The notes beneath the pieces were generated by a model. That model did no database searches, was not told the origin of the DNA, and was given only the letters and a program-made list of their open reading frames with translations. From assembly GCF_008629695.1 (NCBI RefSeq), contig NZ_VWSH01000001.1, positions 337,990-401,989 on the forward strand: a stretch of 64,000 nt of DNA. The letters run 5' to 3'. The stretch's first letter is position 1. Every line of letters begins with the position of its first letter. The DNA comes from Taibaiella lutea. GTDB lineage: Bacteria; Bacteroidota; Bacteroidia; Chitinophagales; Chitinophagaceae. The position numbers and the translations under genes were made by a program. Positions 1 to 64,000 of this stretch are shown here, piece after piece.

Positions 1-189
1 ATAGCTTATTACCTTTTTAATATCGGCTATGCTTTTTTACAATTAAAAATGTGGGAACAGATAATTTCCTTACCGCAGCTCATTGCTTCCTTGTCGGAAC
101 AAATAGGCATCCTGATATTGATACTTGCCGTCACACATTACTTTAACATGCTCCTTATCTACATTCTTTCTAAAAAACAACATTCTTAA
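1..189 (+). CDS. C-terminal end of a small membrane protein (cut by window edge)
   Basis: The frame is open from base 1 to a TAA at 187-189, giving the last 62 residues of a protein whose start lies outside the window. It has two hydrophobic stretches (about residues 1-15 and 35-55) and a basic tail. The segment YYLFNIGYAFLQLK closely resembles FYLLNIGFALYILK in the next gene, and the rest aligns at the same spacing, so the two are paralogues. The next gene starts 18 bases downstream, so they are probably co-transcribed. I do not recognise the family and assign no function. Confidence 0.7.
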   Translation: MAYYLFNIGYAFLQLKMWEQIISLPQLIASLSEQIGILILILAVTHYFNMLLIYILSKKQHS

Positions 190-207
190 TCTTAAAATTT
201 CAAAATC

Positions 208-627
208 ATGAACAACGAAACCGCAAAATTGATAGCGCATAACATGGTAATAGCTTATTGCATTTATTTACCCATAGCACTGGGGCTTACATGGTATGTG
301 GCACGAAGCCTTTTTAAGAACAGTATTGTTTTTATGAAAGATATATTTAACGGCAGGGAAGAAATAGCCATAGCAACTAATACGCTTTTCAGGATTGGAT
401 TTTATTTACTCAATATTGGCTTTGCTTTATACATTTTAAAAATCGGACAGGAACTTCTGAACATGCAGCAAACCATAGAAACGCTCAGCTTTAAAATAGG
501 AGGCTTCAGTATTTACTTAGGTATCATGTTATTTTTAAATCTCTATTTATTTTTCAGAGGTAAAAGAGTAGCAAAACAAAAAAGGATGGAACATGAAATG
601 CTGAGAGGGAATCCTGGCATCCAATAA
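208..627 (+). CDS. Small integral membrane protein, paralogue of the preceding gene
   Basis: A 139-residue protein with about three transmembrane segments (roughly residues 12-35, 57-80 and 95-117), a charged loop near residues 45-52 and a strongly basic cytoplasmic-looking tail rich in Lys and Arg. The second half repeats the sequence pattern of the partial gene just upstream, which indicates tandem duplication. The ATG follows an AT-rich leader without a Shine-Dalgarno sequence, as is usual in Bacteroidota. A hairpin with a T-rich tail follows at 658. The function is unknown; it could be a small inner-membrane partner protein working with its neighbour. Confidence 0.75.
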   Translation: MNNETAKLIAHNMVIAYCIYLPIALGLTWYVARSLFKNSIVFMKDIFNGREEIAIATNTLFRIGFYLLNIGFALYILKIGQELLNMQQTIETLSFKIGGFSIYLGIMLFLNLYLFFRGKRVAKQKRMEHEMLRGNPGIQ

Positions 628-657
628 TACACCCCTTCCTGTTATCATGAAAACCAA

Positions 658-691
658 AGCCCGTTGATATTTCAACGGGTTCTTTTCTTTA
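658..691 (+). terminator. Intrinsic terminator after the membrane protein pair
   Basis: The arms AGCCCGTTGA and TCAACGGGTT form a 10-bp stem with a short loop, followed by a T-rich stretch. It closes the transcript of the two paralogous membrane genes. Confidence 0.75.
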
Positions 692-789
692 TACCATAGC
701 TTTTGACAATAGCTTCATTACATATAATCTTAACCTGGTTTATTGCCGGCGGCCGGAATTGAAGGTAATTTTGCTTTTATAAAAGTCCT

Positions 790-796
790 AAGGAGG
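790..796 (+). promoter_or_regulatory. Unusually strong ribosome binding site
   Basis: AAGGAGG lies five bases before the ATG at 802. Other starts in this window lack such a motif, so this gene may be translated with unusual efficiency. Confidence 0.6.
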
Positions 797-801
797 ATAA
801 A

Positions 802-1176
802 ATGAATAAAATACAAATTATGATTCTGGGTAAAAACGAAATGGATATTACCCCGATTGCCCAACAATTACAAAGTACGGACGAATGGCAGATTCATGTA
901 ATGACAGATAAAGAAGATGCTGTAAATCTTTACCAAAGCAACACGCAGGATGTCGTAATCTTCACACAGGCGTTGGAAGAAGAAATTAAAAAGGGACTGG
1001 AGAAAATTTTTAAATTTCAATCCGAAGATGTCATTATATTCTCCGATACAAATGAAGAAGATATCTGGAATAAAGTCAACGAAGCATTACATCAATTGGC
1101 TGACAGTAAAAGACCTGAATATTCTTTCGTGTACGATGCTTTGAAACATGCAAGATTCAATATCAACCTTAATTAA
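802..1176 (+). CDS. Hypothetical cytosolic protein, receiver-like fold
   Basis: A 124-residue acidic protein. The alternation of hydrophobic strands (IQIMILG near residue 4, WQIHVMT near 29, DVVIFTQ near 51, DVIIFS near 76) with amphipathic helices looks like a CheY-type alpha/beta fold. The usual phospho-acceptor Asp is not evident: the strand that should carry it reads VVIFTQ. If it is a receiver it is a degenerate one. The start is preceded by AAGGAGG at 790-796, a strong Shine-Dalgarno sequence that is rare in this phylum and settles the start codon. The gene stands alone between a terminator and pirin. The family call is inference only. Confidence 0.7.
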   Translation: MNKIQIMILGKNEMDITPIAQQLQSTDEWQIHVMTDKEDAVNLYQSNTQDVVIFTQALEEEIKKGLEKIFKFQSEDVIIFSDTNEEDIWNKVNEALHQLADSKRPEYSFVYDALKHARFNINLN

Positions 1177-1272
1177 AAAGCTGAAAAGCGGACGGAACCC
1201 TAAAAAGGAGCGTCGCAACAGTAGCTCCATTTATGAAAGAACCTCTGTAACAAAATAAAAAAACAAATAACA

Positions 1273-2142
1273 ATGAACAGGAAAATAGAAAAAGTATTTA
1301 AGCATCCTAAACAATTCGGGATGGTGGGAGATGGTTTTAAAGTGTACAATTACATTCCCGGTGAATATAATCTGCAACGCAGGATGAGTCCGTTTTTAAT
1401 GCTGGATTTTAATCCGAGCAATGAATTACCACCGTCTGAAAAACAACGTGGCGTTGATGTGCACCCGCATAAAGGTTTTGAAACAGTTACTATTGCCTAT
1501 AAAGGAAGCGTGGCACATCATGACAGTTCGGGCAATAGTGGTGTCATCCATCCGGGTGATGTACAATGGATGACTGCAGGCTCCGGTATCTTACATAAGG
1601 AATATCATGAAAAAGAGTTTTCTTTAAAAGGCGGACCTTTTCAAATGGTACAGCTTTGGGTAAACCTTCCGGCAAAAGATAAACTTGCAACACCGGGTTA
1701 TCAGGCCATAACAGCCGATAGCATTCAAAACTACCCTATTCCGGATGATGGCGGTGTTGTAAATGTAATTGCAGGAAATTTCAGGAACATTAAAGGCAGC
1801 GCAAAGACTTTTACGCCTGTAAACTTATGGGATATAAAACTGAAAAGCGGCGGAGAAATTGAGTTTGACGTACCTGCAAATCACAATGGCGCAATTTTGG
1901 TAGTAGAAGGCAATGCTATTGTAAATGGTGAAAATGCTGCCGAATTCAGCTTTGTATTATTAGGTAATGAAGGTGAGACAGTTAATATTAAAACTACAGA
2001 AGGGGCTACATTGCTGGTAATGACAGGCGAACCTATTAATGAGCCGATTGCCAGCTACGGACCTTTTGTAATGAATACGCAGGATGAAATCATTCAATCG
2101 ATACAGGAATACCAGAACGGAAAGTTCGGGCATTTAGAATAG
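1273..2142 (+). CDS. Pirin family protein (cupin, putative quercetin 2,3-dioxygenase)
   Basis: A 289-residue bicupin of the pirin family. The N-terminal cupin carries HPHKGFETVT at about residues 62-71 and GILHKEYH near residue 105, supplying the His, His, His and Glu metal ligands of pirins. The C-terminal pirin_C domain follows. Family members bind Fe(II) or another metal; some oxidise quercetin, while others act as redox-sensing protein partners. No signal peptide is visible, so it is cytosolic. The start follows an AT-rich leader and the gene ends before a hairpin terminator at 2166, so it is monocistronic. The family assignment is secure; substrate and role are not known. Confidence 0.93.
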   Translation: MNRKIEKVFKHPKQFGMVGDGFKVYNYIPGEYNLQRRMSPFLMLDFNPSNELPPSEKQRGVDVHPHKGFETVTIAYKGSVAHHDSSGNSGVIHPGDVQWMTAGSGILHKEYHEKEFSLKGGPFQMVQLWVNLPAKDKLATPGYQAITADSIQNYPIPDDGGVVNVIAGNFRNIKGSAKTFTPVNLWDIKLKSGGEIEFDVPANHNGAILVVEGNAIVNGENAAEFSFVLLGNEGETVNIKTTEGATLLVMTGEPINEPIASYGPFVMNTQDEIIQSIQEYQNGKFGHLE

Positions 2143-2165
2143 AAGATAAACTTAATGTACAGATA

Positions 2166-2205
2166 AAAAGAGTTGACAACTTTTGAAAAGTTGTCACTCT
2201 TTTTG
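2166..2205 (+). terminator. Intrinsic terminator with CAACTTTT/AAAAGTTG core
   Basis: A long stem built from AAAAGAGT and ACTCTTTTT enclosing TGACAACTTT and AAAGTTGTCA, followed by T residues. The core recurs at four other places in the window. Confidence 0.8.
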
Positions 2206-2221
2206 CGTTTGATATCCGGAA

Positions 2222-2254
2222 TTTGAATTAAAGGGAACCGAAACATTACCTTTG
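2222..2254 (+). promoter_or_regulatory. Bacteroidota housekeeping promoter of the helicase gene
   Basis: TTTG at 2222-2225 and TACCTTTG at 2247-2254 are separated by 21 bases. This matches the known -33/-7 consensus TTTG and TAnnTTTG of the phylum's primary sigma factor. Transcription should start near 2260. Confidence 0.65.
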
Positions 2255-2275
2255 CAGACAATTGCATACCGATAA

Positions 2276-3517
2276 ATGAAATTTGAACAATATAATATAG
2301 AGCCTGAGATTAAACGAAGTTTGGCAGAATTGGACTTTAAACGTCCTACGGACATACAATTTAAAGCTATTCCATCCATTCTGAAAGGTGAAGATGTGCT
2401 TGCCATTGCCCAAACGGGTACAGGTAAGACGGCTGCATTTGCTATCCCGATTCTGCATTTATTGCAAAGACGTTATAATATCAAGAAACGCAAAGAGGTA
2501 AAATGCCTTGTAATGGTTCCTACAAGAGAGCTGGCAGTACAGATTGCAGAAGCTTTTATCCAGATAGGAAAATATACAAGATTGGTCATTATGGGTCTTT
2601 ATGGCGGAGAAGAGCAGGACGCGCAAATAAAAAAATTAGAAAAAGGTGTTGATATTTTAGTGGCTACACCCGGACGCATGTTTGATTTACATAGTCAGGG
2701 CCATATTGACCTGAGCAGTGTTTCAACATTGATTTTGGACGAAGCGGATCATATGTTGGCGAAGGGTTTTTTAAAAGATATTCAGGATATACTGAAAAGG
2801 ATTCCACCCAGACACCAGACTTTGTTTTTCTCTGCAACTATAGATCATTCTATTAAAGCTTTGGCAAACTCGGTTGTAAGAAATCCGATCCGTATTCAGA
2901 TTTCCCCAAAAGATCCTGTTTCGAAAAATGTAAGCCATTCTGTGTCATTCGTAGAGATGGATGATAAACGTTTTTTTCTGGAGCGGTTGGTACGCGAATT
3001 ACACGACAAAAAGATTCTTGTTTTTGTAAGGACAAAAGTGAGAGCGGAACGTGTACACAATGCCATGAAACGTGTGAATATAGAAACAGTAACTATGCAT
3101 GGCGACAAGGAACAGGATGACAGATTAGCCGTAATGAAAGATTTTAAAAAAGGACTTTTCAAAATACTGATTGCAACGGATGTAAGTGCAAGAGGTATTG
3201 ATATTCCTGACGTAGATTTTGTAGTGAATTACGATTTACCGGATGTACCGGAAAATTATGTGCACCGTGTAGGCCGTACAGGTCGTGGTGTTAAGAAAGG
3301 ACAGGCAGTTTCCTTTTGTTCTGAAGAGGAAAAACCTTTACTGGAATCTATTGAAACATGGATGGGAAAAGCTATCCGCGTAATGAAAATTGATAAAACG
3401 GATTATGCTGAAACCTTAAACTTTTCGGAAGAAACGCCTAACGATAACTGGCAGTTACTTCTGGACCAGGCGGAAGAAGCAGAAAAACTATCCAAACGAA
3501 AAAAGAAAAAGAAATAA
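2276..3517 (+). CDS. DEAD-box ATP-dependent RNA helicase (RhlE-like)
   Basis: A 413-residue helicase with all core motifs: an N-terminal Q motif (F-x17-PTDIQ), Walker A TGTGKT near residue 47, PTREL, GG, TPGR, DEAD near residue 155, SAT near 185, and in the second RecA lobe ARGIDIPDVD and HRVGRTGRG. A highly basic KRKKKKK tail ends the protein, typical of helicases that bind structured RNA. The length fits the RhlE/DeaD group. It probably remodels rRNA or mRNA in the cytosol, for example in ribosome assembly or cold adaptation. It has its own promoter and terminator. The exact subfamily is not resolved. Confidence 0.95.
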   Translation: MKFEQYNIEPEIKRSLAELDFKRPTDIQFKAIPSILKGEDVLAIAQTGTGKTAAFAIPILHLLQRRYNIKKRKEVKCLVMVPTRELAVQIAEAFIQIGKYTRLVIMGLYGGEEQDAQIKKLEKGVDILVATPGRMFDLHSQGHIDLSSVSTLILDEADHMLAKGFLKDIQDILKRIPPRHQTLFFSATIDHSIKALANSVVRNPIRIQISPKDPVSKNVSHSVSFVEMDDKRFFLERLVRELHDKKILVFVRTKVRAERVHNAMKRVNIETVTMHGDKEQDDRLAVMKDFKKGLFKILIATDVSARGIDIPDVDFVVNYDLPDVPENYVHRVGRTGRGVKKGQAVSFCSEEEKPLLESIETWMGKAIRVMKIDKTDYAETLNFSEETPNDNWQLLLDQAEEAEKLSKRKKKKK

Positions 3518-3557
3518 AAAAATAAGGCATCGTTCGTAAACGATGCCTTATTTTTTT
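3516..3557 (+). terminator. Intrinsic terminator of the helicase gene
   Basis: ATAAGGCATCG and CGATGCCTTAT form a perfect stem with A-rich and T-rich flanks, so it could work in both directions. Confidence 0.85.
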
Positions 3558-3833
3558 ACAAAGATTGAAATAAATCCCATCATATAAAGCAGTTCAAAAT
3601 GCAATCCCAGTCTGCAAATCAGGGTTATCCCTTAGCTTGAATCTGCATGCTTTAATTTACCTTTGCCATAGATAACCAATCAATCATAATTGAGTCCGTT
3701 TTTATATTTTTATTATTTATAATACAAAAAAAGAAAAGTCTTTCCAAAATAACAGATTCCAAATAAGTATAAATTTTTACGATTACACGACCCTTGATCA
3801 TTAAATATTTTTCTTATCAATAAAACCATACCC

Positions 3834-4295
3834 ATGAATAAAACAATCAAAAATGCGGCAGCATTGCTTCTGCTATCTGCCTGTACAACAACATTTTTAA
3901 GCTCTTGCAAAGACGAAATAAAATCCTGCGAAACAGGATATGAAGGCTCAGACTGCAAAACTTTGACGCGGTCAAAGTTTATAGGCCAATGGAAGGGAAG
4001 CGAACAATGTAATACCGATGAACAGGATTACACCATATCGATAACAACAAATAACAGTAACAACCTTACAATAAACTATTCGAACATCAATAATAAAAGT
4101 TTTGTAGCTACAGGAAAGGTAACAAGCGCAAATGAGCTACATCTTGACGGAAGCGCAACAGGAACGGGCGGCGGCAAGATTACGTTTAGCGGTTCTGCAG
4201 TTTTAGATGAAACCGAAGGCACCATTACAGTAAATTATCTTATATCCAGCGATATAGAAAATACAGGTTGCACTTTTAAAGGCAAAAAGATTTAA
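3834..4295 (+). CDS. Small lipoprotein with EGF-like cysteine motif
   Basis: A 153-residue exported lipoprotein. The signal peptide ends in the lipobox FLSSC, so Cys at about residue 25 would be lipidated. Directly after it, CETGYEGSDCKT resembles a fragment of an EGF-like loop, a feature often found at the start of Bacteroidota lipoproteins. The rest is a Thr/Ser/Asn-rich beta-sheet domain, probably a lipocalin-like or beta-sandwich fold (RSKFIGQWKGSEQC). It stands alone between two terminators. The function is unknown. Confidence 0.8.
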   Translation: MNKTIKNAAALLLLSACTTTFLSSCKDEIKSCETGYEGSDCKTLTRSKFIGQWKGSEQCNTDEQDYTISITTNNSNNLTINYSNINNKSFVATGKVTSANELHLDGSATGTGGGKITFSGSAVLDETEGTITVNYLISSDIENTGCTFKGKKI

Positions 4296-4312
4296 AACCC
4301 CAATCATCAATG

Positions 4313-4350
4313 AAAAAGAAGGACACCACAACGGTATCCTTCTTTTTTAT
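4313..4350. terminator. Convergent intrinsic terminator
   Basis: AAAAAGAAGGACACC pairs with GGTATCCTTCTTTTT. It lies between the plus-strand lipoprotein and the minus-strand L,D-transpeptidase and can serve both. Confidence 0.8.
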
Positions 4351-4367
4351 TCAAATAGTTCAAGAAC

Positions 4368-5345
4368 TTACTTCAAAGTATCATTCGCATTTGCCTGCGC
4401 TGTAGTGTTTGTAGTTTGCAAAATATTTTGCCTTATGGATAGCTGTTTTTGAATTTCATCCATAAACGGCTGAAGAACGGTGTTTAAATCTCCTTCAGAA
4501 ATCGTATTTGCATCGGGGTTTTCCAATAAGTTTTTCCATGGTCTGCGTTGTCCCCAGGGATATTCTCCATAAACTATTACCGGTGTACCTTTTGCCAGTA
4601 ACTGACCTTTTTTGTCCAGTATCCACTGTTCGCCCCAAACATATAACCATTTGGCTTGATCTGCCAGCAGTCTTAAACAACTATGAGATGCAGGATATCC
4701 GGGTAAATCGTATTCATGCCAGCCCACGCCTTCTTTATTTTCGATATTAAAATTCCAATTCAGTTTCCATTCATCGTTTACAGAACTGATAATCTGCTTT
4801 CCTTTCCAATTGGTAAAATGAAGGCCAAGTGGCGTTGGATGAATTTTGGCCCCCATGCTCGAAGGCCCCCAATACACAAGTTTTCCGTTTTCATAAGCTC
4901 CAAAAGCCTGCACCGGGTAAGAAAAGAATATGATCTTAGGAATATCTTTAATCATGTCAACATAAGCCGGGAAAGGGCTGTATGCCATCAAATCAGTATC
5001 AATCTTGTCAGGGATAATTAAAGTATCGGCGCGCCCGATATGCTTTGCATCTACACGATTTAAAGCAAGAATAATATATTGTTCTGATTCGGAATACTTC
5101 TTTTTAAAAGCCTTAGTTGCAGTATCAACACCTTTTAAAGGATAGGCAGTAAATTTATGCTCACTTGGTTTTGGTTGCTCCGGTTCATTTGCTGCAGATT
5201 GCTGTTTGGATGAAGTATCAGCGCCGGGAGCTTTTTCCTGCGTTGCTATTTTGTCTTCTTTTGGTTTATCATTTAATCCGCACTGACTAAAAAACATTAT
5301 TACGCTTAATCCTAATAATTGAAATACCTGTTTGTCGCTTATCAT
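4368..5345 (-). CDS. L,D-transpeptidase (YkuD domain) lipoprotein
   Basis: A 325-residue lipoprotein with lipobox FFSQC, followed by a low-complexity linker rich in Glu, Lys, Pro and Ser (about residues 25-62) that would span the periplasm. The YkuD catalytic domain occupies about residues 85-260; the signature His/Ser/Cys/Arg motif appears as PASHSCLRLL near residue 222, with Cys as nucleophile. Such enzymes form 3-3 peptidoglycan cross-links or attach proteins to peptidoglycan. The variant motif SHSCLRL in place of SxGC[IVM]R suggests a divergent subgroup. A second L,D-transpeptidase lies at 49.8 kb. No operon partner is visible. Confidence 0.88.
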   Translation of the reverse strand: MISDKQVFQLLGLSVIMFFSQCGLNDKPKEDKIATQEKAPGADTSSKQQSAANEPEQPKPSEHKFTAYPLKGVDTATKAFKKKYSESEQYIILALNRVDAKHIGRADTLIIPDKIDTDLMAYSPFPAYVDMIKDIPKIIFFSYPVQAFGAYENGKLVYWGPSSMGAKIHPTPLGLHFTNWKGKQIISSVNDEWKLNWNFNIENKEGVGWHEYDLPGYPASHSCLRLLADQAKWLYVWGEQWILDKKGQLLAKGTPVIVYGEYPWGQRRPWKNLLENPDANTISEGDLNTVLQPFMDEIQKQLSIRQNILQTTNTTAQANANDTLK

Positions 5346-5523
5346 AAATCTGTTTGAAAATTAAAACTAAAATGTAAACATCAGAACCACCCATAAGGTT
5401 GGGTATTGACACTCTTTTAAAAATTGATGATATATCAATAACAAATTAAAACAATTTATTCGTCAACAAACAACTTTGTTCTGTTGCCTGATATAATTAA
5501 TGATTCTGTCACACCTATGCAAT

Positions 5524-5553
5524 AAAAGGCGCACTTATAAGAGTGCACCTTTT
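5524..5553 (-). terminator. Intrinsic terminator of the SPFH gene
   Basis: AAAAGGCGCACT and AGTGCACCTTTT form a stem around a short loop directly downstream of the SPFH gene on the minus strand. Confidence 0.7.
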
Positions 5554-5573
5554 ACGAAAACCACCATCAAAGT

Positions 5574-7496
5574 TTAGTTCCGGGAACTATTATCATCTTT
5601 TTTATCTCCAAGCATTTTCATCAACTGCATCCCTAACAATCCGTTCAGGCCGCCATCTGTGCCGCCATTGCCTGAAATAAGCAGGTCTGGTATTATTTTG
5701 ATACCGTTTTTACCTATTTCTTCGGTCACTTTAAATTTGGTAAAATTATCGTCTCCCATAGCTTTTACCTGCAATTCATAAGCTTCTGCGGTGCTCTTAC
5801 CAATTGCCATAATTTTCTCTGCTTCAGCCAAACCTGTTTTGGATATTTGTTCTGCATCTGCACTTGCGTTCAATTTAGTTGCTTCCGCTTTTGCAGCTGC
5901 AAATGCTTTCGTAGCTTCGGCTTCAGCATTTGCGCGCATTTTAGTTGCCTGTGCTTCAGCATCAACTTTCAATTTCAGGCTTGTTGCTTCACCTTCTGCT
6001 TTTTTAACGGCAGCATCAGCGGTACGTTGGGCAATCTCTACGCTTTGTTGTGCCTGTACAATTTCCTTTTGCATATCGGCAATGGCTGTTTCCTTTGCCA
6101 TGCCTTGTCTTTGTTCCTGAGCCATCCTTTGGGTCTGATAGGTTTTTTGCTCTTCTTCTGCTATTTTACGGTCAGTCAATGTTTTCATCAGAGCTTCCGG
6201 AGGATTAATGTCGCCAATCAAAGTATCTACTGCGTTTACATTATATTCTTCCAACACAGCCCTGATATGCTCTTTGGCGCTTTCCTGCCTTTCTTTACGT
6301 GTGCTCAGAAAACTAATTACATCACTATCCTGAGCAGAGTTACGGAAATAGTTACCAATGGTTGGTTCCAACACCTGACTAACCAGGTTTGTCATGCTAC
6401 CAAAACGGGCAATTACTTTAGGCGCTTCGTTTGCAGGCACATGAATAATTTGAGAAACGTCGAGATTAAAAGGGAACCCATCTTTTGAACGAACGGTAAT
6501 AGTAGATAAATTTTTATCCAAAGCATGCGCTTCACTTCTTGCATTTGCCCAATTCAACACCAGATTTGTTGTCGGCACGATTTCCATTTTCATGGTGTAT
6601 TTGTTCAAAGGATATTTACCTGGTCCCAATGGTTCATACCACACTCCTTTAAATCCTTTGGAAACAATATTACCATGTTTGAATGTATCACCTGTAACAT
6701 CCGCACCATCATCACCGATAAAAGAAATAACAACACCCACGTATCCGATAGGCACTTCCGTCATCAGTATCTCCTCGATCTGAACAGCCCATTTATTGAT
6801 ATTATAGGAACCGGCCAGAATAATCTGAGGTTGTAATCCACGGCTACCGCCATTTTCAAGGAATGCGTCAAAATCCTGGAAGTTATTATGGCCTTCAACG
6901 TTATTACCCGCAATCTGGCCTTTGCTGATTGGCAGACCGTCTAAAGTAGTTACTATACCTACTCTGTTCTCACTGATACTTACCATATCGGCGATAGTAA
7001 CAGTAAATGCAAACGTGTTAATACGATACGTACCCGCAGTAATATAGGATGTCTGACGTCCTTTTTGCCCGTTATTATTCAGGAACATTTCAGCATCCTG
7101 AAAATTGTCACTGCTAACTCTTCTGGCTAATATAGCGCCTGTTGGTATTTCCTGACCATCATTTGCCAATATCAGTCCTATTTTACCTTCGGGAATAACA
7201 ATGAACGGCGACATATCAATAGTGTACTGCCAAACCCACATTCCCCAATAAAGTCCGGGAGCAAGGGTTCTGGCCTGAAAACCGGCTTCACCTTTGGTTG
7301 CAATAATTTTACCGTCGGGCAATGATTTATTTGAACCGAAGAGAACAAACTTTTTAGTCACCAGACCAATTTTATTTTCAGGAACAATAATCATCCCGAA
7401 TAAAAAGCGTAAAATAATTCTGTGCAGAATTAAAGAAAAAAACAAAATCACAAGAAGGGTTACGAGCAATCTATGCTCTGTCATAAATGTTGTCAT
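5574..7496 (-). CDS. Flotillin-like SPFH/band 7 membrane protein
   Basis: About 640 residues. One N-terminal transmembrane helix (LLVTLLVILFFSLILHRIIL) anchors a long extracytoplasmic-type region with repeated SPFH-like beta segments (each with an ENKIGLV, EGKIGLI or ENRVGIV start), then the SPFH domain proper (about 330-440), then an Ala/Glu/Lys coiled coil (about 470-590) of the flotillin type, and a Gly-rich tail. Flotillins form membrane scaffolds and microdomains. I start at the ATG at 7496 (MTTFMTEHRLL); the frame stays open to 7520 only through a TTG. A second ATG four codons further in is also possible. A second SPFH gene is at 31.6 kb. Confidence 0.85.
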   Translation of the reverse strand: MTTFMTEHRLLVTLLVILFFSLILHRIILRFLFGMIIVPENKIGLVTKKFVLFGSNKSLPDGKIIATKGEAGFQARTLAPGLYWGMWVWQYTIDMSPFIVIPEGKIGLILANDGQEIPTGAILARRVSSDNFQDAEMFLNNNGQKGRQTSYITAGTYRINTFAFTVTIADMVSISENRVGIVTTLDGLPISKGQIAGNNVEGHNNFQDFDAFLENGGSRGLQPQIILAGSYNINKWAVQIEEILMTEVPIGYVGVVISFIGDDGADVTGDTFKHGNIVSKGFKGVWYEPLGPGKYPLNKYTMKMEIVPTTNLVLNWANARSEAHALDKNLSTITVRSKDGFPFNLDVSQIIHVPANEAPKVIARFGSMTNLVSQVLEPTIGNYFRNSAQDSDVISFLSTRKERQESAKEHIRAVLEEYNVNAVDTLIGDINPPEALMKTLTDRKIAEEEQKTYQTQRMAQEQRQGMAKETAIADMQKEIVQAQQSVEIAQRTADAAVKKAEGEATSLKLKVDAEAQATKMRANAEAEATKAFAAAKAEATKLNASADAEQISKTGLAEAEKIMAIGKSTAEAYELQVKAMGDDNFTKFKVTEEIGKNGIKIIPDLLISGNGGTDGGLNGLLGMQLMKMLGDKKDDNSSRN

Positions 7497-7595
7497 ATAG
7501 ATTTTAAAATTGCAAAACAAGTTAGGTCGCGGCTGTAAAAGCGGCGATGATTACCTTATTTCAGTTAAAAGGATTTTTATTGGAATTACAGCAAA

Positions 7596-7735
7596 TATCA
7601 TGCCAAAGTCGTTGAACCTACGGACCTGAGAATTGCTAATTGAATTTAATTAAACACGGAGGAGATGTGTTAAAATTAGAGAGAATAAATGCAGTCAAAA
7701 AAGACCTGCGGTACAAGGGTATCATTGCTTTGTAA
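7596..7735 (+). pseudogene. Possible gene remnant with frameshift
   Basis: Two protein-like stretches lie in adjacent frames. From 7596 the frame reads YHAKVVEPTDLRIAN and stops at 7641-7643. From 7640 another frame reads LNLIKHGGDVLKLERINAV and continues KKDLRYKGIIAL to a stop at 7735. Joined, they look like the C-terminal part of a soluble protein whose 5' end has been lost. I do not recognise the family. The call rests on amino-acid composition alone and could be chance. Confidence 0.3.
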
Positions 7736-7824
7736 TATGACACCAAAGGTATACCAATTACAAAATACAAAATACAAAAACATACTATGATATTTACTTA
7801 TAGCATTGGAGTTATTCAATAGAA

Positions 7825-7851
7825 AATAGCTATTGCAGTGCAATAGCTATT
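7825..7851 (-). terminator. Palindromic hairpin downstream of the 66-residue ORF
   Basis: AATAGCTATTG and CAATAGCTATT form an 11-bp perfect stem with loop CAGTG. On the minus strand it follows the small gene and is trailed by T-rich sequence. Confidence 0.6.
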
Positions 7852-7878
7852 AAATTATTTGCAAAAATGTTCTGCGAA

Positions 7879-8079
7879 TCAACTATCGTATTCATCTACG
7901 AGCTGAACACCTACAATACCATCTTTTACTTTCACTTTATCCAGCCAATTGGGCTCTGATTTGCGATTGTTCAATTCGCTCTTCAAATGATCATAAGCAA
8001 TATAACTAATCACAATTTCTGAAATCTTCTTTCCTGCATTTATTGCTTCCTGATATAGTTCGTTAATCTTTGTAATCAT
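7879..8079 (-). CDS. Hypothetical 66-residue protein
   Basis: A short ATG-started frame encoding a soluble protein with a helical N-terminal half (INELYQEAINAGKKISEIV) and a mixed C-terminal half ending in an acidic tail. A palindromic terminator follows it on the minus strand. Composition is protein-like, which supports a real gene. No family is recognised. It could be a small regulatory or toxin/antitoxin-type protein, but nothing in the neighbourhood supports a specific role. Confidence 0.5.
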   Translation of the reverse strand: MITKINELYQEAINAGKKISEIVISYIAYDHLKSELNNRKSEPNWLDKVKVKDGIVGVQLVDEYDS

Positions 8080-8224
8080 CGCACATTTATTTGCAACAAA
8101 AGTAGCTTATGAAAGATCCGAAAACTACCCAAAAACAAAAATTGATAATTTGATAACAGAGAAAATACGAATATTAACAAGATTTTGAATATTATTTTAC
8201 AAAGTATACAGGATAAAATAAAAA

Positions 8225-8251
8225 AATCATTTCCCGGTTAAGAAAATGATT
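8225..8251 (-). terminator. Second minus-strand hairpin behind the small RNA
   Basis: AATCATTT pairs with AAATGATT. On the minus strand it is followed by a run of T residues, so it would act as a back-up terminator for transcripts coming from 8.33 kb. Confidence 0.5.
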
Positions 8252-8275
8252 GCAGCAGATGAAATTAAAAATGGT

Positions 8276-8309
8276 AAAAAAAGGAAAGCCGACCCAAGAA
8301 TGAGTCAGC
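8276..8309 (-). terminator. G-U wobble terminator of the 8.3 kb small RNA
   Basis: An 8-bp stem (plus-strand arms GCCGACCC at 8288-8295 and GAGTCAGC at 8302-8309) followed on the minus strand by TTTCC and a T7 run. The two mismatches on DNA become G-U pairs only in the minus-strand RNA, which fixes the direction. Confidence 0.65.
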
Positions 8310-8332
8310 CCCTATAAACCCTATCACCATGA
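8276..8332 (-). ncRNA. Candidate small RNA, about 55 nt, with own promoter and terminator
   Basis: On the minus strand a consensus promoter (8338-8367) is followed by the leader TTTTCATGGTG, a segment GGGTTTATAGG, and a terminator hairpin. The stem pairs GCUGACUC with GGGUCGGC using two G-U wobbles, so it is stable only as minus-strand RNA. Seven T residues follow at 8282-8276. The leader and hairpin resemble the plus-strand element at 60.4 kb. A plus-strand reading would give only a 13-codon ORF (8329-8370). The existence of a transcript is inferred; function unknown. It may regulate nothing nearby. Confidence 0.55.
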
Positions 8333-8337
8333 AAACA

Positions 8338-8367
8338 CAAATGTACAGACAGGTTTTGAATAAACAA
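8338..8367 (-). promoter_or_regulatory. Housekeeping promoter of the 8.3 kb small RNA
   Basis: On the minus strand TTG and TACATTTG are separated by 19 bases, matching the Bacteroidota consensus. The expected start is about six bases after TACATTTG, near 8331. Confidence 0.6.
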
Positions 8368-8549
8368 TAGCATTAAGAAAATTTTTAGAGAAAAAATAAA
8401 CTAATATCAAGATGATGAACATAATATTGAATTATATCAATGAAATAAGCCATAATTCTTCCGGATTTGAGTCGGTATGGCAATAAAAAGTTTCGATTGC
8501 AATTCTAAAAACTAAAACCAATCTTTATGGCTTAATTATCGGGGATAAA

Positions 8550-9878
8550 ATGGAAAGAAGACTTGGACTGAGTCAGGCTACTGCAATTAATATGATAGAC
8601 ATGGTTGGTATCGGCCCGTTTATTACATTGCCAATGGTAATCAGCATGATGAATGGTCCATACTTTTTGTATGCCTGGGTTGCCGGCGCTGTTTTATCTT
8701 TTGTGGATGCCACTGTCTGGAGCGAATTGGGCGCTGCTTTTCCTAAAGCAGGCGGTTCTTATAACTTTTTAAAAGAAGCTTATGGCAAAAACAAATTGGG
8801 GCGTTACATGAGTTTCCTGTTTGTCTGGCAAACCATGATACAAGCGCCGCTGGTCATTGCTTCAGCCGCAATTGGCTTTGCAACTTATTTCTCCTATTTG
8901 TTACCGCTTAATTTTTACACTTCAAAAATAGTGAGCGGGAGCGTCGTAGTGCTTATTGTGCTTTTACTTTACCGGAAAATTGAAGACATCGGAAAAATAA
9001 GCGTATTGCTTTGGAGCGGCGTTTTGATAACCTTATTCTGGATTATCGGCGGCGGTATTGTTCATGGAAATTTCCTTTCTCCGATCAAACACATCAATGA
9101 CGGGCTTTCATTGAACTATGCTTTTATAACAGCTATTGGGTTTTCGTCTGTAAAGACGGTTTATAGTTATTTAGGCTATTACAATGTCTGTCATCTTGGT
9201 GGTGAAATAAAAAACCCTGCTGTCAATATTCCCCGCAGTATGTTTCTATCCATTGCAGGAATTGCAGCGTTGTATCTGTTAATGAATATAAGTGTGGCAA
9301 GCGTTATTCCCTGGCAGGAAGTTCACAAAGACGATTTTATTATCAGCATTTTCATGGAGAGGCTGATGGGTAACAATGCTGCAACCATCATCACCATTTT
9401 TATATTATGGGTGGCGTTTGCATCCGTTTTCTCTGCTACGTTAGGCTACAGCCGCATTCCTTATGCTGCTGCTGCCGATGGCGCTTTTTTCAAAATATTT
9501 GCCAGGCTTCACCCTACAAAAGGCTTTCCTTATATTTCCTTATTAATATTGGGCGCTATTGCATTTTTATTCAGCATGCTTTTTAAGTTATCTGAAGTAA
9601 TAAGTGCAATATTAGCCATGCGGATTCTGATTCAGTTTATCAGCCAGGCTATCGGACTTATGTTATTAAGGAGCAGAAAGAAAGGATCCGAATTTCCTTA
9701 TAAAATGCCTTTATTCCCCATACCTGCAATATTAGCTATTATTATGTGGGGAGCGCTTTTTGTAGCAACAGGAAAAGAAATGATGCTTGCCGGATTAACA
9801 GTAATAATTATAGGGACAGTAGTGTATTTTATTAAAGCCAGATTTCAAAAGGAATGGCCTTTTCAAAGCCAGGCTTAA
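8550..9878 (+). CDS. APC-family amino acid permease
   Basis: A 442-residue integral membrane protein with about 12 hydrophobic helices. The N-terminus has the APC signature of a first helix with Gly-rich break (MVGIGPFITLP) and the following helix ending in SELGAAFPKAGGSYNFL, the conserved consensus loop of amino acid/polyamine/organocation transporters. It should be a secondary amino acid or polyamine importer or exchanger in the inner membrane. It has no operon partner; the region before it is 180 bases of AT-rich DNA. The substrate cannot be told from sequence. Confidence 0.9.
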   Translation: MERRLGLSQATAINMIDMVGIGPFITLPMVISMMNGPYFLYAWVAGAVLSFVDATVWSELGAAFPKAGGSYNFLKEAYGKNKLGRYMSFLFVWQTMIQAPLVIASAAIGFATYFSYLLPLNFYTSKIVSGSVVVLIVLLLYRKIEDIGKISVLLWSGVLITLFWIIGGGIVHGNFLSPIKHINDGLSLNYAFITAIGFSSVKTVYSYLGYYNVCHLGGEIKNPAVNIPRSMFLSIAGIAALYLLMNISVASVIPWQEVHKDDFIISIFMERLMGNNAATIITIFILWVAFASVFSATLGYSRIPYAAAADGAFFKIFARLHPTKGFPYISLLILGAIAFLFSMLFKLSEVISAILAMRILIQFISQAIGLMLLRSRKKGSEFPYKMPLFPIPAILAIIMWGALFVATGKEMMLAGLTVIIIGTVVYFIKARFQKEWPFQSQA

Positions 9879-10025
9879 AATTCCTAAATCATTAAGAGTA
9901 TTTACCGGCAGCATGGATTCAAGCCTGGTTCTGTGTTCCTTGCTTTTATCCGATACCGAATCCAGGCCACGAACTCATTACAGAAGTTATTCCTGTTTAG
10001 GTTTAGTTCCAGACTCAATTAGCTA

Positions 10026-10586
10026 CTAAAGATCTTTAAAAATAGAATTTTCATCCGTGGTCTCTATTTTTATTGAAGTATTACTCAACTTCTTTTTTAC
10101 CTGCCAGACCTGGAACCAGTAAACAATAAAAGCAATAAAATAGCCGATTACGGCAAAAATGGAAAGATAAAAGATACTTAATAAATTTATAAGGAAGATG
10201 CTTGCATAGGCGATCGCAAGCCATATCCCAGCCAAAAAAGTCGGCTTATGTTCATAATAGATACCTCTGTTATCATATTCGAGTGATACTGAGTTTGCAA
10301 TTTTTACAAACAAATAAAACTGAATTATTGACATAAATGCAGTGACACCATTTCTGAGAATATTTAACAAAGAAAAATATTCATAACTCAACCATCCTAA
10401 ATTAAAAGGGATTTCGATAATCGTAGTCACGAAATGCAATAACAGTATCCAGACAATGCCCGGCTGGATTTGCCTGTTGCCGTACTGAACATTAAGCATA
10501 AGGTCCATCAGGGTCTTGACAAAAAAACAGTAAACAATAATAAAGCCTATTGTACCAATCGAAAATCCGACAGAATAAATTTCCAT
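10026..10586 (-). CDS. Hypothetical integral membrane protein
   Basis: 186 residues with about five hydrophobic helices (roughly 8-28, 45-65, 72-100, 115-130 and 132-155) and a charged C-terminal tail (KKKLSNTSIKIETTDE). No catalytic motif is visible. It lies 68 bases from the metallo-hydrolase gene on the same strand and downstream of it, so the two may be co-transcribed. The function is unknown. Confidence 0.75.
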   Translation of the reverse strand: MEIYSVGFSIGTIGFIIVYCFFVKTLMDLMLNVQYGNRQIQPGIVWILLLHFVTTIIEIPFNLGWLSYEYFSLLNILRNGVTAFMSIIQFYLFVKIANSVSLEYDNRGIYYEHKPTFLAGIWLAIAYASIFLINLLSIFYLSIFAVIGYFIAFIVYWFQVWQVKKKLSNTSIKIETTDENSIFKDL

Positions 10587-10654
10587 TTTCAGAATTTAAA
10601 GGGAGAGTATTTTCACGAAATTGAAAATACTTCATTTGATTTCAAAGCAAAAAC

Positions 10655-11380
10655 TTACAACATTTTTGCAATGGGAGTTTTTACATCATGATAAAACAAA
10701 AATTGCCAACCTTCCCTTGCGCCTTCCAAGGCCCATTCTTCACGCAGCTGCATTGCTTTTTTACCGTCAAAATCATATTTAGCGACATATTTCATTTTCA
10801 TTTGCTTGTACTGCGGCGCTTCATCTCCCCCATAAAATATAATACCGGTTTCAGATTCAATTTTAAAAACAATATGTTGCGGACAATGGCCATTTGTATG
10901 TTCGTAATGAATATATCCGTCAATCGTACCATTCTCTCCATTCAGCCAGTTTACACGATTGCAGGTTTTAAGGGGCAATAATTCTTCCACATAATAGGAT
11001 GGATAACCCGTCTGAATTGCGAAATCCATTTCATTCTGATAAATATAAAATGTTGCATTCGGAAATAAATTGATATCAATACCGCCTGCATGGTCCTTAT
11101 GCAAATGAGAGAGCAAAATCTTGGTTACATCTTCAGGATGAATATTGTGCTTTTTTAAATTGTCAGGCAAATGCGCAACGCCATCAGGGTTATTGAAGCC
11201 CAAACCTGTATCGAGTAGAATAATATCTTTATCGTTTACAATAACAAAGGGCTGTACTTCTACAAGCAAAGAGCCCGTAGGCCTGTCATTCAGCTCATCA
11301 TTCGTCTGGTTAAAAGGACGGAAAATTTTATCATGTCCAATCGTAAAAGTTCCTTCTGAAAGCGGGAAAATCTGAGTCAT
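10655..11380 (-). CDS. Metallo-beta-lactamase-fold hydrolase
   Basis: A 241-residue cytosolic protein of the metallo-beta-lactamase superfamily. The signature HxHxDH appears as LLSHLHKDHAGGID near residue 93, an early Asp strand as IILLDTGLGF, a third His in TNGHCPQHIVF and the bridging Asp in IFYGGDEAP. These would bind two metal ions. The architecture and length fit the N-acyl homoserine lactonase/quorum-quenching-like group, but many hydrolases share it, so the substrate is open. It lies upstream of the 186-residue membrane protein. A repeat-rich intergenic region separates it from divergent purM. Confidence 0.9.
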   Translation of the reverse strand: MTQIFPLSEGTFTIGHDKIFRPFNQTNDELNDRPTGSLLVEVQPFVIVNDKDIILLDTGLGFNNPDGVAHLPDNLKKHNIHPEDVTKILLSHLHKDHAGGIDINLFPNATFYIYQNEMDFAIQTGYPSYYVEELLPLKTCNRVNWLNGENGTIDGYIHYEHTNGHCPQHIVFKIESETGIIFYGGDEAPQYKQMKMKYVAKYDFDGKKAMQLREEWALEGAREGWQFLFYHDVKTPIAKML

Positions 11381-11525
11381 TATTAGTCTTTAGTTGTTAG
11401 TGGTTAGTCGTTAGCAAATAGTAACAGGTATTAATATTGAATAATGTGGAATTAATCGATTATCAATCTGAACGAAAAAAACCAAATATTATAAAATACC
11501 AAGAACTAACCACTATCGACTAATA
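11379..11525. repeat. Inverted-repeat pair flanking an intergenic segment
   Basis: TTATTAGTC followed by TAGTTGTTAGTGGTTAGT at about 11380-11407 recurs in reverse complement at about 11502-11525 (ACTAACCACTATCGACTAATAA). Together they bracket about 100 bases of AT-rich DNA. The left copy is made of short TTAGT-like steps. This looks like a degenerate small non-autonomous element or a foldback structure, and it sits directly next to the purM promoter. Confidence 0.5.
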
Positions 11526-11537
11526 AACTTAAAATCT

Positions 11538-11545
11538 TACCTTTG
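11538..11545 (+). promoter_or_regulatory. Promoter -7 element of purM
   Basis: TACCTTTG matches TAnnTTTG and places the start of transcription near 11551, about 15 bases before the ATG. No good -33 TTG is present. Confidence 0.45.
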
Positions 11546-11565
11546 CACTCCAATATAATTTTTGC

Positions 11566-12735
11566 ATGAATCCTCAAGACCGCTATGCCCTCAGAGGCGT
11601 ATCCGCACAAAAAGAAGAAGTTCACAAAGCCGTGGCAAAGTTAGACAAAGGACTGTATCCAAAAGCCTTTTGTAAAATATATCCTGATTATTGGGGTAAT
11701 GATGAAGACTATTGCAATATCATGCATGCTGACGGGGCAGGAACCAAGTCGATTCTTGCTTATATGTATTGGAAAGAAACCGGAGACAGAAGTGTTTGGA
11801 AAGGTGTTGCCATTGATTCTATTGTAATGAATATTGATGACATGCTTTGTGTAGGCGCAACCGGTCCTTTTACTTATTCTTCCACCATTGGCCGCAATAA
11901 GCATCTTATTCCGGGCGAAGCTATCGGAGATATCATTAATGGTTCTCAGGAATTTTTCGATACTTTAAAAACTTACGGTATTGAAGTTCATTTTATGGGC
12001 GGAGAAACGGCTGATGTTGGTGATGTGGTAAGGACCATTATTGTCGATGGTACAATGGCTTGCCGCATGCCACGTAAAAAGATTGTAACTACTGATAATA
12101 TTGCTCCGGGTGATGTTATTGTTTCCTTCGCATCTTATGGACAAGCTATTTATGAAACGGAATATAACAGCGGTATCGGCAGTAATGGTCTGACCAGTGC
12201 CCGTCATGAGTTATTGCATCATGATTATGCTGCTAAGTACCCGGAAAGTGTTGACCCTGGTTTACCAAAAGAAGTGGTATATAATGGTAAGTTCAAAATG
12301 ACCGATGCAACTGAAACACCTTTAGATGCAGGCAAAATGATTCTTTCGCCGACCCGCACTTATGCGCCTTTAGTATTGAAAGCATTGGAACAACATGCCG
12401 ATAAGATTCACGGCATCATCCATTGCAGCGGTGGCGGACAAACAAAATGTTTACATTATTTACCGCAAGGCCTGAAAATAACCAAGAACAACTTATTGCC
12501 GGCGCCACCTATTTTCAGGATGATACAGGAAGCTGCAGGAACAGACTGGAGAGAAATGTATCAGGTTTTTAATATGGGCCAGAGGCTTGAAATATTTACG
12601 GATAAAGCAACAGCAGACGCATTGGTTGAATTAGCTGCAACCTTTCATATAGAAGCACAAATCAGCGGCTATGTTGAAGCAGCAGAAAAGAACGGATTGG
12701 TTATTGAAAGCGAGTTCGGAAGATTTGAATATTAA
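11566..12735 (+). CDS. purM: Phosphoribosylformylglycinamidine cyclo-ligase
   Basis: 389 residues. This is the AIR synthetase of purine biosynthesis, which closes the imidazole ring of FGAM using ATP. The N-terminal AIRS domain has MHADGAGTKS near residue 53 and NIDDMLCVGA near residue 88. The loop HFMGGETADVGDVV near residue 142 is the conserved glycine-rich/acidic region of PurM. The C-terminal AIRS_C domain includes GIIHCSGGGQTKCL. The protein is longer than the E. coli enzyme (about 345), as is usual for the Bacteroidota type. It is cytosolic and monocistronic, with a hairpin at 12779. Confidence 0.93.
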   Translation: MNPQDRYALRGVSAQKEEVHKAVAKLDKGLYPKAFCKIYPDYWGNDEDYCNIMHADGAGTKSILAYMYWKETGDRSVWKGVAIDSIVMNIDDMLCVGATGPFTYSSTIGRNKHLIPGEAIGDIINGSQEFFDTLKTYGIEVHFMGGETADVGDVVRTIIVDGTMACRMPRKKIVTTDNIAPGDVIVSFASYGQAIYETEYNSGIGSNGLTSARHELLHHDYAAKYPESVDPGLPKEVVYNGKFKMTDATETPLDAGKMILSPTRTYAPLVLKALEQHADKIHGIIHCSGGGQTKCLHYLPQGLKITKNNLLPAPPIFRMIQEAAGTDWREMYQVFNMGQRLEIFTDKATADALVELAATFHIEAQISGYVEAAEKNGLVIESEFGRFEY

Positions 12736-12778
12736 ACATTGAGATGCTGGACATCAGATGTTAGATATAAAATTGTAG

Positions 12779-12798
12779 AGACGCGCGATTGCGCGTCT
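12779..12798 (+). terminator. Terminator of purM
   Basis: AGACGCGC and GCGCGTCT form a GC-rich stem followed by TTTAT. It lies 44 bases after the stop codon. Confidence 0.6.
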
Positions 12799-12859
12799 TT
12801 ATCGTTAAATGATTAAAGCAACAAAAGCATAGTAATCACAGAATCAAAGTTCAGACAAC

Positions 12860-15358
12860 ATGTTATTAAGCGATATACAGAAGGCAACTAAGGCTGAATT
12901 AATTTCAGAAGAAACGAAGACAATAGAAATCGATGAGTTACTTATTGATAGCAGAAAGATTGCAAATGCAGACACAGCATTATTTATAGCCATTAGAGGC
13001 AGCCACCGCGATGGACATCAATTTATTGCAGATGCTTATAAAAAAGGCGTCCGTGTATTTTTAATAAGCGAAAAAATAGAGCAAGGTCTTTACCCCTATG
13101 CAAGCTTTTTGAAAGTCAATGATACCGTAGCTGCATTACAGCAATTAGCAGCGTATCACAGGAATCAATATCATTTTCCCATCATTGGTATAACAGGTAG
13201 CAATGGTAAAACCATTGTGAAGGAATGGTTGTTTCAATTACTTTCTGCCGATTATAAAATTGTAAGAAGTCCCAAAAGTTATAATTCTCAGATTGGCGTA
13301 CCTCTTTCTGTATGGGGCATTGAGGCACATCATAACCTTGGCATATTTGAAGCGGGTATTTCGCAACCGGGAGAGATGAATAATTCAGAAAAAGTGCTAC
13401 ATCCTGATATTGGCATTTTTACAAATATCGGTGAAGCACATAGCGAAGGTTTCATGAATCAACGCCAGAAAATAAATGAAAAGCTGGCCTTATTCAGGCA
13501 AACAAAAGAACTCATTTACTGTAAGGATCATCATGAACTGAATGAATCGATTGTTCAATATGCGCATCAGGTAAGAAATAACCCTGACAATCCTTTGAAA
13601 CTGTTTACATGGTCGCAAAAGTCGGATGCAACATTGCGTATTCATAGTATTGAAAGAGAAAACAATGTTTCTGTTATCAAAGCCAGTTACGAAGACAAAG
13701 AAAGAACGATAACGATTCCGTTTATTGACCACGCTTATATTGAAGATGCAATTCATTGCTGGTGTGTTTTATTGCTGTTAAAATTGGACGACGCGGTTAT
13801 TGCAGAAAGAATGCTGCACCTTCATGCTGTTGCAATGCGCTTGCAATTATTGCATGGAATGGATAACTGCACCATCATTAATGATACTTATAATTCAGAT
13901 CTTACTTCTTTGCAGATTGCGCTTGACTTTCTGGAGCAACAGCGGCAACATCCGCGTAAGACGGTTATACTTTCTGATATGTTGCAAATGGGGAAACCCG
14001 ACCGTGATTTGTATGAAGAGGTTGCCGACCTTATTCATCAAAAAAACATTTATCGCATCATTTGCATCGGGCCTGCTTTATATAAGAACAAAGAAGCATT
14101 CAGGAAATACAAAAAGCTACGCAGCATTTTCTTTAAATCTACTGATGAATTATTGAAAAAGCTACACATGATTACTTTTGAAAACGAAGCTATATTACTG
14201 AAAGGTGCGCGTAGCTTCCGCTTTGAAAAGATTGAAAAACTACTGGAACAAAAAATCCACAAAACCGTACTTGAAATCAATCTTACTGCCATACAACACA
14301 ACCTGAATGTATATCGCGACCTTTTACCAAAAGGCGTTAAAACAATGGCGATGGTAAAAGCTTACAGTTATGGCAGCGGTAGTTATGAAATAGCAAACCT
14401 CTTACAGTTTGAAGGCATTGATTATCTTACGGTTGCTTATGTGGATGAAGGCGTAGCATTGCGAAAAGCAGGTATTACGGCACCAATTATGGTTATGAGC
14501 CCGGAAGCTGCTGCGTTCGACAGAATGATTAGCTGGAAACTGGAACCTGAAATTTTCAGTATAGATTCATTGCAATCATTTTTAAAAATTGCAAATGCAT
14601 TTAATGAGCAACACTACCCTATCCATATCAAATTGGATACGGGAATGCACCGGTTAGGCTTTATGAAGCATGAACTGGATGCTTTGATTGCCGAGTTAAA
14701 AAATAATAATGCATCTAAAGTAGTAAGTATCTTCAGTCATCTGGCAGGTAGTGATGCCGCCGATTTTGACGGTTTTACCGAAGAGCAGGCTATGCATTTT
14801 AATGAAATGAGTAAATATCTTAAAGATGCGTTAGAGATCAATCCTTTATTGCATCTGGTAAATTCTTCCGGAATTACACGCCATCCGGAATTATATTATG
14901 ATATGGTGCGTCTTGGAATCGGCATGTACGGTTTTGACGGGAGCAATAAAATCCAATCGCAACTCAGGCACATCGGCACATTGAAAACAACCATTGCACA
15001 GATAAAGGAATTGCCCAAAGGTGAAACCGTCGGTTACAGCCGAAAAGGTATATTGAAACACGAAAGTAAGATTGCGACAGTAAGCATTGGCTATGCCGAC
15101 GGTTATTTCCGTGATTTTGGAAATGGAATCGGGCACATGCTCGTTAATGGTCAACCTGCTAAAATCATCGGTTCTGTTTGCATGGATATGTGCATGCTGG
15201 ATATTTCAGGCATTGAAAATGTGAAAGTTGGCGATGAAGTCATTGTATTTGGTAATGATTTACCTGTAAGCACTCTGGCAGATTGGGCAAAGACGATCCC
15301 TTATGAAATACTGACAAGCATCTCACAAAGAGTAAACAGAATTTATGTAAATGAATAA
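12860..15358 (+). CDS. Bifunctional MurF ligase / alanine racemase
   Basis: 832 residues combining two steps of D-Ala supply for peptidoglycan. Residues 1 to about 455 are UDP-MurNAc-tripeptide:D-Ala-D-Ala ligase (MurF), with the ATP-binding GITGSNGKT near 112, the NDTYNSD motif near 344 and the C-terminal Mur ligase domain. Residues about 465-832 are a PLP-dependent alanine racemase: the lysine that binds PLP is in MVKAYSYGSG near 498, and the second catalytic Tyr is in VGYSRKG near 725. The fusion is characteristic of Bacteroidota. It would make D-Ala and use D-Ala-D-Ala in the cytosol. A palindromic terminator follows at 15371. Confidence 0.96.
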   Translation: MLLSDIQKATKAELISEETKTIEIDELLIDSRKIANADTALFIAIRGSHRDGHQFIADAYKKGVRVFLISEKIEQGLYPYASFLKVNDTVAALQQLAAYHRNQYHFPIIGITGSNGKTIVKEWLFQLLSADYKIVRSPKSYNSQIGVPLSVWGIEAHHNLGIFEAGISQPGEMNNSEKVLHPDIGIFTNIGEAHSEGFMNQRQKINEKLALFRQTKELIYCKDHHELNESIVQYAHQVRNNPDNPLKLFTWSQKSDATLRIHSIERENNVSVIKASYEDKERTITIPFIDHAYIEDAIHCWCVLLLLKLDDAVIAERMLHLHAVAMRLQLLHGMDNCTIINDTYNSDLTSLQIALDFLEQQRQHPRKTVILSDMLQMGKPDRDLYEEVADLIHQKNIYRIICIGPALYKNKEAFRKYKKLRSIFFKSTDELLKKLHMITFENEAILLKGARSFRFEKIEKLLEQKIHKTVLEINLTAIQHNLNVYRDLLPKGVKTMAMVKAYSYGSGSYEIANLLQFEGIDYLTVAYVDEGVALRKAGITAPIMVMSPEAAAFDRMISWKLEPEIFSIDSLQSFLKIANAFNEQHYPIHIKLDTGMHRLGFMKHELDALIAELKNNNASKVVSIFSHLAGSDAADFDGFTEEQAMHFNEMSKYLKDALEINPLLHLVNSSGITRHPELYYDMVRLGIGMYGFDGSNKIQSQLRHIGTLKTTIAQIKELPKGETVGYSRKGILKHESKIATVSIGYADGYFRDFGNGIGHMLVNGQPAKIIGSVCMDMCMLDISGIENVKVGDEVIVFGNDLPVSTLADWAKTIPYEILTSISQRVNRIYVNE

Positions 15359-15370
15359 AAAGCCAAAAAT

Positions 15371-15400
15371 GAGAGCAATTGCTCTCGTTTCTATTTTATA
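15371..15400 (+). terminator. Terminator of murF-alr
   Basis: The perfect 16-base palindrome GAGAGCAATTGCTCTC is followed by GTTTCTATTTT. Confidence 0.6.
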
Positions 15401-15550
15401 GATATAAAATCTATGTAAAAACGACTTAAAATTCAGAAAATTGAAATAAAGGCATCCCCCAACATAAAAATTATTCAGGCCGTCTTTGCATAATAGGAAT
15501 AGAATGCTTATTATTGTGAGCAATTCTTTTGAGTAAAACTTAAATACAGA

Positions 15551-16720
15551 ATGAATCTACGTAAACGCTATTGTATATTGGCCGCATCGGCTATGTTAGC
15601 TATAACCGGCCTTAATTCCTGCAAAAAAGATTATAGCCCTGACACACCATTGCCGGTAACTTATTCCCAATCATTGTTTGTTGGCAGCGATAATCAAATC
15701 ATTTACGCATTAGACCCTATTTCTCTTGAAAAGAAATGGAAGTTTTCTGCTGACGGTGAAATTTTATCTACACCGCTTGTAAAAGATAAAGTTTTGTATG
15801 TCGGTACTTCAAAAGGAACACTGTACTCCATTAATGCACAAACCGGTGTAAAAATAAATTCTATAAGTTACAGCAATGCCATAATCGGCACACCTATATT
15901 CAGAGGCGATATGCTTTTAGTAGTAGAAGGAACAAAACTACATACACTTAAAGCTGACCTGACCGACTATTATGTTCTCCCTTCTACTAATACGAATGTG
16001 TTTGACATGGGGGGAAGTATTAACTCTTCACCTGCTATTCATAATATCGCGGGCGGTTTTCAGAAAGCTATCTTTATTTCCGGCATGAATAATAATGTAG
16101 TTGCATTAAATGATCTTCTGCAAGTATTGTGGACATTTACACCTGCCGAGCCCGGTGCATTTTATTCTTCTCCATGTGTGGTAAATGACAGTTTTGTTTA
16201 TGTAGGAAATGACAACGGAAATGTTTATGCTATCAAATCTCTGAATGGAACACAGAAATGGAGTTTCACAACAGGCGCACAGGTACGTAGCTCCCCGATT
16301 CAAATTGGCGGCAATGTATTAGTCGGCAGTGATGACCGTAATTTCTATTCTGTCGATTCAGCAACAGGTTTACTGCGCTGGAAAGTTCAGACGGGTGATG
16401 CCATCCAGTCTTCTCCGGTAGTTTTCAATCAAAATGTTTATTTCGGAAGCTATGATTCCAAATTTTATTGCATAGATATAATTGATGGTCACGTTGTATG
16501 GCAAGTCCCTACACAGGCGCTTATAAAATCTTCGCCGGTGGCATTTAACGGAGATATCTATTTTGGCGGTTTTGACAAATTATTATATCGTCTGGATGCT
16601 ACAACCGGCGCACAACGCGTTACGCCATACAGAATTAACGGGCAAATGGCTACATCTCCTGTTATAGATGATATTTCAAAAGTTTATGTGCCATCAATAA
16701 GCGGCGACTACAGATATTAA
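15551..16720 (+). CDS. PQQ-like beta-propeller lipoprotein
   Basis: 389 residues. A lipoprotein signal ends in ITGLNSC, then comes an eight-bladed-type propeller built of repeats with the pattern x-[VI]-Y-x-[GA]-[ST]-x-D-x-x-[LFV]-Y-x-[IL]-[DN]-x2-[ST]-G-x3-W-x-[FV]. The blades include LFVGSDNQIIYALD, LYVGTSKGTLYSIN, VYVGNDNGNVYAI and LVGSDDRNFYSVD. Related proteins include BamB of the outer-membrane assembly machinery and PQQ-dependent dehydrogenases. No PQQ-binding catalytic Asp or Cys pair is evident, so a scaffold role is more likely than an enzyme. It has its own terminator. Which complex it joins is not known. Confidence 0.85.
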   Translation: MNLRKRYCILAASAMLAITGLNSCKKDYSPDTPLPVTYSQSLFVGSDNQIIYALDPISLEKKWKFSADGEILSTPLVKDKVLYVGTSKGTLYSINAQTGVKINSISYSNAIIGTPIFRGDMLLVVEGTKLHTLKADLTDYYVLPSTNTNVFDMGGSINSSPAIHNIAGGFQKAIFISGMNNNVVALNDLLQVLWTFTPAEPGAFYSSPCVVNDSFVYVGNDNGNVYAIKSLNGTQKWSFTTGAQVRSSPIQIGGNVLVGSDDRNFYSVDSATGLLRWKVQTGDAIQSSPVVFNQNVYFGSYDSKFYCIDIIDGHVVWQVPTQALIKSSPVAFNGDIYFGGFDKLLYRLDATTGAQRVTPYRINGQMATSPVIDDISKVYVPSISGDYRY

Positions 16721-16739
16721 TAGAAAAATATTATAATTT

Positions 16740-16770
16740 AAAAAAGCGGCCTGATTCAGGTCGCTTTTTT
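16740..16770 (+). terminator. Terminator of the propeller gene
   Basis: AAAAAGCGGCCTGA and TCAGGTCGCTTTTTT form a stem with a T6 tail. Confidence 0.8.
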
Positions 16771-16893
16771 AAATTTAGCCTGAGGGAAAACTTTTATTGA
16801 AATAAGAATATAATTTTCCCGATTATTCTTTGTTGATAAAAAACAATTTACTTACTTAGCAACTATCTATTAATATAAAAAAAGAAATTTCCT

Positions 16894-17304
16894 ATGCTAA
16901 AAATCGGAGACGAGTTTCGTCACAAGTTCAGTTATACACAAGAAGATGTAGATGGATATGCAAAAGTAAGCGGCGATACTAATCCATTGCATATAGATCC
17001 TCAGGCAGGAAAAGAAAGCATGTTTGGCCGTAATATTATTCACGGTTTTCTGGGAGCGAGTGTTTTTACCAAAATTTTCGGAACGCTATGGTATGCTGAT
17101 GGTCATGTATATATGAGCCAGAATATTAAATGGCTAAAACCTATGTTCACCGACCAGGAATATGAAGCAGTGGTAAGAGTAAAAGAGATTTTCCCTGATA
17201 AAAACAGAGTGACTTATGAATGTCTGGTATATGATGTAGCGTCAGGAGACCAGACGATTGCAGCAGAAGCTACACTTATGAATAAGAAACAGTACGTTTG
17301 GTAA
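16894..17304 (+). CDS. MaoC-like (R)-enoyl-CoA hydratase
   Basis: 136 residues with a hot-dog fold. The MaoC signature is present: DTNPLHIDPQAG near residue 28 supplies the catalytic Asp/His, and GRNIIHGFLGASV near residue 47 supplies the second Gly/His motif. Family members hydrate trans-2-enoyl-CoA to (R)-3-hydroxyacyl-CoA. It could act in fatty acid degradation or precursor supply; no neighbouring beta-oxidation genes are present, although an acyl-CoA dehydrogenase lies at 21.5 kb. The cytosolic location follows from the lack of a signal. Family secure, substrate not. Confidence 0.9.
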   Translation: MLKIGDEFRHKFSYTQEDVDGYAKVSGDTNPLHIDPQAGKESMFGRNIIHGFLGASVFTKIFGTLWYADGHVYMSQNIKWLKPMFTDQEYEAVVRVKEIFPDKNRVTYECLVYDVASGDQTIAAEATLMNKKQYVW

Positions 17305-17324
17305 TTATATCCCAACCATAATTT

Positions 17325-17357
17325 AAAAAAGATGCCGCCATACGGCATCTTTTTTGT
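17325..17357. terminator. Bidirectional terminator
   Basis: AAAAAAGATGCCG and CGGCATCTTTTTT form a stem with A and T flanks between two converging genes. Confidence 0.85.
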
Positions 17358-17360
17358 TTT

Positions 17361-18533
17361 TTACAAGATAGAACTGACCTTGAGCAACATCGGCATATAA
17401 TCTTTTTCCCTTTTTATAACAATACTCAGCGTGGTTTTTTCAGACTTCAACATTTTCCGGTAAGCCTGAAGACTACCTGAAAAAACTTTTTCGATACCGA
17501 TAATTTCATCCCCGACAATAAAACCGGCTTTTTCAGCAGGAGAATTCGGAATTACATCATACACTTCAACTTTTCCCTTGTTCTCCCAAATGTTTAAGCC
17601 TGAATAAGAATAATCGAAGGGATCATTAAACGAATTATTCGGCTTCAGGAATATTTCATTTTCAGGGAAATTCAGGATAAGATTAAACCGGCTTAAAATA
17701 CCACTGCCTACCAGTCCAAGCTGACGCGGATACTTCAAAACGTTATTACTATCGGCATAAATAAAAACCGGTACGTGTTTAAAATTATAAGGGCCAAATG
17801 AAAAGCTCTTCACAACCGCAATGCTCATATTTTCTCTTCCCATAACTCCCTCAACATTTGCTATAAGAGGCTTTCTTTTGGGCAGGAAAATATTGCTATC
17901 TGCAACAAATTGTTTTGAGAATAGCAATTCAAGCCCCGCACCGCTGTCAAAATAAAAATTACCATCTACTTTCTTAGCATCCGATATCGAAACACTTTCA
18001 AATGGTATGGATGTGATAGGTTTTTTAAAAACAAAACCCCTTGAAGGATAATTAAATTTGCCTTTAGAATACACTTTGACCATTGCTGCATCATAATCAA
18101 CTGTTACTATGTATCGTTTCAAAAAACTATAACCGATGATACCGTCAATTTTGATATTGTAAAGTGCTGACAATAAACTATAATCATTTAAATGAAAATT
18201 AAGGCTGTCAACATTATAGCCTCCCAAGTTCAAAGTCCTGTTAAATGTGAATCTTACCCTCCTCTTCCCTCCTACTCCCGATGCAAACGTGTCCGTCATC
18301 CTACTTTCGATACCAAGTTTTACACATGTGGTACTATCCAGAGAAATACCACCGCTTCCGGTATCCAGTATAAAATTCAACGAATCTTTATATGGAGACA
18401 ATTGGGCTTTAATAATAACAATGCCGGACAAAAATTTTTCAAAGGGAAACTGAGCCAGCAGTTTCGCATCTTCCTCTGCTCTGAGTTGAAAAGAAATAAT
18501 GAATATAAAAATAGCAAATACAAATTTTCTCAT
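17361..18533 (-). CDS. Secreted retropepsin-like aspartyl protease with PDZ domain
   Basis: 390 residues with a cleavable signal peptide (FVFAIFIFIISFQLRAEE). Two aspartyl motifs occur, LDTGSGGISLD near residue 56 and FDSGAGLELLF near residue 195, so the two active-site Asp residues are provided by one chain as in pepsin-like duplicates. A PDZ domain with a GL/GFxxGD loop (SPAEKAGFIVGDEIIGIEKV) occupies about residues 305-385 and would bind C-terminal peptides. It may process envelope proteins in the periplasm. Such proteins are common in Bacteroidota, but a substrate is not known. It is transcribed alone on the minus strand. Confidence 0.88.
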   Translation of the reverse strand: MRKFVFAIFIFIISFQLRAEEDAKLLAQFPFEKFLSGIVIIKAQLSPYKDSLNFILDTGSGGISLDSTTCVKLGIESRMTDTFASGVGGKRRVRFTFNRTLNLGGYNVDSLNFHLNDYSLLSALYNIKIDGIIGYSFLKRYIVTVDYDAAMVKVYSKGKFNYPSRGFVFKKPITSIPFESVSISDAKKVDGNFYFDSGAGLELLFSKQFVADSNIFLPKRKPLIANVEGVMGRENMSIAVVKSFSFGPYNFKHVPVFIYADSNNVLKYPRQLGLVGSGILSRFNLILNFPENEIFLKPNNSFNDPFDYSYSGLNIWENKGKVEVYDVIPNSPAEKAGFIVGDEIIGIEKVFSGSLQAYRKMLKSEKTTLSIVIKREKDYMPMLLKVSSIL

Positions 18534-18809
18534 AAAGAAACCATTTAAAAAATCATTATAGCAATGCAGCGATGTTTTTATTAATCATTTATCTAATATA
18601 GACAAGGGCAAGAATATTTTTTTCACCCTTATGAGGGGATTTAGTCCATAAAATCTCCTGAAAACCATCCTATTTATAAAGACGGTTATTTTTATGCATC
18701 GTATTACTATTTCAATTAAAAAAATTAGAAAGGCCAAAGCCACCCCTTTGCGTTAATTATCTTATTTTGCAATCGTAATATTAACTTAACGTAGAGAGAT
18801 TCAGTTTTT
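18534..18809. other. Divergent intergenic region
   Basis: 276 bases between the protease and the oxidoreductase genes, which are transcribed away from each other. It should hold both promoters. An imperfect -7 element, TTATTTTGC at 18762-18770, precedes the oxidoreductase. I see no strong hairpin or ORF. Confidence 0.35.
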
Positions 18810-19811
18810 ATGCTAAAAGTCGGCGTTTTTGGTGCGGGGCATCTGGGTAAAATTCATATTCAGCAATGGTTACAAATACCCGGAATTATTTTGGTTGGCT
18901 TTTTTGACCCGAATGATGATAATGCAGCAACAACCATCACTGAATATCAAATTAAACGTTATACCAATGCTGAAGATCTCATTTCGGCAGCCGATGCGCT
19001 GGATATTGTTACAAATACTACTTCTCATTTCGATATAGCCAAAGCATGTCTCTTACAATCTCGTCATCTATTTATAGAGAAGCCAATGACCCATACCATG
19101 GAAGAAGCAAGGGAATTGGTAAAACTGGTGGCGGAAGCAAATGTGAAATGTCAGATTGGTCATGTGGAACGCTATAATCCCGCCATGCTGGCTCTGCGCA
19201 ATAAAAAGCTCGAACCGATGTTCATTGAAACACACAGACTTGCTCAGTTTAATCCGAGAGGAACAGATGTTGCAGTAATTCTGGATTTAATGATTCACGA
19301 TATTGATATCATTTTACATCTCGTAAAATCGCCGGTAAGAAGGATTTCTGCGAGTGGCGTAGCAGTTATAAGCGATACATTTGATATTGCAAATGCCAGG
19401 ATTGAATTTGATAATGGTTGTGTGGCAAACCTTACAGCAAGCCGCATTTCTTTGAAAAAAATGAGAAAGATGCGTTTGTTTCAAAGAGATGCATACATTG
19501 GCATCGACTTTTTAGATAAGAAAACAGAGATTATACGATTAAAAGGAGATAATGAAGAAAAGGGATTTTTTGACTTCCCTATTGAGATTGGAGCAGGTCA
19601 GCAAAAAATGATTTCTGTCGAAATGCCGAATATCAATGAAGTAAATGCAATAAGAGAAGAACTGGCTGATTTTGCGTTGGCCATTTTACAGGACAAACCA
19701 GTAAGTGTTTCTGTTTACGACGGATTACATGCAATGGATGTGGCGCATCAGATTTTACATAAAATGATGATGCAGGTGAATAACGACAATGCTGAAAAAG
19801 TGTTTCAATAA
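18810..19811 (+). CDS. Gfo/Idh/MocA-family oxidoreductase
   Basis: 333 residues. The N-terminal Rossmann fold begins at once with VGVFGAGHLGKIH, and the family motif EKPMTHT near residue 91 contributes the Lys/Pro of the nicotinamide site. The C-terminal alpha/beta domain carries the HVERYNPA segment near residue 119, which has the catalytic-region Glu/Arg. These enzymes oxidise or reduce sugars or inositol-like substrates with NAD(P). It lies 61 bases before a polyprenyl sugar-phosphotransferase, which suggests it makes a sugar nucleotide for surface polysaccharide, for example a UDP-GlcNAc-type 3-dehydrogenase. The substrate is inferred. Confidence 0.9.
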   Translation: MLKVGVFGAGHLGKIHIQQWLQIPGIILVGFFDPNDDNAATTITEYQIKRYTNAEDLISAADALDIVTNTTSHFDIAKACLLQSRHLFIEKPMTHTMEEARELVKLVAEANVKCQIGHVERYNPAMLALRNKKLEPMFIETHRLAQFNPRGTDVAVILDLMIHDIDIILHLVKSPVRRISASGVAVISDTFDIANARIEFDNGCVANLTASRISLKKMRKMRLFQRDAYIGIDFLDKKTEIIRLKGDNEEKGFFDFPIEIGAGQQKMISVEMPNINEVNAIREELADFALAILQDKPVSVSVYDGLHAMDVAHQILHKMMMQVNNDNAEKVFQ

Positions 19812-19872
19812 CAACTTTTATCCGTTTTAAAGATTCAAATTTTAGGGCTCAAATTTATAGGTTAGCGTACGC

Positions 19873-21303
19873 ATGAGATTATCCACGGCCAAAAGAAGAG
19901 CAATTATCATATTGATAGTTATCGACTACCTGACAGCAATTGCTGCATGGTTAGTATTTTGGTTGTATCGTCAGCATTTATTGCATCAGGCTTTTCCCGA
20001 TATTTATCCAAAGGAAAGAAATTGGTCGGCACGTGACTATATTATTTCGTTTTTAATAATTCCTGTTTTCTGGATTTTTCTTCATTACCTCTCAGGAGCT
20101 TATTTTGATTTATACCGTAAATCGAGATTAATTGAAATATATCGCAGTATTATCATCAGTATTATTGGCTCCTTGCTTATCGGAACAGTAGCCTTCTCAA
20201 ACGATACAGGCAGTTTTAAATATTTCTTTGAAATAACCTCCTGGTATTTCGTTACGCAGCTTTTCTTTTTGCTTGTTTCAAGAATGTTCTGGCTATATAA
20301 AGTCAAGCGTGATCTCTTAAAAAGAAAGATTGTATATAAAACCCTTATTGTAGGCGGGAATGGAAAAGCAACCAAAGTTTATAATGAAATAAAAGATAAT
20401 CCGCATGTTCTGGGAAATGAGGTTGTCGGCTTTGTAAGTGTCGACAAAAATGTAACGCCGTTAAATATTCCTAATGTACCTGAATTAGGCAATATAGAAT
20501 CGCTGGAAAACATCATTCAGGAGTATAAGATTGAAGAAGTAGTAATTGCGGTGGAATCTCACGAACATAATAAACTGGAACATTTATTAACAAGATTAAG
20601 CTACAGTCCTATAATCATAAAGGTTTTACCGGATTTATACGATATCATTTCAGGTTCTGTCAGGATTAATAATGTTTATGCTCCATTGTTAATAAGTATT
20701 CACCCAGAGTTATTGCCCGATTGGCAAAAGGTTTGCAAAAGAGTGATTGATTTTACTATTTCGGCATTGTGTCTGATATTACTTTCGCCAGTTTACCTGT
20801 TTGCAGCATTAAAAGTCAGGTTATCATCACCCGGCCCTATTTTCTATAAACAGGAAAGAATTGGCCTGTTCGGTCAGCCATTCAATATTTACAAGTTCCG
20901 TTCCATGTACATGAACGCCGAGGAAAGCGGACCTGCATTGAGTAGCGATGAAGATCGAAGAATTACGCAATGGGGCAAAATTATGCGTAAATGGCGCATT
21001 GACGAATTGCCACAGTTTTTCAATATTCTAAAAGGCGATATGTCATTAGTAGGCCCAAGGCCTGAAAGAAGATTCTTCATTGATAAAATTGTACCTTCTC
21101 ATCCGCACTACAAATACTTGCACCGTGTAAAACCGGGGCTTACCTCCTGGGGAATGGTTCAGTATGGTTATGCCGAAAATGTGGAACAAATGATTGAGCG
21201 GATGAAGTACGATTTGTTATACATAGAAAACTGCTCTATCGCGCTGGATATAAAAATTTCACTTTACACCATCAAAGTTATTTTTCAGGGAAGGGGGAAA
21301 TAG
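19873..21303 (+). CDS. Polyprenyl-phosphate sugar phosphotransferase (exopolysaccharide initiation)
   Basis: 476 residues. Four transmembrane helices lie in the first 140 residues, a CoA-binding-like Rossmann middle domain (TLIVGGNGKATKVYNEI) covers about 155-260, a fifth helix follows near 290, and the bacterial sugar transferase domain fills 290-476. The transferase motifs QERIGLFGQPFNIYKFRSM, LRKWRIDELPQFFNILKG-like (MRKWRIDELP) and SLVGPRPE are present. It transfers a hexose-1-phosphate to undecaprenyl phosphate at the inner membrane, the first step of exopolysaccharide or O-unit synthesis. It probably forms an operon with the oxidoreductase upstream. No other polysaccharide genes follow, so this is an isolated initiating enzyme. 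Confidence 0.93.
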   Translation: MRLSTAKRRAIIILIVIDYLTAIAAWLVFWLYRQHLLHQAFPDIYPKERNWSARDYIISFLIIPVFWIFLHYLSGAYFDLYRKSRLIEIYRSIIISIIGSLLIGTVAFSNDTGSFKYFFEITSWYFVTQLFFLLVSRMFWLYKVKRDLLKRKIVYKTLIVGGNGKATKVYNEIKDNPHVLGNEVVGFVSVDKNVTPLNIPNVPELGNIESLENIIQEYKIEEVVIAVESHEHNKLEHLLTRLSYSPIIIKVLPDLYDIISGSVRINNVYAPLLISIHPELLPDWQKVCKRVIDFTISALCLILLSPVYLFAALKVRLSSPGPIFYKQERIGLFGQPFNIYKFRSMYMNAEESGPALSSDEDRRITQWGKIMRKWRIDELPQFFNILKGDMSLVGPRPERRFFIDKIVPSHPHYKYLHRVKPGLTSWGMVQYGYAENVEQMIERMKYDLLYIENCSIALDIKISLYTIKVIFQGRGK

Positions 21304-21382
21304 CTTTTAGATGTTAGATATCAGATTCTTTAATTTATCTATGCAGGGTTAAAATGTTATAAATAACAAATTGCAGGAATTT

Positions 21383-21424
21383 AAAAAGCGTTGCCAACTT
21401 TTAAAAGTGGCAACGCTTTTTTTT
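21383..21424 (+). terminator. Terminator with CAACTTTT core (copy 2)
   Basis: AAAAAGCGTTGCCA and TGGCAACGCTTTTT with a loop CTTTTAAAAG and eight T residues. It closes the sugar-transferase transcript. Confidence 0.85.
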
Positions 21425-21431
21425 GTAAAAT

Positions 21432-21464
21432 AGATTTGACAACTTTTTAAAAGTTGGCAAATCT
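21432..21464 (-). terminator. Terminator with CAACTTTT core (copy 3)
   Basis: AGATTTGACAACTT and AAGTTGGCAAATCT pair with one mismatch. It lies downstream of the acyl-CoA dehydrogenase gene on the minus strand and is only eight bases from copy 2. Confidence 0.65.
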
Positions 21465-21486
21465 GAATAAAACGATTTTCAAATAT

Positions 21487-22665
21487 TTATTTAAATGCAC
21501 TCAATCCTGTAACATCTTGTCCTGTAATCAACAAATGAATATCGTGTGTCCCTTCATAAGTAATAACAGACTCAAGATTCATCATGTGACGCATAATGCT
21601 GTATTCACCTGTAATACCCATTCCACCCAAAATCTGACGTGCTTCACGGGCAATAGTGATTGCAGTTTGACAACTGTTTCTTTTAGCCATAGAAATTTGC
21701 TCCGGTGTTGCACGGCCTTCGCCACGCAAAACGCCTAAACGCCAAACCAATAACTGACCTTTTGTGATTTCAGTAATCATTTCAGCCAGTTTCTTTTGCG
21801 TTAATTGAAAACCTCCGATTGGCTTACCGAACTGAATACGTTGCTGGGAATAACGTAAAGCTGTATCATAGCAGTCCATAGCGCAACCTAAAGCGCCCCA
21901 TGCAATGCCATAACGGGCACTGCTCAAACAACCCAACGGACCTTTCAAGCCTTCTACATTCGGAAGAATATTTTCTTTCGGAACTTTTACATTATCAAAA
22001 ACCAGCTCACCTGTTGCAGAAGCACGAAGGCTCCACTTACCGTGTGTTTCAGGAGTTGTAAAACCTTCCATACCACGTTCTACAATCAAGCCTTTAATCT
22101 TGCCTTCAGGACCGCGTGCCCAGACAACTGCGATATCAGCAAATGGTGCATTGGAAATCCACATTTTAGAGCCATTCAAAATAACATGATCACCTGCATC
22201 TGTAAAATTAGACAACATGCCTGCAGGATTGGAACCATGATCCGGCTCCGTCAAACCGAAGCAACCCATCATTTCACCTGTTGCAAGTTTTGGCAAATAT
22301 TTCATTTTCTGCTCTTCGCTGCCATAAGTGTAAATCGGATACATTACCAATGAACCTTGTACAGATGCCGTTGAACGCACACCGGAATCACCACGCTCCA
22401 GTTCCTGCATCATTATACCGTAAGAAATGTAATCTAAACCGGCACCACCATATTTAGCAGGAACAAAAGGTCCGAAGCATCCTTGTTCACCAAGGCCTTT
22501 TATTAATTGTGAAGGAAATGCTGCTTTTTGAGCGTAATCTTCAATAATCGGAGAAATTTCCTTTTTCACAAATGCTCGTACAGAATCACGGATCAATTTG
22601 TGTTCATCAGTCAGTAATTCGTCCAATAAGTAATAATCGGGGTGTTGATATAAGTCTTGAGACAT
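21487..22665 (-). CDS. Acyl-CoA dehydrogenase, glutaryl-CoA dehydrogenase type
   Basis: 392 residues, full length for the family. It has the N-terminal helical domain (DEHKLIRDSVRAFVKKEI), the FAD-contact motifs FGLTEPDHGSN near residue 137 and KMWISNAPFADI, and the C-terminal helical domain. The catalytic base is the Glu of TYEGTHDIH near residue 370. The sequence RYGIAWGALGCAMDCYDTAL and the placement of Glu fit glutaryl-CoA dehydrogenase (Lys/Trp degradation). It is FAD-dependent and cytosolic. It starts from a leader with TACCTTTG (22694-22701). No electron-transfer flavoprotein genes are nearby. The glutaryl assignment is likely but not certain. Confidence 0.9.
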   Translation of the reverse strand: MSQDLYQHPDYYLLDELLTDEHKLIRDSVRAFVKKEISPIIEDYAQKAAFPSQLIKGLGEQGCFGPFVPAKYGGAGLDYISYGIMMQELERGDSGVRSTASVQGSLVMYPIYTYGSEEQKMKYLPKLATGEMMGCFGLTEPDHGSNPAGMLSNFTDAGDHVILNGSKMWISNAPFADIAVVWARGPEGKIKGLIVERGMEGFTTPETHGKWSLRASATGELVFDNVKVPKENILPNVEGLKGPLGCLSSARYGIAWGALGCAMDCYDTALRYSQQRIQFGKPIGGFQLTQKKLAEMITEITKGQLLVWRLGVLRGEGRATPEQISMAKRNSCQTAITIAREARQILGGMGITGEYSIMRHMMNLESVITYEGTHDIHLLITGQDVTGLSAFK

Positions 22666-23136
22666 AAAATGTGTTTAAAATATTTTAACGGCGCAAAGGT
22701 AACAAATTGGCGTAAGCTTCGTATATTTCTGACGAAGAAACTGACAAATATTACGCTACATAAAATAATGAGAAAATTTTGCAATAAAATCAGCAAATTT
22801 TAAATAATCAAAAGCCTTTACTGTATTGGCTTTCATAGAAAATAACAATACATTAAACTTTTATAATTGACAATAGTCAAACATGACAAGGGAATTATGG
22901 AATGATTTTTGATGAATAGGAGTTATAGAAAAACTGATGGATTTTTTGTCAGTTAAAGATATTTATAAATGGTTTACTAAAAGGTTTATTTTAACATACT
23001 TATACAAACTAAACCCAACCGAAAAACGTTTATATAAAGTCTTAAAAGCAGGGAAGCAATATTATATTATTTCTTTGTTTTTTCCAAAATCAGAAATAGT
23101 AGTAATACAAATAATAAAAACAAATAAAACCAGACT
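22666..23136. other. 470-base region upstream of the sigma factor
   Basis: It separates two divergent genes. A -7 element for the dehydrogenase lies at 22694-22701 (minus). Weak hairpins occur at 22811-22833 (AAAGCC/GGCTTT) and TTGACAATAGTCAA at 22866-22879. A 67-codon frame (22937-23140) overlaps the sigma start but looks like AT-rich chance sequence. The region most likely carries the promoter and long leader of the sigma gene. Confidence 0.4.
22694..22701 (-). promoter_or_regulatory. -7 element of the acyl-CoA dehydrogenase gene
   Basis: The minus strand reads TACCTTTG, matching TAnnTTTG, about 29 bases before the ATG. No clear -33 element is present. Confidence 0.4.
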
Positions 23137-23994
23137 ATGAGGCAGCTAAAAATTGCTACTCAGATTACGAATCGCGATTCGCAAGCTGTAGAAAAATACC
23201 TTCAGGAAATCAGCCGTATTTCAATGATCACACCGGAGGAAGAAACTACACTTGCGCAGAAAATTCACGTTGGAGACCAAAGAGCTTTGGAAAAACTTGT
23301 GAAAGCCAATCTTCGTTTCGTAGTTTCGGTAGCTAAGCAGTATCAACACCAGGGTCTATCTCTGAGTGATTTGATCAATGAAGGGAATTTAGGGTTAATC
23401 AAGGCAGCACAGCGTTTTGATGAAACTAAGGGTTTTAAATTCATTTCTTACGCCGTATGGTGGATTCGTCAATCAATCTTGCAGGCTTTGGCAGAGCAAG
23501 GACGTTTGGTACGTTTACCGCAAAACAAAATCGGCACTTATAACAAAGCAAATAAAGCATATATTGCTTTTGAACAAGAACATGAACGTGAACCTTCAAC
23601 AGAAGAATTGGCGAGCATTCTTGAAATGAGTGAAACTGAAATTGCAAATATTTTCAGCAGCAACACACGTCACACTTCTTTGGATGCTCCGGTTCACGAA
23701 GCAGAAGATGTAGCTATGGGCGATTTGCTTGAAGGCAGCAATGATACGGATGATACAGTAATGAAGGATTCTTTGAAAGCAGAAATCCAACGCATCCTTA
23801 AATCATTAAGCACCCGTGAAGCTGAAATTATCTCTGCTTATTTCGGTTTGGAAGGCGATAGCGGTCCATCTGTAGAAGAAATAGGACAAAAATACGACCT
23901 TACAAAAGAACGCATCCGTCAGATTAAAGAACGCGCAATCAAACGCCTGCAAAAAGCACGTTACAGCGGTTCATTGAAATCTTACTTAGGATAA
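23137..23994 (+). CDS. rpoD: Primary RNA polymerase sigma factor (RpoD/SigA)
   Basis: 285 residues. Region 1.2 (AVEKYLQEISRISMITPEEE), region 2 (DLINEGNLGLIKAAQRFDE with core binding, then FKFISYAVWWIRQSI for -10 recognition), region 3 and region 4 (the -35 helix-turn-helix near 235-280, with VEEIGQKYDLTKERIRQI) are all intact. Region 1.1 is missing, as in the known Bacteroidota primary sigma (about 287 residues), which recognises TAnnTTTG rather than TATAAT. This sigma should read the promoters found across the window. It is expressed alone, with a terminator at 24016. The ATG overlaps the stop of a doubtful upstream ORF. Confidence 0.96.
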   Translation: MRQLKIATQITNRDSQAVEKYLQEISRISMITPEEETTLAQKIHVGDQRALEKLVKANLRFVVSVAKQYQHQGLSLSDLINEGNLGLIKAAQRFDETKGFKFISYAVWWIRQSILQALAEQGRLVRLPQNKIGTYNKANKAYIAFEQEHEREPSTEELASILEMSETEIANIFSSNTRHTSLDAPVHEAEDVAMGDLLEGSNDTDDTVMKDSLKAEIQRILKSLSTREAEIISAYFGLEGDSGPSVEEIGQKYDLTKERIRQIKERAIKRLQKARYSGSLKSYLG

Positions 23995-24015
23995 GAATCA
24001 TTAAAATCTATTATT

Positions 24016-24049
24016 AAAGCCAATCCAATTTCGGATTGGCTTTTTTTGT
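24016..24049 (+). terminator. Terminator of the sigma factor gene
   Basis: AAAGCCAATCC and GGATTGGCTTTTTTT form a strong stem with seven T residues. Confidence 0.9.
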
Positions 24050-24110
24050 TGAAAGAAATGTTTAAGGAAAAACAAAAAAGCGTACAGATTCAATTATTTT
24101 CGCTCACGAA

Positions 24111-25112
24111 ATGCAGCAATTCTTAAAAAAACTTCTTCAATTTATAATTATAGGCTTAACACCTGTTATTGCGTTATTTGTGCTGTATTTAATAACCGAT
24201 CCCTTCAAAACACTTCGCACTTATTCGGGTTTCTCCAATTACAGGGTTACACCAAATACGGAATATATTTCTTTTGAAACCTTCAGATATCATTATCCTT
24301 CTGAACATTATAACTCTTTTATTTTTGGCAGCTCAAGAACAAAGGCATTTAAAACAGCTTCATGGAAAAAATACCTGGATTCAACTGCCAGGCCTTTTAT
24401 TTTCAATGCTTCGGCAGAATCGCTCAATGGTATTTACCAAAAGATACATTTTTTGGATAACAACCACTACCCTATCAAAAACGCTTTAATTATCCTTTGC
24501 CCTGATTACCTTTTTTACGATGCTGAACATAAGGAAGGTTATTTATTTGTCAAAAACCCTGCATTAAACGGGGAAAGCAAACTGAAATATCAATTTCAGT
24601 TTTTTAAGGCATTTATGAATCCCGTTTTTCTGTCAAGCTATATTCCTTATCTCGCAACAAAACAATACAGGCCTTATATGCATGGCTATATTGAAAACAG
24701 AACTGTATTGATAGACAGCATTACGAATGAAATTGTGTTCAAAGAAGTGGAGGATGAATTAAAAGAAAATCCTGACAAATATTATGCTGAAAGAAAGGAT
24801 TTGTTTTACGAAAGAAACGGAGAAACCAGAGATTCAGTGAGTTATATTAATAAAGAAAATGAAGCTACCTTTCTGAAAATCAGAAATATATTAGAAAAAA
24901 ACCACACAAACTATAAAGTTGTAATTAGTCCGTTGTATTATGAAATAAAATTCAACATTAAAGACCAGCAAATTCTTGAAAATATCTTCGGCGCTCATCT
25001 TTATGATTTCTCGGGAAAGAATGAATTTTCAGAATCAAGATTCAACTTCTATGAATCAAGTCATTACAGGCAAAATGTCGGCGATAAGATTTTAGAAGAA
25101 ATATACAAGTGA
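24111..25112 (+). CDS. Membrane-anchored SGNH/DltD-like protein
   Basis: 333 residues. A single N-terminal transmembrane helix (IIIGLTPVIALFVLYLI) anchors a periplasmic domain. FIFGSSRTKAF near residue 71 fits the SGNH block I with a nucleophile Ser in GSSR, and YESSHYRQNVGD near residue 313 fits block V with the catalytic His in a [DE]SSHY motif. Similar proteins accompany MBOAT acyltransferases and modify polysaccharides or teichoic-type polymers. No MBOAT gene is seen here. The assignment as a hydrolase or acyltransferase accessory is inferred from these two blocks. Confidence 0.7.
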   Translation: MQQFLKKLLQFIIIGLTPVIALFVLYLITDPFKTLRTYSGFSNYRVTPNTEYISFETFRYHYPSEHYNSFIFGSSRTKAFKTASWKKYLDSTARPFIFNASAESLNGIYQKIHFLDNNHYPIKNALIILCPDYLFYDAEHKEGYLFVKNPALNGESKLKYQFQFFKAFMNPVFLSSYIPYLATKQYRPYMHGYIENRTVLIDSITNEIVFKEVEDELKENPDKYYAERKDLFYERNGETRDSVSYINKENEATFLKIRNILEKNHTNYKVVISPLYYEIKFNIKDQQILENIFGAHLYDFSGKNEFSESRFNFYESSHYRQNVGDKILEEIYK

Positions 25113-25134
25113 CAGACTGGAACTACTCCGGCAT

Positions 25135-25887
25135 TCAGCCTTCATTCAAAACCTTAATGTTCTTGGCAACGTCATTCGATTCAAAAAGAAGGATTCCTTT
25201 TATAATCCATTTTGTTATCCCATCAGGATTCTGAACGCAGGTGGCAACTTTTGATACTATTGTGTCAGTTGCCCTGATAATATCCTCGTCCTGAATTTCC
25301 GTTGAATCAGCTAAAATTACCGCATTGGACCATGCCGTATCTCTTGCTTTCTGAATGCTGAAATTAACAATGTCGTCTGCGACAGTAGGATCCAGCGATT
25401 TCAGGAATATTGTAGGCCACGAAATTTTCTTTAGCTGCTTTTCCAATGAAAGATAAACATTGCCTATCACAACATTAATAAGATTAAAATCATGGTGCAA
25501 ACTTTCAATATCACCGGCTGTTGAAATAGCCGCAGCTGCTATTCCCAGATCAAGATTGATATGTGCATTGATACCTAAAAGCAAATGCTGAACAATTGAC
25601 AAATTGGTTTGCTCAGCCGCTTTGAAAGCATGCATCCAGGAATGTGTTGCGACTTGTCCTGTTGAAAACTGATTGTAAGCTGTCAGATATCTGTTCGCAA
25701 ACGCTACATCTAAAAGTTCCATTCTCGGACCGTTGTCAAAAGCATCTTGTTCAATACCAACTTTCACACCAATTGTCATTGCTTTGTATAGGGAAGCAAA
25801 ATAACCGATACGTGAAGACTTTTGAATGCAATCATTTATGATAATATCAAGCTGCTGAATCACTTCATCAATGGTATTGGCTTTCAT
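25135..25887 (-). CDS. DUF5995 family protein
   Basis: About 250 residues from the ATG at 25887 (MKANTIDEVI); the frame extends to 25941 through a TTG but that would overlap the upstream gene. It is helical and cytosolic. The stretch HSWMHAFKAAEQTNLSIVQHLLLGINAHINLDL near residue 100 resembles the conserved core of DUF5995, with several His and Asp residues that could bind metal. The function of this family is not known. It lies 37 bases downstream of an NTF2-like gene on the same strand, so the two are likely co-transcribed with the DinB gene upstream of them. Confidence 0.75.
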   Translation of the reverse strand: MKANTIDEVIQQLDIIINDCIQKSSRIGYFASLYKAMTIGVKVGIEQDAFDNGPRMELLDVAFANRYLTAYNQFSTGQVATHSWMHAFKAAEQTNLSIVQHLLLGINAHINLDLGIAAAAISTAGDIESLHHDFNLINVVIGNVYLSLEKQLKKISWPTIFLKSLDPTVADDIVNFSIQKARDTAWSNAVILADSTEIQDEDIIRATDTIVSKVATCVQNPDGITKWIIKGILLFESNDVAKNIKVLNEG

Positions 25888-25924
25888 TTTGTTACAGGCT
25901 TTAACGATTAGGGAATAAATTTTA

Positions 25925-26287
25925 TTAATCAAGCGACACAAACAGTTCGGTTCTTGTCTTCCAGGTATTTCCTTTCTTGCACCACATGGCGGAATAGTTA
26001 CCGCCTTTGGCTCCGTCTTTATATTTCCAGATGCCGGTTTCCCATGCCAGTTTTCCGCTATCAGCTATTGTAATTTCCGAAGGCAACCTTTCAAACAATG
26101 TAATTCCCGAGGCAAACATTTGCTTCCATATTTTGACAAGATTCTTTTTACCGGCATGCTTTCCTCCTTCACCTGAAATTACAATGATATCTTCCATGTA
26201 ATGTACTGTCACTCCATCTGCATCGTTGGCTACAATTGCTGCGTTGGAAGCCTTTCGGGCGTTTTCTATATATTCCTTGTCCGTCAT
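25925..26287 (-). CDS. NTF2-like/SnoaL-fold protein
   Basis: 120 residues with the cone-shaped alpha+beta fold pattern of the DUF4440/SnoaL group: helix NARKASNAAIVANDADGVTVHY, strands DIIVISGEGG and EITIADSGKLAWETGIWKY, and the C-terminal strand GNTWKTRTELFVS. Such proteins are ketosteroid isomerase-like enzymes or stress proteins with no fixed reaction. It lies 14 bases downstream of the DinB gene and just upstream of the DUF5995 gene. The reaction is not known. Confidence 0.8.
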   Translation of the reverse strand: MTDKEYIENARKASNAAIVANDADGVTVHYMEDIIVISGEGGKHAGKKNLVKIWKQMFASGITLFERLPSEITIADSGKLAWETGIWKYKDGAKGGNYSAMWCKKGNTWKTRTELFVSLD

Positions 26288-26301
26288 TTTCTTTTAATGA
26301 T

Positions 26302-26862
26302 TTACAACCAGTTCATTCTTTCTCTTAATCTAAAAATATGTTCAAAATGATGCTTGGTATGCCAGGCATACATGGCAAGCAATTGCCACAATTCCATTCT
26401 CCTGTTATGTTCCGGATGAACCATTGCACGCTTCCAGTCTTCAGTTGTCATATCGCGCATTAAAGCAACCCAGCGGCGATGTAATGCGTGTAAAATGGTT
26501 ACGGAAACATTTACTGGAACATTAAATACATCTGGTAACTCCGCCCATTGTTTTTCATGGTATGGTTTTATGGTGGGACAATCTTCCGTTAATGCCCACT
26601 TGAAACGTATATAAGCATTCATGTGGCTATCGGCAACATGATGAATTACCTGCATTACAGTCCATCCGTCGGGACGATAAGGCGTTAGTAATTGAGCTTC
26701 ATCCATATTTTCTATTGCCGCATCATACCATTTTGGTGAAACTTCAATTCTTTCAATCCATTTGCGGATCTGAGTTTCGTCGTATTCAAGCGGCATTTCA
26801 AATTTGCCTATGGGGTAAGCAAGTGCTTCTGTTTCGGGCGTCATATCTATTAATTGATACAT
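26302..26862 (-). CDS. DinB/BstA-like thiol transferase family protein
   Basis: 186 residues, four-helix bundle of the DinB/YfiT group. The metal-binding His triad is seen in VIHHVADSHMNAYIRFKW near residue 76 and YAWHTKHHFEHIF near residue 168. The start is YPIGKFEMPLEYDETQIRKW, the N-terminal segment typical of putative metal-dependent hydrolases of the BstA type, which transfer bacillithiol to xenobiotics. Whether this bacterium uses bacillithiol cannot be seen here. It is the first of three short genes (DinB, NTF2-like, DUF5995) separated by 14 and 37 bases, probably an operon. The ATG partly overlaps a TACCTTTA box. Confidence 0.85.
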   Translation of the reverse strand: MYQLIDMTPETEALAYPIGKFEMPLEYDETQIRKWIERIEVSPKWYDAAIENMDEAQLLTPYRPDGWTVMQVIHHVADSHMNAYIRFKWALTEDCPTIKPYHEKQWAELPDVFNVPVNVSVTILHALHRRWVALMRDMTTEDWKRAMVHPEHNRRMELWQLLAMYAWHTKHHFEHIFRLRERMNWL

Positions 26863-26930
26863 AAAGGTAACAGATAGTTTCTATGAAAATAACAGGAATC
26901 ATTCAAAATGCCGACACTCATATCTGCACA

Positions 26931-26967
26931 AAAAAAGATGCCAGCTTTTTAAAAGTTGGCATCTTTA
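26931..26967 (-). terminator. Terminator of ahcY with CAACTTTT core (copy 4)
   Basis: On the minus strand AAAGATGCCAAC pairs with GCTGGCATCTTT around a short AT loop and is followed by T residues. The stem has the shared core with one substitution. Confidence 0.75.
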
Positions 26968-26987
26968 ATATTAATTCAAATTGAATC

Positions 26988-28316
26988 TTAGTATCTGTAC
27001 ATTTCCGGCTTAAACGGACCTTCTTTTGAAAGACCTAAGTAAGAAGCTTGCGTATCTGTAAGGATGTCTAACTCAACACCGATTTTAGAAAGATGCAAAC
27101 GAGCTACTTTTTCATCCAGATGCTTAGGCAATACATACACTTTGTTTTCGTATTTATTGCTATGCAACCATAATTCCAATTGGGCCAAAACCTGATTGGT
27201 GAAAGAGTTGGACATTACGAATGACGGGTGGCCGGTAGCGCAACCTAAGTTAACCAGGCGGCCTTCTGCCAATACAATTACTTCTTTACCATCGATGCTG
27301 TACAAATCAACCTGTGGTTTGATAGTATCTTTAGTATGACCATAATTTGTATTCAACCATTCCATATCGATTTCGATATCGAAGTGACCGATGTTACAAA
27401 CGATGGCTTTGTCCTTCATTAATTTGAAATGCTCACCATTGATGATATCGCGGCAACCTGTAGTGGTTACAACGATGTCTGCTTCTTTGATGGCGTCATT
27501 CATTTTCTTAACTTCAAAACCTTCCATTGCAGCTTGCAAAGCACAGATAGGGTCGATTTCAGTTACAATAACACGAGCGCCTGCACCACGCAAAGAATCG
27601 GCAGAACCTTTACCAACATCACCGAAACCTGCAACTACAGCAACTTTACCGGCCATCATTACATCTGTAGCACGACGAATAGCATCTACCAATGATTCGC
27701 GACAACCGTATTTGTTATCAAATTTGGATTTGGTAACGCTGTCATTGATATTGATAGCAGGAATCGGCAAAGTACCGGCAGCCATACGTTCATACAAACG
27801 GTGAACACCTGTAGTTGTTTCTTCGGAAAGACCTTTGATACCGGCGATCAATTCAGGGTATTTATCAAAAACGATATTGGTTAAATCACCGCCATCATCC
27901 AGAATCATGTTCAATGGTTTGTCTTCAGCACCAAAGAACAATGTTTGTTCGATACACCATTCTGCTTCTTCGTTGGTTTCACCTTTCCATGCAAAAACAG
28001 GAACGCCTGTTGCAGCGATTGCAGCAGCAGCGTGGTCTTGTGTAGAGAAGATATTGCAAGAGCTCCAGCGAACTTCGGCACCCAAAGCAGTCAATGTTTC
28101 AATCAACACGGCAGTCTGGATAGTCATGTGAAGACAACCTGCAATGCGCGCACCTTTCAAAGGTTGTTGTGCAGCAAATTCTTCGCGGATACTCATAAGG
28201 CCCGGCATTTCAGCTTCAGCCAGACGAATTTCTTTACGGCCCCATTCTGCAAGGCTGATGTCTGCTACCTTATAAGGCAGGCTCAATTCGATATTTTGAA
28301 AACTTGTAGTTGACAT
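26988..28316 (-). CDS. ahcY: Adenosylhomocysteinase (S-adenosylhomocysteine hydrolase)
   Basis: 442 residues, full length. The enzyme hydrolyses S-adenosylhomocysteine to adenosine and homocysteine and keeps the methylation cycle running. The NAD-binding loop is [10 protein letters not shown] near residue 227. The substrate domain includes [13 protein letters not shown] near residue 84 and the conserved [10 protein letters not shown] stretch. The C-terminus FKPEMYRY carries the Lys and Tyr residues that complete the NAD site of the neighbouring subunit. It is cytosolic and tetrameric in the family. A Bacteroidota -7 element precedes it at 28353-28360 and a hairpin follows. An Lrp-type regulator is divergent from it. 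Confidence 0.97.
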
Positions 28317-28352
28317 AATATGTTCTTTGTTTAGATTTTAAAATTCAGAAGG

Positions 28353-28360
28353 CAAAAGTA
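28353..28360 (-). promoter_or_regulatory. -7 element of ahcY
   Basis: The minus strand reads TACTTTTG, matching TAnnTTTG, about 36 bases before the ATG. Confidence 0.45.
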
Positions 28361-28451
28361 GCGTTTTAGGATAAACCATTAGTGATTATTGTAAAATTCA
28401 GAACAAAAGACAATAATCGCTTAACTTTACAGGACAAAATCATTTTCAGCT

Positions 28452-28952
28452 ATGGAAAAGACCAATGCAAAAGATAATGCCACTTTGCCGGCTTATGCTC
28501 TGGATGATAAAGACCTGGCTATTTTGAGGTTACTGCAGCAAAACGCCAAGATTACGGTCCGTGATATTGCATCGCAAATACACCTCAGCACTACACCTGT
28601 ACATGAACGTATCAAGAGAATGGAGGACAGCGGCATTATTAAACAATATGTAACGCTTGTGGACCATGCCAAGGTCAGGAAAGGTTTGATGGTGATTTGT
28701 TATGTGTCTTTAAAAGAGCATAATAAAAAATCGGGGGCGAAGTTTATCAAGACTATCAATGAATTGCATGAGGTCATTGAATGTTATAATATCAGCGGCG
28801 AGTTTGATTTTATGTTGAAGGTGGTGGCGGAAAACATGGATGCTTATTATGATTTCCATGTCAACAAGCTAAGCCAGATTGAGAATATGGGACATCTGCA
28901 AAGTGTGTTTGTGATGGGGATTATTAAGCAGACGCATCAGTTGGTGAATTAG
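28452..28952 (+). CDS. Lrp/AsnC-family transcriptional regulator
   Basis: 166 residues. The N-terminal winged helix-turn-helix is clear (DLAILRLLQQNAKITVRDIASQIHLSTTPVHERIKRME) and the C-terminal RAM domain (SGAKFIKTINELHEVIECYNISGEFDFMLKV) is the ligand-sensing part that forms dimers and octamers. Such proteins sense amino acids or related metabolites. It is divergent from ahcY with 135 bases between the starts, so it may control ahcY or itself. The ligand is not known. Confidence 0.93.
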   Translation: MEKTNAKDNATLPAYALDDKDLAILRLLQQNAKITVRDIASQIHLSTTPVHERIKRMEDSGIIKQYVTLVDHAKVRKGLMVICYVSLKEHNKKSGAKFIKTINELHEVIECYNISGEFDFMLKVVAENMDAYYDFHVNKLSQIENMGHLQSVFVMGIIKQTHQLVN

Positions 28953-28995
28953 ATGATAAAAAACAAACATCAAATTATCAAATTTCAAATTTAAC

Positions 28996-29436
28996 ATGCA
29001 TTTAAAAACGAACTATTATTTTTTACTAACTCCTTTCGCTATCCTATTTCTATTGTTGGGTATATCCTGCAATCATAGTCAAGAAAAACTTATTTATGGT
29101 AGCTGGATTATTGATTCTGTGTCCAGAAAAAGTGACATCGATACAGATGCAAAAATCGAGAATAATCTTAAACAGAACTTGATTGGCAGCTCCATGACTT
29201 TCTTTGAAGACAATACATATAAATCAAGTATAAATGGAAGCTCACCAAGAGAAAATTTCTCAATAACAAAGAAGGGTAATAACACCAGTCTTATTTTTCT
29301 AAATAAACCTCCAGGTGTACATATTGGTTCTGATGTCTTAATACTTAATGGAAAGGAACTTTTAATTAAAATAGATGATGGCGAAAAAGAATATACTCTC
29401 ATTCATTTTTCAAGAAAGAATAAGACCAGTCAATAG
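28996..29436 (+). CDS. Small lipoprotein, lipocalin-like
   Basis: 146 residues with a signal peptide ending in the lipobox LLGISC. After it comes the pattern LIYGSWIIDSV..., followed by strands with SSMTFFEDNTYKSSI and LIFLNKPP, as in lipocalin-like proteins of Bacteroidota (the motif G-x-W near the start is usual). It is exported and lipid-anchored. It starts 43 bases after the regulator gene on the same strand, so it may be co-transcribed with it. No specific role can be assigned. Confidence 0.75.
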   Translation: MHLKTNYYFLLTPFAILFLLLGISCNHSQEKLIYGSWIIDSVSRKSDIDTDAKIENNLKQNLIGSSMTFFEDNTYKSSINGSSPRENFSITKKGNNTSLIFLNKPPGVHIGSDVLILNGKELLIKIDDGEKEYTLIHFSRKNKTSQ

Positions 29437-29491
29437 ACCACTTTTGCTAAAGATTCAATGAGAAAGCTTTAATAAAACACATTCACTCAGA

Positions 29492-30406
29492 TCAATTAAA
29501 CGAAGCCCTGAACCCCAAAGGAGAATAATTCGTTTTTGTTTTGAATAATTTACTGAACGATTGCGGATGCTCAAATCCTAATTCGTAGGCAATCTCGCTT
29601 ACTGATAAATCCGTGGTGGATAATTTTTCTTTTGCCTTTTCAATCAGTTTTTCATGGATGTGCTGCTGCGTGCTTTGTCCTGTCAATACTTTCAGAAGAC
29701 CGCTTAAGTAGTTAGGCGAAAGGTTCAATACTTCAGCAATGTATTGTACTGTAGGCAATCCTTTCTTTATAGCTTCATCGTTGTCGAAATATGCTGACAG
29801 TATATCTTCCAGCCTGTTCAGGATTTGATGGTTATTTATCTTTCTTGTGATGAACTGGCGATGATAAAATCTTTCTGAATAAGAAAACAATAATTCCAGT
29901 TGTGCAATAATAATTTGCTGGCTGAATTTGTCAATATTGGCATGGTATTCCTGCAAGATGTTTTGGATGATACTTGTAACCGTTACTTCTTCCTTTTCCG
30001 AAAGAAATAAAGCTTCATTTACGGCATAATCAAAGTACTCGTATTGTTTTATAATCTTAGCCAAAGATGTATGCCATAGGAAGTCGGGATGGATAAGTAA
30101 TATCCAGCCTGTATGATTGGGCGCTGCGTTTCCAATTACTTCAATGCTGAAAACCTGTCCGGGAGCCATAAAGAACATCACGCCTTCATCAAAGTCGTAT
30201 TCCTGCTGGCCATATTTCATTTTGGCATTCGTAGTCCTTTTCAGGGAAATGGAATAGAAATCAAGCACCCAGCTTGTGTGATTATTTGTTGCCGAATGTT
30301 TGATAGCGGCATAATCCACCACACTGATCAACGGATGTTCAGGGGCTGCTAATCCCCTGAACTTATGAAACTCGCTGATTGTTTTAATCCTTACCGGTTT
30401 TGCCAT
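29492..30406 (-). CDS. AraC-family transcriptional regulator
   Basis: 304 residues. A cupin-like ligand domain (about 20-170) precedes the double helix-turn-helix of AraC/XylS regulators (about 215-304), with LSVSEIAYELGFEHPQSFSKLFK as the second HTH and the hallmark F...F(K)...P..FR ending. It lies nine bases downstream of the NmrA-like gene, so they are one unit. It may regulate that gene in response to a small organic ligand. Confidence 0.92.
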   Translation of the reverse strand: MAKPVRIKTISEFHKFRGLAAPEHPLISVVDYAAIKHSATNNHTSWVLDFYSISLKRTTNAKMKYGQQEYDFDEGVMFFMAPGQVFSIEVIGNAAPNHTGWILLIHPDFLWHTSLAKIIKQYEYFDYAVNEALFLSEKEEVTVTSIIQNILQEYHANIDKFSQQIIIAQLELLFSYSERFYHRQFITRKINNHQILNRLEDILSAYFDNDEAIKKGLPTVQYIAEVLNLSPNYLSGLLKVLTGQSTQQHIHEKLIEKAKEKLSTTDLSVSEIAYELGFEHPQSFSKLFKTKTNYSPLGFRASFN

Positions 30407-30415
30407 ATTACAATG

Positions 30416-31312
30416 TTACTTATTTTGATTATAAGCTGTTGCAAAATCTTTTGCAAAATCCGTCATCTTTACTTTTCCCAATGCAGGTCTGTTTAAATAA
30501 TAATCATCAAAGAAGATACCGCTATGAATACACGATTGCATTTCAACCAGCCCCTCAGCTATTTTCGGATTGAGACCTGCCGCTTCCATGCCTGCCTGCA
30601 TCTGTTCGTCGGAAATAACTTCCCATTTCAAATCGGGCTTACCGATGGCAGCGCCTAAAATGCCTGCTACCTCGTTACAGGTAAGCTCATCGCTTGCTAC
30701 GTAACGTATTTTCCTGCCTTGCGATGGTGTTACTATTTCATCGGCTACTGCGTCGGCAATATCAGCAGGGGCAACCCAGACAATCATATCATCTGCACCA
30801 TAATTTGAGGCTATAATCCCTGTGTTTTTTATCACAGGGATAAAGCTGTAGAGGTTATAATGAAAAGAGGTTGGACGCATGTGTGTAATGGATATGTCCG
30901 GTATATCTTTCAGTATATTTTCTACATCACGGTGTGTGAGGATAAGGCCTGTGCCTTTTTCCAGATGTGCGCCGATACTGCTGAGGTGAATCACGCGCTT
31001 TACGCCTGATTGCATAATGGCTTGTTTATAATTATGGGCTGTTTGCAAGACATAAGCGGTCAGATCAAGATTCTTGTCGTAGTAATGATTAGGCGGAATC
31101 ATGCAGTACACGGCATCTGCACCTGTGAAAGCGGATGTCAGAAAATCGACATCTTCTATACTGCCAATTGCCGGTATTGCACCCAAAGCTTCGATGTCTT
31201 TTTTCTTTTCGGGATTACTGCTGATAACGGTTACTATATGTCCCTGCTGCACTAAAATTTGTGTCAACGGTTTACTGATGTGTCCTAAGGAACCTGTGAT
31301 TGTGATTTTCAT
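30416..31312 (-). CDS. NmrA-like NAD(P)-binding protein
   Basis: 298 residues with an atypical short-chain dehydrogenase fold. The N-terminal motif GSLGHISKPLTQILV replaces the standard GxxGxxG, and segments AVYCMIPPNHY and KRVIHLSSIGAHLEKG follow in the expected order. No canonical YxxxK active site is seen. NmrA-type proteins sense the NAD(P) redox state or act as quinone reductases. The gene is first in a two-gene unit with an AraC regulator, so it may be that regulator's target. The function is inferred from fold only. Confidence 0.87.
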   Translation of the reverse strand: MKITITGSLGHISKPLTQILVQQGHIVTVISSNPEKKKDIEALGAIPAIGSIEDVDFLTSAFTGADAVYCMIPPNHYYDKNLDLTAYVLQTAHNYKQAIMQSGVKRVIHLSSIGAHLEKGTGLILTHRDVENILKDIPDISITHMRPTSFHYNLYSFIPVIKNTGIIASNYGADDMIVWVAPADIADAVADEIVTPSQGRKIRYVASDELTCNEVAGILGAAIGKPDLKWEVISDEQMQAGMEAAGLNPKIAEGLVEMQSCIHSGIFFDDYYLNRPALGKVKMTDFAKDFATAYNQNK

Positions 31313-31490
31313 TTGCTGTTTTTTTGATAAGGCAAAGGTGCACAGGATTACAACGGCGGATGTAGCCGAATCTATCTTTGTTGTAGCCGAAAAACGGTTC
31401 TTTGAAATAATATTTCCCGAAATATCAGATCCAAAAAACTAAACAATTCTAAAAAATAATGCATCTTTGGCTCTCAATATCATCACATCA

Positions 31491-31652
31491 ATGCTGAAAA
31501 TTTTCCTTTTCATTTTCGCAAATATCCTGCTTGTGTGGCTGCATTTCAGGCTTTTCAATCTACAGCCTGTATATGGTTTTATTACCGGAACGCTGCATGT
31601 TATTTGCTTATTGATATTCCCTTATTCCAAAGTATTTAAAAACACAAAATGA
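31491..31652 (+). CDS. Small membrane protein
   Basis: A 53-residue protein from the ATG at 31491 (MLKIFLFIFANIL). It has two hydrophobic helices with a short loop and a basic tail (FKNTK). Its stop TGA overlaps an ATG at 31649 in the classical ATGA arrangement, the likely original start of the SPFH gene that follows. This coupling is the main evidence that the small ORF is real. No function is known. Confidence 0.5.
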   Translation: MLKIFLFIFANILLVWLHFRLFNLQPVYGFITGTLHVICLLIFPYSKVFKNTK

Positions 31653-32468
31653 TAACCTTGAAAAAAAATAACCACTGCCGGTATTCTGGCTATTATAGCT
31701 ATTGTACTTATTGTAGTTCTCAGTAACAGTTGTTCCAGAGTAGAGCCCAACTATGAAGGTGTACTGATGACTAATTACGGAAGAAACGGCAGAGCAGATT
31801 TTAAATCCGTAATAGGCAGACAAATGACTGCAATGCCGGGCACTACTTTGTATCAGGTACCTATGTTTGAACAGAAAGGCGATCCTACTTCAGTTGTAAT
31901 CACAGCCAGAGATGCAGGTGTCTTTACTGTCGATCCTACTTATACGTATCAGGCATTAAGAGGCAGAGGCATTGATATTGTGTTTAATTATAAGCATGTC
32001 GGTGTTTCGGAGCCCAATGTGATGATGGATAATATTGAAAATGCCGTATTAAACCAGCTGGTAATAAACGCTTACAGAGAAGAAGCAAGGAATTACACTA
32101 CAGATTCCCTGATGAACAATCTGAATGCTTTTGAACAAAAGGTAGAATTCAGACTGAAAGCCGATTTTGATAAAAAATATTTCGTCTTAAACAATCTTAC
32201 TTCAGGGCTTAAGCCACCTGAATCAATGGCACGCGCTATTGAAGCGAGAAATAATGCCATTCAGCAGGCCGAACAGGTAAAGAACGAACTACAAGTAGCG
32301 CAGATGAACCTTGAAAAAGCAAAGATTGATGCCGAAGCCAACCGTGTAAGAGCTGCCGGCCTTGATGCAAAAGTGTTACAGGAAAAATGGATTGAAGCTA
32401 TAAGAAATACCAACAATAAAGTGATTATTACAGATGGCAGAACGCCTATTATATTAGGACAACAATAA
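31649..32468 (+). pseudogene. SPFH/prohibitin-like lipoprotein with an A8 frameshift near its start
   Basis: The frame ending at 32468 codes for a prohibitin-like SPFH domain with a coiled-coil end (NELQVAQMNLEKAKIDAEAN). The first ATG in that frame is at 31767, but it is open from 31662 and encodes a perfect lipoprotein signal (ILAIIAIVLIVVLSNSC). The matching start is the ATG at 31649, reading MITLKK, which is one base out of frame across the run of eight A at 31661-31668. With seven A the reading is MITLKKITTAGILAIIA. Either the gene is broken, slippage restores it, or the run was misread. Without it, the protein would begin at 31767 and lack a signal. Confidence 0.65.
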
Positions 32469-32480
32469 AAATCACACATC

Positions 32481-32522
32481 AATATAAAAGGGTCTTTCAG
32501 TAGCGAAAGGCCCTTTTATATT
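32481..32522. terminator. Bidirectional terminator
   Basis: AATATAAAAGGG and CCCTTTTATATT flank an inner stem CTTTC/GAAAG. It lies between the plus-strand SPFH gene and the minus-strand amine oxidase. Confidence 0.85.
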
Positions 32523-32541
32523 GATAAACCGCATAAAATCT

Positions 32542-33900
32542 TTAAATACTTTCTGCGGCTGCTTCTCCTGTCTCAATGGCCCCTTCCATAAATCCCTGCC
32601 ATTTTTCGGAAAGATGTTCTCCTGCAAATAAGGTGCGTTCAAATCTTTGAGAAAGAACTGGCAGCACGCCAAACCATTGCCCGATGCCGTAAAGTGCATA
32701 AGCGCCATGAGAATAGCGGTCTGCACCCCAGTAATAGTTTTCCTGTTTTTCCAGTAAGTGTGCCGTATTGCCAAAGCCCGGTTTGAAAGATAAATTGGTA
32801 AGTGCAGCACGATAAGCATTGGTCTGCGAAGCAATTACGGGAGCTTTATCTCCAATGGCATAAGATATCAGCACGCCTTTCTTTGAAGGCTGATTTTTGG
32901 TGGCATGATAAAAATAATGGCCTGGCATATCCGTAACCAAATCAAAGCTTTCATCTTTCCAGAAACGTTCGGAGAAAAGCAATGGATTCTTGTTGATACG
33001 TGCATATTGCAGTTCATTCATTGCGAGTGATATTTCTTCGGGCAAACCGGGCGACCAGTTTATATTTTTAGCTGAATATACGGGTATTGCACAAATGATA
33101 TCGGTACCTTCAAAAACTGCGCCGTTGGCACAAGTTACTCTTACATTTTTATCCTGATGTATCTGAGTTACGACATGCTCTGTTTTTATCCTGTTTTTTC
33201 CGATGGCACACCTGAATTGCTCTGCAAGGGAATCATTACCGCCTCTTATTTTCAAATCCATTTCATTTGTGTCATTGCTTTCCACATATTCACCCATGGC
33301 GGAATAAGCGGACACATGCCTGATGCTTTCGCCAAAATCGGTAGAGTTAAGTAATTCATTCAATTCCAGGTCTTCGCCTGTGCATCCGTTATTTCTGAGA
33401 TAGTTCCAATAATCAATTTTGTCCATATTGATCTGCTGTTCAGTGCTAAGACCTTTATAGGCATTCTTTAATTCTTCAAATTTCCGGAGCCAGTCCTGTG
33501 AATATTGCCACTGGTCTTTGTCTTTGAATGTGCCATTGCGAATAAGCCTTGTTTTAAACTGATTATTAAATAATTCCAGACCGAACTCATTACACAATTT
33601 ACGGATGCGTTCATGGGAATAGCCTACCCACTCAGCTCCTAATTCAACAATCAAATCTTCGTCCGGATCTATATTGTAAGAATAGACTCTTCCGCCGATA
33701 CGGTTTCTGGCCTCGAGTACTACAAAATCTATGTTTCTTTGATGCAGCCTGTATGCTGCTGCTAATCCGGCAAAGCCTGCGCCGATAATGATTACTTTTT
33801 TCTTTTCTGAAATGTTTAAATCGGCAAAAGCCGGGGCGCCCAACATAAGGCCACCAAGGGTTATGGCCGAATTGCGAAGGAACTGGCGACGTGATGACAT
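32542..33900 (-). CDS. Flavin monoamine oxidase, Tat-exported
   Basis: 452 residues. The N-terminus (SSRRQFLRNSAITLGGLMLG) is a twin-arginine signal, so the folded, FAD-loaded enzyme would be exported. The FAD motif VIIIGAGFAGLAAAYRLHQR near residue 37 and ARNRIGGRVYS follow. The C-terminal segment GEHLSEKWQGFMEGAIETGE matches the end of the amine oxidase domain. It oxidises primary amines or polyamines, making aldehyde and hydrogen peroxide; the substrate is not known. It stands alone. Confidence 0.93.
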   Translation of the reverse strand: MSSRRQFLRNSAITLGGLMLGAPAFADLNISEKKKVIIIGAGFAGLAAAYRLHQRNIDFVVLEARNRIGGRVYSYNIDPDEDLIVELGAEWVGYSHERIRKLCNEFGLELFNNQFKTRLIRNGTFKDKDQWQYSQDWLRKFEELKNAYKGLSTEQQINMDKIDYWNYLRNNGCTGEDLELNELLNSTDFGESIRHVSAYSAMGEYVESNDTNEMDLKIRGGNDSLAEQFRCAIGKNRIKTEHVVTQIHQDKNVRVTCANGAVFEGTDIICAIPVYSAKNINWSPGLPEEISLAMNELQYARINKNPLLFSERFWKDESFDLVTDMPGHYFYHATKNQPSKKGVLISYAIGDKAPVIASQTNAYRAALTNLSFKPGFGNTAHLLEKQENYYWGADRYSHGAYALYGIGQWFGVLPVLSQRFERTLFAGEHLSEKWQGFMEGAIETGEAAAESI

Positions 33901-34038
33901 GGTTTATTTTTTGAACAAAATAAAAATTACACACAAAACATTCAAACTATCAAGACATTAACTTATGTGTATCTTTATTAATAATAAATACTGTTTCCAA
34001 ATTTCAAAAGCCTACCTTCACGCGAAATACTTCAAATT

Positions 34039-34194
34039 ATGTCAAACGGTAACAGAAAAAAAGCGAAGACGCCGTCTCGCTTTACGGATGCTGCAACAGG
34101 CAAAACGTACACGAAAGTGACTAACAATGCCAAAGCTGCAAAAGCTGCTGAAGGTTATGCAACCGCAAATCCTAAGAAAGCATTTTATGCATAA
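34039..34194 (+). CDS. Small basic Lys/Ala-rich protein
   Basis: A 51-residue ORF that starts with ATG and has no acidic stretch. It is rich in Lys and Ala (KKAKTPSRF, then NNAKAAKAAEGYATANPKKAF). The charge and composition suggest a nucleic acid- or ribosome-binding protein. A hairpin terminator follows at 34237, supporting an independent gene. It lies just before the 21-bp repeat array. The family is not recognised. Confidence 0.55.
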   Translation: MSNGNRKKAKTPSRFTDAATGKTYTKVTNNAKAAKAAEGYATANPKKAFYA

Positions 34195-34236
34195 GGATGA
34201 TTTGACTCTAACAAGTTGGAACATTTTAAGATAAAA

Positions 34237-34270
34237 GAAAAAAGGCCCGATATTATTTCGGGTCTTTTTT
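34237..34270 (+). terminator. Terminator of the small basic gene
   Basis: AAAAAAGGCCCGA and TCGGGTCTTTTTT form a stem (one mismatch) with a T6 tail. Confidence 0.75.
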
Positions 34271-34302
34271 GGTCTTTACCGTGACAGGAAGTACAAAAAG
34301 GT

Positions 34303-34680
34303 GTGTTGAATGCTATTGTTCAGGTGTTGAATGCCACTGACTGACTGTTGAACGCCATTGTCAAAGTGTTGAACGCCACTGTCCGGCTGTTGAACGCCAC
34401 TGTTCAGATGTTGAACGCCACTGTCCGCGTGTTAGAAGCCACTGACTGACTGTTGGAAGCCACTGACTGACTGTTGAACGCCACTGTCCGGGTGTTGAAC
34501 GCCATTGTTCAGGTGTTAAACGCCACTGTCCGCGTGTTGGAAGCCACTGACTGACTGTTGAACGCCACGGTCCGGGTGTTGAACGCCATTGTTCAGGTGT
34601 TAAACGCCACTGTCCGCGTGTTGGAAGCCACTGACTGACTGTTGAACGCCACGGTCCGGGTGTTGAACGCCACGGTCCGG
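34303..34680. repeat. Array of eighteen 21-bp tandem repeats
   Basis: Eighteen uninterrupted units of exactly 21 bases occupy 378 bases. The consensus is GTGTTGAACGCCACTGTCCG plus G. Variants fall in a few types: units ending CCGG or CCGC, units ending TTCAG (1, 5, 10, 14), and units with GAAGCCACTGACTGA (7, 8, 12, 16). Units 10-13 and 14-17 are two identical 84-bp blocks. TTCAG-type units contain the inverted arms TGAAC and GTTCA. No spacer is present. The minus strand is open for 15 units (heptad GQWRSTP-like) but has no start codon. It lies between the small basic gene and a frameshifted outer-membrane gene; function unknown. Confidence 0.95.
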
Positions 34681-34778
34681 ATGTAAAAAAGGGCGGCAGC
34701 GTATTGCTACCACCCGGTTGATATATATTGAGTTAAAACATTTTAACGAACGGCATATCACGTTAAGAATGTATTGTT

Positions 34779-36028
34779 CTACAAAACGTTAAACCTTGCT
34801 ATTAAGCTTATCTTTTTAGATTTACAATCCCAGATACTTTTTTCTGCACCGCTAAAAATACTGTTATTAAAATAGTATCTCGCTTCCAGGCCAATCCTGT
34901 TATACTGTACACCGACACCTAAAGCACAGCTGTTGCTCGGATTAAGCTTGAAATCGAAAAGGTATGTTGGGTATTTGGGGTATATGTATCATAATAAATA
35001 GCATTAGAACCCATCCTGAAGCTATAAGGTACGTAAAGGGCATTTACAAAAAAATCCAAAGCTTCTCCGGCACTAAAACTATATCTTACACCAACTCCGA
35101 GGTCAATATAATTCAGATCCATATTAATGCCATGATTTTGATCTGTCATTACATCCGCTTTACCATAATGCTGGTAACATGGCTCAAAAAATGCGGCCCA
35201 ACCTCTGTAGCCGGTGGAATAAAGCCTTATTTCTGTCCCTAACCTGAATGATGTTTTATTGCCTATGGACTGATTATTTATTTTGTCGCCGTAAAAAACC
35301 TGAAATTTATTAACAACTACATCTGACTGAGTGATTCCCGGTGTTAGTGTAATCCCTATTTTAAAAAGATTTCTTATCCTTTTCTCGTCGATTGCTTTAT
35401 AGGGAACTCCATTACATTTATTTATTTCCGAAAAAATGCCGATTAAATCATGGTAGGTATATTTTACCTTTCTGACGGAGTTTTCATCAATACTCCGGCA
35501 ATTATTTGCTAATGACTTTAGTTGATCCCAAAATTGAAAATTTTTATACAATATAGCCTTATCGAGACTTTCTTTGTATTCAAGTGAAACCGGTGCATCA
35601 TCAGATAAAGCATAGAAAAAATTGGTGTATCCTGCATAATCATATACCAGTAAAGAGGGATTGCCTTCAACCAAAACTGCAAGAAAGAGTGTATCGGTTG
35701 AAACTTCGAAAACTCTGGGATCGGTAAACCTGGACGGTGTTTTTGTGAAGGTTACGACATGTTTTTCATGTTTTGCTTCTCCATAAATCTGAAAGGCTTT
35801 AATTTCATTGTATCCTGCAACGAACTTCTTTCCTTTTTTTGAGAGCTTATAGCGGCATTCCTGTTTCGTTCCGGTCCAGTCTTCATTTCGTATAAAACAT
35901 TCTATGCGCTCACCTTTATTGGTTATGACATATCCTGCATCGTAATGCATCTGAGCAAATGAATAAACAACTGAAAGTAAATTGATTGCAACTATTGCTG
36001 CAACCCTTAAAAGTATTTTTGACATCAT
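34779..36028 (-). pseudogene. Outer-membrane barrel protein with C-terminal frameshift
   Basis: From 36028 the minus strand encodes a signal peptide (IVAINLLSVVYSFAQ) and a 369-residue protein that stops at 34919 after NTQHTFSISSLIR. The barrel is unfinished there. One frame over, from about 34955 to a stop at 34779, 58 residues read DFKLNPSNSCALGVGVQYNR, then IGLEARYYFNNSIF, and end SLIARFNVL, an alternating barrel C-terminus with a terminal aromatic-rich strand. One extra T in the TTTT run of the minus strand at about 34957-34960 would join them. The intact protein would be about 416 residues. Family: unnamed Bacteroidota outer-membrane proteins with a C-terminal barrel of the PorT/OMPbb type. 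Confidence 0.75.
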
Positions 36029-36211
36029 TTAACAAGTGTTTAAAACATGCGAAAGTAATATTATTCCAAAAGAAATCATAATGTCTCATTGTTTTTTGTT
36101 ACTGAAAACACCAACAAAGGCGGAAAAAGGCCGGGGAAATTTTTAAGCTGTATTTTTACTTAAAATACATACTTACCAAAACTGTAAAACAGCATATATC
36201 CTATATTAAAG

Positions 36212-36691
36212 ATGGCAAACGATATAAAAACAACAGATAATGAGCAGGGACGAAAGCTGAATGTTGCAGGTGGAGCATATAGAATAATAATTTCGGGCAA
36301 GGAAACCGACGGGAATTATGCGATTATTGAAATGACTGTCCCTATTGGTGCAGGACCGGTGCCGCATTCTCATCCGGATTTTGAGGAAATTTTCTATGTG
36401 CTTGAAGGGGAAGTAAATTTCAAATCTGAATCAGGAAATTTTTTAGCACAAAAAGGAGCTACTGTATCTATTCCAAAAGGAGGGGCTATTCACAATTTTA
36501 AAAATATTTCAGATCAACCGGCAAAATTATTGTGTACCGTAATGCCGGCAGGATTGGATGATTTTTTTATTGAAGTTGAAACATTAATGAACTCCAATCA
36601 ATCTGAAGGAATGGACATTAAGGAAAGCATTCAATTAATTTCCGAAAAATATGGTCAGACACTTTACAGTCCAAACCATCTGGACTTGTAA
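36212..36691 (+). CDS. Cupin-domain protein
   Basis: 159 residues, a single cupin. The two cupin motifs are PHSHPDFEEIFYVLEGEVNF (metal ligands His, His, Glu) near residue 52 and PKGGAIHNFKNISDQPAKLL (third His) near residue 92. Cupins of this size include small-molecule dioxygenases, isomerases and sensors. It is cytosolic and monocistronic. The reaction is not known. Confidence 0.88.
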   Translation: MANDIKTTDNEQGRKLNVAGGAYRIIISGKETDGNYAIIEMTVPIGAGPVPHSHPDFEEIFYVLEGEVNFKSESGNFLAQKGATVSIPKGGAIHNFKNISDQPAKLLCTVMPAGLDDFFIEVETLMNSNQSEGMDIKESIQLISEKYGQTLYSPNHLDL

Positions 36692-36758
36692 TAGCCTGAG
36701 CATTTCTCAAACACATTGCCGTCTCCGTTGAATTGATTAATCCGACGACATTGGTTTA

Positions 36759-37400
36759 TTACTTTATCACTTTGTTCCTCATTGGGGCAGAAAGGTAATG
36801 ATGCCATAAAATCATACAGGCAACGGTGCGGTATGGCTTCCAATTGTTTGTAAATTCAAGAAGTGTTTCTTTTGTAGTTTCTTTCGGAAAATGTTTCGCT
36901 CTTTTCATTGCGTTAACAGCAGCCAGATCGCCTATGGGAAATACATCTGCTCTTTGCAAAACAAACATAAGGTACACGTCAATGGTCCAGTTGCCAATGC
37001 CTTTCAACCTGATAAGCTCAGTTCTTACCGCATCATCGGGCATGTTCGCCAGTGCTTCAAGGTTAAGTTCTCCGCTTGTTATTGCCGTTGCAAGATTCCT
37101 GATATAAATAGCTTTCTGGCGGCTGACATAACAGGTTTTTAATTCCTCATCGTTAAGTTTCAGGATAGCATCGGGTGTAAGACCTCCTGTTTTTTCCTGC
37201 AATTTTTTCAATGCTGCAAGAGCGGAAGCTAAGGATACTTGCTGCTCTAAAATAATATGTACAAGGGTTTCAAAAGAATTCGGCCTCGTCCACATGGGAG
37301 GATAGCCATGTTCTTTTATGATGAGGTCTAAATCTTCGTCATCAGCGGCCAGTTTATCGCATATACTTTGGAAAGTATTTTTTGAAAAGGTGTTGAACAT
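36759..37400 (-). CDS. DNA-3-methyladenine glycosylase II-like (AlkA family)
   Basis: 214 residues from the ATG at 37400 (MFNTFSKNTFQ); the frame runs on to 37544 but would overlap the glycosyltransferase gene. The HhH-GPD fold is clear: RLKGIGNWTIDVYLMF near residue 131 is the helix-hairpin-helix, and FPIGDLAAVNAM near residue 155 carries the catalytic Asp. The enzyme removes alkylated bases by cutting the glycosidic bond. The extra N-terminal domain of E. coli AlkA is absent, as in many short homologues. It lies eight bases downstream of the GT32 gene, so the two are one transcript. Confidence 0.9.
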   Translation of the reverse strand: MFNTFSKNTFQSICDKLAADDEDLDLIIKEHGYPPMWTRPNSFETLVHIILEQQVSLASALAALKKLQEKTGGLTPDAILKLNDEELKTCYVSRQKAIYIRNLATAITSGELNLEALANMPDDAVRTELIRLKGIGNWTIDVYLMFVLQRADVFPIGDLAAVNAMKRAKHFPKETTKETLLEFTNNWKPYRTVACMILWHHYLSAPMRNKVIK

Positions 37401-37408
37401 CTTAAATT

Positions 37409-38065
37409 TTACAGGCTTTTGGGTTTTAACGCGGGCCTTGCCTGTTGGGCTTTCTGCCATTTTTCTCTTTTTACAAACAGCCCGGCATGGAGTAAATGTT
37501 TGGACCTGAGGAAACCTTCGTAGTCCACACCGAAAATGCGGCAATCTTTATTTCCCTGTTGCATATATTCATTTACAGCATCGGTAAAGACACTTGGCCC
37601 TGTTAGTTTGTGTATATCGCTTGCGTATCTGTCATGTTCAATATTATCCAGAATCTTATCTATGCAAAGCTTCAGGATGGGATGGCCTTGTGCAAATACC
37701 AAAGCATATTGCGCAAATATGCCGGGGTTGCGTTCCCGGGTAATAACAGCGGTATCATCGGGGCGAATCATATCATCGAGATTGCGCAGGGTGTATCCGT
37801 CAATATCCAGATAAACGCCACCATATTTATAGAGCACTGCATATCTGAAAAAGTCGGCTTTGGCAGCGCCTATGTCAATTCTTTTGTAGGCTTTGTAAAC
37901 GGATTCATCATACTCAGCCTGAAAAAATGCCTCTATTCTTTTGTCGTCATAAAATTCATAACGATACTGCGGGTTACGTGCTTTCATTAACCATATAAAG
38001 AAACGTGTCAATGCAGGCACATTTTCATTTTTATAGGTCTGATAAATCACTTTGGGAATAGCCAT
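37409..38065 (-). CDS. GT32 family glycosyltransferase
   Basis: 218 residues. The N-terminus IPKVIYQTYK and YGGVYLDIDG near residue 85, where the DxD binds metal and nucleotide sugar, define the Gly_transf_sug (OCH1-like) group. The Asp pair lies after GAAKADFFRYAVLYKY, typical for the family. It is cytosolic or peripheral and probably adds a hexose to surface polysaccharide or lipid. It has its own promoter at 38094-38125 and is followed by the AlkA-like gene. The acceptor is unknown. Confidence 0.9.
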   Translation of the reverse strand: MAIPKVIYQTYKNENVPALTRFFIWLMKARNPQYRYEFYDDKRIEAFFQAEYDESVYKAYKRIDIGAAKADFFRYAVLYKYGGVYLDIDGYTLRNLDDMIRPDDTAVITRERNPGIFAQYALVFAQGHPILKLCIDKILDNIEHDRYASDIHKLTGPSVFTDAVNEYMQQGNKDCRIFGVDYEGFLRSKHLLHAGLFVKREKWQKAQQARPALKPKSL

Positions 38066-38093
38066 AAACTAAGGAAACACCATTTAGAGATTG

Positions 38094-38125
38094 CAAATAT
38101 ATCATTAACATCCATTATCCTGCAA
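38094..38125 (-). promoter_or_regulatory. Housekeeping promoter of the GT32/AlkA unit
   Basis: On the minus strand TTG and TATATTTG are 21 bases apart, matching TTTG/TAnnTTTG. Transcription should start about 23 bases before the ATG at 38065. Confidence 0.55.
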
Positions 38126-38132
38126 TTACAAA

Positions 38133-41100
38133 CTACAATAAAGCTCTGATGCTCATCCGGCCGGTGTGTACCACAGCATTGTCGCCGGGTTTGCGGCCTT
38201 CGTACTCCAATGAAAGCTCGATGCCTTTACTCAGTTTCCGTTCCCAGTTAATATACCAAAGCCAGTTGGAGCCTACCTGCAAGGCATCAAGCATTACAAA
38301 AGACAGAGAGGTATTGGCTGCACCGTTGTATTTAATGCTTGCATAGGTGGCGCGTGCCTGAATGGTACCCAATAAGGGTTTTGTAATTCTTGAATCAAGG
38401 TTTACGGATTGGATATCTGCCATTTCACCACCGTATAAGGGATCATTTGTCCTGCGGTCATATTTGTAACTTCCGGTAATACGGATGCTTGAGCGTGCAA
38501 TCCATGTCAAGGCTGGTTCAAGGTTGTTTTGCTGAATAGTGTAGGTTCTGCCGTCGCTCATCAATGCGGAGGTATAACCTTTGTATCCGTGCTGCGCATT
38601 TAGTGTGCCCGTAAAGACTTTGAACAAGGTCCATCTCAGCTTCATCATTTGTCTTAACTGACTATTTGCTTCCAGACCGTAGGTCAGCAATGACTTCCCT
38701 GAGTTGTAGGATAAAGTGTATTCCCCACCCCATAATGCGCTGTTTCTGTTGAAGAAAAAGGTATTGCTGATGGACGAAAGGTTTGCAATGATATTGGTAT
38801 CGACAAAATGATTGTTAAAGGGAATGAAAGCGCTGAAACCTGCGGAAGACAATACTTTGTTATTAACCTGCACAGAAAGCTGATCTGAAAAACGGCTTAC
38901 GAATGTTTGCCAGCCTTTCTTTTTATCGGCACGCATCCAGAGGTTTTCAGGGCTGATGTTTAGAAAGTGATTGAGGTTTACAAAGTTGACTTTTGAATAT
39001 TCGTTAGTCGGCGTAATAATTCTGATAAACTTTTTCTGATCGGGATAGATGGCGAGTTCAAATTCATTTGCCTGTTGCACGCCGTCATTGTTATAATCAT
39101 TCCAATAATAAACGCCTTGCCCGGCAGGGACTTCTACATAGGTATAAATACGTTTCTGCTCCTGCCCGGAACCGATTTCGTATAAAACGGAGGGTATAAT
39201 AAATCCTTTGGCAATGGTACCGTTATACTCAAACCTACCCAATATGCTTTCGTCTGTGGGTTGTGTCAGGCCGTTCTGAATATAATTTATCAGATGGCGG
39301 TAGGAGCCGGTAATGGCAATCTGCTGGCCTTTCCATTGATTGAAATTGAGTTTTGCATCAATGGTATGCCCTGTATTTTGCTTTACGAATGCATTATTCA
39401 ATGGTATATCATTATTACGGATGGTATAGTTTAATTCGAGCGAGGTTTTGCGGGTGCTGTTGCTTCTGATATAAAAATTCAGGACATCAAAAGAAAATGC
39501 GGTTGGCAATAACGTATCTGCACCGACAGCTCTTATTTCATTGTGTTCCTGCTGGTATTTTGTACCTAATGTAAGATCCAATATTTTACGGAAACGTTTT
39601 TCTATATAGGCTGAGGGCCTGAAGTATTCAGAATATTGAAAGGGGCCGGAGGCATTCATCAGATTAAAGATGACGTTACCTTTCACATCATTATGATCAA
39701 GGGTCAGTGTTACAATATTTCTGTTTGCGTTATAGTCATTGCCTCTTTTATACCATATAAGGTTATAAGCCAGGGCGCCCCATTTAATCTTTTTCAATTC
39801 GGTGTTATAAGCAACGAGGTTTTCATTTTCAGGGGTATCGGTATACGGTACATTCCAGTCCCGGGAAAATTCAACATTCCTGTAAGGTGCAATGGCTTTA
39901 AATCTGCTTTGAACCGCTTCATAGGAAAGCTGATTGCTCCAAACCAAGGACTGACGGCCGAGGCTGTCTTTCTTGCCCAGGAATCTTTGTTCTTCATACA
40001 TACCCTTACCTGCAAATCCCCAATGCAGGTTCTTGTCTATATCGGAAAAAAGATTGGGCGCATTATTGCTGGCAGCGAGCTCTACAGTTACTTTTTTAAA
40101 ACTGTCAAGCTGATAAGTAGAGCCGAGCGTGAAGAGTTGTTGTTTTTTGGGTGTAATCAATAAAACAACAGGGGCATAATCGCCCTGCGGCAGATTATTA
40201 ACAGGTGCTATCCAACTATAGGAGCGGCCGTTTGTATTGGTGCCGGCAAGGATATAATCGCCTTTGCCTGCACCGACAAAAGAAAAGCCTAAAGAATAGA
40301 TGGCGCTGTCGGGATTGGTGGAATAAACAAAAACACTGTCGTATAACACGCTGTTGACTGTAGTGTCCACCATTTTGTAAAGTATCTTACTCGCCGAAAA
40401 GGTGTCCAGCTTTATTTCAGGATAATAGGCCTGATCAATGTTGTCCCCAATACTTTGGAGGAAGCGTTTTTGTTCGCCGCTAAAACTCTGGGTATATGGC
40501 TGATTTTTGGAATCCTGATTGGAATAGGCATTCAGGCGTACGTTCCATTTTTTACCGATTTGCAGTTCGTCATAAGCATACAGCAATGTATTCAGGTAAT
40601 TCCTGTCCTGATATTCAAATTCAAACTGTATTCTTTTATCCTGCGTAATTAACCTGCGTGGCATAAAGGTTATTTCACCGGTATTGTAATTGATTACATA
40701 ATCTTTGTCTTCGCCTCTTTCCATTAATACACCGTCAATATAAACCTTCTCGGTTCCTGCCAGTACAATGAAAAATTGCTCACCGTTATTACCTGTAAGC
40801 TTGTATGGCCCCTGATTTCCTTCAATGCCCTGAATAATATTTCTTGAAAATTGCCCTTTGGCAATGGAAATGCTTGCACCTACTTTATTCCTGACTTTTG
40901 AACTTAAAGCAAAATCATCCTGATAAAAAAGCCCCTGCACTCTTTTATTAAAATTCAGGAAATAACTGTTGGGTCTGTCGAGGTTATAATCACCGGCTGT
41001 CAGTTTATGATTATCTTTCTGGAAAGTGATATAAATACGGTCAAACTCCTGAATTTGTTGTGTATTACCATCCGGTTGTATAGGTATGTTATTGTCGGTT

Positions 41101-41657
41101 ATGGCAGCTTCAATCCTTACACTGTCGAGGATATAACCATTCATCTGAAGATTAAAGTTGGAATTTAACGTCAGATCCTGATTATTGCCGATGGACAGGC
41201 TTCGTCCGTAGGTTCCGTTATAGTCTATACTGTTGAAATCCACAAAGCCTCTGATAGATGTATCGCCCGCCGAATAGGAATAATTGAGAATAGGAATATT
41301 GGTTTCGATTTGTTCCAAACCTTTATGGGCTTTTTTCGAAGAAAACAACAATGGCAAAACCCTGTATTGCATGAAAACCGAATCGCGCTGCGGTTTTTTT
41401 TTCCAGACGAGGTATCCGGATTCTGCATGTAATTGATATGAAGAGTCGGGAACACCTGTAATATGGAAACTGTTGGTTGCCAATGATAGAGTATCAATCT
41501 TTAAAGTATCGGAAAAAGGGAGCGCAATGGTTTTGTATCTGAGATTGGAATGCAATAGCGTGGTATCTCTTACTTGTCCTTTCGCTGAGAAGCAGGAAAC
41601 AAATAAAAGTATAAAAACTAAATGCAGGTATGTATAAAAATGTTTCAAAAACAACAA
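38133..41657 (-). CDS. Very large outer-membrane/cell-surface protein
   Basis: About 1174 residues. A signal segment (LHLVFILLFVSCFSAKGQ) leads into a long all-beta protein. The first part has GFVDFNSIDYNGTYGRSLSIGNN and repeated NLQMNGYILD-like strands, then a large set of alternating strands with aromatic girdle residues ends at the C-terminus in LSLEYEGRKPGDNAVVHTGR. The middle has DYNNDGVQQANEFELA, an EF-hand-like calcium loop near residue 895. It resembles large Bacteroidota outer-membrane beta-barrels of unknown function. The frame extends to a GTG at 41717, but that lies inside a terminator hairpin, so I use the TTG at 41657. Solo gene. Confidence 0.75.
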   Translation of the reverse strand: MLFLKHFYTYLHLVFILLFVSCFSAKGQVRDTTLLHSNLRYKTIALPFSDTLKIDTLSLATNSFHITGVPDSSYQLHAESGYLVWKKKPQRDSVFMQYRVLPLLFSSKKAHKGLEQIETNIPILNYSYSAGDTSIRGFVDFNSIDYNGTYGRSLSIGNNQDLTLNSNFNLQMNGYILDSVRIEAAITDNNIPIQPDGNTQQIQEFDRIYITFQKDNHKLTAGDYNLDRPNSYFLNFNKRVQGLFYQDDFALSSKVRNKVGASISIAKGQFSRNIIQGIEGNQGPYKLTGNNGEQFFIVLAGTEKVYIDGVLMERGEDKDYVINYNTGEITFMPRRLITQDKRIQFEFEYQDRNYLNTLLYAYDELQIGKKWNVRLNAYSNQDSKNQPYTQSFSGEQKRFLQSIGDNIDQAYYPEIKLDTFSASKILYKMVDTTVNSVLYDSVFVYSTNPDSAIYSLGFSFVGAGKGDYILAGTNTNGRSYSWIAPVNNLPQGDYAPVVLLITPKKQQLFTLGSTYQLDSFKKVTVELAASNNAPNLFSDIDKNLHWGFAGKGMYEEQRFLGKKDSLGRQSLVWSNQLSYEAVQSRFKAIAPYRNVEFSRDWNVPYTDTPENENLVAYNTELKKIKWGALAYNLIWYKRGNDYNANRNIVTLTLDHNDVKGNVIFNLMNASGPFQYSEYFRPSAYIEKRFRKILDLTLGTKYQQEHNEIRAVGADTLLPTAFSFDVLNFYIRSNSTRKTSLELNYTIRNNDIPLNNAFVKQNTGHTIDAKLNFNQWKGQQIAITGSYRHLINYIQNGLTQPTDESILGRFEYNGTIAKGFIIPSVLYEIGSGQEQKRIYTYVEVPAGQGVYYWNDYNNDGVQQANEFELAIYPDQKKFIRIITPTNEYSKVNFVNLNHFLNISPENLWMRADKKKGWQTFVSRFSDQLSVQVNNKVLSSAGFSAFIPFNNHFVDTNIIANLSSISNTFFFNRNSALWGGEYTLSYNSGKSLLTYGLEANSQLRQMMKLRWTLFKVFTGTLNAQHGYKGYTSALMSDGRTYTIQQNNLEPALTWIARSSIRITGSYKYDRRTNDPLYGGEMADIQSVNLDSRITKPLLGTIQARATYASIKYNGAANTSLSFVMLDALQVGSNWLWYINWERKLSKGIELSLEYEGRKPGDNAVVHTGRMSIRALL

Positions 41658-41707
41658 ATATATCCAACGGGAAAAATACCGATTTATTTTTTGATGCGGG
41701 TAAATGA

Positions 41708-41737
41708 AAAACCGCACTGAAATTTCAGTGCGGTTTA
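41708..41737 (-). terminator. Terminator of the first tandem barrel gene
   Basis: AAAACCGCACTGAAA and TTTCAGTGCGGTTT form a long stem. It also sits at the 5' edge of the giant outer-membrane gene. Confidence 0.85.
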
Positions 41738-41758
41738 AATAACATAAAATGATATTAC

Positions 41759-42430
41759 CTATTTACTTTTGAGTTTAAAAGCATAGCCAACCGTAAATGA
41801 GACTCCCTTATTCATCATTGATGCGTCTCCACCAAAGTTTGAAAGATTGGCAAGTCCGAGACCATATTGAATACGACCATAAATTCCGAACGGCGTCCTG
41901 TATCCTGCACCGAAATTTAAGCCGTAATCAAGCGCTTTTATTTCATCTTCACCTGAACCGAAATTAATATCTTCTTCAGTTGTTTCATCGGGCATTCCTG
42001 TTATTTTAAGTGTACCTTTTGTTTTGCCTGATAAACCATAACCTAAGTATGGACCAACGGTAACAAAAATTCCTCCTAAGTTACCCATATCAAAGTCATA
42101 TCCCAGGTTTAACGGAATTTCAAGATAGTTTAGGCTAATTGTGGTTTTTGAACTTGCGGTAACACCTAATATCGACAATGTAGTAGTTTCCTGTCCACCC
42201 TTCATGCTATATAAGATTCCCGGTTGTATAAAAAATCCGTTTGAAATAGGAATATTGAAATACAGACCTGCTTTTGCCCCCATTTTGCCGGAGATATCCT
42301 GTGAATTTCCGTTGTCATCTTTAATAGAAAGGCTGGAAAGGTTAATACCAGCTTCCGGTGCAATTGACATTTGAGCAAAAATACTTTGGGCAACAAATAC
42401 CGTTGCAATAGTTAATAAAATCCTCTTCAT
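41759..42430 (-). CDS. Outer-membrane beta-barrel porin-family protein (tandem copy 1)
   Basis: 223 residues with a signal peptide cleaved after SIFAQ. The mature protein is an eight-stranded type barrel of the PorT/OmpW-like OMPbb family, with PEAGINLSSLSIKDDNGNS at the start, GFFIQPGILYSMKGGQE, YLEIPLNLGYDF and FTVGYAFKLKSK at the end. It is about 65% identical by eye to the next gene upstream (42626). Both are followed by their own terminators and share upstream sequence, so they arose by tandem duplication. Expected to be an outer-membrane channel or scaffold; the ligand is not known. Confidence 0.88.
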   Translation of the reverse strand: MKRILLTIATVFVAQSIFAQMSIAPEAGINLSSLSIKDDNGNSQDISGKMGAKAGLYFNIPISNGFFIQPGILYSMKGGQETTTLSILGVTASSKTTISLNYLEIPLNLGYDFDMGNLGGIFVTVGPYLGYGLSGKTKGTLKITGMPDETTEEDINFGSGEDEIKALDYGLNFGAGYRTPFGIYGRIQYGLGLANLSNFGGDASMMNKGVSFTVGYAFKLKSK

Positions 42431-42572
42431 ACAGTAAAAATTTAATTGTTTAAATAGTTATTGCAAATTTCATGCCACAATTACATAATCTAAATTAAAT
42501 TAACATTTTACAAGGTTATTCCAATAAAAATACCAAACACAGCCAGCAAAATTTTATTATCTGTTACAAATA

Positions 42573-42605
42573 AAAAACCCGTACTAATTTCAGTACGGGT
42601 TTTTA
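42573..42605 (-). terminator. Terminator of the second tandem barrel gene
   Basis: AAAAAACCCGTACTAA and TTCAGTACGGGTTTTT pair well with T runs on both strands. Confidence 0.85.
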
Positions 42606-42625
42606 CATTATATACAATATTATAT

Positions 42626-43288
42626 TTAAATCTTAAAAGCATAACCGAGACTTAATGCCCAACCTTTATGCTTTATAGATGCATCGCCATCGCCGTTCGA
42701 GATATTCGCAAGTCCCAGGCCATATTGAGCACGTGCATAAACGCCGAATGGAGTCCTGTATCCTGCACCGAAATTCAAACCGTAATCAATTCTTTTTGCT
42801 TCATCATTACCTGAACCGAATTTAATGTCACTTTCATCATTCTGATCGGGCATTCCTGTTATTTTAACCGAGGTTTTGGCTTTTCCTGACAAACCATAAC
42901 CAAGATAAGGACCTGCTGTTACAAATATGCCGCCTGCATTTCCCAAACTATAATCGTAACCTATGTTTAACGGAACTTCAAGATAGTTCATATTTAAAGA
43001 AAGCTTATAATTCACAGTAAAGCCCAATAAAGATTCGGTTCCGTTTTGCTGAGCACCTTTCATGCTGTATAACAATCCCGGCTGTATAAAAAATCCATGT
43101 GAAACGGGAATATTTACATAGGCCCCCACCCTTAATCCTACCTTGGAGGAAAAATCTTCAGAATTTCCATTATCATCTTTGGTAGTAAGATTCGAAAGGT
43201 TAATACCGGCTTCAGGGGCGATAGAGATTTGGGCAAATGTGTTTTGAGCGGTCAGAGCAGCTGCAATGATGATGATGATTTTTTTCAT
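42626..43288 (-). CDS. Outer-membrane beta-barrel porin-family protein (tandem copy 2)
   Basis: 220 residues, a close paralogue of the gene at 41759: same signal (NTFAQ), same PEAGINLSNLTTKDDNGNS start, HGFFIQPGLLYSMKGAQ, YLEVPLNIGYDY, and C-terminal ALSLGYAFKI. The differences concentrate in extracellular-loop-like stretches (DQNDESDIKFGSGNDEA). It is the first copy in the direction of transcription. A shared upstream block TAAATTAACATTTTAC at 43365-43380 is repeated before copy 1 at 42497-42511. Confidence 0.88.
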   Translation of the reverse strand: MKKIIIIIAAALTAQNTFAQISIAPEAGINLSNLTTKDDNGNSEDFSSKVGLRVGAYVNIPVSHGFFIQPGLLYSMKGAQQNGTESLLGFTVNYKLSLNMNYLEVPLNIGYDYSLGNAGGIFVTAGPYLGYGLSGKAKTSVKITGMPDQNDESDIKFGSGNDEAKRIDYGLNFGAGYRTPFGVYARAQYGLGLANISNGDGDASIKHKGWALSLGYAFKI

Positions 43289-43541
43289 ACTTTAAATTTT
43301 AGTTTACAATATTTATCTGTTACAAAGAACGTGCCAATTACTTTAAATAATGTGTAACTCGTGCTAAATTAACATTTTACCAACACCTCGGATTGAAATG
43401 AAAGATAACGTTCGTAACATCATTACAAGAAAAACAATATTTTGTTTAGGCAACGGGATTTTTATTTAACACGTGAAAATAACGACATACCCCTACGCAA
43501 AGTGAAAAGATTTTTAATTAGCAATGTATTTTCATTTATGT

Positions 43542-43549
43542 TAACTTTG
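43542..43549 (+). promoter_or_regulatory. -7 element of sucA
   Basis: TAACTTTG matches TAnnTTTG about 77 bases before the ATG. No clear -33 TTG lies upstream. Confidence 0.45.
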
Positions 43550-43558
43550 CAAGCCTTA

Positions 43559-43579
43559 TCGGCACATTTTGTGCCGATA
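43559..43579 (+). promoter_or_regulatory. 5' leader hairpin of sucA
   Basis: ATCGGCACA and TGTGCCGAT form a 9-bp stem with a TTT loop, followed by AATTTTAT. It begins about 10 bases after the -7 box, so it would be at the 5' end of the mRNA, either stabilising it or attenuating transcription. Confidence 0.4.
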
Positions 43580-43625
43580 ATTTTATACTGAATTTTTAAT
43601 CATTAATATTTCTTTTAGCAACGAA

Positions 43626-46409
43626 ATGGAAGATTTTTCGTACATCACAAATTCGCATCCGGCTTATATTGAGTCTGTTTATAACGACTATCTGATTAAT
43701 CCTAACACGGTTGACCCTGAATTAAAGAAATTTTTTGAAGGTTTTGATTTCGCCATTTCCAAATCAAATGGCAACGGAAAGGCTGCAACAGCGCCAACCA
43801 CAAGTACCACGACTACAGAACAAGTTGCTTTTGGCTCTTATGTTACGGCTCCTACGGGTTTAAATAAAGAGTTTGGAGTTTATGAACTAATCCGCGCTTA
43901 TCGTAAAAGGGGGCATCTTATTGCAACTACAAATCCGATTCGCCCGAGAAAAGACCGTACACCTCATCTGGAATTATCAGAGTTCGGCCTTACGGAAGCG
44001 GATATGGAAACTTCGTTTTATGCAGGTCATTTTATCGGTCTGGATAAAGCGCCGTTGAAAGATATTTATGCCAAGCTTAAAAAAATATATGCAGGTAATG
44101 TAGGTATTCAATATACTTATATGAACAGAATGGAAGCGAACATCTGGGCGCAAAACCATTTTGAGGAATTAATGCAACAGAAATTCACTTTGCCGGAACA
44201 AAAAAGGATTCTGGAGAAATTAAATTATGGTGTTATTTTCGAAAAATTCCTGAATACCAAATTCATCGGCCAGAAACGTTTCGGGCTTGAGGGCGGAGAA
44301 AGTATGATTCCGGCATTGGATGCTATGATCAATACTGCTGCTGAAGGCGGAGTGAAGGAAGTAGTGATTGGCATGGCGCATCGTGGCCGTTTGAATGTGC
44401 TTACGAATATCATGCGCAAAACCTACGACCAGATTTTTTCTGAATTTGAAGGAAATATGCCGTCAGACATGACCATGGGAAGCGGCGATGTGAAATACCA
44501 TTTAGGTTTCCGCAGTATTGTAAAGACGCCTGCAGGTAAAGATGTAAACCTTCAATTATTGCCGAATCCTTCTCACCTTGAGGTAGTAGATCCGGTTGTG
44601 GCGGGTTTTTCAAGAGCGAAAGCCGATGTACTTTATAACAGTGAATACGATAATATTCTTCCTATATTGATTCATGGTGATGCTGCTGTTGCAGGACAGG
44701 GTGTCATTTATGAATTGTTGCAAATGAGCAAATTGAAAGGTTATGAAGTAGGTGGCACTGTTCACTTTGTAATTAATAACCAGATTGGTTTCACTACCGA
44801 TTTTGATGATGCACGTTCTGCAGATTACTGTACGAGTCTGGCTGCAATGGTTCATGCGCCTGTATTACACGTAAATGGCGATGATCCGGAGGCCGTGGTA
44901 AAGGCATCTATTTTTGCGATTAATTACCGTCAGGAATTCAATGAAGATATCTTTATTGATATGGTCTGCTATCGTAAACATGGGCATAATGAAGGTGATG
45001 AACCTAAATTCACACAGCCTGCAATGTATGCTTTGATAGACAAGCACCAAAATCCACGCGAGGTTTATACCCAATATCTATTAGACAATGGTGAGCCTGA
45101 GGCACAGCAAATGGCTAAAGATATGGAGCAGAAATTCTGGAACGAATTGCAGGCCCGCCTGGATGAAGTAAAACAAAAGCCTTTACCATATACGTATCAG
45201 GAACCGGAAAAAAAATGGCAGGAATTGAGAAAATCAAAGCCTGAAGATTTCCATGCTTCTCCGGACACTTCTATTCCGGAAGCTGAAGTAAAGGATTTGT
45301 TTGCGAAATTAATGGCTATTCCGGAAGGTTTCAGTCCATTAAAGAAAGTGGATAAACTACTGAAGGATAAATCCAAATTATTAGAAACAGAGAACAAGGT
45401 AGATTGGGCAACAGGTGAATTACTGGCTTATGCAAGCTTAGTTGCAAAAGGCCATGATGTTCGCCTGAGTGGTGAAGATGTAAAACGTGGTACTTTCTCT
45501 CACAGACATGCCTGCCTGAGAGATGAAAACAACAACAATGAATATAGCCGTCTGAGTAATCTTGGCGAAGGTCAGGGCGAGTTCTATATCTACAATTCTT
45601 TATTGAGTGAATATGCTGTATTGGGCTATGAATATGGTTATGGCATGGCTAATCCGAGCAACCTGGTACTTTGGGAAGCACAATACGGAGACTTTGTAAA
45701 CGGAGCCCAGATTGTGATTGACCAATATATTACGAGTGCGGAACAAAAATGGGCTACGCAAAACGGACTTGTAATGCTATTGCCTCATGGTTATGAGGGT
45801 GGCGGACCGGATCATAGCAGTGCGCGCCTGGAAAGGTTTTTACAACAAGCGGCAGAGAACAATATGTTTGTTACAAACATTACCACTGCTGCCAACTTCT
45901 TCCATGCATTGCGCCGTCAACTGGCATTGCCGTTCCGCATTCCGATGATTAACTTCTCTCCGAAAGCAAACCTTCGTCATATACGTTCTTATTCTGACGT
46001 AAGTGAATTTACAAAAGGCGGGTTCAAAGAGGTTATAGATGATCCGAATGTGAAGGATGTTTCAAAAGTGAAACGTGTATTGCTTTGCACCGGTAAGGTT
46101 TATTTTGATTTAAGCGAAAAACAATTAAGCGAAGGCCGCGAAGATGTTGCCATCATTCGTCTTGAGCAGATTTTCCCGCTGCCACAACAGCAATTGAATG
46201 CATTGTATGAAAAATACAAATCGGCACAATGGCTTTGGGTACAGGAAGAGCCTCGTAATATGGGCGCGGCTTCCTTCTTAAAAATGAACCTTGAGCATAT
46301 AAATATCGGTTACTTAACGCGTCAGGCAAGCGCTGCAACTGCTACGGGTTTTGCACGTAAGCATGTTCAGGAACAAAGCATGCTGGTAAATGAGGCATTT
46401 GCTTTGTAA
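43626..46409 (+). CDS. sucA: 2-oxoglutarate dehydrogenase E1 component
   Basis: 927 residues, full length. The thiamine-diphosphate enzyme decarboxylates 2-oxoglutarate and hands the succinyl group to the E2 lipoyl domain in the TCA cycle. The start (DFSYITNSHPAYIESVYNDYLINPNTVDPELKKFFEGFDF) is the E2-binding end. HRGRLNVLTNIM near residue 258, HGDAAVAGQGVIYELL near 349 and NNQIGFTTDFDDARSADYC near 383 are the TPP and substrate-contact motifs, with DDPEAVVKA near 419. The C-terminal domain contains GYEYGYGMANP. A terminator follows at 46437. No sucB is adjacent, so E2 and E3 must lie elsewhere. Confidence 0.96.
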   Translation: MEDFSYITNSHPAYIESVYNDYLINPNTVDPELKKFFEGFDFAISKSNGNGKAATAPTTSTTTTEQVAFGSYVTAPTGLNKEFGVYELIRAYRKRGHLIATTNPIRPRKDRTPHLELSEFGLTEADMETSFYAGHFIGLDKAPLKDIYAKLKKIYAGNVGIQYTYMNRMEANIWAQNHFEELMQQKFTLPEQKRILEKLNYGVIFEKFLNTKFIGQKRFGLEGGESMIPALDAMINTAAEGGVKEVVIGMAHRGRLNVLTNIMRKTYDQIFSEFEGNMPSDMTMGSGDVKYHLGFRSIVKTPAGKDVNLQLLPNPSHLEVVDPVVAGFSRAKADVLYNSEYDNILPILIHGDAAVAGQGVIYELLQMSKLKGYEVGGTVHFVINNQIGFTTDFDDARSADYCTSLAAMVHAPVLHVNGDDPEAVVKASIFAINYRQEFNEDIFIDMVCYRKHGHNEGDEPKFTQPAMYALIDKHQNPREVYTQYLLDNGEPEAQQMAKDMEQKFWNELQARLDEVKQKPLPYTYQEPEKKWQELRKSKPEDFHASPDTSIPEAEVKDLFAKLMAIPEGFSPLKKVDKLLKDKSKLLETENKVDWATGELLAYASLVAKGHDVRLSGEDVKRGTFSHRHACLRDENNNNEYSRLSNLGEGQGEFYIYNSLLSEYAVLGYEYGYGMANPSNLVLWEAQYGDFVNGAQIVIDQYITSAEQKWATQNGLVMLLPHGYEGGGPDHSSARLERFLQQAAENNMFVTNITTAANFFHALRRQLALPFRIPMINFSPKANLRHIRSYSDVSEFTKGGFKEVIDDPNVKDVSKVKRVLLCTGKVYFDLSEKQLSEGREDVAIIRLEQIFPLPQQQLNALYEKYKSAQWLWVQEEPRNMGAASFLKMNLEHINIGYLTRQASAATATGFARKHVQEQSMLVNEAFAL

Positions 46410-46436
46410 AGCGTAAATGAATATTTCAACAATAAT

Positions 46437-46466
46437 AAAAGACAACTCTCGGGGGTTGTCTTTTAT
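46437..46466 (+). terminator. Terminator of sucA
   Basis: AAAAGACAAC and GTTGTCTTTT form a stem with a loop TCTCGGGG and T-rich tail. Confidence 0.85.
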
Positions 46467-46572
46467 TATTTAAGTAGTTGCAAACATTGTGATTAACAAC
46501 TGTTTTTCGGGAATCATAATTATCATTACTTTAGGGATTGTATATTCGCAAAAAAACCAAACAAAGCCATTC

Positions 46573-47931
46573 ATGAATTTGCAGCTGCGCTCTCTTTTTC
46601 TGTTTGTTACATTTCTCTTTTTGATTTCAGGTACATCCAATGCGCAACGTTTCTGGGCAAAGGGCGATAAAATACATGACTTTCAGCATCAGTTCAGGAT
46701 TGATACTTTTTCCATTGAGGTGAGCGGCTTACCGGATTCCATCAACAGCAATTTCGGTATTGCCAAAATAGCAATAGATATTCTGCACAAACGTGTTTCG
46801 GATTTGAAAATAGAATTATTGTCTCCCGACGGGACTTCCATCTGGCTTACCAATCGTAACGGAAGGGATTCAGGCAGCCATTATATCGGCACTTCGTTCA
46901 GCAGCAATGGCTTCAATGGCTATATTCATCAGGGCACTGCGCCTTTTACGGGAGAATATATGCCGGACGGAAGAATAGAGTTCCTGAATGACGGACAAAA
47001 CCCTAACGGCACATGGAAGGTATTGGTCCAGGATTTGAAAGAAGGCATCAGCGGAGAACTTTATTATGCATGGATTCAATTTGAAAAAAACCCCATTCCT
47101 GTTTTTGTAAATGGCAGGTGTTCCATGAATAATCCTTCGGGATGTGTTGTTACAAAAGGTTATAATGACTCTGCTATGTTGCCCGACCTGTTAATGATTC
47201 CATCTTTTACGGTTAATCAGATACAGGAATACAAATGGAATGATCCTTTTTATCCCGGGCAGTTACGTTTTGCTGCAACAATGGGAAATGTGGGCGAAGG
47301 GCCATTGGAAATTTTTGGCAAAAATGAATGGTTTTGCGGCGATACACCTGCCAGAGACAGCGCTTCCAAATGTCCGAACGGCATGCATGTAAGGCAGAAA
47401 ATTTATCAGAATGTATATTACAAGGAAGGAAGCAAAATTGTAAAAAAAGAAAGATTTGCAGGGTATAATTATTATGATACAAAGCCCGGCCATAATCATT
47501 ATCATGTAGAAGATTGGGTGGCTTTCAGGTTAATGAAATATACTTTTGATACAAAAGGGAATATTACAAAGAAGCAACAGGTAGCACAGGGGCGCAAGGA
47601 AACTTATTGTCTGTTTGACTCAGGCATCTGTACGGAGCGGGACGGATTTTGTTATTATAACGACAGCACTTATACTGAAAAGAATTTACAGAACTACGGG
47701 CTTGGCACTTACACAGGTTGCCATGCCGAGTTTCAGGGAATTTCCGTTGGCGGTTATGATACTTACGGTATGATGTATGAGGGGCAGTACCTTGATTTAC
47801 CCAAAAATCTTGCATCGGGTACTTATTATCTTGAAATAGAAATTGACCCAAAACATAATTATCTGGAGAAAGACCGGAGCAATGATACTTATGTTCAGAA
47901 AGTGGAGATTGCCTTGCAGCAAGGAAATTAA
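46573..47931 (+). CDS. Secreted P-domain/lysyl oxidase protein
   Basis: 452 residues from the ATG at 46573, which has a good signal peptide (SLFLFVTFLFLISGTSNAQ); a GTG extension to 46489 is unlikely. Residues about 45-170 form a proprotein-convertase P domain (IAKIAIDILHKRVSDLKIELLSPDG...). Residues about 185-450 form a lysyl oxidase domain, with the copper motif GHNHYHVEDW near residue 304 and many paired Cys residues. Lysyl oxidases oxidise lysine side chains to aldehydes and cross-link matrix proteins. The P domain normally follows subtilisin-type proteases, so this is an unusual combination. Substrate and role unknown. Confidence 0.88.
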   Translation: MNLQLRSLFLFVTFLFLISGTSNAQRFWAKGDKIHDFQHQFRIDTFSIEVSGLPDSINSNFGIAKIAIDILHKRVSDLKIELLSPDGTSIWLTNRNGRDSGSHYIGTSFSSNGFNGYIHQGTAPFTGEYMPDGRIEFLNDGQNPNGTWKVLVQDLKEGISGELYYAWIQFEKNPIPVFVNGRCSMNNPSGCVVTKGYNDSAMLPDLLMIPSFTVNQIQEYKWNDPFYPGQLRFAATMGNVGEGPLEIFGKNEWFCGDTPARDSASKCPNGMHVRQKIYQNVYYKEGSKIVKKERFAGYNYYDTKPGHNHYHVEDWVAFRLMKYTFDTKGNITKKQQVAQGRKETYCLFDSGICTERDGFCYYNDSTYTEKNLQNYGLGTYTGCHAEFQGISVGGYDTYGMMYEGQYLDLPKNLASGTYYLEIEIDPKHNYLEKDRSNDTYVQKVEIALQQGN

Positions 47932-47989
47932 TATTGCCAAGCCTTCTACTGTTTCATTAATTCAGCTTTATTAAATCCAATAGCGGCGA

Positions 47990-49351
47990 TTATACCTCGC
48001 TTAAAAAATCGCGGAGCCACAATCCTGATTGTTTTACGATGCGTTCCTGTGTATCATAATCAACGTAGATCAAGCCAAATCTTGGATGGTAGCCTTCGGC
48101 CCATTCAAAGTTATCAGTAAGGCTCCACACGAAATACCCATCCACTTTTACGCCTTCGTTTTTCGCCTTTAATACTTGTAACAGGTGATCCTGAATATAT
48201 TTCGTACGTTGTTCGTCCATAACTTTTCCCTGCACTACTTTGTCGGGAAATGCCGCACCGTTCTCGGTTATTATAATCTTTCTTATTTTTTCATAAGTAC
48301 CGAACTTCTTTAAGATATGATATATAGAAGGCGGAAAAACTTCCCATTTCATATCGGTACAATCTACGTTACGCCGTTCTGCTTTTACAAGAGCAGCATG
48401 TATATATGGTGTAAAAACCGAAGCTTTTACTATTTCGCGGGTATAACATTGAAGGCCGATAAAATCGAAATCAAAAACCATATCCCTGTCATCATTACCA
48501 GACCTGTACCGATCGAGTTTCCGGAGAACAGGCACATCTGACTGCGGATAGCCCATGCCTATAAGCGGCTCAATAAAGGTCCTGTTTAACAAAGCATCTA
48601 CCCGGTGTGCCGCCATCTGATCGCGATACCGTAACGATGCCGGTTCTATATGGGTACAGGAAAACGTAGTACCGATATTTGCATGTGGAACAATGTTACG
48701 TAATACTCTGCCGGCTGCTGCTGTAACCAAGGTGGTATGATGTACGGCTTTCAGATAGTTTGTCAGCCCGCTTTTTCCGGGTGCATGAACCCCTAAAAAA
48801 TACCCGGCGCCTGTAAATACGGAGGGTTCATTCATGACCATCCAATTGCTTACACGATCACCAAAACTACGGGCACATAGCTCCGTATAATCTTCAAACC
48901 AGGAAACAATATCACGGTTTGTCCACCCTCCCTTTAATTCAAGTGCGTAGGGTAAATCCCAATGGTATAATGTAACCCAGGGTTCGATTCCGCATTCCAG
49001 CAAAAAATCAATTACTCTGTTGTAATAATCTATTCCACGCTGATTTACTTCGCCTATGCCGTTGGGCATTAATCGGGGCCAGCTTATGGAAAATCTGAAA
49101 TTGGGGATATTTAACGAACGTATGAGATTAATGTCCGTCTTGTATAAATTGTAGAAATCGCACGCTTTACGGGCATCCTGCGTGCCTTTTATTTTACTTT
49201 TCTGAGCAGTGAAAACATCCCAGATAGACAAGCCCTTACCGTCTGTATCATGTGAACCTTCAATCTGAAATGCCGCGGTGGATACGCCCCATTTGAAATC
49301 TTTTCCAAATGATTCTTTATTCAGCAAGCCATACGATTGTTCCTCCTGCAC
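47990..49351 (-). CDS. GH1 family beta-glycosidase
   Basis: 453 residues. Family 1 (beta/alpha)8 barrel: the acid/base Glu is in NWMVMNEPSVF near residue 173 and the nucleophile Glu in IIITENGAAF near residue 360. The start is GTG at 49351 (QEEQSYGLLNKESFGKDFKWGVSTAAFQIEG), the usual FKWGvsTAAyQiEG entry. It hydrolyses beta-glucosides or related sugars. It has no signal peptide, so it would act on sugars taken up in the cytosol. No transporter or regulator is adjacent. Confidence 0.93.
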   Translation of the reverse strand: MQEEQSYGLLNKESFGKDFKWGVSTAAFQIEGSHDTDGKGLSIWDVFTAQKSKIKGTQDARKACDFYNLYKTDINLIRSLNIPNFRFSISWPRLMPNGIGEVNQRGIDYYNRVIDFLLECGIEPWVTLYHWDLPYALELKGGWTNRDIVSWFEDYTELCARSFGDRVSNWMVMNEPSVFTGAGYFLGVHAPGKSGLTNYLKAVHHTTLVTAAAGRVLRNIVPHANIGTTFSCTHIEPASLRYRDQMAAHRVDALLNRTFIEPLIGMGYPQSDVPVLRKLDRYRSGNDDRDMVFDFDFIGLQCYTREIVKASVFTPYIHAALVKAERRNVDCTDMKWEVFPPSIYHILKKFGTYEKIRKIIITENGAAFPDKVVQGKVMDEQRTKYIQDHLLQVLKAKNEGVKVDGYFVWSLTDNFEWAEGYHPRFGLIYVDYDTQERIVKQSGLWLRDFLSEV

Positions 49352-49636
49352 AGGTAGTGTTCGTAAGGATTAATGAAGAAATGTAGATTGCATCGCTTTT
49401 AAAAAAAGCCATTCTTTAAAAAAAACGAGGTATTTGAATCTGAAATATTTCATACAATTTCTTTCAGACAAAGTAACGCCACAGATATAAATCAATAGTT
49501 ACGGCATGATTAAGGAATTGTTAGTCTTTTAAATGCTTTTCGCTTCAATAAAATTTATTTTTGTGGCTTTGATTATATTTGTTGTCATAAATGTTGTCGT
49601 AAAATCATTACATTTGCAGCCGTTTAATAATAAATT
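49352..49636. other. Intergenic region upstream of tRNA-Arg
   Basis: 285 bases between the GH1 gene and the tRNA, AT-rich. It contains the -7 box of the tRNA promoter (49609-49616) and the promoter of the GH1 gene. Nothing else stands out. Confidence 0.4.
49609..49616 (+). promoter_or_regulatory. -7 element of tRNA-Arg
   Basis: TACATTTG matches the consensus 21 bases before the mature tRNA. The closest TTG lies at 49582-49584, 24 bases upstream. Confidence 0.5.
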
Positions 49637-49708
49637 GGTCTTGTAGTTCAATGGATAGAATAGAAGTTTCCTAAACTTTAGATCCCAGTTCGATCCTGGG
49701 CGAGACCA
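49637..49708 (+). tRNA. tRNA-Arg (anticodon CCT)
   Basis: A 72-nt cloverleaf. The acceptor GGTCTTG pairs with CGAGACC (one G-T), the D-arm is GTTC/GAAT, the anticodon stem is GAAGT/ACTTT around loop TTCCTAA with anticodon CCT, the variable loop has 4 bases, and the T-arm is CCCAG-TTCGATC-CTGGG. The discriminator is A. No CCA is encoded. It reads AGG codons. Confidence 0.95.
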
Positions 49709-49740
49709 CTAAAAATTATAAAACCCAAAAGTATAAAATA

Positions 49741-49772
49741 CAATAGCAATGAGTTGAAACTCATTGCTATTG
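49741..49772. terminator. Terminator shared by tRNA-Arg and the L,D-transpeptidase
   Basis: CAATAGCAATGAGTT and AACTCATTGCTATTG form a perfect stem with a short loop, between converging genes. Confidence 0.85.
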
Positions 49773-49791
49773 TATTTATTGACTAAAGACT

Positions 49792-51465
49792 TTAATAAAA
49801 CTTCCTCATACTTTCGTCTCTTTTATACACGTCGTTAAGATACCGCAACTGATTACCGACACTGTCTTCTGCAACAGTCGCGTAAATGATATAAACCGGC
49901 AAACGGCGTCCTAATCTTTCTGTTTTTGTCTTCCGTGTTGAAATGATAGTATCTATCTTGTCGGCGGTAAATTTTTCATTATTCAGAATAATTTCCGCAA
50001 GCTGTTTCGGATTCTGGACACGCACGCAACCGGAACTCAAAGCTCTGTACCTGTTGCCGAAATTTTCTCTGTGGGGTGTATCATGCAGATAAATATCCCA
50101 GGCGTTCGGCAAATTAAATTTCACTTCACCCAAAGAGTTGTCGGCTCCGGGAGGCTGACGATAGGTATATCTTTTGTAATTGGAAATATTTACATTGCTT
50201 GTTACATCCTTACCCTTAGAATCAAATGCCCTGAGACCCTTTTTTGCCAAATAGGCACCACCTGATTTCCCTACGCCGGGACCAACATCGTTCTTTAGGA
50301 TTGTAGGCGGCACACCCCAGGGCGGATTAAATACTATATTGGTCATATTGGCCCATATAGTCGGTGTCTGACGCGAAACTTTACCAACCACTACCCTGCT
50401 GTGAAACTGTACTGCGTCATCTTTTATATAGTCTACTTCCATTAAAGGAATCGTCACCCAAACCTGTTCGCCTTTCAGGTTTCTTGGCAATGCTCTTATC
50501 CTGTCCATATTTAACCTAAGGTGACGTATATAATCATCCGGCATCTGCTGTAAGGAGGCAATGGTATTACTATCTAATGTTCCTGTATTTTTCAGTTGAT
50601 GGTAATATTGATAAGTGCTTATCCATCTTTTCAGCGTTTTAACCGTATCATCTTCAGATACGGCCACACCTTGCAGCTCCTTATTTAAAACCTGCATCAG
50701 AACGCTGTCATTCTTTAATGTTGCAATATGCTGCTTTGCATTTACATAATCAGAATCGTTCTTTAAATCCTGCCAGTTTATCAATGCCTTTTTCATCTGG
50801 TCATATATTTTTGAATCGGGCCGGAAAGTATCCAGGGATGGTAAAGTATTATCAGCTTTTAACGATGTAATAAGCAAAGCAGCACCGTAAAAGGAGGAAT
50901 CATTCCTGGCAAACCAAAGCGAATCGCCTTTTTTAATATCTATGCTGCCAAGCAATAAATCTTTGGTGGCAAGCAACCAGGAATTTGTAAGGTCTTTGTC
51001 GAAAGCTACCAGAGAATCGAAGGGGTGTTCTTTTTGATCCTGAAACTGTTGCAATCCGGCTTCCAATCCTGCTATTCCATATTTGCCCGTGTCTAATCCG
51101 TCTTCCTGAAGTGTTTTCAATTGACTGATCAATAAAGTAACGGATGGTTTCAGGCCTGAAGCATCCATCCATATTGGTTTGTATTCATTCAGTTTGTAAG
51201 CATAGGCTGTATTCAGCAGGCCGTTGTTATCTTTCATTAATTGCCTGTTGAATGTAGAATCGTCCGTATTGCAAGGCGGCAAATCCTTTTGAATGGCTTC
51301 CTTAAATGATTCCACATCTACATAATCACTACTGAAAATACTATTTACAGGGTTGCTATCTTTGCCTTGGTTACAAGAGCAACACATTATTAAAACATAA
51401 CATAAAAAGAAAGCACTAAAAATCAGATTTCCGGAACGCATAATTGTCGGTGGATGATAAAACAT
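49792..51465 (-). CDS. L,D-transpeptidase, YcbB-like lipoprotein
   Basis: 557 residues. A lipoprotein signal ends in LIMCCSC; the start could be the ATG at 51465 or MRSGNL at 51441. The N-terminal scaffold (about 60-320, helical, with LNTAYAYKLNEYKPIWMDASGLKPS) fits the YcbB type. The YkuD catalytic domain lies at about 340-500, with HDTPHRENFGNRYRALSSGCVRV near residue 465 providing the catalytic His and Cys. It would form 3-3 cross-links in peptidoglycan and confer beta-lactam tolerance. It is bounded by a terminator and stands alone. Compare the smaller enzyme at 4.4 kb. Confidence 0.92.
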   Translation of the reverse strand: MFYHPPTIMRSGNLIFSAFFLCYVLIMCCSCNQGKDSNPVNSIFSSDYVDVESFKEAIQKDLPPCNTDDSTFNRQLMKDNNGLLNTAYAYKLNEYKPIWMDASGLKPSVTLLISQLKTLQEDGLDTGKYGIAGLEAGLQQFQDQKEHPFDSLVAFDKDLTNSWLLATKDLLLGSIDIKKGDSLWFARNDSSFYGAALLITSLKADNTLPSLDTFRPDSKIYDQMKKALINWQDLKNDSDYVNAKQHIATLKNDSVLMQVLNKELQGVAVSEDDTVKTLKRWISTYQYYHQLKNTGTLDSNTIASLQQMPDDYIRHLRLNMDRIRALPRNLKGEQVWVTIPLMEVDYIKDDAVQFHSRVVVGKVSRQTPTIWANMTNIVFNPPWGVPPTILKNDVGPGVGKSGGAYLAKKGLRAFDSKGKDVTSNVNISNYKRYTYRQPPGADNSLGEVKFNLPNAWDIYLHDTPHRENFGNRYRALSSGCVRVQNPKQLAEIILNNEKFTADKIDTIISTRKTKTERLGRRLPVYIIYATVAEDSVGNQLRYLNDVYKRDESMRKFY

Positions 51466-51664
51466 AGGTATATCAAATATCAGGCCAAGTTTTTGATTAT
51501 TCTAATATTTTAGTTTTTTGTAACAAAATTCAGAGAAGATGATGGCGGAATTTCTGAAAGGAACATAAAGTCCGTATATCTATTCTGATGAAAACATTTA
51601 ATAACTATTACCTTAATAATAAAAATACAACGGCAACGTTTTCAAGTATCAAAACCTTTTACGG

Positions 51665-52180
51665 ATGGACAATATTACCTACACGCTTGCCGACATAAAC
51701 CAGACCTCCATTATAGCTGATTTCAGAATCAAATTCCTGTTAGATTTTGGTGGACCACAGCCGATTGAAATTCAAAATAAACTACGGGAAGAGTTGCACG
51801 AATATTTCAACAAACACCTTGTTAACAATTCCTATATCTGCTATTTTGCTTCTGTTGATGATAACATAGCAGGTATCGGAGGGATGAAAGTCATTGAATA
51901 TCCCGGCGGTTTTAAAAATCTTCAGGGAAAAAGAGGTTATATAATGAATATGTATACCTCGCCTGAGTTTCGCAAGAAAGGCATCTGCAGCACCATCCTT
52001 AAGAAATTAATGGAAACTGCAAATAATATGGGTATCTATTCATTTGAATTACATGCTACAAAAGAAGGAGAACCCGTTTACATAAAACAAGGATTTGAAA
52101 AGCACGACGAGCCCACTTACAGAAAATGGGATGAAGCTCAATTAAATAATTCTTTTAACCCTTCTCCAGTAGTTTTTTAA
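51665..52180 (+). CDS. GNAT-family N-acetyltransferase
   Basis: 171 residues. The acetyl-CoA loop reads MYTSPEFRKKGICSTILKKLM near residue 97 (the R/Q-x-x-G-x-G/A pattern appears as RKKGIC), and the rest follows the beta-alpha GNAT fold with KEGEPVYIKQGFEKHDEPTYRKW near the end. It acetylates a small molecule or protein N-terminus. Its 3' end overlaps the convergent SRPBCC gene by 26 bases. The substrate is not known. Confidence 0.87.
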   Translation: MDNITYTLADINQTSIIADFRIKFLLDFGGPQPIEIQNKLREELHEYFNKHLVNNSYICYFASVDDNIAGIGGMKVIEYPGGFKNLQGKRGYIMNMYTSPEFRKKGICSTILKKLMETANNMGIYSFELHATKEGEPVYIKQGFEKHDEPTYRKWDEAQLNNSFNPSPVVF

Positions 52181-52589
52181 GGCTTTCCAACATCATGTTC
52201 CAGTTCTTTTCAGATGATTCTCTGGCTTTCTCTGTTGCATTTTTATCCTGGCTAAGCTTTACTTCCGTTTGATCTTTATCCGGATGCAAGGTTACCGTAA
52301 CAGTATGATAATTTTCTTTTGAGTCGGCAGTTCCTTCAGAAGGACTGAAATGGGTGTATTTTAACTTTTGCTGAGGAATAATTTCAAGGATTTCACCTTT
52401 GTCTTCATAGGTTTTACCATCCATTTCCCCTTTCCAGGTTATGCTGCTGCCTTTTTCCCAATCGGACGTTACGGTAGTTCCAAACATATATTGCTTAATA
52501 ATCGCAGGATTCACAAAAGCATCCCAAACAGTGTCGACCGTTGCATTTATTTGAATCTGTGCGTTTGCAATCAAATTATCTGATGACAT
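52155..52589 (-). CDS. SRPBCC/AHSA1-domain protein
   Basis: 144 residues from the ATG at 52589 (MSSDNLIANAQIQI); an upstream GTG is less likely. The START-like fold is clear: DTVWDAFVNPAIIKQYMFGTTVTSDWEKGSSITW near residue 16 and the C-terminal helix EKARESSEKNWNMMLESLKKLLEKG. AHSA1-type proteins bind hydrophobic ligands or stimulate Hsp90; in bacteria many have no known role. It converges with the acetyltransferase and overlaps it by 26 bases. Confidence 0.85.
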   Translation of the reverse strand: MSSDNLIANAQIQINATVDTVWDAFVNPAIIKQYMFGTTVTSDWEKGSSITWKGEMDGKTYEDKGEILEIIPQQKLKYTHFSPSEGTADSKENYHTVTVTLHPDKDQTEVKLSQDKNATEKARESSEKNWNMMLESLKKLLEKG

Positions 52590-52664
52590 AACTCTTAATC
52601 TTTGGTTATAATGTGAAAACACAAAGTATTACTGTTTGTTCGGGTTCATCGGAAAATATAAAAC

Positions 52665-52695
52665 AAAAGCCGCAACCTATTCAGGTTACGGCTTT
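52665..52695 (-). terminator. Terminator of the M56 gene
   Basis: AAAGCCGTAACCTGA and TAGGTTGCGGCTTT on the minus strand form a stem (one mismatch) followed by TGTTTTA. Confidence 0.75.
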
Positions 52696-52717
52696 GCCAA
52701 TGTGTATGAAATGCCAG

Positions 52718-54778
52718 CTACTCGTTTTGGCTGATGGCTAAGTTGTTTTTGCTTCCGGAAATATTGAGGGAAGCATTGCTGCCTTTTGGCAAATAATCCT
52801 GATAATCTGCAACAGGAACGCTCTTACCGTTTACCATAAGCACATTATTTTTATAGCTTACGGCAAAATTCTTGCTGCGGTCAATCAATCCGTTTTGTTC
52901 CAGCTTATTTAAAAGGCCTGTTGTTTTACCGTTACTGAAAGCCTGCTTCTTTGCGTCTATAGCTGTCCTTCTTGCATCGGCTGCTGTTCTCCTTGCATCA
53001 TCAGCACTCCTTCTTGCATCTGCTGCATTTCTCAGGGCAATAGCTCTTGCATTGGAGGCAATTCTTAACGTGCTGTCTCTTACGACAGAAAGCTGTTGCA
53101 ATTGTGTATTGCGCAATGTTTTCAGATTATTCATAGTCTGTACCCTGATGGTACGTAATGAATCCATAATTACCCTGCTGTTCAAGCCTGCCTTCTTACA
53201 TTCAATCCTGGCCTCGTCCATAGCTTTCCTGACATCCTTCATGATTTTAGCCTTCGTGGCTTTATCCATGCCTTGTGCAGACTGGAAACCTGCGTTGATG
53301 TCATTACCGATATCATCCCAATTAATCTCTTTAATAGCCTGCTGTGCATCAGCTATGGATTTATTAATATCCGCCCAATCTACATTGTCTATTTCTTTCT
53401 GGGCATCGTCTATATCCTTTTGAGCATCATCAAAGCTTTTCTGAATATCATCAAAATCAATTTTGCTAAGCTCGTCACCAGCTTGAGACATGGCATTATT
53501 GATATCATCCCAGTTGATATTTGCCATAGCAACATTTGCGACATTCATTGCATCGCTGACTATATCATTGATATTAGGTGGTGCAGGCGGTTCCTGTGGA
53601 TCAGGTGGCGCCGGAGGCTCTTCATTTGATTGTGTCTCTGCAGTATTTACGTCATTCGAGGTAACAGTAGAAGTTGATGAGGAGGTTTGCTCCATCTGTT
53701 TTGTGTGTTCATCTTTTTTAGGTTCCTGGGCAACTGTTGTGTAATAACAAAACAATATAGCAAAGAACATAAGGAAAGTAAGTGTCGCGAAAATGCTTTG
53801 CGGCGAACGTTTTGATGTGTTTTTCATTTCTACGATTCTTTTAATACGGTTTAATAATGAATGTTTTTTGTTGTTGCCCGCAGCGGCCATTGCAGGTAAC
53901 GGGGATTTCTTACTTAATTCCAATTGAAATAATGCTTCGGCATATTTTACAGGCTGTGCGGTATGCTGCACTGTTATGTCATCACAGCAATGTTCCCTTT
54001 CCTTTCTTATAATACCGGAAAACCACCATACAATCGGGTTAAAGAACAGGAATACTTCCATTACACTCTGCAGAATGTTGAATAAGTAATCCATCCTTTT
54101 TACATGTGCCAGCTCATGTATCAATATTGCCTCTGTCTGTTGCCAGTCCAGCTTATTGATTAATGCCACCGGTAAAATAACAATGGGTTTCAAGTGCCCC
54201 ATCATTAATGGAACATTGACATGTTCAGAGAAATAAAGCGATACATTTTTTTTAATCGCAATCAGCCTTAATAAAGATGAAAACCTTTCCTGAAAAGCAA
54301 TAGAAACGGGCAGTACTTGTTTACGTATAGTTCTCAGGTTACCAAAAGAAATAATCATGCGCAAGCCCAGAAGCAATATGCCTAAAACGTAACAAATACT
54401 TATGGCAGGCAATATTTTTCTGAACGCCGGGGTATGATAAAGATGCTCAAGCCTTTGCCACCAGTGATGCGGAGCATTTATGATTGCATTGAAATCACTA
54501 TTCGCTGTTTTATTATTATTTATAAATGCTACTAATGAAATGCTTTGCTGCTGTATGTGGATAGCAGTGTTCCATTCCACAAGGAAAGTAGTTATAAATA
54601 GAATAAACAAAAGCATGAAACTGCCATACAGCAAGCGATAACGGATATGTGCCTTTTTACAGAAAAACAATATTATCTGCAAAGGGAAGAACAAAAGCAC
54701 ACCTTGCCATAGCGAATGAAAAATGGCATAACCTAAAGCTTCTAAAAAGGGATGATACCATAAACTTACTTCGTTCAT
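52718..54778 (-). CDS. M56 family metalloprotease sensor (BlaR1-like)
   Basis: 686 residues. About four membrane helices in the first 330 residues enclose the zinc protease motif HELAHVKRMDYL near residue 222 and a loop with EREHCCDDITVQ near 263, giving a membrane-embedded gluzincin like BlaR1/MecR1. A further helix lies near 335. The remainder is not a penicillin-binding domain: a Pro/Glu linker (about 360-405), then a repeated [ND]-W-[DA]-D-I pattern (about 419-490) and an Ala/Arg/Asp coiled coil (about 560-610). It is downstream of the BlaI gene and should cleave that repressor upon a signal. The signal is unlikely to be a beta-lactam. Confidence 0.92.
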   Translation of the reverse strand: MNEVSLWYHPFLEALGYAIFHSLWQGVLLFFPLQIILFFCKKAHIRYRLLYGSFMLLFILFITTFLVEWNTAIHIQQQSISLVAFINNNKTANSDFNAIINAPHHWWQRLEHLYHTPAFRKILPAISICYVLGILLLGLRMIISFGNLRTIRKQVLPVSIAFQERFSSLLRLIAIKKNVSLYFSEHVNVPLMMGHLKPIVILPVALINKLDWQQTEAILIHELAHVKRMDYLFNILQSVMEVFLFFNPIVWWFSGIIRKEREHCCDDITVQHTAQPVKYAEALFQLELSKKSPLPAMAAAGNNKKHSLLNRIKRIVEMKNTSKRSPQSIFATLTFLMFFAILFCYYTTVAQEPKKDEHTKQMEQTSSSTSTVTSNDVNTAETQSNEEPPAPPDPQEPPAPPNINDIVSDAMNVANVAMANINWDDINNAMSQAGDELSKIDFDDIQKSFDDAQKDIDDAQKEIDNVDWADINKSIADAQQAIKEINWDDIGNDINAGFQSAQGMDKATKAKIMKDVRKAMDEARIECKKAGLNSRVIMDSLRTIRVQTMNNLKTLRNTQLQQLSVVRDSTLRIASNARAIALRNAADARRSADDARRTAADARRTAIDAKKQAFSNGKTTGLLNKLEQNGLIDRSKNFAVSYKNNVLMVNGKSVPVADYQDYLPKGSNASLNISGSKNNLAISQNE

Positions 54779-54850
54779 AAAACTATCATTTTAAAATTGC
54801 TATAGTAAATAATATAAACCTGAAAACTAATAAGGGACTGACCCTGGCAA

Positions 54851-55237
54851 TTATTTCTTGTTACTTAACTTATCCAGATAGGCTTTTATTTCTTCCAGTT
54901 CTTTTGGCGAAGAAGTATGATTGCCCAATGCCTGCATTACCAATTGTGAAGCCGAACCGCTGAACATGGTATCAATCATTTTTTGAACCACCTGCTCTCT
55001 TGCCTTCTCTCTTTTTATAACGGCACTATAAACATGCATTTTTCCCTGGGCCTCGCGTGTCAGCATTCCTTTTTCAAACATTATCTGCATCAGCTTCAAA
55101 GTTGTTGTATAACCTGATGGCTTTTGCTTTTCAAGTACTTCATGTATGTCCCTTACAGTTGCAGTCCCTTTATCCCAAAGTATATTCAGAATTTCCATTT
55201 CACTATCTGTAGGTTTCAATTTCTCCGGCTTTGTCAT
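54851..55237 (-). CDS. BlaI/MecI-family repressor
   Basis: 128 residues. The winged helix is at the start (LKPTDSEMEILNILWDKGTATVRDIHEVLEKQKPSGYTTTLKLMQIMFEKGMLTRE) and the dimerisation helices follow. This repressor class is inactivated by cleavage by a partner protease; here the partner is the M56 protease 73 bases downstream on the same strand. The operon's promoter has two matching operators (55244-55261 and 55268-55283) that fit autorepression. Confidence 0.94.
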   Translation of the reverse strand: MTKPEKLKPTDSEMEILNILWDKGTATVRDIHEVLEKQKPSGYTTTLKLMQIMFEKGMLTREAQGKMHVYSAVIKREKAREQVVQKMIDTMFSGSASQLVMQALGNHTSSPKELEEIKAYLDKLSNKK

Positions 55238-55243
55238 TTTGTA

Positions 55244-55261
55244 CTACGAATTAATTCGTAG
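55244..55261. promoter_or_regulatory. BlaI operator O1
   Basis: CTACGAATTAATTCGTAG is a perfect 18-base palindrome with core TACGAA-N4-TTCGTA. It lies just downstream of the -7 box, over the predicted start region. Confidence 0.7.
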
Positions 55262-55292
55262 CAAACATACGAACATTTTCGTAATGACAAAA
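55262..55292 (-). promoter_or_regulatory. BlaI/M56 operon promoter
   Basis: On the minus strand TTTTG (55292-55288) and TATGTTTG (55269-55262) are 18 bases apart, an excellent Bacteroidota promoter. Operator O2 lies in its spacer. Confidence 0.75.
55268..55283. promoter_or_regulatory. BlaI operator O2
   Basis: TACGAACATTTTCGTA has the same half-sites (TACGAA and TTCGTA, spacer N4) as O1. The centres are 23 bases apart, about two helical turns. Confidence 0.7.
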
Positions 55293-55347
55293 TTTATTTT
55301 CACTTTTTTTTATTTCCTACCTTTAAATTCTCAAAACCTATCACATC

Positions 55348-56133
55348 ATGAATGCTTTTAGCCAAAGAAGTTCTTTACCATCCAGTATTACAACGGGCCT
55401 TATAGGTTGGATAGGCTTTATGTTCGTAGGGCCTTTGATTTTTGGCTTTACGGCACAACCCGAATGGCAGTTTCTTACAGGACTTGTGTCTGCATTAGTA
55501 CAAGTTCTGGTTTTAAGGCTCGCTTTCTTTGTATTACAGATGCAACGACATATTTTGGTTGGCGCTTTCTGGGGACTGGTAACAGCGATTGGCATGTATT
55601 ACGCTACTGCAAATCTGTTCCCCGAAATGAAAGAACATAATTTCTACTGGTTACTGACATATGCTTATATAGGCGCACCTGTCGGCGGATTTCTATCCTA
55701 TTTCTATATCGACGATAAAAAGATTTTTGATGAAAACGGCGGTAAGCAGCCCGATACTGATTTCGGAAGAGACGCACATTGGATGGAGCCTTTTGCCTTC
55801 GGTGCGGTTGCCTATCTGATAGCGTATTTCCCCTTTACACATCTTGATTTGACAATAAACGTTTTTATAGTCGGAGCAATAAGCGGCGTGGCTGCAGCGG
55901 GGGCAAGTCATTTTTCGCCGGATAAATGGAAGAATTCTTTTCTGTTAATTTCTCTTATCATCATAGTGCTGGGAGGCTTGCAAGGCTTTCTTACAGGTCT
56001 TTTATTAAGAAGTTACAGCAATGAGTTTTATGCAAATCATTTACTTTTGGGTGCATCCGGCGGTATACTGACTTATATTATGACCTTTATCAGAGGAAGG
56101 TATCTGGCAAACAAAGAAGCGGCACAATCATGA
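55348..56133 (+). CDS. Polytopic membrane protein (unknown)
   Basis: 261 residues with about seven hydrophobic helices and loops such as DDKKIFDENGGKQPDTDFGRDAHWMEPF. It is divergent from BlaI, with the operator region between, so it may be regulated by the repressor as well. Its stop overlaps the next gene's start (ATGA at 56130), giving translational coupling. No family is recognised. A weak -7 box TACCTTTA lies at 55318-55325. Confidence 0.8.
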   Translation: MNAFSQRSSLPSSITTGLIGWIGFMFVGPLIFGFTAQPEWQFLTGLVSALVQVLVLRLAFFVLQMQRHILVGAFWGLVTAIGMYYATANLFPEMKEHNFYWLLTYAYIGAPVGGFLSYFYIDDKKIFDENGGKQPDTDFGRDAHWMEPFAFGAVAYLIAYFPFTHLDLTINVFIVGAISGVAAAGASHFSPDKWKNSFLLISLIIIVLGGLQGFLTGLLLRSYSNEFYANHLLLGASGGILTYIMTFIRGRYLANKEAAQS

Positions 56134-56576
56134 TTTTACAATTAATCTGTCACATCCTTCATATAGCAGCAACATGCACTTCTTTCGGAGGCCTGTTTTA
56201 TTCAAGGATGGTATTGATTCCAAACCTTAAATATATACCCGAACCGACACGGGAAGTATATCTTAATAAAACTATCAAACGTTTCGGATACATCAAATGG
56301 ACAGGTGTTATTATTGTTGTTGTCACAGGTATTATTCAATGGTTTGACATTTATCCGGATGTTATTGATAAAACAGATTATATCCTGGCATTTGCACTTA
56401 AAATGATTGGAGCAGCAGGCTTATTTTCCATTACTTTTTTGCTGGCATTACCTAATGAAAAATTAACAGGCATGCAACGTAACCGGAAATTCTGGTCGGG
56501 TTTAAACCTTTTTTGTGCATTAATAATATTAATCGGTGCTGCCTTAATGAGAGCTGTCAGAAGCGGCACTATTTAA
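56130..56576 (+). CDS. Membrane protein, CopD/DUF2269-like
   Basis: 148 residues with four helices. The sequence HILHIAATCTSFGGLFYSRMVLIPNL at the start, with a His in the first helix and a Gly-rich break, and KRFGYIKWTGVIIVVVTGIIQWF in the second half, resemble CopD/YtfE-type four-helix membrane proteins that can hold haem or copper. It is translationally coupled to the preceding gene (ATGA overlap) and is followed eight bases on by another membrane gene, so three genes form an operon. The family call is tentative. Confidence 0.7.
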   Translation: MILQLICHILHIAATCTSFGGLFYSRMVLIPNLKYIPEPTREVYLNKTIKRFGYIKWTGVIIVVVTGIIQWFDIYPDVIDKTDYILAFALKMIGAAGLFSITFLLALPNEKLTGMQRNRKFWSGLNLFCALIILIGAALMRAVRSGTI

Positions 56577-56584
56577 ATTCCAAC

Positions 56585-56872
56585 ATGAATATCACCGATC
56601 TCTTAATTGGACTTACATTGATGAACGCCATGCCCCATTTCATTCTGGGCACATGGAAAGGAAAAATGCTCAGCGGGTTCGGAACAGGTAATAAGCAAAA
56701 TATGTTATGGGGACTGAGCAATTTTGTCGTTTCGATAAGCTTGTTCATTTACAAATACGGCATTAAAGGCTTTATTGAAAACCAGATATACCTTGGTGCA
56801 TTGATCATATTGGTAACCTTCTTTTTCACCTCAGGTTTCTGGGTGAAATATTACAATAAGAAAGACAGTTAA
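56585..56872 (+). CDS. Small membrane protein (third gene of the operon)
   Basis: 95 residues from the ATG at 56585 (MNITDLLIG); an upstream start would overlap the neighbour. Three helices (about 3-20, 40-60, 68-88) with short loops and a basic tail (YYNKKDS). It starts eight bases after the previous stop. No family is recognised, though the pattern HFILGTWKGKMLSGFGTGNKQN is distinctive. Confidence 0.7.
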   Translation: MNITDLLIGLTLMNAMPHFILGTWKGKMLSGFGTGNKQNMLWGLSNFVVSISLFIYKYGIKGFIENQIYLGALIILVTFFFTSGFWVKYYNKKDS

Positions 56873-56876
56873 AGCA

Positions 56877-58904
56877 TTATTTTAAAATACCCTGAACCTT
56901 TATAATATCGGGATCATTAGGGTCTAACTGATAAGCCTTTATCCATGCTTGCTTAGCCTTTACAAAATCCTGGGTTTTAAATAAATACCCGCCCAAATCA
57001 TACCAATATTTTGCCACATCGGGATTTAAGGCTATGGCTTTATTAAACAATACAATACCCTCCTGCCAACTTTGAGTTGCCCCCAGGCTATGCCCTTTTT
57101 GATATAATGCGTCGGCAAGCAGGTTGTAACAAGCCTTTTTATTTGGATGATCCGGATAAATTGCAAATGCTTTATCGAGGCAATATAAAGAACTGTCAAA
57201 TTGTTGCAACCTTGCATAAGCCAGGCCAAGATTTATATAGGCGCTCCCCAGTTTCGGGTGCAGGTGAACAGCTTTCTGACCGTAATAAACAGCATTTTCA
57301 AGAAATTCATGTTGTGCTGCCGCTTCGCTGACCAATTCAGAATGCTCCACGCTGCTTTTGGCTGCATTGTTATTCAGCAAGGCACTTTCGGGCATTATCT
57401 TCACATCTGTCATTGCTAAGGTATCATCATTTTCCCAGGCCCTGTTTCTTGAAATTGTTTTTGCGGAATACAAAAACAAAACAGGCAAAACAATAATGAA
57501 TATTACTACTCCATTAGATTTAAGTTTTCCGGAAAGCCAGACAATCAACGCACCTAAAACCATACAATATCCCAATGACGCATGAAAGGCCAGCCTTTCG
57601 CCCATAGTAGCGCCGAGATTGAAAATTAAATTGCTCACAAGGAAAAGTGTCAATACATAAATAGCAATTGCAAATGCAAGCCAATGTTTCTTTATCGAAG
57701 CGATAACGCCACTTACTAATATTCCTGAAAAAATGAAAATGCTTATCCATAAACTTATATCGCCAAAACTCTTATAAGGAATACTGTTATAGCCATAATC
57801 CGAACAAAGCTGATAAGGGAAAATACAGAGCCATAAATATTTCCACAACACAAAAAGCTTTGTGGCAAGAGCCTGTGAAGGTGTTGCCAATAAATAAGGA
57901 TTATTCAGCAATTCTACATCCTGAACATTGGAAAGACCTGTCGCAACACCTGAACGCAGGAAATAATAGATACCGAATAAGGCAATCATACCAGCGAACA
58001 ACCCTGTGAAGTTTTTTAATTTGAATGATGTGCGGGAAAATAAATAGAGTGATAATGGCAGCAGCACAAACAGCAGTGCGCCATATTCCTTCGAAAGCAA
58101 AGCACAGAAAAAACTAAACAGGCACAACACGATGAATTTCCATTTTCTGTTTGTTTCATACCGATGTGCGAAATACAGGGTCAGAATAATAAACAGGAAT
58201 GAAAAAATTTCATCGCGGCTCTTTACATTGGCTACTACTTCCGTATGCAAAGGATGGGCCACAAAAAGGAGACAAACTATTAATGCCAACAACTTCTTTT
58301 CCCTGAACACAACCGTACTCAGGAATAAAAACAAAACGCAACATGTAAGGCTATAAAACAGAATATTATCGAAATGCCTTAGTGTAAAGCCTTTGGACAG
58401 GCAATCTTTATAATTATAAGCGCCGTCGCCATTCAAATCTTCTGAAGGATCGGGTTGGCCATTCTCATTGGTATCCCAGCAATTCTTTTCAAAATTGGCA
58501 TTGGGACGCGTACCGATAAATTCCTGCTCCAATGCGAAACTGAAAACAGATAAAGGCCGGTAACGGCCACCTGAAAGCTGGGCAGAAGCATTGTTCTGGC
58601 TATAATAACTTTCAAATAAATCGTTCCTGAATATATCAGAAGTACCTGCAAGCCCTTTTAAAACAGGCTCATTTTTGCAAATGATTATTTCATCATCTAA
58701 TGCATATTGATAATGCAAGGTATTTCCGTAAAGAATAAAACTTAAAGCGATCAGCAATACATAAGGTAAATAGCCCGATGTCAGCTTCGTTATCCATGTC
58801 ACGGGTCTATTGTTATCATCAGTGACTATTGCAACAGTACTATTTTGAGCCCGGATATCTTTTACAGGCTTTTGTTTCTTGGCGGTCATAATGGCTTTGG
58901 TCAT
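56877..58904 (-). CDS. TMTC-like O-glycosyltransferase with C-terminal TPRs
   Basis: 676 residues from the ATG at 58904. About ten transmembrane helices (about 45-500) of the GT-C/PMT-like type carry an acidic pair in the first loop (QYALDDEIIICKN near residue 70), the catalytic Asp site of dolichol- or polyprenol-dependent O-mannosyltransferases and TMTC proteins. At the end, about four TPR repeats (YINLGLAYARLQQFDSSLYCLDKAF; YWYDLGGYLFKTQDFVKAKQ) span 530-675. It may O-glycosylate exported proteins. It is a solo gene adjacent to the three-gene membrane operon, convergent with it by four bases. Confidence 0.85.
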   Translation of the reverse strand: MTKAIMTAKKQKPVKDIRAQNSTVAIVTDDNNRPVTWITKLTSGYLPYVLLIALSFILYGNTLHYQYALDDEIIICKNEPVLKGLAGTSDIFRNDLFESYYSQNNASAQLSGGRYRPLSVFSFALEQEFIGTRPNANFEKNCWDTNENGQPDPSEDLNGDGAYNYKDCLSKGFTLRHFDNILFYSLTCCVLFLFLSTVVFREKKLLALIVCLLFVAHPLHTEVVANVKSRDEIFSFLFIILTLYFAHRYETNRKWKFIVLCLFSFFCALLSKEYGALLFVLLPLSLYLFSRTSFKLKNFTGLFAGMIALFGIYYFLRSGVATGLSNVQDVELLNNPYLLATPSQALATKLFVLWKYLWLCIFPYQLCSDYGYNSIPYKSFGDISLWISIFIFSGILVSGVIASIKKHWLAFAIAIYVLTLFLVSNLIFNLGATMGERLAFHASLGYCMVLGALIVWLSGKLKSNGVVIFIIVLPVLFLYSAKTISRNRAWENDDTLAMTDVKIMPESALLNNNAAKSSVEHSELVSEAAAQHEFLENAVYYGQKAVHLHPKLGSAYINLGLAYARLQQFDSSLYCLDKAFAIYPDHPNKKACYNLLADALYQKGHSLGATQSWQEGIVLFNKAIALNPDVAKYWYDLGGYLFKTQDFVKAKQAWIKAYQLDPNDPDIIKVQGILK

Positions 58905-59075
58905 TCTTGATTGGGGGATAAATATACATGGAATTCCGGTTTTCAGATAATGATTCCGGAGCGATATTGTTATTTTTAAATACTGCAATATTCCATAGCG
59001 GAATCTGGATAAATTCTCCCCGAAAATTTCCTTCCTTATGGTATCTTTACCCGCACAATAAAAGATAATATTTTC

Positions 59076-60209
59076 ATGGACGATTTATATTCGTTTTTTG
59101 CTACCAAACATTTTGCAGAACTTCCTTTGAATGATGCCGAACACGATTTACAAATAGGTAAAAGGATTCAGGCCGTTACAGATTACAACAACGACTGGAG
59201 CGAGGCCGAAATCGTTATTATAGGTTGCGGTGAACAAAGAGGGAAGGATATGCAGGCACCTTACAGCAATGCTGCAGATGCAGTCAGGGCTGAATTATAC
59301 AAGATGTATGACTGGCACACTTCTATCAAAATTGCCGATATGGGCAACATACTGGAAGGTGCTACACCCGGAGATACACGCGCAGCATTACGTACGGTAT
59401 TGCAGGAAGTAGAAGCTACGGGAAAAATTGCAATTGTTATCGGCGGTTCGCATGATTTGACATTACAACAATATGAAGCTTATAAAAAAGCGGAAAAAAC
59501 CATCAATGCGGCAGTCATTGATATGAAAATAGATCTGGAAGAAACCGAAGGCATAAGTGATACAGGTTTCCTGATGGATATGCTTACCGAACAACCAAAT
59601 TTCATACGTCATTTCAGCCATCTCGGGTTTCAAAGTTATTATGTAAACCCTGCCATGCTTGAAACGCTTGACAAGCTTCGCTTTGATTGCTTCAGGCTTG
59701 GAAGGGTGCGCGATAATATGGAAGAAATGGAGCCGGTTTTACGCAACTGCGATTTGCTTAGTATAGATATGAATGCGGTGAGGCATTGTGATGCACCTTT
59801 TGTCAAAGACGGTTCTCCCAATGGTTTCTTTGGCGATGAAATCTGTCAGCTTACCAGATATGCCGGAATGAGCAGTCAGTTATCTTCATTCGGGATTTAT
59901 GGTTATGAACCTGCTCTGGATCTGAATCGTCAGGGTGCAAAGCTGGTTGCACAAATGCTTTGGTATTTTGTGGATGGATATCTGATCAGGAAAAATGAAG
60001 CAGCGCTTTCCAGTTTAGATGAATTTATCGAATACAATGTTGCATTGACAGGCAATGATACACAGTTTTTAAAAAGCAAGAAAACAAATCGCTGGTGGAT
60101 GCAATTACCGGACGGAAGTTATACCCCTTGCAGCTATAATGACTACCTGACCGCCGGTAATAATGAAATTCCGGAACGCTGGTTCAGAGAGCAGGAAAGG
60201 ATAGTTTAA
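59076..60209 (+). CDS. Arginase/formimidoylglutamase-fold protein with incomplete metal site
   Basis: 377 residues. The fold of the arginase superfamily is present. The three metal motifs are altered: GGSHDLTL near residue 122 in place of GGDHS, DMKIDL near 148 in place of DAHxD (Lys replaces His), and SIDMNAVRHCDAP near 228 in place of SxDxDxxDP (Asn replaces Asp). The Bacteroidota formimidoylglutamase group shows similar loss. The rest (FFGDEICQLTRYAGMSSQLSSFGIYGYEP) is intact. It may use a single metal or none. It could still act in His degradation, but no hut genes are adjacent. Cytosolic, with a terminator at 60222. Confidence 0.83.
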   Translation: MDDLYSFFATKHFAELPLNDAEHDLQIGKRIQAVTDYNNDWSEAEIVIIGCGEQRGKDMQAPYSNAADAVRAELYKMYDWHTSIKIADMGNILEGATPGDTRAALRTVLQEVEATGKIAIVIGGSHDLTLQQYEAYKKAEKTINAAVIDMKIDLEETEGISDTGFLMDMLTEQPNFIRHFSHLGFQSYYVNPAMLETLDKLRFDCFRLGRVRDNMEEMEPVLRNCDLLSIDMNAVRHCDAPFVKDGSPNGFFGDEICQLTRYAGMSSQLSSFGIYGYEPALDLNRQGAKLVAQMLWYFVDGYLIRKNEAALSSLDEFIEYNVALTGNDTQFLKSKKTNRWWMQLPDGSYTPCSYNDYLTAGNNEIPERWFREQERIV

Positions 60210-60221
60210 ATAAGTTGCCTT

Positions 60222-60263
60222 AAAATGAAAGCCGATAATAATTTATCGGCTTTCATTTTTTAA
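60222..60263 (+). terminator. Terminator of the arginase-fold gene
   Basis: AAAATGAAAGCCGATAA and TTATCGGCTTTCATTTTTT form a long stem with a T6 tail. Confidence 0.88.
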
Positions 60264-60338
60264 TTACAGCATTAAAACGAGGCAATTATTAATTATAAAA
60301 TAAAATATAAAAGATCACATTCTCCGGTTTGTCGTTTT

Positions 60339-60354
60339 TGGCATGGTTTTTGCA
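60339..60354 (+). promoter_or_regulatory. Sigma-54 promoter (-24/-12)
   Basis: TGGCATG-N4-TTGCA matches the sigma-54 consensus TGGCACG-N4-TTGCW with one substitution, and GG (60340-60341) and GC (60352-60353) are exactly 10 bases apart. Transcription would begin near 60365 on the plus strand, only into the short element that follows. It is the only such site I noticed in the window. Confidence 0.6.
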
Positions 60355-60364
60355 CTAAACCATA

Positions 60365-60430
60365 CATCTTTTCATAGTGTGCGGTTATGGTTCACGCGTC
60401 CTTCATTTTATGGAGGGCGCTTTCTATTTT
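60365..60430 (+). ncRNA. Candidate sigma-54-dependent small RNA
   Basis: After the sigma-54 site comes a region of about 65 nt with TTTTCATAGTG and GGTTATGG, then the terminator hairpin GCGTCCTTCAT-TTT-ATGGAGGGCGC (60396-60420). The hairpin is fully paired only on the plus strand because it uses two U-G pairs, and it ends with TTTCTATTTT. The order and sequence resemble the minus-strand RNA at 8.3 kb. Its 3' end overlaps the last codons of the C45 hydrolase gene on the opposite strand. No credible protein is encoded. The function is not known. Confidence 0.55.
60396..60430 (+). terminator. G-U wobble terminator of the 60.4 kb RNA
   Basis: Arms 60396-60406 and 60410-60420 pair over 11 bp with a TTT loop; two U-G pairs make the stem plus-strand-specific. 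TTTCTATTTT follows. Confidence 0.65.
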
Positions 60431-62100
60431 CTGTTACTACTCATTTTTGCACATTCTTTTATCTTATCTTCTATTGCTTCCCGTTCCTTTACTGTTGCAA
60501 TTTCTTTTGTAAGTGCAATACGATAATTTTCAATAGCGGCTTTATAATTTTTATGTGCTTTATAATAATCGCCTGTTAACCTGTAAGCATCGTAGTACTG
60601 CGGATCATTCTGAACGAAATTATTGACATTAATATTCAGTTTATCCATCCAGTCCATTTTTGTCTGCCGGAACAATAAAAACTTACGATAAACATCCGAT
60701 TGAAGAAACGTGTCAGGCGCTATATTCAGATTTTCGTCAGCAATTTCAACATCCTGATGCAGACCATTCATGGCAAATATTTTCCGTAAATCGTAACAAA
60801 CATATGCACCCATTTGCCAGGGCGAAGTGCTTACCCACATTCGCAAACTGTCCGGCATGAATATTACAGAATGGTGTGCCACAAACTGGTTAACAGCTTT
60901 TTCATTTCCTACTCCGATATCTGCTCCACCCAATCCCTTATAATCCCTGAGAATATTGGCAACTTTCTGCGGGGTCAATGGATAATTTTGTTGCAACAGT
61001 TCCTGTGTACGCTGGAACCTGTATACAGAAGCGCTTCCTGCCATTTGTTCTTCGTTCAGCTTCTGTGTTTTAAACAAATCGCTCTGATAATGATTGGCAC
61101 ATTCAATATTGTCTTTATTCGGGTCATAAACCGCCAAAGTATCGGGCGTCTTTTCTATGATAACAGATTTATGGTCTGCAGCGGAAGCAACCAGAAAACT
61201 CTCACTGACAAACATTTTCCTTTTATGTGCAATAGCTACAGCTTCCTTAATATTTCCGGCATATTGCAACACTTCTCTTGCTACCAGCGAAACAGGTGTT
61301 GCCGCTCCTGTGGGAATAGATGACCTTGCTGCATTAATGGTTACAGACAGGCCTTTATCATTCATACCTGAAACGACTCCGATAAAACCGCCCCATGTCA
61401 CGAAAGCAAACTTATGACCCATTGAAGGCGCTACAAAAGAGACAATCTTATTCTTTGCAAATTCATCGCCTACCCAGAAATCAAAATTACGGCCTACAAT
61501 CAAAGCACCGTTTTCAGTCTTCGTGTCCCAGGCGCTGAAAGACGTACAACCTACCAACATAAGATTTTGTAAAGCATGACCGATATCGTGCGCCGCATGG
61601 TAATTCAACTGACGGGAATAATTAGTACCAATCCACTGAAAACTATCGGAAGCTGCCAATGAAATACCATAAATCTCCTCTTTATACTCCTCTGTAACAT
61701 GTGCCGGCAAATCACGGTTCATGAAGCCGACAATGTATTTCAGGAATTTGAGGTAAGAAGAAGAAGGAATCATTTTCTTTATCTGGTGCGTAAAAGCTTC
61801 TTCCTGAGAAACCACTAACTCCTTAGATAATTTCCCGTTTATAACACCCCGTTCAAAAGGCGTACCGGAGGTGTACATTTCGTACAAACCGTATTTATTT
61901 TTACGTAACCAATTATTGCCTATGGTAAATGCAGTGCTGTCTATATTCCGGCGTTGCAATTGTTCGGCACTCCTGTCTGAAACAACAGGCGGCTTTGCAT
62001 CTGAAACTTTCCAGACATAAAAACAGAAAATGAGAACGGTTATAAGAATAATGCCTATAAACCAGGCAAAAAATCTGAGTATTTTCTTAAGAATGCGCAT
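60424..62100 (-). CDS. C45-family autoproteolytic acyltransferase/hydrolase
   Basis: 558 residues from the ATG at 62100 (MRILKKILRFF); an N-terminal helix anchors it in the membrane. The Ntn-hydrolase motif GCTSFSAWDTKTENGALIVGRNFDFWVGDEF near residue 182 provides the autocatalytic Cys nucleophile, as in acyl-coenzyme A:6-aminopenicillanic acid acyltransferase and related amide hydrolases. GGFIGVVSGMNDKGLSVTINA follows. TPR-like helices (YDAYRLTGDYYKAHKNYKAAIENYRIAL) close the protein. A -7 box ends seven bases before the ATG, so the mRNA would be almost leaderless. Substrate unknown, probably a periplasmic amide. Confidence 0.87.
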   Translation of the reverse strand: MRILKKILRFFAWFIGIILITVLIFCFYVWKVSDAKPPVVSDRSAEQLQRRNIDSTAFTIGNNWLRKNKYGLYEMYTSGTPFERGVINGKLSKELVVSQEEAFTHQIKKMIPSSSYLKFLKYIVGFMNRDLPAHVTEEYKEEIYGISLAASDSFQWIGTNYSRQLNYHAAHDIGHALQNLMLVGCTSFSAWDTKTENGALIVGRNFDFWVGDEFAKNKIVSFVAPSMGHKFAFVTWGGFIGVVSGMNDKGLSVTINAARSSIPTGAATPVSLVAREVLQYAGNIKEAVAIAHKRKMFVSESFLVASAADHKSVIIEKTPDTLAVYDPNKDNIECANHYQSDLFKTQKLNEEQMAGSASVYRFQRTQELLQQNYPLTPQKVANILRDYKGLGGADIGVGNEKAVNQFVAHHSVIFMPDSLRMWVSTSPWQMGAYVCYDLRKIFAMNGLHQDVEIADENLNIAPDTFLQSDVYRKFLLFRQTKMDWMDKLNINVNNFVQNDPQYYDAYRLTGDYYKAHKNYKAAIENYRIALTKEIATVKEREAIEDKIKECAKMSSNRK

Positions 62101-62106
62101 GTGCGG

Positions 62107-62114
62107 CAAAGATA
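62107..62114 (-). promoter_or_regulatory. -7 element of the C45 gene, abutting the ATG
   Basis: The minus strand reads TATCTTTG, with the ATG seven bases after its end. The transcript would start within a few bases of the ATG. Confidence 0.4.
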
Positions 62115-62224
62115 GGAAGCATGGAGGTAATTAAATGGTTAAATGGGTGGATTGGTGTATGGCCGGATGATTGAAAAAACTGCTGAACTAAAAGTTGCTG
62201 TTATGGTGCCGGTCCCCAGCTTTT

Positions 62225-62262
62225 AAGATTTGTCAACTTTTGAAAGTTGACAATCTCTTTTT
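62225..62262 (-). terminator. Hairpin with CAACTTTT core (copy 5)
   Basis: AGATTTGTCAACTT and AAGTTGACAATCT form a stem followed by TCTTTTTT on the plus strand; the pair lies in the space between frr and the C45 gene. Confidence 0.65.
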
Positions 62263-62273
62263 TACATCTGTAC

Positions 62274-62303
62274 AAAAAAGCCGCGCAAAATTGCGCGGCT
62301 CTA
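62274..62303 (-). terminator. Terminator of frr
   Basis: AGCCGCGCAA and TTGCGCGGCT form a GC-rich stem. On the minus strand it is followed by TTTTTTG. Confidence 0.85.
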
Positions 62304-62320
62304 CAATATTTTAATAAAAA

Positions 62321-62884
62321 TCAGATAGTCATGATTTCTTTCTCTTTGTCTTTGCAATGTTGGTCAACAGCAGCTATATTCTTGTCCGTAATACCCTGAA
62401 TGCGTGTTTCCGCATCTTTTGCTTCATCTTCGCTCAAACCGTCTTTCTGTAGTTTCTTCACTTGTTCAATCATATCACGACGGATATTTCTCAATGCAAT
62501 TTTGCCTTGCTCACCCTCAGCATTTACTCTTTTCACCAATTCCTTACGACGTTCTTCCGTTAATGGCGGTAAAAACAACCGAATCATGATACCATCATTC
62601 TGCGGTGTAACACCCAGATTAGCTTGCATGATAGACCTTTCTATAGGCTGGATCATGCTTTTTTCCCAGGGCTGTAAAGTCAGTGTACGCGCATCGGCTA
62701 CCGTTACGTTTGCAACCTGGTTTAAAGGCGTCGGAGAGCCATAATAGTCAACCATCAAACCTTCCAGCATTTGCGGGTTTGCTTTCCCCGCTCTTACTTT
62801 CTGTAATTCGCCTTCCAAGTGAACAATGGCTTTGTTCATTAAATCACTTGTATTATGAATAATATTATCTACTTGTTCAGACAT
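62321..62884 (-). CDS. frr: Ribosome recycling factor
   Basis: 187 residues, normal length. The three-helix bundle includes the start DNIIHNTSDLMNKAIVHLEGELQKVRAGKANPQMLEGL and the conserved MVDYYGSPTPLNQVANV loop, and later MIRLFLPPLTEERRKELVKRV. With EF-G it splits the ribosome after termination. It has its own promoter (62910-62941) and terminator. Confidence 0.97.
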   Translation of the reverse strand: MSEQVDNIIHNTSDLMNKAIVHLEGELQKVRAGKANPQMLEGLMVDYYGSPTPLNQVANVTVADARTLTLQPWEKSMIQPIERSIMQANLGVTPQNDGIMIRLFLPPLTEERRKELVKRVNAEGEQGKIALRNIRRDMIEQVKKLQKDGLSEDEAKDAETRIQGITDKNIAAVDQHCKDKEKEIMTI

Positions 62885-62909
62885 AATTTAATGTGTTTTT
62901 CAAGGGTAG

Positions 62910-62941
62910 CAAAAGTAACAAACAGGAATTCAAATGCCAAA
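62910..62941 (-). promoter_or_regulatory. Housekeeping promoter of frr
   Basis: On the minus strand TTTG and TACTTTTG are 20 bases apart, about 25 bases upstream of the ATG. Confidence 0.6.
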
Positions 62942-62971
62942 TTTTAGATTTGAGATGTTAGTGTCCGGGAT

Positions 62972-63829
62972 TCAGGATTTCCAAGCCATCAGCATCCGGT
63001 CATTTTCCTGCATGTCCTTTCTTAATGTTGTATGCCAGTTCCTGCTATTGTAAAAAGACTGCGTTTCCTTTGCAAAATCCCGGTGTAATTCCATGAAAAG
63101 AACGCCGCTCTGATGCATTTTTTCCTGGGCGAAACCTTCAATGGCTTTATAAAATTGCTGTGCATCATTATTTGTCACGAATAAAGCCTGATGCGGTTCA
63201 TATTGCAAAACATTCGGCAAAATAGTTTCTTTTTCCTGTAAAGTAATATAAGGAGGGTTACTCACTATAACATCAAATTCAGGGAGCAAGCCCCATGTTG
63301 CCTTGTCTAAAATATCGTTTTGCCTCCAGTCAATCTCCAGTCCGGTATCATTGGCATTCTTTTTAGCGATGTTCAATGCCCCTTCAGCAATATCAATAGC
63401 GGTTACTTTTGATTCCGGAATATGCTTTTTCAATGCCAGTGCGATGCAACCGCTACCTGTTCCGATATCTAAAATAGCAGGCTCTGTTATGTTTTGCGAT
63501 TGACAATATTTAATAATCCAGTCTACCAATTCTTCGGTTTCCGGCCTTGGAACCAAAACATTTTCATCCACAAACAATTTCATATCCATAAAATAACATT
63601 CGCCCAAAACATATTGCACAGGCCGGTGTTGCAGCAATTCATTGATATAACCCTCCAGTTCCGCTTGCTGCAAATCCGTCAGTTCCTGCTTTGCATTCAT
63701 TTTTTGTATCAGTCTGGTAAAGCCTGTAAGCGATTCCAAAACCCATACGGTTATGTTTTCTGCTTCTGAAACATCATATATTGTCTGTAATCTTTCGGTT
63801 AAATATTGATGCGCATCCTGAATTGTCAT
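62972..63829 (-). CDS. prmC: Release factor glutamine methyltransferase
   Basis: 285 residues. The N-terminal helical domain binds the release factor. The SAM-binding loop ILDIGTGSGCIALALKK near residue 120 and the catalytic NPPY motif VSNPPYITL near residue 189 are intact. The enzyme methylates the GGQ glutamine of RF1 and RF2. It lies 87 bases upstream of frr on the same strand, though frr has its own promoter. A -7 box abuts its ATG. Confidence 0.95.
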   Translation of the reverse strand: MTIQDAHQYLTERLQTIYDVSEAENITVWVLESLTGFTRLIQKMNAKQELTDLQQAELEGYINELLQHRPVQYVLGECYFMDMKLFVDENVLVPRPETEELVDWIIKYCQSQNITEPAILDIGTGSGCIALALKKHIPESKVTAIDIAEGALNIAKKNANDTGLEIDWRQNDILDKATWGLLPEFDVIVSNPPYITLQEKETILPNVLQYEPHQALFVTNNDAQQFYKAIEGFAQEKMHQSGVLFMELHRDFAKETQSFYNSRNWHTTLRKDMQENDRMLMAWKS

Positions 63830-63833
63830 GCGG

Positions 63834-63841
63834 CAAAAATA
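63834..63841 (-). promoter_or_regulatory. -7 element of prmC, abutting the ATG
   Basis: The minus strand reads TATTTTTG, four bases before the ATG at 63829, so the mRNA would be nearly leaderless. Confidence 0.4.
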
Positions 63842-63868
63842 GATTTTAAACAGAAAATATTATCCATA

Positions 63869-63970
63869 AAACCTTATAGGTTTTTGAAACCTATAAGGTT
63901 TAGGAGTTGAAACCTATAAGGTTTAGGAGTTGAAACCTATAAGGTTAAGTTTTGAAACCTGTAAGGTTTA
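63869..63970. repeat. Tandem ACCTATAAGGT repeats
   Basis: A palindromic AAACCTTATAGGTTT opens the run, followed by three copies of a 22-23-base unit starting TGAAACCTATAAGGTT and a partial fourth with CCTGTAAGG. Units 1 and 2 (63885-63907 and 63908-63930) are identical. Each contains arms AAACCT and AGGTTT around ATA. The repeat lies at the 5' side of prmC and may extend beyond the window. Confidence 0.85.
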
Positions 63971-64000
63971 CCGCAGAAATAATTCAAAATGGCTTTTATT

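Follow-up and report, generated by a model that had tools for sequence, protein, structure and literature searches.

A sigma-54-type promoter ahead of a predicted small RNA in Taibaiella lutea that appears to belong to a multi-copy RNA family

Paralogous families of small RNAs under sigma-54 control are a known kind of regulator. The Qrr RNAs of Vibrio, which occur in several paralogous copies, are transcribed with sigma-54 and an activator, and the Pxr RNA is transcribed from a sigma-54-type promoter; to our knowledge the regulatory RNAs of environmental Bacteroidota have been little mapped. In the excerpts consulted, Pxr is described as a developmental gatekeeper of myxobacteria with paralogs in some species (PMC5568312), and FopS of Bacteroides thetaiotaomicron as a group of 14 paralogous members of about 65-70 nt, mostly intergenic, that act on the translation starts of SusC-type mRNAs (PMC11697453, PMC7366714). 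The same excerpts assign a canonical sigma-ABfr promoter to FopS and the near-palindromic motif PM2 to GibS, neither of which is called sigma-54 there (PMC11697453, PMC7366714). In Flavobacterium psychrophilum, sigma-54 (SM4) −24/−12 promoters are located ahead of chaperone, protease, envelope and gliding genes, according to the excerpt of that report (PMC9723704). Literature searches on Bacteroidetes/Bacteroidota, Chitinophaga and Chitinophagaceae with sigma-54 or sRNA gave no RNA like the one described here among the matches listed, and the papers listed, those on sigma-54 small RNAs in general included, showed no sigma-54-driven small RNA of Bacteroidota.

The locus described here is located in a 64,000-nucleotide stretch of the T. 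lutea genome, called the window below, and judging from its sequence it is very probably the gene for a regulatory RNA of about 65 nt behind an on-demand promoter. It resembles FopS and GibS in being a paralogous small RNA of Bacteroidota, FopS and GibS themselves differing in promoter type. It departs from FopS, as described in the excerpts, in that the window copy carries −24/−12 boxes in place of a sigma-ABfr promoter, while other copies of the family can have TAnnTTTG. Like Qrr, it is a predicted sigma-54-type small RNA with paralogous copies, but it comes from another phylum, has no Rfam match and implies no LuxO circuit; Pxr, compared by its description in the excerpt, is also a paralogous small RNA, but one of another phylum and a developmental gatekeeper. 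The SM4 promoters of F. psychrophilum share the −24/−12 architecture within the Bacteroidota, but in the excerpt they have protein genes and no small RNA behind them (PMC9723704). At the gathering threshold no Rfam 15 family, Qrr included, matched the window RNA (the window has only a tRNA match elsewhere) or 16 related loci. In a permissive scan the matches between 60200 and 60500 centred on a palindrome that follows the upstream arginase-family gene, and five related loci gave only a weak Thr_leader match below the cut-off, overlapping the L206 copy on the other strand. The family seems to be an uncatalogued one from a single group of environmental Bacteroidota, and, as far as we searched, neither this RNA family nor the apparent exchange of promoter class at one of its loci has been described.

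The promoter element, TGGCATGGTTTTTGCA (60339-60354, plus strand), was read directly from the sequence and assessed by genome-wide and spacing controls and by an alignment of congeners. Both boxes are complete (GG-N10-GC, TGGCA/TTGCA) and the gap between GG and GC is exactly 10 bases, in agreement with a first-pass annotation that had read TGGCATG-N4-TTGCA with exact GG/GC spacing. Promoters of this class are inducible and need an enhancer-binding protein, from which it would follow, as that annotation proposed, that the small RNA is controlled in this way. The presence of rpoN, which that annotation had made a test of its reading, was confirmed by a profile search (PF04552, one match, E 6.6e-55), and the genome has 12 matches to the sigma-54 activator domain PF00158, six of them strong (E < 1e-60) and six weak. 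Within the window a loose promoter pattern occurs about as often as expected by chance (13 matches with at most one mismatch, three of them exact, against 9.1 in shuffles, sd 3.3). Genome-wide, the strict pattern TGGCAYGNNNNTTGCA has 13 matches and the reversed pattern 0. Four of these 13 sites fall within ORFs, five lie 47-62 nt ahead of an ORF start and three lie at other distances (4, 25 or 192 nt from the start of a listed ORF); the site in the window is the one that has no gene behind it. When the C of the −12 box was left free to vary (TGGCAYNNNNTTTGNW), the matches with correct spacing numbered 72, 23, 32 and 38 in the Taibaiella genomes G000, G001, G003 and G002, against 19, 4, 5 and 10 with the spacing increased by one base, the single shift run; summed over the four genomes this amounts to a spacing-specific enrichment of 165 against 38. 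The reversed-pattern control gave 6, 23, 7 and 12 matches, and by this control G001 has no excess (23 vs 23). Twenty of 30 inspected TGGCAYNNNNTTTGNW sites lie inside an ORF of at least 100 amino acids on either strand; the remaining ten include TTTGA, TTTGT and TTTGG sites 40-49 nt ahead of an ORF start (L140, L150, L159, L162 and L166).

Eleven bases separate the promoter element from a conserved 25-nt block, ATCTTTTCATAGTGTGCGGTTATGG (60366-60390, plus strand; alignment A4), and sigma-54 geometry, which places initiation about 12 nt past the −12 C, predicts a transcription start at or near 60366. The predicted small RNA of about 65 nt (60365-60430, plus strand) was delimited by sequence, terminator scan, folding, congener alignment and the covariance models R1 to R3 discussed below. 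Its 3′ part is a hairpin at 60396-60420 of 11 pairs, 6 of them G-C, with a loop of 3, recognized by the terminator scan and by folding and carrying two-sided changes in congeners and in the wider family; it is followed by the T-rich terminator tail TTTCTATTTT (60421-60430; sequence and terminator scan). The scan lists this terminator for the plus strand only. The hairpin and T-rich tail noted in the first-pass annotation are confirmed in the sequence, and its reading of the site as a promoter with a small RNA is backed by conservation. The predicted 65-nt RNA folds at −20.6 kcal/mol (z −4.3), a value reached by 0 of 200 shuffles, and its 5′ half is U-rich and mostly single-stranded, with GG-containing motifs.

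The upstream neighbor, on the same strand, encodes an arginase-family protein (59076-60209; PF00491, E 6e-14), and the downstream one, on the minus strand and convergent, a C45/AAT-type hydrolase (60424-62109; PF03417, E 1.2e-20). The stop codon of the latter occupies 60424-60426, and the predicted small RNA is antisense to the 3′ end of this gene. The earlier statement that only a short region converging on the C45 3′ end lies downstream of the promoter holds: we found no plausible protein gene there on the plus strand, and the sole plus-strand ORF of at least 60 amino acids over the RNA is one of 78 amino acids that begins inside the promoter. Small ORFs across the RNA were rejected as candidates, since inspection of A4 by eye showed that the start codon of the 78-amino-acid ORF is missing in relatives. 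A palindrome with a T tract (60226-60261, plus strand), read by eye and seen as a minus-strand self-match, follows the arginase-family gene and is read as the terminator of that gene; it is missing from the terminator scan list, its stem having few G-C pairs or its loop being beyond the limits of the scan. Since the arginase-family gene has a terminator-like palindrome of its own, the small RNA would not simply be the 3′ end of that gene. The locus has the attributes of an independent intergenic small RNA, namely its own predicted promoter, a conserved RNA, a terminator and no conserved reading frame.

A unit composed of the −24 box, TTTG at −12, the 25-nt 5′ block and the covarying terminator was found in all four Taibaiella genomes (T. 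lutea and the congeners T. chishuiensis, T. koreensis and T. helva), in each case between the arginase-family gene, whose end in the congeners was recognized by eye from its C-terminal codons, and the C45 gene. TGGCA, TTTG, the spacing between them and ATCTTT-CATAGT are common to the four sequences of A4, while the spacer and the upstream DNA vary. The −12 region reads TTTGCA in the window, TTTGAT in two congeners and TTTGTT in one, the window being the only one of the four with a complete −12 GC. Hairpin pairing is kept in 95.5% of pairs across the four sequences, with two-sided changes in 3 of the 11 pairs; with so few sequences this covariation is statistically weak, its score being reached by 20 of 500 shuffles and three such pairs by 108 of 500. 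In T. chishuiensis a repeat stretch (around GAGATCCTTCGCGATGCTCAGGATGACA; L035, L047) was seen by eye between the C45 gene and the small RNA. That relatives share the promoter-hairpin pair, as had been suggested for verification, was found in all four Taibaiella genomes, and beyond them the search led to a multi-copy RNA family.

The wider family was explored with covariance models. R1, built from four Taibaiella sequences, and R2 both contain the promoter, and R3 was built, for the window type and its closest relatives, from the RNA without the promoter; at the window R1 and R2 match 60329-60434 and R3 matches 60351-60432, the window being in the training set of all three. R1 found full-length matches in other genera. 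At E ≤ 1 it matched 262 of 394 genomes of the taxonomic family, mostly weakly, and the strongest matches alone were followed; among the 29 hits at E ≤ 1e-4, one (L209) is apparently spurious. L198, a locus of another genus, and T. chishuiensis have in common a 23-nt run, TTCATAGTGCGGTTTATTGGTTT, located 28 nt after the start of the −24 box in L198, against 32 nt. Other subtypes carry the cores TTTTATATACGGTTTATTGGTTA, TTTTTTAAGGGTTTAGGGTTGAA and TTTTTCATAGGATATTGGAT; a terminator-like hairpin comes after each of them, frequently with ATTCTT or a related sequence in the loop. In an alignment of 36 members fitted to the structure, all 11 stem pairs have two-sided changes and the covariation is 0.993 against 0.289 in shuffles; 58 of 500 shuffles reach 11 such pairs and none of the 500 reaches the covariation score. 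A search with the short motif TTTYCATAGTRYGCGGTTAT was abandoned: with at most two mismatches it occurs in 45 of 394 genomes, the reversed control also occurs in many genomes, and exact matches are confined to G000, G002 and G003. Among 29 of 30 retrieved loci, inspected by eye, two have a loose GG-N10-G(C/A) upstream and none has the promoter-hairpin arrangement.

Over 396 genomes of the order, R2 at E ≤ 1e-4 was positive in 22, all of them of the window's taxonomic family, whose share of the 396 is not given. Its matches in the window's own genome are three. The second copy (C1:333603-333712, minus strand) has a sigma-54-type site, TGGCACGATTATTGTA, and lies between an OsmC gene and a gene for a LuxR/NarL-type response regulator; the third (C4:512139-512255) comes immediately after a protein gene, with no convincing promoter. 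These comparisons suggest that the window RNA is a diverged representative of a larger paralogous RNA family. Tandem copies occur at L192 (two), L193 (four) and L194 (five). Those of L192 and L193 adjoin an oppositely oriented relA/spoT-like gene, supported by a profile match in the case of L192. The five copies of L194 and repeated spacer DNA are packed into some 2 kb, close to genes that by eye resemble those of an ECF sigma factor and FecR. A type I toxin-antitoxin system was considered for the tandem copies and rejected, no consistent small ORF being seen by eye between them.

Matches to R1 and R2 are partly selected for a promoter because the models contain one, and promoter-free tests were therefore carried out. 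At E ≤ 1, R3 matched 24 of 81 type-2 loci at the position of the core, 16 of them at E ≤ 0.05, and missed 57. Control loci totaling 500 kb (40 of 57 related loci) gave no R3 hit at E ≤ 1, and its off-target hits were 6 of 44, in 330 kb. The window itself, as part of the training set, scores 49.6 bits. The window type is thus likely to be related to type 2, the commonest subtype, the support being only moderately strong and the relation not tight; L198 and the GGTTTATTGGTT subtype are closer to the window type. The second test used the exact 17-base core AAGGGTTTAGGGTTGAA, which has no match in the four Taibaiella genomes and so concerns sister subtypes: it has 129 matches (counted by hand) in 77 of the 394 family genomes, against 2 for the reversed pattern. 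Promoters were counted in 110 distinct copies with flanks; the other 19 had mostly been fetched already through the promoter-containing models or else lay near contig ends or were not fetched, and a few of the 110 are doubtful as members (e.g. L272, L306, L318 and L320). A script found a terminator in 94 of the 110 copies.

TGGCA is located at −36 to −34 from the core in 40 of the 110 copies, and elsewhere in the 70 nt upstream in 2 more, against 0 and 1 in two control windows. A relaxed TGG-like box is present in 50 copies and absent in 60, at least one strict TGGCA copy occurs in 19 of 25 genera, and 14 of 66 genomes have copies both with and without a TGG-like box. The 40 TGGCA copies have an almost perfect −24 box and, for the most part, only half of the −12 box, the pair at positions 14-15 being TC in 18, GT in 6, GA in 4, AT in 3, GC in 2 and seven others once each. 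Relative to background cells, C is enriched at the −12 C position (15; 22 of 40, background 36 of 480), as is G at the −12 G position (14; 12 of 40, background 32 of 480). The term near-consensus, applied to the promoter by the first-pass annotation, is accordingly correct for the window genome but cannot be extended to the congeners, with their TTTGAT and TTTGTT, or to the wider family. A second type of box is TAnnTTTG, which in Flavobacterium serves the housekeeping sigma factor as its −7 box, according to the excerpt of that report (PMC9723704). When up to one mismatch is allowed, 48 of the 60 copies that lack a TGG-like box have TAnnTTTG, as do 18 of the 50 TGG-type copies. An activator site common to the upstream regions was not recognized: no exact 5-base palindrome occurs in more than 4 of 50 type-2 upstream regions, and enriched upstream words, considered as candidates, proved to be C-terminal coding sequence of the gene for nucleoside-diphosphate kinase (ndk).

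These counts bear on the alternative that survives best, namely that the small RNA is real and conserved but is transcribed by another sigma factor, TGGCA being the site of an activator or of an alternative sigma factor. The −12 GC is rarely complete outside the window genome, as detailed above, TA is favored at promoter positions 17-18 (30 and 32 of the 40 TGGCA copies), a TAnnTTTG-like box accompanies the TGG-type box in the 18 copies just mentioned, and relatives have TAnnTTTG instead in their ndk-linked copies. On the other hand, the −24/−12 site of the window is complete, correctly spaced TTTG is over-represented across the genomes of the genus, the enrichment of C and G falls precisely on the −12 positions, and a start about 24 nt after GG fits the beginning of the conserved RNA. 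We regard this alternative as unlikely, though it deserves to be kept in mind, and a sigma-54-type promoter ahead of a terminated small RNA as well supported by conservation and genome statistics.

With respect to genomic location, a script placed 109 of the 110 copies outside ORFs of at least 100 amino acids. The next downstream ORF is on the opposing strand in 74 of the 104 copies that have both neighbors, and in 51 of the 104 the copy lies, like that of the window, between a same-strand ORF upstream and an opposing ORF downstream. Forty-three of the 110, each from a different genome, stand after an ORF that ends in the C-terminal ndk motif, the identity of one of these 43 neighbors having been checked by profile. 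This distribution weighs against the improbable alternative that the window RNA is a cis-antisense RNA whose sole function is the control of the convergent C45 gene, through 3′-end pairing or transcription interference. Such a role would agree with the overlap, on opposite strands, between the RNA and the stop codon and 3′ UTR of the C45 gene, and with the synteny of the arrangement in four of four genomes, but related RNAs adjoin other genes (ndk and, in L192, relA/spoT) and the conserved 5′ block is outside the C45 reading frame. Pairing with the start of the C45 gene is not conserved either, 8, 11, 126 and 58 of 200 shuffles being as good in the window, T. koreensis, T. helva and T. chishuiensis, respectively. 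Even less probable is that the element is a conserved transcription stop or attenuator, a terminator or leader with no independent RNA. Some cores do begin just 48-60 nt after ndk and one match in the window's own genome directly follows a protein gene; at the window, however, the upstream gene already has its palindrome and T tract, with the promoter in between, the downstream gene is on the other strand, and the conserved 5′ block takes no part in termination. That a promoter-like sequence arose by chance in AT-rich DNA ahead of an unrelated hairpin, as the near-chance frequency of the loose pattern within the window might suggest, has a negligible probability in view of a unit conserved in four genomes and matched by a larger family.

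We infer from the sequence that the RNA is transcribed, that sigma-54 drives its transcription and that it acts in trans on other RNAs; that it is a sigma-54-driven, trans-acting small RNA of about 65 nt, a diverged member of a paralogous family with mixed promoter types, is the reading we favor and consider reasonably likely. In the proposed mechanism, the sigma-54 RNA polymerase would bind the −24/−12 element at 60339-60354 and wait for an ATP-using activator; in response to a signal, an RNA of about 65 nt would be made from about 60366, and the transcript would stop at the hairpin and T tract (60396-60430). By analogy with FopS/GibS, Qrr and Pxr, the RNA might then act on other RNAs through its single-stranded 5′ half, a U-rich 5′ half followed by a 3′ terminator being suggestive of the build of base-pairing, trans-acting bacterial small RNAs. 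In a target search over 335 genes sampled from G000, in which susC was not singled out, pairing with start regions had a mean of −12.0 kcal/mol and mid-gene controls did better (−13.2 kcal/mol); the RNA paired with start regions better than its 10 shuffles (−9.4 to −11.7 kcal/mol), but in view of the mid-gene controls the search does not support a preference for start regions.

The copies after ndk could be the product of an exchange of promoters. TGG-type copies make up 31 of the 43 ndk-linked copies, against 19 of the 67 others, and 7 of the 12 non-TGG ndk-linked copies have an exact TAnnTTTG. Among the ndk-linked copies of genus g69, those of G269 and G159 (the latter found through R1) have TGGCA, those of five relatives an exact TAnnTTTG and that of one neither box. 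A tentative interpretation, to which we give slightly less than an even chance, is that the RNA core is nearly fixed while sigma-54-type and housekeeping promoters replace one another, even downstream of ndk, so that evolution would rewire the timing of the RNA and not its function; the family would be an uncatalogued multi-copy one, of which the window gene would be a genus-specific member with the most complete sigma-54 site. What weakens this interpretation is that an exact TAnnTTTG is not confined to copies lacking a TGG-like box (16 of 60) but occurs as well in 7 of the 50 that have one, and that 44 of the 110 have neither box. If the promoter class does change at a fixed locus, the evolution of small RNA regulation could be tested apart from that of function, and a family that occurs in 77 of 394 genomes, and in 43 of these at a single site behind ndk, offers a ready handle on the target set.

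The 17-base core also matches six IMG/VR viral contigs; three of these (L282, L283 and L285) have what look like real copies, in which a terminator accompanies the core. By eye, the L283 copy (about 1391-1407) comes after what resembles the 3′ end of a tRNA, an arrangement typical of phage attachment sites. A 14-base core matched at least 120 viral contigs, of which those with a TGG-like box have no terminator and were taken as chance.

Two further exact TGGCA-N6-TTGCA sites are present in the window, at 20722-20737 (plus strand) and 42462-42477 (minus strand). The latter is 47 nt ahead of a gene for an outer-membrane, porin-like protein, and this surface protein is likely to be under sigma-54 control. 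In the terminator region after the porin-like gene, R3 has an off-target match (41699-41768, minus strand; 33.9 bits, E 3.4e-4) that scores above all but one of the type-2 loci and may be due to chance or represent a 3′-UTR relative.
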